Shown piece after piece: positions 1 through 35,360 of a DNA stretch of 35,360 nt. The notes under the pieces were generated by a model. The model had not been told where the DNA came from. It saw nothing but the letters and a program-made list of their open reading frames with translations, and searched no databases. Made by a program: the position numbers and the translations under genes. The stretch comes from Calditrichota bacterium (GTDB lineage Bacteria; Calditrichota; Calditrichia; Calditrichales; J004): contig JAJRVW010000117.1 of NCBI GenBank assembly GCA_024277115.1, forward strand, positions 1 through 35,360. Direction: 5' to 3'. Position 1 is the stretch's first letter; each line of letters begins with the position of its first letter.

Positions 1-159
1 CTTTCACTAATCCTATATTTTGATTTTCTCTTTTTGCCATGTTTTTTCCTTTGTTTTTTTGGTCAAACTAAATTTAGGAAGGACATGGCAATTTTTCACA
101 TATTTGCCTTTTTACACAAATTTAAGGACGCAATCGAAAAAGCATTTAAAGGAGGCGTT

Positions 160-3087
160 ATGTACATAAATATTCATTTATTAAAGGGAACCGCATTCTT
201 CTTTTTGTTTATTAATTCTTTTTTATTTGCGGAAGACGGAAGTAATATAAATTTTCAATCTATCGAAAGTGCAGATAGTGTTTGGGTACGCCATTATAAT
301 TCCGGCCAATTACCAGGCAGGGCACAGTTTAGCGATATGATCATAGATAATCAGGGAAATGTATATTGTACAGGTGCAATCAGGAATTTGGTTTCTGGTG
401 AAGATTACATGACCATCAAATATGATGCAACGGGTGTTGAACAATGGAGAGCAATCTATAATGGGCCCGGCAACTCATATGACAAGGCAAATTGCATTGC
501 CCTTGATGGAGATGGAAACGTATTTGTAAGTGGTACCAGTAATGGTGGTGAGACTTATGGTGATTATACGACTATTAAATATAACGCTTTCGGAGAAAAA
601 CAGTGGGTTGCCCGCTATGATGGCCCGACAAGTGAAGCCTGGGATGATGCATACGCCATGGCAATAGATGATTCTGGAAATGTTTATGTGACCGGGGGAA
701 GCGACTCTTATTCCAGTGAAGATTATGCAACCGTTAAGTATAATAGTGACGGTGAGGAACAATGGGTAAAGCGCTATGACGGGCCGGCAAGCGAAGGCAG
801 TGATCGGGCAAAGTACTTGGTCCTTGATAAAGCCGGAAATATTTATATCACCGGAGAGAGTGAAGGAAACTCTTCGAAAGGTGATTTTGCCACTATTAAA
901 TATACACCGGATGGTACAATGTTATGGGCCACCCGTTACGATGCGGTCTATCACCAAAAAGAACAACCGGGTGCACTTGCCGTTGATGATTCCGGTAATG
1001 TATATGTTACGGGCAGCAGCGTTAACACCAGTTATAAATGGGGGTATGCTACCGTTAAATATAATTTGGATGGTGTAGAACAATGGGCTAATCGTTACGA
1101 TGGGCCAGCAGGCTCCAATGACAATGCCAAAGGGTTGGCCATTGATGATTCCGGTTATGTGTATGTTACAGGAAATAGTTACGACAACACAAACTATGAT
1201 GATTTTGCGACAGTTAAGTATGGCCCCGATGGTCAAGAAAAATGGGTAGTCCGTTATAACAGCGGCGAAAAGAGTTCGGACAGGGCGCATGTTATTACCC
1301 TTGATGCAGATGGCAATATTTATGTTGCGGGGCAAAGTGAAGGCGCCGCCATTGTAAAATATAATTCTGCCGGAGAACAACTATGGAAAACAAATTATGA
1401 AAATGTTTATCTAATTAATGCGTTAAGATTAGATAACGCCGGCAATATTTATCTGATCGGAAATTCGTCCTCGTACGAGCAAGTATGTGCTGCGGTGAAA
1501 TTTAATAATCAGGGTGTGGAAGAATGGGATGTAATTCAGAAAGGCCCTGGGCTGGGTTATGAACACCCTGAAGAGATTGCTTTAGATGATAATGGGAATA
1601 TTTATGTAGCCGGGTATACTCAAAACCCTGAAACCTGGTTGGATTTTTCTCTGATAAAATATGATACAAGTGGTACAGAACAATGGGTGGCATTTTATAA
1701 TGGCCCTGATAATGGTTCAGATCAGTGTATGGCAATGGCGATTGACAATCAGGGAAATATTTACATGACCGGAAGTAGCAGTGTGTTCGGTTCGGATACA
1801 GACTGGGCCACCGTAAAATTTAATAGTGAGGGTATACAACAGTGGGCTGCCCGATTTGACGGTGGCAATAAATTTAATGATGTAGCTGTTGATGTTGCTG
1901 TAGATGCAACAGGTAATGTTTTTGTAACGGGATATGCGTCACGAAATACGAATACTTTTAACTACGATTTTGCCACGATAAAATATAATTCATCCGGTAC
2001 TGAAGAATGGGTCGCATTCTATGATGGCCCAGCCTCCACAACTGATGAAGCAAAAGCAATTACATTGGATGACTCAGGCTATGTATATGTAACAGGATAC
2101 AGCGCGGGGAGTACAACCGGGAACGATTTTACGACTATTAAATATGATCAGGATGGAAATGAGAAGTGGGTTGCGCGTTATAATGGGCCGGGAAACTACA
2201 ATGATATCCCTACGGCTGTTGTGGTTGACAGGTTGGGGAAAATAAATGTTTGCGGTGCTAGCACAGGCGATGGAACTGGTTTTGATTATACAGTAGTTCA
2301 ATATAATTCAGCTGGTGTGGAACAATGGGTGCAACGTTATAATGGCGCTGGAAATGGTTGGGATTGGCCCACGGATATGGCTATCGGCAGTAATGGACAA
2401 GTCTTCATTACCGGTTATATTAAAGCAAGTTCAGGTTATAACGACATGTTGACAATAAAATACGACCAGGCGGGTGTTTTTCAATGGTCATCCACTTATG
2501 ACGGACCTGCATATAGCAACGATAAGGCAACTGGTTTATCACTTGGTGTTGACGATGTTGTTTATGTAACAGGCATAAGCCAGGGCCATGATAAAAGTTA
2601 TGATTATGCGACACATAAAATTAATAAAGAGGGATATCGTGATTGGGTGATGCGCTATAATTCCAAGAATGATAATGCCGTTGCGGTGGTAGCTGATGAT
2701 AAAGGAAAATTCTATGTGACAGGATTTACGCTATTTGATAATGACACGGAATCGCGGGCAACTACAATAAAATATTCTGATCCAACCGTAACCGGCCTCT
2801 CTGGTGAATTCAAAAAACTTCCACAGTTTTTTAACTTGGGGCAAAACTATCCCAATCCATTTAATCCGTCTACAACAATCAGGTATCAGCTGATAAAAAG
2901 TGGCCTGGTAGATTTGAGCATTTTTAATGTCTTGGGTCAAAAGGTCGCTACGCTTGTTTCAAAATCGCAACCGGCAGGAGATTATCTGGTTAGTTGGGAT
3001 GCTTCAAAATTTTCTAGCGGCCTTTATTACTATAAACTAAAAACAGAAACCTCTGAGCTTACCTATAAAATGCAATTAATCAAATAA
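160..3087 (+). CDS. Secreted SBBP beta-propeller repeat protein with C-terminal type-IX-like sorting domain
   Basis: Predicted 975-residue secreted or surface protein. The frame is open further upstream (ATG at 34), but the ATG at 160 follows an AAAGGAGG ribosome site by a few bases and starts a signal peptide (MYINIHLLKG, then a hydrophobic run ending near FLFAED). The body is about 16 repeats of 50-60 residues with the pattern GNVYVTG...DYATIKYN..G.EQWVARYDGP, which is the SBBP beta-propeller repeat. The last ~85 residues hold the LGQNYPNPFNPSTTIRYQL motif, an FlgD-like Ig fold and the ending SGLYYYKLKTE...YKMQLIK, typical of sorting domains of FCB bacteria. It is a single gene followed by a terminator. 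The specific ligand or function is unknown. Shadow frames on the minus strand come from the repetitive coding sequence and were left out. Confidence 0.9.
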   Translation: MYINIHLLKGTAFFFLFINSFLFAEDGSNINFQSIESADSVWVRHYNSGQLPGRAQFSDMIIDNQGNVYCTGAIRNLVSGEDYMTIKYDATGVEQWRAIYNGPGNSYDKANCIALDGDGNVFVSGTSNGGETYGDYTTIKYNAFGEKQWVARYDGPTSEAWDDAYAMAIDDSGNVYVTGGSDSYSSEDYATVKYNSDGEEQWVKRYDGPASEGSDRAKYLVLDKAGNIYITGESEGNSSKGDFATIKYTPDGTMLWATRYDAVYHQKEQPGALAVDDSGNVYVTGSSVNTSYKWGYATVKYNLDGVEQWANRYDGPAGSNDNAKGLAIDDSGYVYVTGNSYDNTNYDDFATVKYGPDGQEKWVVRYNSGEKSSDRAHVITLDADGNIYVAGQSEGAAIVKYNSAGEQLWKTNYENVYLINALRLDNAGNIYLIGNSSSYEQVCAAVKFNNQGVEEWDVIQKGPGLGYEHPEEIALDDNGNIYVAGYTQNPETWLDFSLIKYDTSGTEQWVAFYNGPDNGSDQCMAMAIDNQGNIYMTGSSSVFGSDTDWATVKFNSEGIQQWAARFDGGNKFNDVAVDVAVDATGNVFVTGYASRNTNTFNYDFATIKYNSSGTEEWVAFYDGPASTTDEAKAITLDDSGYVYVTGYSAGSTTGNDFTTIKYDQDGNEKWVARYNGPGNYNDIPTAVVVDRLGKINVCGASTGDGTGFDYTVVQYNSAGVEQWVQRYNGAGNGWDWPTDMAIGSNGQVFITGYIKASSGYNDMLTIKYDQAGVFQWSSTYDGPAYSNDKATGLSLGVDDVVYVTGISQGHDKSYDYATHKINKEGYRDWVMRYNSKNDNAVAVVADDKGKFYVTGFTLFDNDTESRATTIKYSDPTVTGLSGEFKKLPQFFNLGQNYPNPFNPSTTIRYQLIKSGLVDLSIFNVLGQKVATLVSKSQPAGDYLVSWDASKFSSGLYYYKLKTETSELTYKMQLIK

Positions 3088-3120
3088 AATTATATCAATA
3101 ACCAATAGTGTTCCCCCCAG

Positions 3121-3152
3121 AAAAAGGTCGGCAATTTCTGTCGGCCTTTTTT
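3121..3152 (+). terminator. Rho-independent terminator of the SBBP protein gene
   Basis: AAAGGTCGGC pairs with GTCGGCCTTT (two G-T wobbles) across a 7-base loop and runs into a T tract. It lies about 35 bases after the stop codon. The following 250 bases to the next gene contain nothing I recognise. Confidence 0.8.
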
Positions 3153-3406
3153 ATTTTGATTTGCTTACCGGGCGCTTGGCCAGGATGAAATTCAATAAAA
3201 AATGTTTAACGCCCATAGTGCAGATGCCGGTTTACTGGAGCTTGGGGGGGTAATCAAGTTTCAATAGGAACGTTTGCGACTGTTCAGGATAATAACAGCA
3301 TAAAAATGATGGCGTGAGAAATGGTAGAATTTAACTGATTCGAATACGCCGATATGCAATGTGTTTGAAGCTATACCCAAGCCTATAGGAAATATTATCC
3401 GGTCGA

Positions 3407-3721
3407 CTATTCAATTACTACCGCTGTCCCAAAAGCCAATACTTCCGAGGCATTGCCCATAATGGCGCTTGTGGCAAAACGGACATCCACTACAGCATTT
3501 GCGCCCATATTTTCCGCTTCGGCCTTCATTCTGTCCAGCGATTGTTCACGCGCTTCAGCCATAAGTTTTGTGTATTCTTCAATCTCCCCGCCAAAAATAT
3601 TTTTAATGGTAGCGGTAATATCCCGACCAATATTACGTGCCCGGATGGTGTTTCCTTTTACCAGGCCCAGTGTTTTTTTTATTTCTTTGCCTGCAATCGT
3701 GCTCGAAGAGAGAATAATCAT
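3407..3721 (-). CDS. YbjQ-family (UPF0145) protein
   Basis: A 104-residue protein that matches the YbjQ/UPF0145 'heavy-metal-binding domain' family along its length. It begins MIILSSSTIAGKEIKKTLGLVKG, continues through a G..ARNIGRDI segment and the EYTKLMAEAREQSLDRM helix, and ends A..MGANAVVDVRFATS...EVLAFGTAVVIE. This is the normal family length (~105). An AAGGAGG ribosome site precedes the ATG, which overlaps the stop of the upstream anti-sigma-like gene as ATGA, so the two are translationally coupled and belong to the sigma operon. Family members form oligomeric beta barrels of unknown cellular role; the metal-binding name is historical and no metal motif is visible here. Confidence 0.85.
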   Translation of the reverse strand: MIILSSSTIAGKEIKKTLGLVKGNTIRARNIGRDITATIKNIFGGEIEEYTKLMAEAREQSLDRMKAEAENMGANAVVDVRFATSAIMGNASEVLAFGTAVVIE

Positions 3722-4182
3722 CGTTGTACCTCCTTATATGGATCGGTTTTTCGTATGTGTAATTTTTCCCTGATAATGGAGAGGGTCAATGCAAATAATC
3801 CCGAAAAAACAGCGGTAATCCCGATTGTGATTATGAGTGGGATGTTAGGGGAGAGGTAAAATTCCTCAATAAATTTGTATGTGGCAAACCCTAGGATTAA
3901 CAGTGTCCCAAAGCTTAATAAAAGCCAGGCCAATCCGCGTTCCAGCCGGTTGTAAACATTATTCCAATACATGTCCCATTCCTCCTGTGTTGGTTCGTAT
4001 AACTGAACTTTGTCCGTTACTTCTTTCAGCTTTTTAAATTCTTCCCACTCTTTTTTATAGATTGGATTTTGGGCAATCAGCGTTTCAAATGTTGACTTCT
4101 CACTTTCACTCAGGTCACCATCTACCGCTTTCATGACCAAAGCCTGAAAGCGGTCTTTAGAAATGTTATCTAATTTTTTCAT
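3718..4182 (-). CDS. Putative membrane anti-sigma factor
   Basis: A 154-residue protein. The N-terminal ~55 residues (LVMKAVDGDLSESEKSTFE, then NPIYKKEWEEFKKLKEV) resemble the cytoplasmic sigma-binding helices of anti-sigma factors, but there is no HxxxCxxC zinc motif. Two hydrophobic segments follow (about residues 83-103 and 113-135), so both ends should be cytoplasmic, unlike most single-pass anti-sigma factors. It sits directly after the ECF sigma gene (one base between stop and start) and overlaps the YbjQ-like gene by 4 bases. The call rests on this order and on the N-terminal pattern, not on a firm family match. It probably sequesters the sigma factor at the membrane. Confidence 0.65.
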   Translation of the reverse strand: MKKLDNISKDRFQALVMKAVDGDLSESEKSTFETLIAQNPIYKKEWEEFKKLKEVTDKVQLYEPTQEEWDMYWNNVYNRLERGLAWLLLSFGTLLILGFATYKFIEEFYLSPNIPLIITIGITAVFSGLFALTLSIIREKLHIRKTDPYKEVQR

Positions 4183-4183
4183 A

Positions 4184-4753
4184 CTAAATCTCGTCCGAAA
4201 AATACGTTGTTAATTTTTCTTTTAAAGCTTTGCGCGCACTATATAAACGCGACATCACCGTGCCTTGCGGGCAATTTAAAATTTCCGAAATCTCGGCATA
4301 GGAAAAGTTCTGGAACTCGCGTAGCATTAATATCTCACGCTCATTTTCTTTTAATTGGTTGATTGCCTGCCAGACGGTTTGCTTTAATTCATCTTTTTCA
4401 ATTGATCTTAAAGTGTCCATCCCATAGTCTTCAATATCTTCCAAGGTGTTGGTGTCAACTTGCGAGTAGGGTTTTGCCGATGTTGATATTTTTCTTATTT
4501 CGTTAATACAGGAGTTTTTTAGTATTGTGTAATACCAGGTGAAAAAATTACGGGAAGCATCAATTTTTTTTATTGCCTGCCAGGTTTTTACAAAGGCTTC
4601 TTGTGATAAATCCATAGCCCGCTCGTGGTGATGCACAAATCCGAGGGCCGAAAAATAGGCCCGTTTTTTATAGCGGTTCACAATAATCCCAAAGGCATGC
4701 TTATCACCTTTCTGCGACCGTCTAATTAGTTCCGTTTCTGTAAGAAGCGTCAA
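4184..4753 (-). CDS. ECF-family RNA polymerase sigma factor (sigma-70 family)
   Basis: Extracytoplasmic-function sigma factor. Region 2 is seen as TELIRRSQKGDKHAFGIIVNRY through DLSQEAFVKTWQAI and the -10 recognition stretch FFTWYYTILKNSCINEIRK. Region 4 is the LKENEREILMLREFQNFSYAEISEILNCPQGTVMSRLYSARKAL helix-turn-helix (described here by its motif SYAEISEILNCPQGTVMSRL). I chose the TTG at 4753 because an AGGA box lies 7 bases before it and the product then begins like other family members (TLLTETELIRR); the frame stays open to a TTG at 4813 without a visible ribosome site. It is the first gene of a sigma / anti-sigma / YbjQ-like operon. It is divergent from the barrel gene at 4962, whose promoter shares the spacer, so it may control that gene or its own operon. 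Confidence 0.9.
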   Translation of the reverse strand: MTLLTETELIRRSQKGDKHAFGIIVNRYKKRAYFSALGFVHHHERAMDLSQEAFVKTWQAIKKIDASRNFFTWYYTILKNSCINEIRKISTSAKPYSQVDTNTLEDIEDYGMDTLRSIEKDELKQTVWQAINQLKENEREILMLREFQNFSYAEISEILNCPQGTVMSRLYSARKALKEKLTTYFSDEI

Positions 4754-4961
4754 TCTGTTGTCCTGCTCAATGGTCTTTTTATAATGATACAAAAATAACA
4801 ACAGTTTATTCAAAGAAAATTAATTATCTTTTTTAACCCTATTTTCAGGCAAGGCAGGTTTGGCTAATTGAACGTATTGGCGGCAAAATCGAATCATAAA
4901 AATATTTGTAATACATCTGTTTAAAATTGAAATTGGAAAACTTTGTCTAACGGGAAAACAA

Positions 4962-6221
4962 ATGAAAAAAATTATCTTTCTTTTCTTTTTTTTACCAATC
5001 CTGGCATTTTCACAGGTGGAGTTTAGCAGCGCCTTCAAACAAACAGTGGAAACTATTGCCAAGGACCACACACGCAAAGCGGTGATCAATTGGCTGACTG
5101 AACAGGACCCGGTTTTAGGCATTATTGGCCGCGATCTAATCGGGCAAATAATTAATTCTGCCGATCAGGATGAATTGGTTTATTCCCTAACCGATGTACT
5201 CACAACTTCGTTGTTTATTTACAATTTACAGAGTTATATAAAACCTATGATCAGGCAAAATCCGCAGATTTTATCACAGGCAGAATTAGTGGGATGGAAT
5301 GAACCGGAATTGTTGGCCTATTCCAGCCTTTACTTTTATTTTTCGGAACGGTTAAAATACAATCTATTTATAACGCCTTACATTTTTGAGCTGCAAGATG
5401 AAAAAAATAAAATTGAATCACTTAAGCTGGGAAATAAAAAATGGCGTACGGTGGTTTCCCGCGAGTTGGTTGTAAAAAGACGTGCCGGCCATGCCGATAT
5501 TGATGTAAGGGTTTTTAACATTTTCCAGGCTGCCATGAACCATTACCTCCGGAATACAGAAATTAAATTTTCCGTAAACGATTTTCTTTTGAACAAATTG
5601 AAGAAAGAATATGCGGGTGACATAAATTTGAGTTGGGTTAAGGCGATAGACTCGAAAAATGTGGTGAAAATAAGTGCGACGATGTTAACCTTGTTATACA
5701 AAAATGTTAGCAGGGATAAGAAGGAATCGCGCAGTTTTAGTATTGAACAGATCAATGAATTGGTGCGGCCGTATCTTAATCTTGTATCAGAAAACAATTT
5801 ATCGACCATGCGCACCGCAGAGTTTAAAATACAAGCTATCCAGGTGGTCAAATCATCTTTTGGTAAATGGCTGGAAAAATACCAGTCTGATCAGTTCCGG
5901 TTTGATTACTCTTTTATGCTCGCTTCCAGCTATATCGGCCAGGATGATAAAGTCCGTTTTATCGTTCAGGACCAGGTACGGTTTGGATATTTCTGGAAAA
6001 GTTCGTGATTGTTTCTTTATATTAGTGGTTTCATCGATCCACTTTTGCAAGAGGCTTTTTCCGAAGACAAAAAATACTATTTATCCGGATTGGGTTATTC
6101 GTACAACGGTTTTAACCTTTCGCTTGGCGCTGCAATCCCGTATACAAATTTCGATAAAAGTAATATCCGACCCTCAATTATTCTGGCTTACGAACTGGCT
6201 CTTATTGAGTATTTAGATTAA
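4962..6221 (+). pseudogene. Barrel-like secreted protein interrupted by an in-frame TGA
   Basis: One reading frame of 420 codons broken by a single TGA at 6006-6008. The upstream part (348 residues) starts with a signal peptide (MKKIIFLFFFLPILAFSQ). It has a helical middle (TVETIAKDHTRKAVINWL...) and then alternating aromatic strands (QFRFDYSFMLASSYIG, VRFIVQDQVRFGYFWKSS). The frame continues past the stop without a shift for 70 more codons (YISGFIDPLL, YYLSGLGYSYNGFNLSLGAAIP, SIILAYELALIEYLD) and ends as outer-membrane barrels do. Since the two parts join without loss, a point mutation or sequence error of one codon is the simplest reading. I cannot name a family. It is divergent from the ECF sigma operon and convergent with rnhA. 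Confidence 0.65.
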
Positions 6222-6242
6222 ATATCCCTATCAATTTTTTAT

Positions 6243-6707
6243 TTATCCTTTAAAGCCTTCATCGACCAATTTATCCGATGAGCTGCATGCGGCCACAGCC
6301 AAATCATCGCACCGCTCATTTTCAAAATGCCCTGCATGGCCCTTTACCCAGGAAATTTTATAAGGATGCTTCTCCAGTAAATCCAATAAGCGTCTCCATA
6401 AATCAGGATTTTGCGCTTTATCTTTTTTATTGCGCATCCAGCCTTTGGCGCGCCATTTTTTTGCCCAGCCTTGATTGATGGCATCAACGATATATTTTGA
6501 ATCGGAATAAATTTCTAATTGGAAGGTTTCTTTTAAGGATTCGATCGCGGCAATTACGGCCATCATTTCCATGCGGTTATTCGTCGTCCGCTGATAACCT
6601 TGTGAGAGTTCTTTATAGCTATCGCCAAACTTTAAAATAGTACCATAACCGCCCGGCCCGGGATTTCCTGAACACGCGCCGTCTGTATAGATCTCAACTT
6701 TTTTCAT
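6243..6707 (-). CDS. rnhA: Ribonuclease HI
   Basis: Cleaves the RNA strand of RNA-DNA hybrids. The 154-residue product has the full type-1 RNase H core: VEIYTDGACSGNPGPGGYG (first Asp), TTNNRMEMMAVIAAIESL (Glu), YSDSKYIVDAINQGW (second Asp), the basic handle KKWRAKGWMRNKKDKAQNPDLW, and WVKGHAGHFENERCDDLA (His and last Asp). The frame is open 20 codons upstream, but the ATG at 6707 has AAAGG a few bases before it and gives the standard family length of ~155. It is a single gene, convergent with the broken barrel gene. Confidence 0.95.
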   Translation of the reverse strand: MKKVEIYTDGACSGNPGPGGYGTILKFGDSYKELSQGYQRTTNNRMEMMAVIAAIESLKETFQLEIYSDSKYIVDAINQGWAKKWRAKGWMRNKKDKAQNPDLWRRLLDLLEKHPYKISWVKGHAGHFENERCDDLAVAACSSSDKLVDEGFKG

Positions 6708-6887
6708 TTTTACCTTTGTTATAAAATTAAAGGCGATAAAGCTCGTGCATTTCTGGGATAATTTCAAATAAAGTTTTGGCTGCTGTTATAAAATCTAAAT
6801 TGCTAAAGCACAATTTAGGAAATCACAAAAATAAGAATCAAATAACAAATTAACCCTAAATTCAGTTTTTAAACTTTCGCCTGAGAG

Positions 6888-7114
6888 GTGAATGGTAGTT
6901 TGATATTTAAGTTATTTTTCTTTTGGACTTTATTTACCGTTTATTTAGAAAAAATAACCATTCACTAAAACGCGCTGTTTATTGCCTGTAAATTATTCGA
7001 TTATTGTCCCCAGAGAGAGTGTTGAATGGATGAGGGACTTTAATCCCCTCGCCTTGTTCATTCAGGCTTTTGAAAAGCGACGGTACTAATTGTGGGCTCA
7101 ATACCGTCGCTTTT
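6888..7114 (+). ncRNA. Candidate structured RNA of unknown class
   Basis: Three nested or successive inverted repeats occur with no coding frame. GTGAATGGT (6888) pairs with ACCATTCAC (6957-6965). TGAATG (7023) pairs with CATTCA (7059-7064), enclosing GAGGG/CCCTC. A perfect 13-base stem follows (7073-7085 with 7102-7114) and runs into CTTTATT. No plus-strand gene lies upstream that would need this terminator, which suggests a short independent transcript. I find no match to 6S RNA, tmRNA, RNase P RNA or a known riboswitch. Strand and limits are guesses from the terminator. Confidence 0.25.
7073..7114 (+). terminator. Strong terminator-like hairpin in the rnhA-molybdoenzyme spacer
   Basis: AAAAGCGACGGTA at 7073 and its exact reverse complement at 7102 form a 13-pair stem with a 16-base loop, flanked by A and T runs, so it could stop transcription in either direction. 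It would shield the downstream fusion gene from upstream transcription. Confidence 0.5.
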
Positions 7115-7137
7115 CTTTATTGCAATCATCTTATATC

Positions 7138-7306
7138 TGTCATTCTGAGCCGTTCCTTGGTGAAGAATCCCATTTTGGAATGCAAGGTCTACACCACAGA
7201 GAACACGGAGTTCTTTTTGATGACCTTATACGGTTTGCAAATCCTATAAGGTCGATCGACGCTCTTACTGAAAGGGATACTTCGAAAAAGCGCCTCAGCA
7301 TGACAG
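7138..7306. repeat. REP-like inverted-repeat element, copy 1
   Basis: The left arm TGTCATTCTGAGCCG...GAAGAATCCC and the right arm GGGATACTTCG...CTCAGCATGACAG are imperfect inverted copies of about 33 bases at the ends of a ~170-base unit. Inside is a second perfect palindrome, GACCTTATA (7222-7230) with TATAAGGTC (7245-7253). A related arm (TGCCATGCCGAGGAACGAAG) occurs at 10961, on the other side of the fusion gene. Elements with the TGTCAT-CTGAG / GAAGAATC pattern are widespread intergenic repeats in many bacterial genomes. An 80-codon frame here is repeat sequence, not a gene. Confidence 0.6.
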
Positions 7307-7485
7307 CGCGATGGAATATCTCTGCTGTCTAAAAAAAAATCTCCTCAAATTTTTTACTTTCAAAAAGATTGAATATTTTGTGATACAATCGTGTTATACA
7401 AAATTGGAAATCAATCGGGACAAGGCTTAACTTGCCTCCTTCCAAAAATAAAATCAAAATATACAAATATAAGCCTGGAGCGGAG

Positions 7486-10400
7486 ATGTCGTCATCAATT
7501 AATCTGGAATGGAAAAAAGGAATCTGTGGAATCTGTCCGGCGGGCTGCTGGATTGAAGCGGGTATGAAAGATGGAAAAATGGTCGATATCCGCGCCGATA
7601 AAAGCCATCAGCTGGGCATGATTTGCCGGCGGGGCGAACATGCGCCGGAGATGATCTATTCCGAAAACCGTTTAAAATATCCCATGAAACGTATCGGGCC
7701 CAAAGGCAGCACCGGTCCTGAAAATTTTGAGCGTATCAGCTGGGACGAGGCCTACGAGATAATCGTTGAAAATTTAAATAAAATCAAGGCGGAGTCGGGC
7801 CCTGAAGCGGTTTCCATTTATACCGGGCGCGGCTCTTTTGAGCTCTCTCTTTGTGATATGTTCCAGCCTAAAGGCGTGGCTGTTTCCTCTGCCTCCAACG
7901 TTTTATTTCCCTTTGGCTCGCCCAACACGATGGGCGTGGGCGCGCTCTGTTATGTCTCCTTTGCCATGATCGCCCCGCATGTTACCATGGGCCGCATGCT
8001 GGTTAATATGTTCACCGATATGGAAAATGCCGAGATGTTGGTTGTCTGGGGTGCCAACCCGGCCACCGATTCCCCGCCGCTGGATATGTACCGCCTGGAA
8101 AACGCGGCAAAAAGGGGTTGTGATCTGGTCGTAATCGATCCCCGCCATACGGAAACGGCCACACGCACCGGCGCCGAGTGGGTTGCTATCCGGCCAGGCA
8201 CAGACGGCGCATTGGCCTTGAGCATGATCGAAGTGATGCTTGATGAGGAATTATACGATGAGGATTTTGCCGAAAACTGGACGCATGGTTTTGACGAACT
8301 GAAAACCTACACACAACATTTCCGGCCCGAGGTGGTGGAGAAAATCACAGGTGTCCCCGCGGAGAAAATCCGTGATTTGGCGCGCCGTATTTGTAAGGCC
8401 ACGGGGGCTGCACCGGTCATGTATACCGGGTTGGAGTATTCCAATAGCGGGATTCAGGCCATCCGCGCTGTGCATACTTTGTTTGCGCTTGCCGGCCATC
8501 TGGATACGCCGGGCGGGATAGGACTGGCCATGAACGATACGCATTTTCCCATCAACCGCTCCTGCAACCAGGAAAACCCCAATCTGGATTTGGCCGTTGC
8601 CCGCGACAAGGTGCCCATTTACAGTGATTACCGGGGCGAATCCCACGCCAGTGGTTTGGTGGACGCGGTTCTGAATGAAGACCCTTATAAAATACGCGGC
8701 CTGGTAATCCACGGCGCTTCCTTGCTTACGAGCTGGCCGCAGACACCCATCTGGCGGGAAACCCTCTCTAAGCTGGATTTTCAGGTCTGTATCGATCGCC
8801 AAATGACCGCCGATGCTGCCTATGCCGATGTTGTCCTCCCGGCCACAACTATGTTTGAGATTGATTCCTACATGGTTTACGGGCCCATTTTCAGGCTGCG
8901 TGAAAAACTGGTGGAACCGGTCGGGGAAGCGCGCAACGATTATTTGATCATGGCCGAACTGGCAAAGCGCCTGGGCTATGGTCACCTCTATCCGCAAAGC
9001 GAAAAAGAGTTGCTGGATTTTGCCCTTCAGGGATCAGGTTATTCCGTGCAGGATGTAAAAGATGCCGGCGGCTGGGTGCAGGGCGATATTCCGATGATGG
9101 AATATAAGAAATGGCAAAAAGGCAGCCTGCGCAAAGATGGCAAACCCGGTTTTGAAACTCCGACAGGCAAATTTGAAATATTTTCCACCGTGCTGGATGA
9201 CTATGGCTACGAGCCGTTGCCCAAATACACCGAGCCCATCGAAGGGCCACAAGCCGCGCCCGATGTGGCGAAAGATTTTCCACTCGTGTTTAATTCCGGC
9301 GCCCGGCCGCACACGGATTTCCGCTCGCAGCACCACGGCATAAAAGGCCTTAATAAAGATAATCCCGAGCCAACTGTGGAGCTTAATGCGAAAGATGCCC
9401 AAAACCGAGGCATTGAAAATGGCGATTTAGTGGAAGTGCGCACGCCGCGCGGGGCGGTTCCTTTTAGAGCGCGGATTTCTGAAAATATCATCAAAGGCGC
9501 GGTGGAGTGTAATATGGGCGGTGGCACACCGGTTGGCCCCAAAGCCTGGCAAAAATGGAATGTAAACGAGTTGACTGATCTCTCTAATTATGATGAAATC
9601 TCCGGGTTTCCGGTTTACAAATCACTGCTTTGCGAAGTGGTCAAAATCGAAAAGGGCAGCGAAGAGATAAAATCGCGTTTAAAAGAAAATGAAAATGTGT
9701 GCGGTGTACAGTTTAACCTCGGTGGCAATGGCCGTAAAAAATCAATAAATCAGAAAAGAATCTACCTGGACAATAATGCCACAACCAGAGTGGCCGATGC
9801 GGTTCGTGAAGCGATGCAGCCCTATCTGGATCATGTGCATGGCAATCCTTCCAGCATTCATGGCGCAGGGCGGGATGCCAAAGACGCGGTGGAAAATGCG
9901 CGGCGTTCTGTGGCAAAACTGCTTAATACCAAACCCCGGCGGATCGTTTTTACGGGCAGCGGCTCGGAGGCCGATAATATGGCCTTAAAGGGCATTGCTT
10001 TCACACATCGCGCGGAAGGCCATCACATCATTACCACAAAAATTGAACACCCGGCCATTTTACGCAGTTGTGAATTTCTCGAAAAGATCGGCTATAAAGT
10101 CACTTACCTGGATGTGGATCCGCATGGTTCTATCACGCCGAAGGTATTAAAAGCGGCCTTTACGGATGATACCATTCTTGTTTCGATAATGATGGCCAAT
10201 AATGAGACGGGCACCATCCTGCCTATCAAAGAACTGGCCAGGGTTACCCACGAGCGCGGGGCGATTTTTCACACGGACGCGGTGCAGGCTGTTGGCAAAA
10301 TAAAGGTGGATGTGGAAGCTTTGGATGTGGATTTACTCAGCCTTTCCGCCCATAAATTCCACGGCCCCAAAGGGATGGGCGCTTTGTATGTAAAAAAAGG

Positions 10401-10911
10401 GATTACGCTGGAGCCGCTTGTTCACGGCGGCGGACAGGAGCACGGATTAAGGGCGGGAACCGAAAATGTGCCGTCGATTGTCGGGTTGGGCAAGGCCGCC
10501 GAACTGGCCATCCTGGATATTGAGAAATCAGCCAGAATGCAAATGTTGCGCGATAAATTGCAAGAGGGCATAATGCGATTAATCCCCGAAGCAAAGTTAA
10601 ACGGGGCGGTTGAGGAGCGCCTGCCCAACACACTGAATATGATCCTGCCTGATTTAAGGGGCGAGTCGTTAGTTGTCGCCATGGATCAGCACGGTATTTC
10701 TTTTTCATCGGGATCAGCCTGTAAATCGGGATCGCCCAAACCAACGCATGTATTGATGGCCATGGGGCGGAGCGAGGAAGAAGCCCATTGCGCGGTACGG
10801 CTTTCTTTAAATCATGAAACTACGGAAGAAGATATTGACCGGGTGCTTGAAGAGTTAAAACATGTTTTGGATGAGATCGCTACAACCGTACGGTTTTTGC
10901 CATGCAAGTAG
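7486..10911 (+). CDS. Fusion of molybdopterin oxidoreductase and NifS/IscS-type cysteine desulfurase
   Basis: An 1141-residue protein with two complete enzymes in one frame. Residues 1-~735 are a DMSO-reductase-family molybdoenzyme: [4Fe-4S] cysteines C14, C17, C21 and C47; a likely Mo-ligating C155 in GALCYVS after SPNTMG; bis-MGD binding segments (VVWGANPATDSPP, VVIDPRHTETA); and a C-terminal molydop-binding domain. Polysulfide, thiosulfate and arsenate reductase-like subunits are the nearest in style. Residues ~757-1141 are a whole class-V cysteine desulfurase: YLDNNATT, the PLP lysine K957 in SAHKFHG, and the sulfur-carrying C1079 in SSGSACKSGS. The ATG at 7486 has a GGAGCGGAG box; the frame is open to a TTG at 7432. 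No internal start with a ribosome site precedes the desulfurase part. GC content is visibly higher than in neighbouring genes. No iron-sulfur or membrane partner subunits lie beside it. The desulfurase may deliver the sulfido ligand to Mo; that is inference. Confidence 0.92.
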   Translation: MSSSINLEWKKGICGICPAGCWIEAGMKDGKMVDIRADKSHQLGMICRRGEHAPEMIYSENRLKYPMKRIGPKGSTGPENFERISWDEAYEIIVENLNKIKAESGPEAVSIYTGRGSFELSLCDMFQPKGVAVSSASNVLFPFGSPNTMGVGALCYVSFAMIAPHVTMGRMLVNMFTDMENAEMLVVWGANPATDSPPLDMYRLENAAKRGCDLVVIDPRHTETATRTGAEWVAIRPGTDGALALSMIEVMLDEELYDEDFAENWTHGFDELKTYTQHFRPEVVEKITGVPAEKIRDLARRICKATGAAPVMYTGLEYSNSGIQAIRAVHTLFALAGHLDTPGGIGLAMNDTHFPINRSCNQENPNLDLAVARDKVPIYSDYRGESHASGLVDAVLNEDPYKIRGLVIHGASLLTSWPQTPIWRETLSKLDFQVCIDRQMTADAAYADVVLPATTMFEIDSYMVYGPIFRLREKLVEPVGEARNDYLIMAELAKRLGYGHLYPQSEKELLDFALQGSGYSVQDVKDAGGWVQGDIPMMEYKKWQKGSLRKDGKPGFETPTGKFEIFSTVLDDYGYEPLPKYTEPIEGPQAAPDVAKDFPLVFNSGARPHTDFRSQHHGIKGLNKDNPEPTVELNAKDAQNRGIENGDLVEVRTPRGAVPFRARISENIIKGAVECNMGGGTPVGPKAWQKWNVNELTDLSNYDEISGFPVYKSLLCEVVKIEKGSEEIKSRLKENENVCGVQFNLGGNGRKKSINQKRIYLDNNATTRVADAVREAMQPYLDHVHGNPSSIHGAGRDAKDAVENARRSVAKLLNTKPRRIVFTGSGSEADNMALKGIAFTHRAEGHHIITTKIEHPAILRSCEFLEKIGYKVTYLDVDPHGSITPKVLKAAFTDDTILVSIMMANNETGTILPIKELARVTHERGAIFHTDAVQAVGKIKVDVEALDVDLLSLSAHKFHGPKGMGALYVKKGITLEPLVHGGGQEHGLRAGTENVPSIVGLGKAAELAILDIEKSARMQMLRDKLQEGIMRLIPEAKLNGAVEERLPNTLNMILPDLRGESLVVAMDQHGISFSSGSACKSGSPKPTHVLMAMGRSEEEAHCAVRLSLNHETTEEDIDRVLEELKHVLDEIATTVRFLPCK

Positions 10912-10960
10912 AATTGTTTTAGTACCCAACTTATCTCTGTCTTTAAAGTCCTATTTTTGA

Positions 10961-11070
10961 TGCCATGCCGAGGAACGAAGCATCCCCCTCGAGTATGATA
11001 TCCTTCTCTCCATAACCTGGCTTAATCCCGGTGCGGCTGAGGCTGTAAATCCCGAGAATCTGGGATGACA
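10961..11070. repeat. REP-like element, copy 2
   Basis: It starts with TGCCATGCCGAGGAACGAAG and CATCCCC, and ends with CGAGAATCTGGGATGACA. This is the same arm pattern (TG[TC]CATGC[TC]GAGG...GAAG[TC]ATCCC) as the element at 7138-7306, but more degraded inside. The two copies lie on either side of the fusion gene. Confidence 0.5.
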
Positions 11071-11364
11071 ATAAGCTAAATATGCTCAATCCGAGAATGT
11101 TTTGAGTTATGGACAGGTACTAACTAAAACTGTCTCAATTAATTTAATATATATTGAAAAATTGAATTATTGAGAAAAAACTCGGTTCAATTCTTTTGAT
11201 TAAAACCATAACTCATATTTAAATAAATGCTGAAAGCATTCTGTAAAGGGTTAATGTAAATTTATTTTGCACAATGCCTTGAAACAGAAACTTACGCGGC
11301 ATTAATATTCTTTATGTATTGCCGGATTCGTGTCCCCGGTAATTTCATTCTTTTAATTATTTTT

Positions 11365-11429
11365 CCATACGCTCCTGTATATTTTTTTGCATTAAACTAT
11401 TTTATTTATTAACATACGCATCCGTATGG
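11365..11429 (+). promoter_or_regulatory. Two operator-like palindromes upstream of the TetR gene
   Basis: Site 2 is the palindrome CATACG-N4-CGTATG (11413-11428), ending about 16 bases before the ATG. Site 1 is a weaker copy, CCATACGCTCCTGTAT (11365-11380), 48 bases upstream. A possible TTGCAT / TAACAT promoter pair (11387 and 11410, 17-base spacer) would place site 2 over the -10. This layout suggests autorepression by the TetR protein encoded at 11445. Confidence 0.55.
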
Positions 11430-11444
11430 AAAACGAGTAAAGAT

Positions 11445-11996
11445 ATGCCTGTAAAAAAAGTAACACGAAAAGAATGGCTCTGGATCGGCGTAACATATTT
11501 TGCCAAAGGTGGTTTAAAAGCGCTTAATGTGGAAAAAATGGCTAAATCGCTTAAATGTACCAAGGGTAGTTTTTACTGGTATTTTAAATCCCGTGAAGAT
11601 TATATAAAGCAATTAATTGATCTGTGGGCGGCAGAAGGAACTGAGTCATTTATTGATAATACGGGGTCCGAACAATCGCCTAAAGAAAAATTGAGAAAAC
11701 TTATAACAGAAGTGTTTAGAGATCGCCGGGGTGCTGATTTTGAATTTTACCTGCGTCATTTAGGGCAAAAAAAGCCGGAGATAAAAGAGCTTATTTCAAA
11801 AACAGAAATGCGACGAATAGCCTTTATGGCCGGTTTGTTAGAGGAAGCGGGTATTGAGGATTCCCGGATGAAGGCCGAGATAATGTATTTTTATTATTTA
11901 GGTTGGTATGAGCATAATAAACACACTCCTGCAACAGATATAATTATTGCAGAGGCATTGCAGAGAATTTCATTTATTTGTGGCCTGGATTTGTGA
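11445..11996 (+). CDS. TetR/AcrR-family transcriptional regulator
   Basis: A 183-residue one-component repressor. The N-terminal helix-turn-helix is clear (VTYFAKGGLKALNVEKMAKSL, then KCTKGSFYWYFKSREDYIKQL), followed by an all-helical ligand domain of normal length. Two palindromes of the form CATACG-N4-CGTATG lie just upstream and are the likely operators. A PNPOx-like flavoprotein and a DUF3995 membrane protein follow on the same strand after 80 bases and are the natural candidates for its regulon. The ligand cannot be told from sequence. Confidence 0.9.
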   Translation: MPVKKVTRKEWLWIGVTYFAKGGLKALNVEKMAKSLKCTKGSFYWYFKSREDYIKQLIDLWAAEGTESFIDNTGSEQSPKEKLRKLITEVFRDRRGADFEFYLRHLGQKKPEIKELISKTEMRRIAFMAGLLEEAGIEDSRMKAEIMYFYYLGWYEHNKHTPATDIIIAEALQRISFICGLDL

Positions 11997-12076
11997 ACCG
12001 ATATGTTTTTTTAAGCTTGGCCGACTGGATTGTGTGGGCACGATTAAGATAATCATTTTAAGGATGAATTTGTAAT

Positions 12077-12565
12077 ATGGATATAAGTAAAGACTGGGAT
12101 AAAATTCGAGGACATTTCCGGATTTGTTTTAAAGCAAATTTCCATGTGGCGATTGCTTCTGTAGATGCGGAGAATAATCCTACTGTCACCCCAATTGGCT
12201 CTCTCTTTTTAGGCGAAAACCAGGCCGGTTTTTATTTTGAGAAATACCCGTCAAAATTGCCAAAGGCTGCAAATATGAACAATAAAATATGTGTTTTGGC
12301 GGTCAACAGTGGACGCTGGTTTTGGATAAAATCTTTGTTATCGGGAAAATTTAAAAGTTATCCGGGCTTAAAGCTTTATGGCCAACTTGGAGAGAGCAGG
12401 CAAGCGACCCAAAATGAGCTTCATCGATTGCAACGCCGAATGCGCATGAGCAAAGGGATGAAAGGCCACACCTATTTATGGGGAAATGATATGGATAGGG
12501 TTCGTTTAGTAACTTTTTCCAGGGTAGAAAAAATAAATTTAAAGAATATGACAAAAGGGTTATAA
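12077..12565 (+). CDS. Pyridoxamine 5'-phosphate oxidase-like flavin-binding protein
   Basis: A 162-residue member of the PNPOx-like split-barrel superfamily. The N-terminal strand pattern FHVAIASVDAENNPTVTPIGSLFLGENQAGFYFE is typical of FMN- or F420-binding split barrels, and the C-terminal part is basic and helical. It is about the length of the general PNPOx-like proteins and lacks the C-terminal dimerisation domain of true PdxH, so the substrate is unknown. An AAGGA box lies some 12 bases before the ATG. The DUF3995 gene starts one base after its stop, so the two are almost certainly co-transcribed, and both follow the TetR gene. Confidence 0.75.
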   Translation: MDISKDWDKIRGHFRICFKANFHVAIASVDAENNPTVTPIGSLFLGENQAGFYFEKYPSKLPKAANMNNKICVLAVNSGRWFWIKSLLSGKFKSYPGLKLYGQLGESRQATQNELHRLQRRMRMSKGMKGHTYLWGNDMDRVRLVTFSRVEKINLKNMTKGL

Positions 12566-12566
12566 A

Positions 12567-12983
12567 ATGGAATGGATGACAATCGCAGGTATTTTGATCT
12601 TTGGGTTTCTTAGTTTGCTTCACTTTTATTGGGCCTTTTCCGGACAACCGGTCAGCGCAAAAGTTATACCCGTTATTGAGGGGAGAAAATCTTTTGAGCC
12701 GGGCATGTTTCTTACAATTCTAGTGGCGCTGGCGCTCGCTGTTTGTGGGATGGTGCTTTGGGTGCTGGGATTTTACTCTTCGGATAATTTTCCATTTTTT
12801 GATTATGTTGTCATTGCAGGCTGGGTTTTGTCGGCGATCTTTTTACTTCGGGCCATCGGTGATTTTAATAGCGTTGGGGTGTTTAAAAAAAATAAGAATT
12901 CTGAGTTTGCAAAGTATGACACACTGTTTTATTCGCCTCTTTGCTTTGTGCTAAGTATGATGTTTCTTTTGTTGTTGATATAA
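12567..12983 (+). CDS. DUF3995 family membrane protein
   Basis: A 138-residue inner-membrane protein with four predicted helices (about residues 4-24, 48-68, 77-97 and 120-138). Typical DUF3995 features are LLHFYWAF in helix 1 and the later LLRAIGDFNSVGVFKK followed by FAKYDTLFYSPLC. The function of the family is unknown. It is the last gene of the TetR / PNPOx-like / DUF3995 set, one base after the preceding stop, and is followed by a strong terminator. Confidence 0.8.
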   Translation: MEWMTIAGILIFGFLSLLHFYWAFSGQPVSAKVIPVIEGRKSFEPGMFLTILVALALAVCGMVLWVLGFYSSDNFPFFDYVVIAGWVLSAIFLLRAIGDFNSVGVFKKNKNSEFAKYDTLFYSPLCFVLSMMFLLLLI

Positions 12984-13001
12984 TAAAAGGCAAAACAATA
13001 T

Positions 13002-13034
13002 AGATGCCATCACTTAAAGTGCTGGCATCTTTTT
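13002..13034 (+). terminator. Terminator of the TetR-PNPOx-DUF3995 operon
   Basis: AGATGCCA (13002) pairs with TGGCATCT (13023-13030), with an inner CACT/AGTG stem, followed by TTTTT. It lies 18 bases after the DUF3995 stop. Confidence 0.85.
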
Positions 13035-13039
13035 AGCTT

Positions 13040-13154
13040 GTTTACAAACTGAGTTTGTGAACGAGATTGCTAAGAAGCTTGGCTTCGGAAACTTTGTAGG
13101 TAAAAACGAAACAAGGTTTATGTTCAATTGCATTCCAAATCGGGCGATTTGGAA
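13040..13154. repeat. Cluster of four consecutive palindromes
   Basis: Four stem-loops stand one after another between convergent operons. GTTTACAAAC-tga-GTTTGTGAAC lies at 13040-13062. GAAGC-ttg-GCTTC lies near 13072. AAACTTTGT pairs with ACAAGGTTT around 13089-13120. TTCCAAATCG-gg-CGATTTGGAA lies at 13133-13154. None carries a T run, so they are not simple terminators. The block may be an intergenic repeat unit or a structured RNA; no second copy is seen in this window. Confidence 0.45.
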
Positions 13155-13175
13155 CGAGGGGAAAGACCATAAATT

Positions 13176-13218
13176 AAAAAAAGGCAGCTGCCTAATATCT
13201 TCAGACAACCACCTTTTT
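13176..13218 (-). terminator. Terminator of the M16 peptidase operon
   Basis: On the minus strand AAAAAGGTGGTTGTCT pairs with AGGCAGCTGCCTTTTT around a 9-base loop (16 pairs including wobbles), and the 3' arm continues into a T7 run. It lies about 40 bases after the stop codon at 13258. Confidence 0.75.
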
Positions 13219-13257
13219 ATATAAATTCAAAGATTCAGTAATTCAATGCACGTGTTC

Positions 13258-14811
13258 TTACTTAAACGTGTCTGCCGAATTAATAATATTTACTGATTTT
13301 ACGTTCAGTTTATAATTGGCCACTTCATCATCCTCGGCCAGTACCTCGGCAGGCAAGCCTGATTTAACAAGGTTGGAGTAACTCATCGGTGAAGGCTGAT
13401 TTTCAAGTAAGCTCTTTGCCAAAGGTTCTGCTTCGCTCTCATCGGTAACAATCGTGACAAACATATTATCTGTCTGCCAGTACTTTTTAATGGCATTGTT
13501 AACATCTTCCAAAGTCAGTTTTGCCAACAAAGCATCTACCTCTTTCAGATAATTTTTACGGCCATAACAACGAGAGTCCATCATCCAGCCCAATTGTTGT
13601 GCCGGAGTTTGTGCGTATAATTTAATATAGCTGCGCAGGAAGTCACGTGTCTCTTCAAAGGCCTTTTCATCCATCCCGTTTTTGATCATTAAATCAAACT
13701 CACGGATGGCCATTCTTAGTGCAAAATGGGCGTGGCCGATATTAATATCTGCCAGTTCCTTGTACTGTCCCTTTAATTGTTTGGCAATTTGTACAGGCCG
13801 TATCCAAATCGAAAAATAATTAGAGCTGCGCGGCACGCCGGACGCAGGCAACATATTACCGCCACCATTGTCGTACCATTCAATATAAGAATAATCACCA
13901 TAATTCATGGAACGGGTTTCACGTATTTTTTGATAAAGGCGCGAGTAGGATTTACGGTGCTCGCCCATCCAGGAGTTGGCCACCATCAATGCGGAAAAAT
14001 CATCATTTGCACGGGTGATGGAAAGTGGTGCGCCCGTAAAAATAGCCGAGCCGAAAGCGCCTTTTTTAGAGATTATTTCAACTTCTATACCATCGGGTGT
14101 GCGTGCCTTGCCCGGTGCAGGGATTACAGGTTTCGTATCCGGCAGTGTGCCCATGTCTTTTTTAAGGCGTTCTAAAAATGCAGGTGAATAATTACCGGCA
14201 ATGCCAATTGAAAGGTTGTTTTTGGTAAAAAAGTTTTTATAATGATCCTTAACATCGTCCAATGTAATCGATTTCACACTTTCAGACGTGCCTTGCTTCA
14301 TGTGTTGATAATTGGTGCCCCGGAACAACAAATCTTCCAACGCTTTTTTACTATACTCTTCATCCGATTGTGCGCGGATGCCTTGATCAACATAATTTTG
14401 TTGATTGGTCATAACCCGTTTAAAGTCATTTTCATCAAATGCCGGGCTCAAGATTACATCATGTAAAATGGGGTAGAATTCGTCGGCAAAATCAGCGGGC
14501 ACCTGAAATGTGAAAACGGTAACCTCTTTATCCACGTTCGCACCGTATCCTGCGGCCCATGGGTAAAGTTTATCCTGGATTTCGCTAAAACTTAAATCTC
14601 CTGCACCACCGCCGGAAAGCATGGAAGCGGTCGCCACAGTTAGGCCTTCTTTGCCGGCCGGGTCACTAATGGAGCCATTTCGGAACATCAACTTTACAAC
14701 TATTTTGTTACTGTTTGGCATTTTCAGCTCAACAACATCTTGTTTTTTAGCACACGAAAAAAAGATAAAGGTGGTTGCTAAAAATAGTGCGATCATTTTG
14801 AATTGTTTCAT
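13258..14811 (-). CDS. M16-family peptidase-like lipoprotein, non-catalytic partner
   Basis: A 517-residue M16 (pitrilysin/insulinase-like) protein. It has a lipoprotein signal (hydrophobic run ending FFSC, C20) and two M16 half-domains. The first half keeps the fold (VVKLMFRNGSISDPAGKEGLTVATASML), but the place where active members have HxxEH is filled by non-metal residues, so zinc peptidase activity is not expected. The second half (IGIAGNYSPAFLERLKKD, then RSYSRLYQKIRE-like segments near residue 290) resembles the substrate-holding domain. The gene overlaps the upstream HxxEH-bearing M16 gene by ATGA. Such active/inactive M16 pairs form heterodimers or heterotetramers in mitochondria and bacteria. 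It is likely attached to a membrane facing the periplasm. Confidence 0.85.
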   Translation of the reverse strand: MKQFKMIALFLATTFIFFSCAKKQDVVELKMPNSNKIVVKLMFRNGSISDPAGKEGLTVATASMLSGGGAGDLSFSEIQDKLYPWAAGYGANVDKEVTVFTFQVPADFADEFYPILHDVILSPAFDENDFKRVMTNQQNYVDQGIRAQSDEEYSKKALEDLLFRGTNYQHMKQGTSESVKSITLDDVKDHYKNFFTKNNLSIGIAGNYSPAFLERLKKDMGTLPDTKPVIPAPGKARTPDGIEVEIISKKGAFGSAIFTGAPLSITRANDDFSALMVANSWMGEHRKSYSRLYQKIRETRSMNYGDYSYIEWYDNGGGNMLPASGVPRSSNYFSIWIRPVQIAKQLKGQYKELADINIGHAHFALRMAIREFDLMIKNGMDEKAFEETRDFLRSYIKLYAQTPAQQLGWMMDSRCYGRKNYLKEVDALLAKLTLEDVNNAIKKYWQTDNMFVTIVTDESEAEPLAKSLLENQPSPMSYSNLVKSGLPAEVLAEDDEVANYKLNVKSVNIINSADTFK

Positions 14812-16151
14812 TTAACACCCCCGTTCTTATCTTCAGAGATTGTTGCAATGGTCAAGCCATCGGCAACAAAATATTTATTGGCCACCATTTTAATATCGTC
14901 TACAGTTACTTGGTCGTAGAGCGTGTAAAGCTTGTTTAACGATTCAGGGTCGCCGGTGAGCATAATGTAATGGCAAAGAGAACCGGCCAATGTACTGGGA
15001 TCATCGATACTCATGGCAAAGCGGTATTTTAGGTTAGATTTTGTTTTGGCCAGTTTATCGGGATCAACACCGTTTTGTTTTACATTTTCAATGGCCTTTA
15101 TCACTTCATCCTTAAAATATTGTAAATCGTTTTTGTCGACAAGCGATCCTTGGATTGAGAACAAATTCGGATCACGCGAATCACCCGCACCGCCACCTAA
15201 AAAGCGTGCTTTACGCTCTGTGATAACCAGTTTTTTGAAAAGCTCTTAGGTGTTCGAGAAAATAATTGAAGAGAGGACATCCAGTGCCGGCATATCAATT
15301 TCATTATCCTTAAAGGCCGGTCCTTTGTAATTAAGGCTTATATAAGGTGGGATTTCACCGTTTTGGAGATGCACATATCGTGTCCCTTTTTGCTTCGGCT
15401 CTTCGGGCACAACAGAGATATAATTTCCCGCTTCCCAATCACCAAAATACTTTTCGGCAAGATTGTTTACTTTCTCAGCTGTAATATCGCCCACTACAAC
15501 AACGGTACAATACTCCGGCCGGTAGTAGCGGTTGAAAAACTGGCGTGAATAATCATACTGATTGGGCATGTCTACAATATCTTTAAAAAACCCCATGGTT
15601 GTGTGTTTATAAGTGTGTACATCAAACGCAGCATCCTGCATTTTTTCGCGGATACGCTGATAGGGGCTGGCATAATTTTTTGTGTATTCGCCTTTAACTG
15701 CGCCGGCTTCTGTTTTAAAACCATGCTCGGAATAATTAAGGTTCATAAAACGGTCGGATTCCAACTCGAACATGGTTTCCAGTTTCTCGGCATTCCCGGT
15801 AATGTGGTACATGGTACGGTCTTGCGTGGTGTTGGCATTGGCCGATGCACCAGTCGATTTTAACACTGCGCTGTATTCGCTTTTAGAATATTTATCGGTC
15901 CCACGGAACATCATGTGTTCAAAAAAGTGGGCAAACCCGGTCACGCCTTTTTCGACTTCGTTGCGCGCGCCAACACGCACTACGATATAAAAAGCGACCA
16001 GTCCGGGGCTGTCAAAAGGGACGGTGACAACATTTAGGCCATTGTCCAGCTTATGTTGATAAATGGGATATGGTAATATTTTATCTGAAGCGAGGGTGCT
16101 ACCGATAAAAATAAAAGCCATAAGAATAGCGGCATAAAATCTATGCTTCAT
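14808..16151 (-). pseudogene. Catalytic M16 zinc peptidase interrupted by an in-frame TAA
   Basis: Start at 16151, where an AGGAGG box precedes an ATG and a signal peptide (MKHRFYAAILMAFIFIGSTLAS); the frame is open 26 codons further up without one. The zinc motif H75-FF-E78-H79 is intact, followed by the usual ELESDRFMNL and KTEAGAVKGEY segments. The frame stops at TAA (15246-15248) after LDVLSSIIFSNT. It then continues in the same phase as ELFKKLVITERKARFLGG down to 14808, where it meets the partner M16 gene by ATGA. Homologues have a Ser/Arg-Leu-Tyr-Lys-Lys-Leu stretch exactly here, so only one codon seems changed. If real, the protein would lose its C-terminal substrate-holding domain. 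Periplasmic peptidase; substrate unknown. Confidence 0.85.
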
Positions 16152-16386
16152 GCTTCCTCCTAAGGGGTATTTTGATGGATTGGATTTATTGTTTTGATTT
16201 GACCTCCCACTTACGGTCTTTAGAATCAAAAAGTTACATTTATTATTGAGGAAATCTATTTAATTTAAAGTTTATATTTTTACTTTCAAATAGAAAAGTA
16301 AATCTAAAATTTGTTTGGGATGATTAACGCAAAATTATTATGTTTGATTACTAGCCGGCTGAAAATAATTAAAGGCCTGATCCTTT

Positions 16387-17163
16387 ATGTTGATAAAAAG
16401 AACTGTTCTAATCTTGACCCTTTGCTTTGTTCCACACCTTTCCGGGCAAACAGGGCATACGGTTTTTGCCGCAACGGGCGTAAACCATACAGCTGTTAAA
16501 AATTATCAACTTTCACCCCTAAATTATAGTGGCAACGGTTTTCCCGTTACTTTTGGATATATTTATAAAAGCACAATTGGAAAACATTCTTTTATGGTGG
16601 ATTATGTGAACCCGGTTATTAAATCTGTGTATGGAAATGAAGGAGGGCAGCTCTTCTTCAGCTTAAAATATTATTTTGAATCAATGCCTTTAAAATTTAT
16701 TGTACCGTCAATTAATTATCATTTTTTATTGGGGCTAAACGAATCTTTTTTCCCTGTTTTTAATCAGGTGGGCGGAGGTGAAAACAATTTTCTATTTAAC
16801 AGAATGTCCTTTGATTTTGGTTTTATGCTAAACCGGCCACTAAATGAAAAGTCCAATCTTGAGTTCCGTTTTATTATTCCTATCGTTTCCTATATTATTC
16901 GCTCGGGATATGCCCACACCCTTCCGGGTAAATATTTGGGAGAAGAAAACATTACTGCGCTTAAATTCTTAAAAAGTGGCAACTGGGATTTTTTTAAAGA
17001 CTTTTGGGCATATGAGTTAGGGGTGAAACTTAAATATTCTAAAAATAAAAACTGGTTGCTGGTCCCGGAATATAAAATAGACTACTTTTCTCATAACTCA
17101 TTCAAGGGAAATATTAAGACAGTTTTTCAATCGTTCATTCTAAACCTGGGATATGAATTTTGA
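16387..17163 (+). CDS. Secreted outer-membrane-barrel-like protein, unknown function
   Basis: A 258-residue protein with a signal peptide (MLIKRTVLILTLCFVPHLSGQ) and then a run of alternating, aromatic-rich strands (FPVTFGYIYKS, HSFMVDYVNPV, QLFFSLKYYFES, RMSFDFGFMLNR, NLEFRFIIPIVS). It ends with the C-terminal Phe in FILNLGYEF, a usual outer-membrane barrel signature. No family is recognised. The following S41 peptidase lipoprotein starts inside its last codons (4-base overlap), so the two are translationally coupled and probably work together at the outer membrane. Confidence 0.65.
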   Translation: MLIKRTVLILTLCFVPHLSGQTGHTVFAATGVNHTAVKNYQLSPLNYSGNGFPVTFGYIYKSTIGKHSFMVDYVNPVIKSVYGNEGGQLFFSLKYYFESMPLKFIVPSINYHFLLGLNESFFPVFNQVGGGENNFLFNRMSFDFGFMLNRPLNEKSNLEFRFIIPIVSYIIRSGYAHTLPGKYLGEENITALKFLKSGNWDFFKDFWAYELGVKLKYSKNKNWLLVPEYKIDYFSHNSFKGNIKTVFQSFILNLGYEF

Positions 17164-18170
17164 AAAGAGGTTTAGCTAAACTCATTTTAATTTTATTGAT
17201 TTTAAACTCATGTTCAGAGTGGTTTGTCGGTGCAGATGTAGAAGATACCCCACAAAATAATTTTGATACATTATGGAATGATTTTGATCATTTTTATCCC
17301 GCCTTTGGATATAAAAAAGTGGACTGGGATTCGCTCTATTCTGTTTATTCGCCGCAGGTGGACAAATATACCAACGATGATGAATTGCTGGATGTTTTCA
17401 GTGCAATGTTGGATAACTTGCATGACGGGCATGCTGATCTTCCCGGAAGGTATAGCTATCAAGGGCAATGGAGGACGGCCCCTAAAGATTTTTCTTTGGA
17501 AGTTGTAAAGACAAAATATTTAAACAATAGCTTCTCTACTGTCGGCAGAACAATCTATTATGGGAAACTGGAACCGGAAATCGGTTATATTTACATTCGC
17601 ACTTTTTCCGGAAATGTGGATGTTTCTGTTTTTAAAGGCATCGATAAAATTATTCGTTCCTTTGGCGCTATTCCTTCGGTAATTATTGATGTCCGTGATA
17701 ATGGCGGTGGAAGTTCAAATAACGCCGATATTATTATCGCCCGTTTTGCGGATAAAAAACGTCTTACCTCCTGGTGGCAATATCGAACGGGAAAAAATCA
17801 TTCTGATTTAAGCGTACCAATCGCCGCATATCTTAAGCCGGAAGGTATTTTGTTCTCTGGTAAAGTTGCTGTTCTAACCAATGTGCGTTGTTTTAGTGCA
17901 ACCGAACATTTCGTTACGTCCATTTCTGTGTTTCCGAATGTAATCTTAATTGGCGATTCGACAGGTGGCGGTACAAATGGCCCGTTTTATAGAGAACTGC
18001 CAAATGGTTGGATATTCAGGGTTCCGCGCTCGGTAACATTTACGGCTGATATGGAAGTAATTGAGGATGTGGGTATAATCCCGGATATTCTTGTTTTAAA
18101 CAAGGAAGAAGAGATAGCGAATGGGCGTGATGCAATCCTGGATGCAGCGATTGAATACTTGGGCCGGTAA
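17160..18170 (+). CDS. S41-family peptidase lipoprotein (tricorn/CtpA-like)
   Basis: A 336-residue S41 serine peptidase. It starts at TTG, overlapping the barrel gene by 4 bases. A lipoprotein signal ends at LILNSC (C18). The N-terminal helical region (LWNDFDHFYPAFGYKKVDWDSL, then LLDVFSAMLDNLHDGHADL) matches the tricorn-like cap. The core shows EIGYIYIRTFSG, the VIIDVRDNGGGSSNNAD loop, and the nucleophile S246 in RCFSATEHF followed by GDSTGGGTNGP (described by motif). I do not see a PDZ domain between cap and core, so substrate entry may differ from CtpA. Acts in the periplasm or at the outer membrane; substrate unknown. Confidence 0.85.
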   Translation: MKRGLAKLILILLILNSCSEWFVGADVEDTPQNNFDTLWNDFDHFYPAFGYKKVDWDSLYSVYSPQVDKYTNDDELLDVFSAMLDNLHDGHADLPGRYSYQGQWRTAPKDFSLEVVKTKYLNNSFSTVGRTIYYGKLEPEIGYIYIRTFSGNVDVSVFKGIDKIIRSFGAIPSVIIDVRDNGGGSSNNADIIIARFADKKRLTSWWQYRTGKNHSDLSVPIAAYLKPEGILFSGKVAVLTNVRCFSATEHFVTSISVFPNVILIGDSTGGGTNGPFYRELPNGWIFRVPRSVTFTADMEVIEDVGIIPDILVLNKEEEIANGRDAILDAAIEYLGR

Positions 18171-18378
18171 TCACCTTGCTAAGTTAAAGGAAACAAATCC
18201 ACCGTGATATTTGCTGTACTTTCCTTACTAAAGTTAAATACCCGAAATGTATTTTATATCAATCCTGTGTTAAAGTTGGAGAAGGGATTTTTCTTTGTTT
18301 CAATACAGTTGTAGAAATTATTTAACAATAAGCAAAGAGTTTAAGATAAAGAATAAGAGTATGAAAATGAATATGATT

Positions 18379-18814
18379 AAGATTATGATAATTAGAAAAG
18401 AGGGATAAATGGTTAAAAATATTGATACATTTAAAAAAGAAAAAATTGCTGCCGGAAAAGATACATTTATGCAAGTCCTGATCAGCGCTGATGATGCGCC
18501 TAATTTTGCCATGCGACGCTTTACGATCGAGCCTGGTGGTTCTATGCCAATGCACACAAATTTGGTTGAACACGAGCAGCTTGTTTTAAATGGCCGGGCA
18601 AAAGTTATTATCGGTGGGAAAGAGTTTGAAGTAAAAAAAGATGATGTTGTTTTTATCCCGGCAGGTGCACCGCATAACTATAAAACAATCGGTAACGAAG
18701 CTTTTCAGTTCTTGTGCTTGGTGCCCAATAAAGAAGATAAGATTGAGTTGGTTGAAGAATAAAGGTATTTCATTAACTCGATATAAAAATATGTATAAAT
18801 AAGATTATGATAAT
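18379..18814 (+). repeat. Exact 14-base repeat in the leaders of two neighbouring genes
   Basis: AAGATTATGATAAT occurs at 18379-18392, 17 bases before the cupin start, and again at 18801-18814, 36 bases before the endonuclease IV start. Each copy is embedded in purine- and AT-rich low-complexity DNA. It may be a promoter-linked repeat or chance in low-complexity sequence. The coordinates span both copies; the cupin gene lies between. Confidence 0.35.
18409..18762 (+). CDS. Cupin-domain protein (TM1459-like small cupin)
   Basis: A 117-residue single-domain cupin preceded by an AGAGGG ribosome site. Motif 1 reads EPGGSMPMHTNLVEHEQLVLNGRAKV and motif 2 reads DDVVFIPAGAPHNYKTIG (written here as landmarks). 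In the small TM1459-type cupins four histidines bind the metal. Three are present (H49, H55, H89) but the second position is Asn51, which may weaken or change metal choice. Likely an oxygen- or stress-related enzyme or sensor; substrate unknown. It stands alone, 90 bases before the endonuclease IV gene. Confidence 0.85.
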   Translation: MVKNIDTFKKEKIAAGKDTFMQVLISADDAPNFAMRRFTIEPGGSMPMHTNLVEHEQLVLNGRAKVIIGGKEFEVKKDDVVFIPAGAPHNYKTIGNEAFQFLCLVPNKEDKIELVEE

Positions 18815-18849
18815 GATTGAAACAATTGGATGAAAAAGGGGAGGTTAAG

Positions 18850-19694
18850 TTGAAATATATTGGAGCGCATGTAAGTGCATCGGGTGGTGTGGAAAACGCA
18901 CCAATCAATGCTAAGGAGATTGGAGCTAAGGCTTTTGCCCTCTTTGTAAAAAACCAAAACAATGGTATGTAAAACCACTTACATCAGAAAATATCGATGG
19001 TTTTAAGAAGAACTGTGAAGAATTTGGTTACTCTATGGATTATATCCTGCCGCATGATAGTTACCTGATCAATCTTGGGAGCCCGAAACCGGATGGCCTG
19101 GAGAAATCACGTAATTCTTTCCGCAAAGAAATTGAACGCTGCGAACAACTGGGTATTAAAATGCTTAACTTTCACCCGGGCAGCCACTTAAAAATGATTA
19201 GCGAAGACGAATGTCTGGATACGATTGGTGAATCCCTTAATATTATGTTGGATAAAACAAGCGGCGTAACTTTATTGATAGAGAATACGGCCGGGCAGGG
19301 TACAAATACCGGTTATAAATTTGAGCATCTGGCACACATTATTGACCGGGTCGAAGATAAATCGCGTATTGGCGTTTGTCTGGATACATGCCATACTTTT
19401 GGCGCCGGCTATGAATTGCGCACAGAGGAAGGATTTAATCAGACTTTTAAATCTTTTGAAGAGATTGTTGGGATTGAATATTTAAAAGGGATCCATTTAA
19501 ACGATTCAAAAAAAGAATTTGCCAGCCGTAAAGACAGGCACGACAGTATTGGCGATGGGCTTATCGGTCTTGATGCATTTCGTTTTATAATGAACGATGC
19601 GCGATTTGACGCGATGCCCATAATTTTGGAAACACCCAATCCTGATCGCTGGGCCGATGAAATTAAAATGCTGTATGGTATGATCGGTGCATAA
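18850..19694 (+). pseudogene. nfo: Endonuclease IV (AP endonuclease) with a frame break near codon 36
   Basis: Deoxyribonuclease IV, which cuts DNA at abasic sites in base-excision repair. The TTG at 18850 has a GGGGAGG box and starts [18 protein letters not shown], the standard N-terminus. After FALFVKNQ the frame runs to a TAA at 18970. The rest resumes one base back as [15 protein letters not shown], then [13 protein letters not shown], the metal-binding [38 protein letters not shown] and [14 protein letters not shown]. Restoring one A in the A4 run at 18956-18959 gives a normal ~281-residue enzyme. An in-phase A_AAA_AAC heptamer (18948-18954) just before the break makes programmed -1 slippage a weak alternative. 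Confidence 0.88.
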
Positions 19695-19780
19695 AAAAAT
19701 GCAATTTATGTAGCTGATGGATGTCTAAAAAATTAGAATATTACTAAATAAACTATTCTAACTACAAGAAAGAAGTCTAC

Positions 19781-20554
19781 ATGAGAATCAAAACTTTTTC
19801 GATTTTACTAATCGCTGCCAGCCTGTTAAGTTGTGGGACAGATAAAAAAGAAGCAGAAGCCACACCACAAGCCAAGCCAAATGAAACGGCCGTTTCCGAG
19901 GGGTATCGGCAGATGCAACAAAAGTGTTTTATCTGTCATTTTGAAAAAATGGACCCGGCAAAGAAAGACGTAATGATCGCGCCGCCTATGGCACGTGTAC
20001 AAGAACATTATAAACCCTCTGCTGCCAGTAATGAAGCCTTTGTAGAAACAATTACAAAGTGGGTGTTAAACCCATCCGAAACGAATGCGCTAATGCCGGG
20101 AGCTGTCCGTAAATTTAATTTAATGCCCAAGCTGCCTTACGAAGAGGCCGACATTAAACTGATTGCAGAAACATTATATGACCTGGATTTTGGCGCTATG
20201 CCAAAAATGAGAAATCATCAAGGCGCTGGCCTGAAGTTAAATGCCGGTAAAAAATGGAAACTAAACCCGGGCACAATCGAACAGGTAAAAAGTATTTCCC
20301 AAAAGTTAGGGGATTTTACATCGGATGATGTAAGCGCTTATCAGCAGTTGGGCCGGGAAATCTTTGACAATGCCAAAACAATTTTATTGGACAAATCATA
20401 TACCGGGCCAATATTTGATCAAATCCACTTTTTTTTCAATGGGATTGAGGGAAATATGCATTTACTTATTGCGGCGCGGACGGTTGACGAAGCTAAAAAA
20501 CATCAGACACTTTTAATTGAAAAGTTCAAGAAATTCAATGATTTTTTTGAGTGA
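19781..20554 (+). CDS. Cytochrome c-type lipoprotein
   Basis: A 257-residue exported protein with a lipoprotein signal (IAASLLSC, C18), a short Ala/Pro/Lys linker and one heme-binding CFICH motif (C49, C52, H53) followed by IAPPMARVQEHY. The first half has the size and pattern of a class I cytochrome c, with several candidate Met ligands (M65, M70, or LMPGAVRKFNLMP). The second half (residues ~140-257) is helical and of unknown type, perhaps a separate small helical domain. It probably sits at a membrane in the periplasm as an electron carrier or sensor. No oxidase or reductase genes are adjacent; a CcsA/HemX-like gene lies 3 kb downstream. Confidence 0.75.
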   Translation: MRIKTFSILLIAASLLSCGTDKKEAEATPQAKPNETAVSEGYRQMQQKCFICHFEKMDPAKKDVMIAPPMARVQEHYKPSAASNEAFVETITKWVLNPSETNALMPGAVRKFNLMPKLPYEEADIKLIAETLYDLDFGAMPKMRNHQGAGLKLNAGKKWKLNPGTIEQVKSISQKLGDFTSDDVSAYQQLGREIFDNAKTILLDKSYTGPIFDQIHFFFNGIEGNMHLLIAARTVDEAKKHQTLLIEKFKKFNDFFE

Positions 20555-20687
20555 TTTATCGTTTTAAATTCATCCGGTTGAATATCAGGAATAATAAAGG
20601 GCGATTCTGAATTTAAATAGCAAACCCCTTTTTTTAGGCTACTATCTGGAAACTATAAATAGTTCAAAAAATAAATTATCCAGGATT

Positions 20688-21875
20688 TTGTTTTTTGTTG
20701 TCCTGGCACAATTCTGTGGAACATCGCTCTGGTTTGCCGGAAATGGGGTAATGAACGATCTTGTACGTACCTTTCATTTGGCACCTGCCGCACTCGGCCA
20801 CTTAACCTCAGCAGTTCAATTTGGGTTTATTGGCGGTACATTTGTTTTTGCCCTATTAACAGTTTCCGATCGGTTTTCGCCATCACGCGTATTTTTTATA
20901 AGTGCCCTTAGCGGGGCATTTTTCAATTTGGGCATAACCTGGCAGGGCAATACACTTGGCAGCTTACTTTTCTTTCGTTTTCTCGTGGGCTTTTCACTTG
21001 CAGGGATTTACCCGGTTGGAATGAAAATTATTGCCGACTATTATCAAAAAGGGTTGGGTAAGTCCTTAAGTTTTTTGGTAGGCGCGGTTGTACTTGGAAC
21101 TGCGTTCCCTCATTTATTAAAAGATTTCGCAGGCAATAATGATTTACCCTGGCGCTTCGTTTTAATCCTCACATCTTTATTGGCCCTTATGGGTGGGATT
21201 ATCGTACTGCTATTTGTTCCCGATGGGCCATTTCGTAAACAAAGCTCCGGATTGGACTTAAGGGCTATTGTAACCATATTTAAAAATAGAAATTTCCGTG
21301 CTGCTGCTTTTGGTTATTTTGGCCACATGTGGGAGCTTTACGCCTTTTGGGCATTTTTACCCATTATGTTGGCTTCTTACAAACAAATTCATCCCGGAGC
21401 AAATCTGAATATTTCAATAATGTCTTTTGCTGTGATTAGCTCCGGTGGCCTGGCTTGTGCCATAGGCGGCCATCTTTCCCAAAAGATTGGTGTAAAAAAG
21501 ACGGCTTCACTTGCACTTCTTTTATCCGGATTATGTTGCGTTTTATCCCCGTTGGTTTTTTATATTAATTCTACGATTATAGTAACGGCATTTTTAGTAT
21601 TCTGGGGATGGGTTGTCGTAGCTGATTCGCCATTGTTCTCTACGCTCGTTGCTGATAGCGCTCTGGCCGAAACCAAAGGAACAGCCCTCACAATAGTTAA
21701 TAGTATTGGTTTTGCGATCACAATAATTAGCATCCAGTTAGTTAATTTTAGCCAGGCTCTTGTGGATGCCCGTTTTGTATATATGATTCTTGCTCTCGGC
21801 CCAATTATGGGTTTGCTTGCTTTATTTAAAAATAGCTCGGTGCCAAAATCGGGACAGGATTATTTTGCTGCTTGA
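20688..21875 (+). CDS. Major facilitator superfamily transporter
   Basis: A 395-residue MFS permease with about 12 membrane helices. Helix 1 begins FFVVLAQFCGTSLWFAGNGVM, the LLFFRFLVGFSLAGIYPVGMKI segment carries the usual motif near helices 4-5, and a cytoplasmic loop (FRKQSSGLDLRAIVTIFKNRNFR) separates the halves. The substrate is unknown; nitrate/cyanate-type and other anion carriers share this style. The start is uncertain: the frame is open back to 20598 without an ATG, and TTG 20688 would give almost no cytoplasmic N-terminus. An ATA at 20655 (then NSSKNKLSRIL) is where a normal start would be, so the start codon may be mutated or miscalled. It is convergent with arcA. Confidence 0.8.
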   Translation: MFFVVLAQFCGTSLWFAGNGVMNDLVRTFHLAPAALGHLTSAVQFGFIGGTFVFALLTVSDRFSPSRVFFISALSGAFFNLGITWQGNTLGSLLFFRFLVGFSLAGIYPVGMKIIADYYQKGLGKSLSFLVGAVVLGTAFPHLLKDFAGNNDLPWRFVLILTSLLALMGGIIVLLFVPDGPFRKQSSGLDLRAIVTIFKNRNFRAAAFGYFGHMWELYAFWAFLPIMLASYKQIHPGANLNISIMSFAVISSGGLACAIGGHLSQKIGVKKTASLALLLSGLCCVLSPLVFYINSTIIVTAFLVFWGWVVVADSPLFSTLVADSALAETKGTALTIVNSIGFAITIISIQLVNFSQALVDARFVYMILALGPIMGLLALFKNSSVPKSGQDYFAA

Positions 21876-22076
21876 AGACTAAATTATTAGTTCTATGATC
21901 TTTATTTTGTTTCAGATATTTTAATGGCAATGGTTCGATTGCCCATACTGTGTGGATTGGGGAGTATGATTTTGTTTTTATTGTAGAGTTAGAGGCGAAG
22001 ATTGTTCGTTCATATATATAAGTAGGGAATTTAAGATAATTAAAATACCCTCGTTTTCATCTTACTTTGCTATTTA

Positions 22077-23318
22077 TTATTCATCTCTCAATATGGGCAT
22101 TGTCATGCAACGGCAGCCACCGCCACCACGTGTTAATTCATTGCCTTTCATGGCTATGGCGTATTTATCCAGAGTGGAAAGATCAACTAACCCTTCCAGT
22201 ACATCCCGGGCTTCAATACGCGGTATGCCCGCTTTCTCCAATTCTTCAAAAGTATAAAAATTCATCCCGTAACCAATTACTTTACCTGGCGCAATTGTGA
22301 AAAAATTAGCGCCGGATTGCCACTGTTCACGTTTTTGATAGAGCGACTCCTGGCCGCCGCAATAGATCGGTTCTAAATTTATATCTACTTTTTTTAAGGC
22401 TTCCAAAAGATAATCATGGCGGGAGAAGTGTGGCTTATCAGGATTGCTTATATTTACATGGATGACATCCACAGCATTATTTTCGTTAATCAAATCCGGG
22501 AACACAACGGCCTTGTCTGTATCGATCATCGTAAAAACCATATCGAGATGTATCCATGCCCGGTGCCGCGGTAACATCACTACAAAGATGTGTTTTACTT
22601 TACCAACCTTTTTAAAATGCTCAATTAAATAATCTATTCCACTTGGGCTTGTGCGTTCACTCATGCCGATCAAAAGGGTATCTTCGCGCAAAATAAGTAC
22701 ATCGCCACCTTCAAAGGTTGCAGCCGATTTATTTAAAAGGGTTGTATCAACAAGGTTGTCCAATTCGCAATCCATCTACGGGTGATAATGCGAAATATAG
22801 CGCATCACCAATGTTTCCATCGTCCTTACAGCAGTGGCCATATTGCCTATCAACGCATGCTTATTTACAACCATGGCGGCATCACGCGTAAAAAACAAGT
22901 TTGGCAGAGGTGGAATCGCAAAATGATGTTTTGATAGGTAACGTTCCAAAGTGTCGCGTTTTAATTCGGTGCCAATAATTATTTGGTTTGCAAGCTCGGA
23001 AGGTGAAAGGTTAAAAAGAATATCTTTGTGCTCGGGAACTCCCAGTTTCGTACATACTGCATTTACAAAATCATCATATACTTTTGGGTCTTTTAAAATA
23101 TCCTGTAGCATTGTTTTTACCTCAAAGGGCTGGGCCACTTTTTCCAGGATGCCACTTAGCTGGCTGTGTTGTTTGCGTGCATTTTGCAGGTTCAGGATGT
23201 CATCGTATAAAACCTCTTCGGCCGTTTCAGGGGTCATTAGTTCCAGTTCCTGGCCAGGTGTGTGGATTATTACTTTTTTTAGTGTATTGATTTCAGACGT
23301 AACACAGACTTTGCTCAC
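22077..23318 (-). pseudogene. arcA: Arginine deiminase interrupted by an in-frame TAG
   Basis: Converts arginine to citrulline and ammonia. The GTG at 23318 has an AAGGAG box. The N-terminal part shows IHTPGQELELMTPE, LYDDI and PNLFFTRDAAMVVNKHALIGNMA. It stops at TAG (22776-22778) after MRYISHYHP. The frame then continues in phase as MDCELDNL, TFEGGDVLILREDTLLIGMSERTS, HLDMVFTMID, and the catalytic Cys in GGGCRCMTMPILRDE. The whole frame is 413 codons, the normal length (409-418), so exactly one codon seems replaced (Tyr to stop is a one-base change). No arcB, arcC or arcD genes are nearby, so it may serve a stand-alone arginine-catabolic role. It is convergent with the MFS gene. Confidence 0.9.
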
Positions 23319-23759
23319 AGCGGCTCCTTGGGCTATAAAATTTTAAAAGATAAAAATATCATACTGCTCTGATTGTTCCAAATGGATTAAGGCATAAAAT
23401 ATATTTTTTAACATCAAAAAAATATGTAATATTGTAACACTTAACCCGTTGTGCGAATTAGAAAGAATAGAAACAAAATAATTTCAACTAAATTCTTACA
23501 ATCGGCTGCTCCGATGGAGCTTTATGTAAATTATTGGGGTTTTTATACTACAAATAGAACGTCCTTACAGGACGAAACAAAAAATTCCAATACGAATGGC
23601 CTAATTGTAGAAAAAATGGATTTCTATGTTTGTAAAAGTTCCATAGAGCGACCTGCTTTTTAAGTTTTACACCTGTTCTTAACAAATATGCTATTTTAAT
23701 TCGCACAATGGGTAAGACTTATTTATTGTGAGCTAAACCATTCTTTTTATGGAGGGATT
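23319..23759. other. Gene-free spacer holding a MITE-like element
   Basis: About 440 bases between the divergent arcA and ccsA-like genes. Most of it is the inverted-repeat element at 23444-23713. The remaining left 125 bases are AT-rich and probably hold the arcA promoter. A 70-codon frame inside is repeat sequence rather than a gene. Confidence 0.6.
23444..23713. mobile_element. MITE-like element with 17-base terminal inverted repeats
   Basis: The left end ACCCGTTGTGCGAATTA (23444-23460) and right end TAATTCGCACAATGGGT (23697-23713) are inverted copies with one mismatch, enclosing 270 bases in all. Inside are two perfect short palindromes, GCTCCGATGGAGC (23508-23520) and CGTCCTTACAGGACG (23560-23574). 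There is no transposase, so this would be a non-autonomous element mobilised in trans. Target-site duplication is not clear. It lies 46 bases upstream of the ccsA/hemX-like gene, so that gene's promoter is in or next to the right end. Confidence 0.65.
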
Positions 23760-24572
23760 GTGTTTTTAATTTTTCAATGGCTGGTTTTAGTTATTTACGC
23801 CATTTCTACCGTTTTTTATTGGCAAGATTTTATAAACCACAAATCCGGTGAAAATAAGAAAGCACAGAAGTGGTTTATTACTGCTGTGTCTGCAAATTTT
23901 TTGCAGATAATTTATTTTATAGTTGAGACAGGCCGGATTCCGATTGCAACGGTGGACGAGGCGATAGGTACATTTGTATGGATAACCGCCACTTTATATT
24001 TGGCTATCGAGTTTAAGTTGAAAGAGCGTTCCCAAGGCGCTTTAATCTTATCGGTAATACTTCTCTTTCTTTTAAAAACGGTTATGTCGCCACATACGCC
24101 GCAGGAGATCGCCCCCATTTTATATGATATAAAATTTGAATTGCATGTATTTGCCATGTTATTGGGTTATAGCGGGTTTACTCTTTCTGCAATGTCAGGT
24201 ATTTTACATTTATTACTTTACCGGGAAATACAAAAAAAAGAATTGGGGATTTTTTTCCGCAGGTTACCATCTTTAGCCTATTTTGAACGCATAAGCGATT
24301 TTGCAATAAATTTTGGCCTCATTTTCTCTACACTTGGTTTTGCGCTCGGTTTTTATTTTGCCACAATTGTATGGACGGTTTCATTTTATCTTGATCCAAA
24401 GATAATTACAGTCTTGATAACATCTCTAATTTATTTCACTTATTTTATTGGCCGAAAATTAGGGGCAATCAGAGGGCAGAGGGCAGCGCTTCTTTCCGTT
24501 GTCGGATTTATTTTAATCCTATTTTCGTTTTTAATTGTTTCCCAGTTAATACCGGGCGCACACCAGTTCTAA
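23760..24572 (+). CDS. CcsA/HemX-family cytochrome c assembly-type membrane protein
   Basis: A 270-residue integral membrane protein with about eight helices, starting at GTG behind GGAGGG. It belongs to the CcsA/HemX (cytochrome c assembly) family: periplasmic loop PIATVDEAIGTFVWITA, conserved His in KFELHVFAMLLGYSGFTLSAMSG, ATIVWTVSFYLDPKIITVLITSLIYFTYF at the core loop, and a late helix ending IPGAHQF (given as landmarks). The tryptophan-rich WWD motif of heme-handling CcsA is largely absent, so HemX-like is more apt than true CcsA. In many bacteria hemX stands directly before hemA. Here the next gene, 34 bases on, begins with a HemA-like domain, so the pair keeps that order. Confidence 0.8.
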   Translation: MFLIFQWLVLVIYAISTVFYWQDFINHKSGENKKAQKWFITAVSANFLQIIYFIVETGRIPIATVDEAIGTFVWITATLYLAIEFKLKERSQGALILSVILLFLLKTVMSPHTPQEIAPILYDIKFELHVFAMLLGYSGFTLSAMSGILHLLLYREIQKKELGIFFRRLPSLAYFERISDFAINFGLIFSTLGFALGFYFATIVWTVSFYLDPKIITVLITSLIYFTYFIGRKLGAIRGQRAALLSVVGFILILFSFLIVSQLIPGAHQF

Positions 24573-24606
24573 TAATTTATCATCCAATCAGTATAAAGAT
24601 TTATAA

Positions 24607-26549
24607 ATGGCTTTAAAAGCGTTAAAATTTTTCCCTCAAAAAGTAAGGACATCCATCGGCCTCTCTGCCTTTGGTACAGATGGCCTCAAAGAGGTGCAGA
24701 GGCATCTGGGATTAGACGAAATATTGCTTGTACATGGAACAAGCTGTATGACCCTTTTCATGTTCTCAGAAGAAATTGTACCACAAAAAGAAGATATAAT
24801 TGAAACCCTTTCCCACACTTTTAAAGAGACAATCAGCCCCGTTACAGAAGCCCAACTTATCGAAGGCCAGCAAGCTGTAAGCTATTTCTTTATACTTGCA
24901 AATGGCATGGATAATTCTTCGTGCCAGCAAAACTCAGTAAAATCCTTTGTTAACGATTTTACTCTTGCCAAGCAAAGCGCCCTTATTGGCGCGGTAATTC
25001 AACGCTTATTTCAGCGGAGTATCTGGCTGCATGAGCGGGTGCGGCTTAATACAAATTATTTTAACGTCAATCTGGATATATCGGGGATTTTTTGTGAACT
25101 TTCCGGCAAAATTTTTGAGACCTTAAATCCACTTACTGTGCAGGTAGAGGGCTGTTTGCCTGAAACACATTCGGTTTTGGATGGCTTGTACCGTTCGGGG
25201 TGCAGGCGTTTTTTATTTAGTGGTGATGCCGAAGATTTTAAATGCCTGGTAGAGAAATGTGCCTCACCTTTAAATATAATTTTCTATAAAAATAAACTAT
25301 CAGATGAAACGGATATTTTTATAAATAATAATGCAGGGTCAACACTTCTCGATATTGCTTCGTTAAAACACCGAATGGCCGGGAAAAATAACGCGCCATT
25401 TTTAATTCTCGACAGTACGGGGAAATCATATAACCAAAAATTGACCCATAAATTTTACAGCGCCTATTTTTATAATTATACGGATCTTGAACGGGCGATT
25501 GAAAAAAACAAGATTGAGCAGGAAAAAATTTTTAAAGAAGTAGCGCCGTGGATAAAAAATGAAGTAGACAAGTTTTATGCCTGGCTGTCCAGCGATTCAC
25601 GCTATCGGTTTATGGGGATAATTGGCCGTTCGCCTAAAATGCAAAATTTATTTGAGATAATTTCTCGCATATCCCAAACAGATATTACCGTTCTGATCCA
25701 GGGGGCAAGCGGTACGGGTAAAGAGTTGGTTTCGCATGCGGTACATAAATTAAGCTCACGCGCCCAAAATCCTTTTGTTGTTGTAAACTGCGGCGCCATC
25801 CCGGAGAATTTACTGGAAAGCGAACTTTTTGGCCATGTACGCGGATCCTTTACCGGTGCTGTTTCGGATAAAAAAGGGATGTTTTTTGAAGCGGACCAGG
25901 GGACGATCTTTTTAGATGAGATTGCCGAATTGCCGCAACAGTTACAAGTGAAGCTTTTGCGTTTTTTACAGGAAGGGGATATTAAGCCGGTGGGCAGTAA
26001 CGCAACCCTTAAAGTTGATGTACGTGTGATTGCGGCCACTAATAAAAACTTATATGAAATGGTCAAACAAGGCGGCTTTCGCAGTGATCTTTTTATCGTT
26101 TAAATGTGATGATGTTAGAGCTGCCGTCGCTAAATGAACGAAAAGAAGATATTATTATACTGGCAGATTATTTTTTAAAAAAGTATGCGCGAAAATTTAA
26201 AAAAGAAGTCTCGGGGTTCTCTAAAAAAACGATTCAATACTTCCTTGCTTATGATTGGCCGGGGAATATCCGTGAACTGGAAAATGCCGTTGAACATGCC
26301 GTGGCTTTATCCCTCGGAACCGAAGTAATTGAGTTTGATTTACCCCAATCCATCCGTGGTGCCCGTATAACTGTTTCCAATAAAATGAGCTTTGCAAATA
26401 TCACCTTAAAAGATGTTGAAAAAAATCATATCCTCAATACTTTAAATTCCTCAAAATGGGATTATGATAAAGCCTGTAAAATTTTGGGCATTGGGCGCAC
26501 AACTTTATGGCGAAAATTAAAAGAATATGATGTAAAAGATATTCCATAA
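24607..26549 (+). pseudogene. Sigma-54 activator with a degenerate glutamyl-tRNA reductase (HemA-like) sensor domain; one-base frameshift
   Basis: Residues 1-~330 follow glutamyl-tRNA reductase from end to end. LGLDEILLVHGTSCM holds a Cys (C47) at the catalytic place, but the NR after it is lost. EGQQAVSYFFILANGMD (86-102) matches EG.QAV.YLF..A.GLD, yet the GEPQI motif is gone. RLFQRSIWLHERVRLNT (133-149) and the C-terminal dimer helix (~283-328) fit. The NADPH glycine motif is replaced by EGCLPET. So it is probably not an enzyme. Residues ~336 onward are a sigma-54 AAA+ domain: Walker A GASGTGK (366-372), GSFTGA (413-418, a GAFTGA variant) and Walker B GTIFLDE (432-438). After FRSDLF the frame stops at 26101. 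One extra T in the run at 26090-26094 restores YRLNVMMLELPSLNERKEDI and the Fis-type helix-turn-helix (YDKACKILGIGRTTLWRKLK), giving 647 residues. No receiver domain is present. Confidence 0.85.
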
Positions 26550-26551
26550 TC

Positions 26552-26616
26552 TTTTCATAATGAAAAATCACTTTTTTCAATATGAAAAGATTAACCTTCC
26601 TTACACATTTTTTCAT
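26552..26616 (+). promoter_or_regulatory. Upstream activator sites for the sigma-54 activator
   Basis: A perfect palindrome, TTTTCATAATGAAAA, lies at 26552-26566. A near-copy, TTTTCAATATGAAAA, lies at 26574-26588 with centres 22 bases apart, i.e. two helical turns. A half copy, TTTTCATAATC, starts at 26610. Extended consensus: AATCTTTTCATAnTGAAAAA. They begin right after the activator's stop codon and sit about 90-155 bases upstream of the -24/-12 promoter, the usual place for enhancer sites of NtrC-type activators. Confidence 0.65.
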
Positions 26617-26707
26617 AATCTCAATCCATTAATATCCTTCATGTAATCCTTTTAAAAACAGTAGCTTAGTAAATCCCATGTTTCACCTTTGTTGATTGAG
26701 TAATTTC

Positions 26708-26722
26708 TGGCATGTTCTTTGA
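26708..26722 (+). promoter_or_regulatory. rpoN site: Sigma-54 (-24/-12) promoter of the TonB-receptor operon
   Basis: TGGCATGTTCTTTGA matches the consensus TGGCACG-N4-TTGC at all defined positions except two (C to T at the sixth, C to A at the last), with exact GG-to-G spacing. It lies 55 bases before the lipoprotein start and downstream of the palindromic activator sites. Confidence 0.65.
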
Positions 26723-26776
26723 TAATAATATTGCCAATTAACAAATCAACACAATCTTTAAAAGGAGATTCATCCG

Positions 26777-27217
26777 ATGTTATTAAAAAAAGCTACAATA
26801 ATTGCAAGCATTTTGCTTCTTGTTTTTCTTACTTCCTGCTCAGACAGCACATCTTCATCCGAAGAATTTGGCACTGTTTCAGGTACTGTGACCTTTACAG
26901 GTACATGGCCAGCCACAGGCGAAATACAAGTATCTATTTGGTCTGCCTGGCCTCCTGCCGGCCCACCTGCACAGGCAAGTGAAGTATTTACTGTCGGGGA
27001 AAATGAGCAATCGTATAAAATTGAAGGTTTGACAAAAGGTGAGTACCCTGTTGTTACATTGGGATGGCGAGACCCGGCAGACCCGGCAAATGCTAAAACC
27101 ATTGCCCTTTATTCTGATCCGGTAACCTTTGCGCCCATATCAATTGAAATTAGTGACAAACAAATGACCTGGGAAAATATTGATTTTCAGGCGGATTTAA
27201 GTGTCTTGTCCGATTAA
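26777..27217 (+). CDS. Small lipoprotein, first gene of the TonB-receptor operon
   Basis: A 146-residue exported lipoprotein (hydrophobic run ending VFLTSC, then a Ser-rich linker). An AAAGGAG box precedes the ATG. The mature part begins FGTVSGTVTFTGTWPATGEIQVSIW, a beta-rich start similar to carboxypeptidase-regulatory-like or transthyretin-like domains, and is rich in Trp and Pro (SAWPPAGPPA, LGWRDPADPAN). No exact family is recognised. It stands behind the predicted sigma-54 promoter and 74 bases before the TonB-dependent receptor, so it may be the surface partner that presents substrate to the receptor. Confidence 0.75.
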   Translation: MLLKKATIIASILLLVFLTSCSDSTSSSEEFGTVSGTVTFTGTWPATGEIQVSIWSAWPPAGPPAQASEVFTVGENEQSYKIEGLTKGEYPVVTLGWRDPADPANAKTIALYSDPVTFAPISIEISDKQMTWENIDFQADLSVLSD

Positions 27218-27232
27218 TTTGACTTCCTGGAG

Positions 27233-27276
27233 AGCCCGGCGTTTTTGATACGCTAATCAAAAGTGCCGGGCTTTTA
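27233..27276 (+). terminator. Hairpin between the lipoprotein and receptor genes (attenuator or partial terminator)
   Basis: AGCCCGGC (27233-27240) pairs with GCCGGGCT (27265-27272). Inside it TTTTGAT pairs with ATCAAAA, and TTTTATAAAAG follows. It lies 15 bases before the receptor's ATG, so it could lower receptor expression relative to the lipoprotein, or end the first transcript outright. Confidence 0.6.
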
Positions 27277-27290
27277 TAAAAGAAAATAAA

Positions 27291-29549
27291 ATGAAAATAC
27301 TATCTATTCTCCTAATTGTTCTCAGTTTTATTGGCCTCAGTGTTGCGGAAACGGTATCGGAAAAAAAAGCAGTTCTTATCGGAGAAGTTTTTGACGCCGA
27401 AACGTTTGAGCCTCTCGCCTATACAAATGTCTATTTTGACAGTACCTCCCGGGGGGCATCTACAAAAAGAAACGGACATTTTCTAATTGACAATATTACG
27501 CCGGGCACATATACCATTGTTGTGGACCGAATAGGTTACAGCGCATATAAAGAGACTGGTTTTAAAATCTTGGCAGGCGATACAATCAAAAAGAGTTTTC
27601 ATCTGTCGCCTTCTTTAATTGAGTCCGAAGCAGTGATCGTGACCGCTTCATTGCGTGAACAAACAGCACAAATGGCGCCGGCAAAAGTGGATATAATCAG
27701 CGCTAAAGATTTACGAAGACGCTCAATTGTAACCTTTGACCAGGCCTTGGACAATGTCCCCGGAGTTTCGGTGTACCGCTCCGCAGGAACATCCGTTCAG
27801 AGCCTTTCAATCAGGGGAAGTTCGGACGTTGCAGGAGGGGGAGTCGGCAATCGGGTCCTTTTGCTTGTCGATGGACGTCCGGCGCTTTCTTCTGATACGG
27901 GTGGCGCTTTATGGAGCCTTATACCCACAAATATTATTGAACGTGTCGAAGTTTTAAAAGGGGCTTTTTCCAGTTTATACGGCTCTACGGCCATGGGTGG
28001 CGTGGTAAATGTTATCACCCGCAGGCCGGCCTATAAAAGGATGGGTACCGTTGATGTGGGGTATGGCGTCTACCAGCCTGCTTCAGCCGATATTAAATAC
28101 ACCGATGAACCATTGTTTTTTAAGCAGCTGCAAATGAGCTACTCCGGAATAACCGGTGATTTGAGTTACCTGTTTAACACAAGTTATAAAACCTCAGATG
28201 GTCATTCTCAAAACAGCCAATATGCTTTTTATAATGTCTTTTCCAAACTTATTTATGATTTGCAGGATAGCCGCTACCTGGAATTGAGCCTTAGCCGAAG
28301 CGAAGCGGAAAATGATTACCCGCATACATGGAAAAATAATCTTTATCCCTTGCAGGTTGCCGAAAAATACAAAGATGATCTACAAAAGAAAAAAGATTTT
28401 AGCGTCGATTTTAAGTATTGGGCCATTCCCTCAGAGCATCTTAATTATTCATCACGATTTTATATGTACCGCAACGAATCCCGTTCATTTTTTAATAGCT
28501 CAGACCCCGATATATTAATCCCCGGGAATCAGCCCTTTGGCTGGGGCACAAGTGTGGATGCAGATAAATTCGGCCATCTCACACAATTTGATTTTACCCT
28601 GGCGGACAATCAAAAGATGATTGCAGGCATCGACTTACAAATCGACCAGGTAAAATCCTCGCCGGATACAGTGATGTACGGAAACAGACAGGTCAATAAT
28701 TTTGCGGTGTATATGCAGGATGAATGGAAAATCAATCCCGACCTTATTACGACCATTGGCCTGCGTTACGATTTTAATAAATTGATAGGCGGGGTTACGC
28801 AAACCCAGTTAAGCAGTAATATTGCCCTTGTTTATCAAGTTGATCCAAGTACAACAATCAGGGTTTTATTGGGGCAAGGCTTCCGTGCGCCGTCCATCGC
28901 TGAACGCTTCTTCCAGAAAGAGTTGAACGGCGGGACTTTGTTTAAACCCAATCCAAATTTAAAAGCCGAACGAACCGACCTCTCATTTGAAAGTGGCGTA
29001 ACCTGGAATGTGCTGGATAATTTAAGTTTTAATGCCGCCTATTTTAGAAACCATTATAAAGATATGATTTTCTGGCAGGAGATTTCCGAGGAAGAAGGTG
29101 TCGTGTACACTTTGTTCCAGGTCAGGAACTTAAACTCGGCCCTTGTACAAGGTTTAGAGTTCTCTGTTAGCTACAATCCCTTTAAAAACTTGCGTACAAA
29201 TATAAACTATACATATCTCGATGCGCAGGACGAATCGCCGGGGCGTATAAACGACACATTGCCATACCGTGTTAAACACGCACTCAAGGGTTCTGTCGAT
29301 TGGTTACTTGGCGATATTTCATTGCATTTTGATTCGCGTTATAAAAGTAAAGTGGAAGAAGTATTCTTATATCCATTGGAAGCGCCTCAGGCCTACATTC
29401 TGAGTAATGCAAAGTTAAATTATGCTTTTAACAAAACCATAAATTTTTCATTGGCAGTTAATAATCTTTTTAACACACAATATGAAGAGCTGGCCCGTTA
29501 TAGGATGCCCGGCCGAAATTTTCTTGTTGAAACGCATCTTCAATTTTAG
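27291..29549 (+). CDS. TonB-dependent outer-membrane receptor
   Basis: A 752-residue receptor with a signal peptide (MKILSILLIVLSFIGLSVAE). Next is a carboxypeptidase-regulatory-like domain (~27-105: GEVFDAETFEPLAYTNVYFD...KSFHLSP). Then comes the plug (~115-235: FDQALDNVPGVSVYRSAGTSVQ, SIRGSS, LLLVDGRPALS, IERVEVLKGAFSSLYGSTAMGGVVNVITRRP) and a 22-strand-type barrel ending in HLQF. FRAP (531-534) and NPNL (554-557) boxes, known from heme and related receptors, are present. The conserved His between them in hemoglobin receptors is absent, so heme is possible but not shown; cobalamin or siderophores are equally open. Imports a scarce ligand using TonB energy. It is second in the putative sigma-54-driven operon. 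Confidence 0.9.
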   Translation: MKILSILLIVLSFIGLSVAETVSEKKAVLIGEVFDAETFEPLAYTNVYFDSTSRGASTKRNGHFLIDNITPGTYTIVVDRIGYSAYKETGFKILAGDTIKKSFHLSPSLIESEAVIVTASLREQTAQMAPAKVDIISAKDLRRRSIVTFDQALDNVPGVSVYRSAGTSVQSLSIRGSSDVAGGGVGNRVLLLVDGRPALSSDTGGALWSLIPTNIIERVEVLKGAFSSLYGSTAMGGVVNVITRRPAYKRMGTVDVGYGVYQPASADIKYTDEPLFFKQLQMSYSGITGDLSYLFNTSYKTSDGHSQNSQYAFYNVFSKLIYDLQDSRYLELSLSRSEAENDYPHTWKNNLYPLQVAEKYKDDLQKKKDFSVDFKYWAIPSEHLNYSSRFYMYRNESRSFFNSSDPDILIPGNQPFGWGTSVDADKFGHLTQFDFTLADNQKMIAGIDLQIDQVKSSPDTVMYGNRQVNNFAVYMQDEWKINPDLITTIGLRYDFNKLIGGVTQTQLSSNIALVYQVDPSTTIRVLLGQGFRAPSIAERFFQKELNGGTLFKPNPNLKAERTDLSFESGVTWNVLDNLSFNAAYFRNHYKDMIFWQEISEEEGVVYTLFQVRNLNSALVQGLEFSVSYNPFKNLRTNINYTYLDAQDESPGRINDTLPYRVKHALKGSVDWLLGDISLHFDSRYKSKVEEVFLYPLEAPQAYILSNAKLNYAFNKTINFSLAVNNLFNTQYEELARYRMPGRNFLVETHLQF

Positions 29550-29561
29550 GAGGCTGATCTA

Positions 29562-30275
29562 ATGCCACAATTTGTTTCGTACATTCCAATTGCCACTACT
29601 TTATTTTCTGTATTTTTTGCCTGGCATATTTTTAAACGATTTGGGACAAAAGGTAAAGGGCCACACCTGCTTTGGTGGGGATTTGGTGTGTTAATGTATG
29701 GCGTAGGTACATTTACTGAATCGTTTGTTTCCTTATTTGGCTGGAACGAAATTATCTTCCGTAGTTGGTATATTTCCGGTGCATTGCTGGGCGGCGCTCC
29801 ACTTGCTCAGGGAACAGTCTATTTGCTGCTTAAGCCCAAAACGGCAAAAATACTAACCTGGGTTTTGGTACCGGCAATAATTATATCTTCCATATTTGTA
29901 ATCCTTACACCTTTGGATTTAGCTTTAGTCGAGACACACCGTCTTTCCGGGAGTGTAATCGTATGGAAATGGGTACGTTTGTTTAGCCCCTTTATCAATA
30001 CATACGCATTTATCTTTTTGGTAGGCGGCGCCATTTTATCGGCAATCCGTTTTAAACGCAACAATAAAACCTATTATCGATTTATCGGCAATGTATTAAT
30101 TGCTATTGGCGCGTTGTTGCCTGGCATCGGTGGAACATTTACCCGTTTTGGATATACTGAAGTTTTGTATATTACCGAGTTCCTTGGATTGTCTTTTATT
30201 TTTGCCGGATATTTGTATAATATCAATAATAAAAAACTGATTGGTTTAAGGGACGAAAAAGTCGTATTAACTTAA
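29562..30275 (+). CDS. Seven-helix membrane protein of unknown family
   Basis: A 237-residue inner-membrane protein starting 12 bases after the receptor stop, behind AGGAGG. Seven hydrophobic segments are visible: FVSYIPIATTLFSVFFAW, LLWWGFGVLMYGVGTF, WYISGALLGGAPLAQGTVYLL, ILTWVLVPAIIISSIFVIL, FINTYAFIFLVGGAILS, FIGNVLIAIGALLPGIGG and VLYITEFLGLSFIFAGYLY. There is no extra soluble domain. I do not recognise the family; the layout recalls seven-helix sensor or transport modules. Co-transcription with the TonB receptor suggests a role in inner-membrane passage or sensing of the imported ligand. Confidence 0.75.
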   Translation: MPQFVSYIPIATTLFSVFFAWHIFKRFGTKGKGPHLLWWGFGVLMYGVGTFTESFVSLFGWNEIIFRSWYISGALLGGAPLAQGTVYLLLKPKTAKILTWVLVPAIIISSIFVILTPLDLALVETHRLSGSVIVWKWVRLFSPFINTYAFIFLVGGAILSAIRFKRNNKTYYRFIGNVLIAIGALLPGIGGTFTRFGYTEVLYITEFLGLSFIFAGYLYNINNKKLIGLRDEKVVLT

Positions 30276-30299
30276 AACTATTTTTATTATGGAGTATTT

Positions 30300-30491
30300 A
30301 TGGAACAAGATGTAAAAAAGGCTTGTCTCTTTTGTGACCGTGATGAGCATGAAATCCCCCTGATTCATTTGGATTATCAGGGAAAAGAATTGTGGATTTG
30401 TCCGCAGCACATGCCCAACCTGATTCATAACCCGTCTTCGTTAGAAGGTAAATTGCCCGGTGCTGAAAATATGGATGCTGCCGAGCATTAA
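30300..30491 (+). CDS. 63-residue CxxC/CxxH putative zinc-binding protein
   Basis: A small protein with C9-x2-C12 (ACLFCDRDE) and C34-x2-H37 (IWICPQHM type) separated by 21 residues, the spacing of a zinc ribbon or a small metal site; His17 and His23 lie between. The C-terminal tail is acidic and ends AEH. A TGGAGT box precedes the ATG. It is 24 bases after the seven-helix gene and before a clear terminator, so it closes the receptor operon. The function is unknown; a metal-binding accessory or small regulator is the best guess from pattern alone. Confidence 0.7.
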   Translation: MEQDVKKACLFCDRDEHEIPLIHLDYQGKELWICPQHMPNLIHNPSSLEGKLPGAENMDAAEH

Positions 30492-30512
30492 TCTTAAAGG
30501 TTTTCTTTCTTG

Positions 30513-30546
30513 CACCTGTCGTTATTAAATGGCAGGTGTTTTTTTT
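30513..30546 (+). terminator. Terminator of the TonB-receptor operon
   Basis: CACCTGTC (30513) pairs with GGCAGGTG (30531-30538), one wobble, followed by eight T. It lies 22 bases after the stop of the 63-residue gene, so the operon end is well marked. Confidence 0.85.
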
Positions 30547-30703
30547 GATCTTTACATGCTTAAAACACCAATGCGTTCTAAAAATATAAGATAATTTTAT
30601 TGATGGTCGCGCATAGCATTTAGTGATCATTTTTTTTGACGGCTTTAAGTTGTATTAATACATACCGAATAATTTAATATCCAAGAATAAAACGGTGTGA
30701 ATT

Positions 30704-31324
30704 ATGACAAAGTCAATGAAAACAGAAGAAAAGATTTTTCGTTCGGCCATGTCTTCTTTTATAGAAAAGGGCAGGCATGGTGCAAAAATGCAGGAAATTG
30801 CCGATCGGGCCGAAATAAATAAAGCCATGTTGTTCTATTATTACAAGGACAAAGAAAAGTTGTATGCCCATGTTTTTGAGACGGTCTTAAAAAAGGTATT
30901 TGGCAGTTTGCACACTATTTTTAAGCAGGGCGTGCCCTTTTCAATTTCACTTCGCCTTTTTATCGATCGTTACATGGACATGGTAAATTCGAACCCACAA
31001 GTGCCCATGTTTGTATTGCGCGAGTTGGGTTCCGGCGATGAAACGGCCACCCAAATTATTGCGAAATTAAATGCGGAAGGTAAATTTGAGTTTCCCAAAG
31101 CATTTATAGAATCGGCCTGCAAAGCCGTGAAAAACGGTGAAATAAAAGAAGTTGATCCTGTGCAGCTTATGTTTAGCGTGATTGGCGCCGCTAATTATTT
31201 CTTCCTTGCCGAACCCATGATGAAACCTTTCCTTGAAAACCAAGGTGATTTTAACCGGCGGGATTTTTTGTTAAATCAAAAACAAAATATTTTTAATATG
31301 TTTTATCACGGGATTCAAAACTAA
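30704..31324 (+). CDS. TetR/AcrR-family transcriptional regulator
   Basis: A 206-residue regulator with the usual N-terminal helix-turn-helix (AMSSFIEKGRHGAKMQEIADRA, then EINKAMLFYYYKDKEKLYAHVF) and a C-terminal helical domain of the type with RELGSGDETATQII and the late MLFSVIGAANYFFLAEPMMK-like segment. The ribosome site is weak, and M5 is an alternative start. A perfect palindrome GTATTAATAC (30652-30661) lies 43 bases upstream and may be its operator. It is convergent with the YihY/BrkB gene, and no target operon follows on its strand. Confidence 0.88.
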   Translation: MTKSMKTEEKIFRSAMSSFIEKGRHGAKMQEIADRAEINKAMLFYYYKDKEKLYAHVFETVLKKVFGSLHTIFKQGVPFSISLRLFIDRYMDMVNSNPQVPMFVLRELGSGDETATQIIAKLNAEGKFEFPKAFIESACKAVKNGEIKEVDPVQLMFSVIGAANYFFLAEPMMKPFLENQGDFNRRDFLLNQKQNIFNMFYHGIQN

Positions 31325-31365
31325 AAAGAACCCGCGAAATTATAGACTTTCTGAGTATAGTGAAT

Positions 31366-32697
31366 TTAAATATCTTTCAATAAAATATTTTTTGGGTCCG
31401 CTTTAAGGCAATCCTCAAATAATTGTAAGCGGCTTACCAACTCAGTCCTCAATTCCGATCCGACAAATTGTTTGGCATCATTCCCGAGGTTCTCCATGCT
31501 TAATAAAATATCCTGAATGGTCAGGTTATTTATGTCCCGCGCCGGTTGGTAAGTAAAGCCGTGCTTGCCTTTGCTTAGTTTGGATAAAATCTTCGCCTTG
31601 GTCAGTTCCGCTACAATTTCCCGCGTTATATTTTCCGGTATTTCCGAGTGCCCGGCAATTTGTTTTGTGGTCAATGGCTTTTCGCCATGTTCAAAATTCT
31701 TGATTATAACATGGGCGATGTTCAGTGTAAACACTTTTTTATAAAACCCACTTATTTTACCCGTTTCCTTTTCAAAAATATAGGCCGGTACATTCTGAAA
31801 CGCATAACTGAGCTCCGCACCAAATAAAACGATAAACCAGCTGATTTGCAGCCAGATCAGGAATAAGGGCAAAGCTGCGAAACTGCCGTAAATAGCGCTG
31901 TATTTTGCCGCGCCGATTTGGAATCCGATATAAAGGACTTGCACAAACTGGTAAAGCGTTCCGGCAATAACGGCACCGTAAATAGCCGCTTTATAATTGA
32001 CTCTTGTGTTGGGAATAATCAGGTAAGTTAAGGTAAACAATAGCCAGATAAGGGTGTATGGGATCAATTTTAAAAGAAAAAGAATGAGCGGGTCGATGGC
32101 ATTTAAAACATCCACATGTTGCGTTAAATCAATCACTTCGCTGCGGATATAAACCGCGACGCTGCTGGAAACTAAAAAGATTACCGGCCCGATAATCATA
32201 ATTGAAAGGTAATCGGAAAATTTACGGATAAACGACCGGGCGCGTTTGACAGACCAAATATTATTGAGGGATTCCTCGATATTGCCCAAGACCCGGATAG
32301 CCGCCCAAATAAGCAAGGCAACGCCTATCCCGGCAATAAGCCCGCTACGGCTAACCTGAAGCATGGAATTGGCAAAAGTAAGGATCCATTCCACTACTTC
32401 TTTATGCTCGGGAAGCTCCTCGATTAATTTTTGTTTAAGGGCATCCTGCATGCCAAATCCTTTGGAAATCCCAAAGGCCAGCGCGGCAACAGGCACAAGC
32501 GAAAGCAGAGAGTAATAGGTCAGCGCCGATGCGTGCAAGGGGCATTTGTCGCGCATAAAACCACGTATGGCAAACACAAGGATGCGCAGTTGGATCATAA
32601 AAAAACGCTTAAATTTCCCCATGCGCTCTATGTTCATGGTCCATAAATTGCGCTTAAAAAATTGGTATATAATCTGGACAAGTTCGTTGAGGTTCAA
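31366..32697 (-). CDS. YihY/virulence factor BrkB family membrane protein
   Basis: A 443-residue inner-membrane protein of the YihY/BrkB family (old name RNase BN, which is not its real activity). The family core has six helices with the markers CPLHASALTYYSLLSLVPV, IRVLGNIEESLNNIW, YLIIPNTRVNYKAAIYGAV and YGSFAALPLFLIWLQISWFIVLFGAELSYA. After the membrane part (~residue 310) comes a winged-helix-like extension (LTTKQIAGHSEIPENITREIVAELTKAKILSK), seen in some family members, and an acidic tail. The start is taken as the TTG at 32697, behind AAAGGG; the first ATG is 20 codons later. Function uncertain. Confidence 0.85.
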   Translation of the reverse strand: MNLNELVQIIYQFFKRNLWTMNIERMGKFKRFFMIQLRILVFAIRGFMRDKCPLHASALTYYSLLSLVPVAALAFGISKGFGMQDALKQKLIEELPEHKEVVEWILTFANSMLQVSRSGLIAGIGVALLIWAAIRVLGNIEESLNNIWSVKRARSFIRKFSDYLSIMIIGPVIFLVSSSVAVYIRSEVIDLTQHVDVLNAIDPLILFLLKLIPYTLIWLLFTLTYLIIPNTRVNYKAAIYGAVIAGTLYQFVQVLYIGFQIGAAKYSAIYGSFAALPLFLIWLQISWFIVLFGAELSYAFQNVPAYIFEKETGKISGFYKKVFTLNIAHVIIKNFEHGEKPLTTKQIAGHSEIPENITREIVAELTKAKILSKLSKGKHGFTYQPARDINNLTIQDILLSMENLGNDAKQFVGSELRTELVSRLQLFEDCLKADPKNILLKDI

Positions 32698-33067
32698 TTT
32701 GGCCCTTTAATAAAATAATTTCTGGGAGGTGCTTACATTTACTTCTAAATCAAAATTCGTTAATCGTTATTTTATATTCAAGTTTTATGCGAAAGTATTT
32801 TGACCCTAAGTACAAATAATACGGGTTCAGCTTGTACTTAATCTTGCACTTGCCCATACTCTTTTCACGGATATTCTATAAGGGTACGAGAATGAGTATG
32901 AGTAAGAATATGACCAAGGGCTCAAATCAGTCTCCGCACTAAATGAAAGAGAATCAAAAATATTTATATAAAGTTCGATTGGCATAGGAAAATTCTATTT
33001 GCTTGCCGGGCCGCCTTTGCTTAAATTCTCGCCGTCCAGAAAGACAATGAAATGTAAATTAAAATTC
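32698..33067. other. Gene-free spacer upstream of an orphan terminator
   Basis: No coding frame. It contains purine-rich low-complexity DNA (GAGAATGAGTATGAGTAAG, near 32889) whose GAGTATG pairs with CATACTC some 45 bases upstream. A strong terminator closes the region at 33068-33101 although no plus-strand gene lies before it, so an unannotated small RNA is possible. The promoters of typA and of the YihY/BrkB gene must lie in this spacer too. Confidence 0.45.
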
Positions 33068-33101
33068 AACGGAGCTGGTTACCTGATCAGCTCCGTTTTT
33101 A
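33068..33101 (+). terminator. Perfect terminator hairpin with no upstream gene
   Basis: AACGGAGCTG (33068-33077) and CAGCTCCGTT (33088-33097) form a 10-pair perfect stem with a 10-base loop and then a T run. The nearest plus-strand gene upstream ends at 31324, on the far side of the minus-strand YihY/BrkB gene, so this ends some other transcript or acts as a leader attenuator 60 bases before typA. Confidence 0.7.
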
Positions 33102-33159
33102 ATTTAAGGGGACGTCGTCAAAATAATTTTTTTAAAAAAGTAAAATAGAAAGTGTACAA

Positions 33160-34980
33160 ATGAATATCGACAAAATAAGAAACATCGCCATTATCGCCCA
33201 TGTGGATCATGGCAAAACAACCCTTGTAGACGAAGTGTTAAAACAAGAAAACTTCTTCCGTGAAAACCAGCAGTTTCAAGAGCGTTTTATGGATTCCAAC
33301 GACCTGGAACGCGAGCGTGGCATCACTATCCTGTCCAAAAATATTTCCATTCGCCACGGTGAATATAAAATAAATATAATCGACACACCCGGCCATGCGG
33401 ATTTTGGTGGCGAGGTGGAGCGTGTCCTTAAAATGGCCAACGGGGTTTTACTGCTTGTGGATGCTTTTGAGGGCACCATGCCACAAACACGGTTTGTTTT
33501 ACAAAAGGCTTTGGCGTTACATCTAAAACCCATCGTAGTGATCAATAAAATGGATCGCCCGCAGGCACGCCCTTTGGAAGTATTGGACGAAATTTATGAC
33601 CTTTTTATTGATTTGGGCGCGAATGACGACCAGCTCGAATTTCCGGTGATTTATGCTTCGGCCAAAGCAGGATGCGCCAGCGCTAAGCCGGATGTTGTAA
33701 CTGATAATATGACGGTTTTAACTGAGAAAATAATTTCGGACATTCCCGCCCCCAAATTTATTGAAGGGACAACCCAAATGCAGATCACTTCATTGGACTA
33801 TTCGCCTTATGTTGGCCGGATAGGTGTTGGCCGTGTTTATCGCGGGGAAATTTCCGCAAGTAAAAGATATAAAATGGTCAACCGCAATGGTGATATTGTG
33901 GATGCGAGCATCAAACAACTTTTTTCTTTTGAGGGGCTTAGCCGTGTGGAGCAGGAGGTGGTCAAGGCCGGTGATATTTGTGCGGTCGTTGGCATAGAGG
34001 ATATTAATATCGGCGACACGATCGCTGACTTTGAAAACCCGGAACCCATGCCGATTATTGCCATCGATGAACCAACAATCAGCCTGACATTTACGATCAA
34101 TACCTCGCCGTTTTTTGGTAAAGAGGGCAAGTTTGTTACAAGCCGCCATTTGCGTGACCGTTTGATGAAAGAGCTGGAATTGGACGTGGCCCTGCGTGTG
34201 GAAGATACCAGTTCGCCGGATAGTTATAAAGTTTCCGGGCGCGGTATTTTACATATTTCCATTTTGATTGAAAATATGCGCCGTGAAGGGTACGAGTTTG
34301 CCGTTGGTATGCCGCGGGTAATTTATAAAACCATCGATGGCCATAAAGCCGAGCCGGTGGAAGAACTGGTTGTAGATGTGCCGGGAGAGCTCTCCGGAAA
34401 AGTGATCGAACTGGTTTCGCCCCGTAAGGGTTCGCTGGTAAGTATTGAAGACAAGGGTAATTTTAAAAACCTTGTTTTTCATATTCCATCGCGCGGGTTG
34501 ATGGGCTTGCGTAATAAGCTGCTCACCGCCACGGCCGGGGAAGCGGTGATGAACCATCGTTTTTACCAGTATGAGTTTTTTAAGGGCTCTATTCCGCAAC
34601 GCCAAAATGGTGTGTTGATTTCGATGAGCCAGGGGCAAGTGATTCCTTACGCGGTGGATGCTTTGCAAGATCGTGGTGTCTTTTTTGTTGATCCGGGCGT
34701 AGATGTTTATACGGGACAGATTATCGGTCTTAATAATAAAGATGCCGATATTGTCGTAAATGTGCAAAAGGCCAAAAAACTTTCCAATATGCGCGCCTCG
34801 GGCAGTGACCGTTCTATGAAAATTGCGCCGGCTATACACATGAGCCTGGAAGAATATCTGGAATTTATCGGGGATGATGAATTGGTGGAAATAACGCCAA
34901 AGTCGATCCGAATCCGTAAAATAATCTTGGATGAAAACGGCCGTAAAAAGGCCGACTCGATGAAAAAGAAAGGCCTTTAA
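33160..34980 (+). CDS. typA: Ribosome-associated translational GTPase TypA/BipA
   Basis: A 606-residue translational GTPase that binds the 70S ribosome and helps 50S assembly and stress adaptation. G-domain motifs are complete: AHVDHGKTT (G1, residues 13-21), RGITI (G2), [14 protein letters not shown] (G3), NKMDRP (G4) and SAK (G5, as YASAKAG). Domain II follows ([20 protein letters not shown]), then domains III and V, and the BipA-specific C-terminal domain ending [29 protein letters not shown] (by landmark). Length matches the family (~605-615). It is a single gene with its own terminator. Confidence 0.97.
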
Positions 34981-34988
34981 CAATATTA

Positions 34989-35024
34989 GACCTCCCAGGT
35001 TTAAAAAATCTGGGAGGTCTTTTC
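34989..35024 (+). terminator. typA terminator
   Basis: GACCTCCCAG (34989-34998) and CTGGGAGGTC (35010-35019) make a perfect 10-pair stem followed by TTTT. It begins 9 bases after the typA stop. Confidence 0.88.
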
Positions 35025-35038
35025 GTATTGGGAAATTG

Positions 35039-35079
35039 AAGGATGCCATCGCTCTAAGCGATGGCATCCTTTTTTTTAT
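35039..35079. terminator. Bidirectional terminator between typA and the convergent sorted protein gene
   Basis: AAGGATGCCATCGCT (35039-35053) and its exact reverse complement (35057-35071) form a 15-pair stem with a 3-base loop. T runs on the plus strand allow it to stop typA read-through, and it lies directly after the minus-strand stop at 35084. Confidence 0.8.
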
Positions 35080-35083
35080 ACTA

Positions 35084-35360
35084 CTATCGTAATAAAACCA
35101 TCTTCTTGGTTTCAATAAAACTGCCTGTTTTAATCCTGTAATAATACACGCCAGAAGCGAGATTATCGGCTTTAAAAGTGACTGAGTGTTTTCCGGCGCT
35201 TTGGGGTTGATTAATCAGTGTTTCTATCTCTCTTCCGGCAATATCGTAAATGGTAAGTTTGACATGGCCTGTAATTCGTAACTCATAATTTATAACTGTT
35301 TGCGGGTTAAAAGGATTGGGGTAGTTTTGGGAAAGGCTGAAATGTATGGGCTTAACAGGA
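35084..35360 (-). CDS. C-terminal part of a secreted protein with type-IX-like sorting domain (runs off the window)
   Basis: The frame enters from the right edge and ends at TAG 35084-35086. The visible ~91 residues are IHFSLSQNYPNPFNPQTVI, then ITGHVKLTIYDIAGREIETL, SAGKHSVTFKADNLASGVYYYRI and a final KTGSFIETKKMVLLR. This is the same FlgD-like sorting domain as at the end of the SBBP protein at 160-3087. The catalytic or binding part lies outside the window, so nothing can be said about function beyond export and surface or extracellular fate. Confidence 0.85.
   Translation of the reverse strand, partial: PVKPIHFSLSQNYPNPFNPQTVINYELRITGHVKLTIYDIAGREIETLINQPQSAGKHSVTFKADNLASGVYYYRIKTGSFIETKKMVLLR

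Follow-up and report, generated by a model that had tools for sequence, protein, structure and literature searches.

When a molybdopterin oxidoreductase runs on, within one reading frame, into a complete cysteine desulfurase, it must be asked whether the fusion is genuine and what such a protein would do with the sulfur it releases. This question is raised by a gene in a 35,360-nucleotide stretch (hereafter the window) of a Calditrichota draft assembly (GCA_024277115.1). The gene forms one open frame on the forward strand, from the ATG at 7486 to the stop at 10911, and encodes 1141 aa. An in-frame TTG at 7432 is a possible longer start, but the ATG is favored because the GGAG upstream suits it (Table 1). 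Inspection of the frame from residue 700 to residue 776 revealed no ATG, and the three in-frame GTGs in this region each lacked an obvious ribosome site, which bears out the statement of an earlier note on this DNA that no internal start with a ribosome site separates the halves. GC and third-position GC were similar in both halves (0.53/0.51 and 0.59/0.55, respectively).

Pfam placed Molybdop_Fe4S4 at residues 8-59, Molybdopterin at 62-495, Molydop_binding at 606-713, and Aminotran_5 at 759-1120. The N-terminal half belongs to the DMSO-reductase family (bis-MGD, 4Fe4S), and its best solved relative, in both sequence and fold searches, was acetylene hydratase (2e7z). The C-terminal half has the fold of IscS/NFS1/NifS (TM-score about 0.9 on the target, with IscS/NFS1 returned by the fold search), and its top NCBIfam match was NifS (TIGR03402), slightly under the cut-off at 516 versus 531 bits; judged by sequence, it appears related to stand-alone NifS but belongs to a separate, fused branch. 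No entry listed by the fold search covered both halves. The four FeS cysteines, Cys155, and Lys957 were invariant across 74 aligned sequences, and hence these catalytic residues are not chance occurrences; Cys1079 was found in 73 of the 73 sequences that reach its position, and the cysteine at position 1140 in all 71 that extend to the C-terminal end. Thus, the recognizable catalytic residues listed earlier (C14, C17, C21, C47, C155, K957, and C1079) are all present in the window protein, although that inventory had overlooked the penultimate Cys1140.

Table 1. Features of the probable metallopterin-dependent ergothioneine synthase (MES) locus, in window coordinates.
Feature	Position	Strand	Basis
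Gene for probable MES	7486..10911	+	Family searches; 61% identity to L080 over 1133 columns
Putative ribosome-binding site GGAG	7477..7480	+	5 nt upstream of ATG 7486; from sequence
N-terminal bis-MGD metallopterin module with 4Fe4S site, residues 1-720	7486..9645	+	Pfam, invariant residues, 2e7z
FeS Cys14/17/21/47, N-terminal module	within 7486..9645	+	Invariant in 74 sequences
Mo/W ligand Cys155	7948-7950	+	Invariant in 74 sequences
Interdomain linker, residues 721-757	9646..9756	+	Variable in alignment; 737-754 predicted disordered, pLDDT < 50
C-terminal group I cysteine desulfurase, residues 758-1141	9757..10908	+	Pfam, NCBIfam, conservation, fold
His855, PLP Lys957 (10354-10356), persulfide Cys1079 (10720-10722)	desulfurase half	+	
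Tail RFLPCK with putative relay Cys1140 (10903-10905)	10891..10908	+	Counterpart of CaMES Cys1135

We also noted, at 24607-26549 (+) of the window, an NtrC-type sigma-54 regulator whose atypical N-terminal region bears a weak resemblance to HemA (glutamyl-tRNA reductase; 44 bits). Beside it, at 23760-24572, is a CcsA/HemX-like gene for cytochrome c assembly. The regulator is split into two ORFs by a frameshift near 26,090, and relatives have intact copies of 621-647 aa.

The fused architecture proved to be real. It was present in 11 of 40 Calditrichota genomes, at 61-89% identity where complete, and when public genome contigs were searched with the Mo half, 236 relatives were confirmed, of which the best 80, those retained, extended the same domain order to about 20 phyla. 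Among these 80, the desulfurase followed the Mo half in every locus that reached the C-terminal half, and several fused relatives sit on single-contig chromosomes. Separate genes in relatives, named in the earlier note as the finding that would point to stop loss or sequence error, were looked for and not found. Specifically, no unfused protein in the phylum exceeded 34% identity, leaving a gap between MES (65% or more) and ordinary unfused molybdoenzymes (34% or less), the frames of the latter being too short for the fusion; this search covered the phylum and, outside it, the best 80 of 236 relatives, so that remote unfused forms may still occur elsewhere. We give no credence to the idea that stop loss, frameshift, or misassembly created the fusion: the host assembly is indeed a draft of 255 contigs, and breaks do occur in some relatives (L092 is truncated at a contig end, L039 and L082 contain runs of N, L014 and L073, which are one record, carry a frameshift, and L024 has an internal TAG in the N-terminal half), but every complete frame among the relatives, which span about 20 phyla, is fused, and the published enzyme discussed below is likewise one polypeptide (PMC9516567). 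A reading of the TGA in L014 as selenocysteine was ruled out, the frameshift lying in the desulfurase half, away from the metal ligand.

A literature search by the domain names of the fusion returned nothing relevant; EgtD, the histidine methyltransferase, however, was a recurrent neighbor, and through it we arrived at a published enzyme of this architecture, the metallopterin-dependent ergothioneine synthase, MES (Beliaeva & Seebeck 2022, PMC9516567). MES, described in 2022 as the first known case of C-S bond formation by a Mo/W enzyme, makes the antioxidant ergothioneine from trimethylhistidine (TMH) and cysteine sulfur, as shown for CaMES (PMC9516567). The locus of Caldithrix abyssi HyVt-577 (L080) encodes 1136 aa and carries all nine CaMES residues (C14, C17, C21, C48, C153, K952, C1074, C1097, and C1135), and, because its length and these nine residue numbers match the publication, it is either CaMES itself or a protein that these features do not distinguish from CaMES. 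The window counterparts are C14, C17, C21, C47, C155, K957, C1079, C1102, and C1140, and all nine positions were invariant or nearly so across the 74 sequences. The window protein thus shares with CaMES its domain order, its length (1141 against 1136 aa), the nine key residues, and an EgtD in the genome, and differs in overall sequence (61% identity to L080), in the tail (RFIPCR in CaMES), in having egtD on another contig, and in clade membership (see below). Identity and fold by themselves leave the substrate unfixed. On the sequence evidence together with the EgtD association, the window gene very probably encodes an MES, and by analogy its product would act like CaMES. It is therefore a further well-conserved member of a known enzyme type rather than a new system, and of low surprise.

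Several characterized systems share parts of this design. Acetylene hydratase of Pelobacter/Syntrophotalea acetylenica resembles the N-terminal half in its 4Fe4S cluster and bis-MGD with a Cys ligand, but has no desulfurase and hydrates acetylene without net redox change. Group I desulfurases of the NifS/IscS type are 41-43% identical to the C-terminal half and have the same fold, PLP lysine, and persulfide cysteine loop; the MES desulfurase, unlike these, is joined to the acceptor that it serves and terminates in a conserved Cys-Lys/Arg tail that would act as a relay. The rhodanese-like EanB and the O2-dependent EgtB use the same EgtD-made TMH and yield the same product (PMC9516567), although the enzymes and their sulfur donors are unrelated to those of MES. 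Finally, in the eukaryotic Moco sulfurase (ABA3 type) and in FdhD-IscS, as in MES, a PLP desulfurase hands sulfur to a Mo cofactor; these mature other enzymes once, whereas MES consumes sulfur as a substrate in every cycle (PMC9516567).

Published experiments on CaMES bear directly on the route of the sulfur. Its C-terminal module alone converts cysteine to alanine, the K952A, C1074S, and C1135S variants produced about 2000-fold less ergothioneine, and C153S produced almost none (PMC9516567). Two complementary mutants did not rescue each other, and the transfer is therefore intramolecular, while K952A retained sulfur exchange between ergothioneine and TMH (PMC9516567). By analogy, the C-terminal desulfurase of the window protein would convert L-cysteine to alanine, leaving a persulfide on Cys1079. 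Within the same chain, the sulfur would next move to Cys1140, which lies on the mobile C-terminal tail, and from there to the bis-MGD center (Mo or W) held by Cys155. TMH, supplied by an EgtD encoded elsewhere in the host genome, would take up the sulfido sulfur through its imidazole, giving ergothioneine and a reduced metal that the persulfide would resulfurate; imidazole attack on Mo=S is a proposal of the CaMES authors only (PMC9516567). The AlphaFold2 model of the window protein (mean pLDDT 87.6, pTM 0.81) fell below a pLDDT of 50 only at the first three residues, the linker at 737-754, and residues 1078-1083 and 1137-1141, so that Cys1079 and Cys1140 both lie within predicted flexible segments. 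Desulfurase loops are often mobile in general, and the low-pLDDT relay segments may fit mobile arms; judged by these flexible segments only, the modeled path from Cys1079 via Cys1140 to Mo is only suggestive. The built-in sulfur donor conceived in the earlier note agrees with the CaMES mutants and with intramolecular transfer (PMC9516567), but the maturation role assigned to it does not hold, and its alternative, coupling of cysteine-sulfur release to a sulfur redox reaction, was right as to the coupling and overlooked ergothioneine synthesis with sulfur used at each turnover. The donor would accordingly be one that supplies every turnover for C-S bond formation, and not one for formate dehydrogenase maturation.

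The distribution of EgtD accords with assignment as MES. The host has one full copy, on a contig other than that of MES (L121:5006-5974, minus strand), which is a clear relative of solved EgtD and matches the TIGR03438 equivalog at 399 bits against a cut-off of 291. Within the phylum, EgtD occurred in 11 of 11 MES genomes and 11 of 29 others (22 of 40 overall; Fisher p = 3e-4). Among the best 80 of 236 relatives, egtD was in the fetched flank of 34 loci, within 600 nt in 31 of these, and where the flank lacked it, EgtD over the cut-off was present in 42 of 46 genomes; a few genomes are common to the phylum and 80-locus sets. EgtB in the host was under the cut-off in the family search. FdhD was not found in the host, in 10 of the 11 MES genomes of the phylum, or in 20 of 39 MES genomes elsewhere, and MES therefore appears independent of it; the analogy to formate dehydrogenase and FdhD drawn earlier is not sustained. 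These data also bear on whether the protein could be a redox molybdoenzyme, formate dehydrogenase-like or other, in which the fused desulfurase only installs the sulfido ligand in place of FdhD. The N-terminal half does match TIGR01591 (formate dehydrogenase alpha), albeit at 290 bits with a cut-off of 666, and a built-in sulfurase would make sense in a host without FdhD. However, the closest relative by both sequence and fold is acetylene hydratase rather than formate dehydrogenase, and the metal-ligand cysteine is followed by Tyr and not by the His that typically follows it in formate dehydrogenases. Moreover, FdhD in 19 of the 39 other MES genomes gives no pattern of replacement, and the linkage to EgtD would be left unexplained, making this reading extremely unlikely.

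Other combinations of ergothioneine genes were observed. In G039, of the host's class, an MES partly masked by N occurs together with an EgtB over the cut-off close to EgtD, which places oxygen-dependent and oxygen-independent ergothioneine routes in one genome. G017, G019, and other members of the phylum have EgtD without MES and with EgtB under the cut-off, for which EanB, a missing contig, or another sulfurizing enzyme are candidate explanations. A DinB-like protein, judged by eye, is a common neighbor of MES in L037, L052, and L059; DinB-like domains are found in EgtB too.

Phylogenetic reconstruction resolved MES into two deep clades, of 18 and 48 rows, that were the same in the trees of both halves, highly supported in each, and had a single label change between clades, on the desulfurase tree; the halves have therefore been inherited together since before the split. 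CaMES was placed in clade I and the window protein in the larger clade II. This separation, together with ten columns, eight from the metallopterin half, that distinguish the clades nearly cleanly, could mean that clade II enzymes are MES-like but sulfurize another imidazole or histidine derivative. We consider this very unlikely, as egtD is in the flank of 17 of 56 clade II loci, EgtD was found elsewhere in most genomes searched for want of a flanking egtD, and the relay and metal residues are all unchanged. Two sequences from contigs labeled Gammaproteobacteria (L019 and L020) shared about 80% identity with the window protein in the metallopterin half and nested with Calditrichota, reflecting either recent transfer or a binning error. 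Additionally, an MES on a contig labeled Thaumarchaeota (L065:2701-4863), from a small MAG of uncertain label, had 71% identity in the Mo half and fell inside bacterial clade II.

Finally, the hosts of MES have been viewed as exclusively anaerobic (PMC9516567). The window host, by contrast, encodes over-cut-off matches to CtaD and CoxB (aa3 type) and to a CcoN-CcoO protein with CcoG (cbb3 type). Of 52 MES genomes, 13 had CtaD over the cut-off; two of these, which carry L034 and L082, are single-contig chromosomes, and another is G005, the holder of the CaMES-like L011. Only typed oxidase matches were counted here, because PF00115 alone also picks up NO reductases. Oxidase gene content falls short of proving aerobic growth, but we lean slightly toward the view that MES is not limited to strict anaerobes and serves bacteria equipped for O2 respiration, the host and other clade II members included, working alongside O2 use. 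The family is also probably larger than the 55 genomes with MES of the 2022 study (PMC9516567), given our 236 confirmed relatives, in part of which the fusion was checked. The locus thus confirms the MES fusion as an old, intact module widely shared among about 20 phyla, and its main value lies in a second deep clade for testing and in the oxygen question, since oxidases in many hosts bear on the role of ergothioneine and on the oxygen tolerance of MES.
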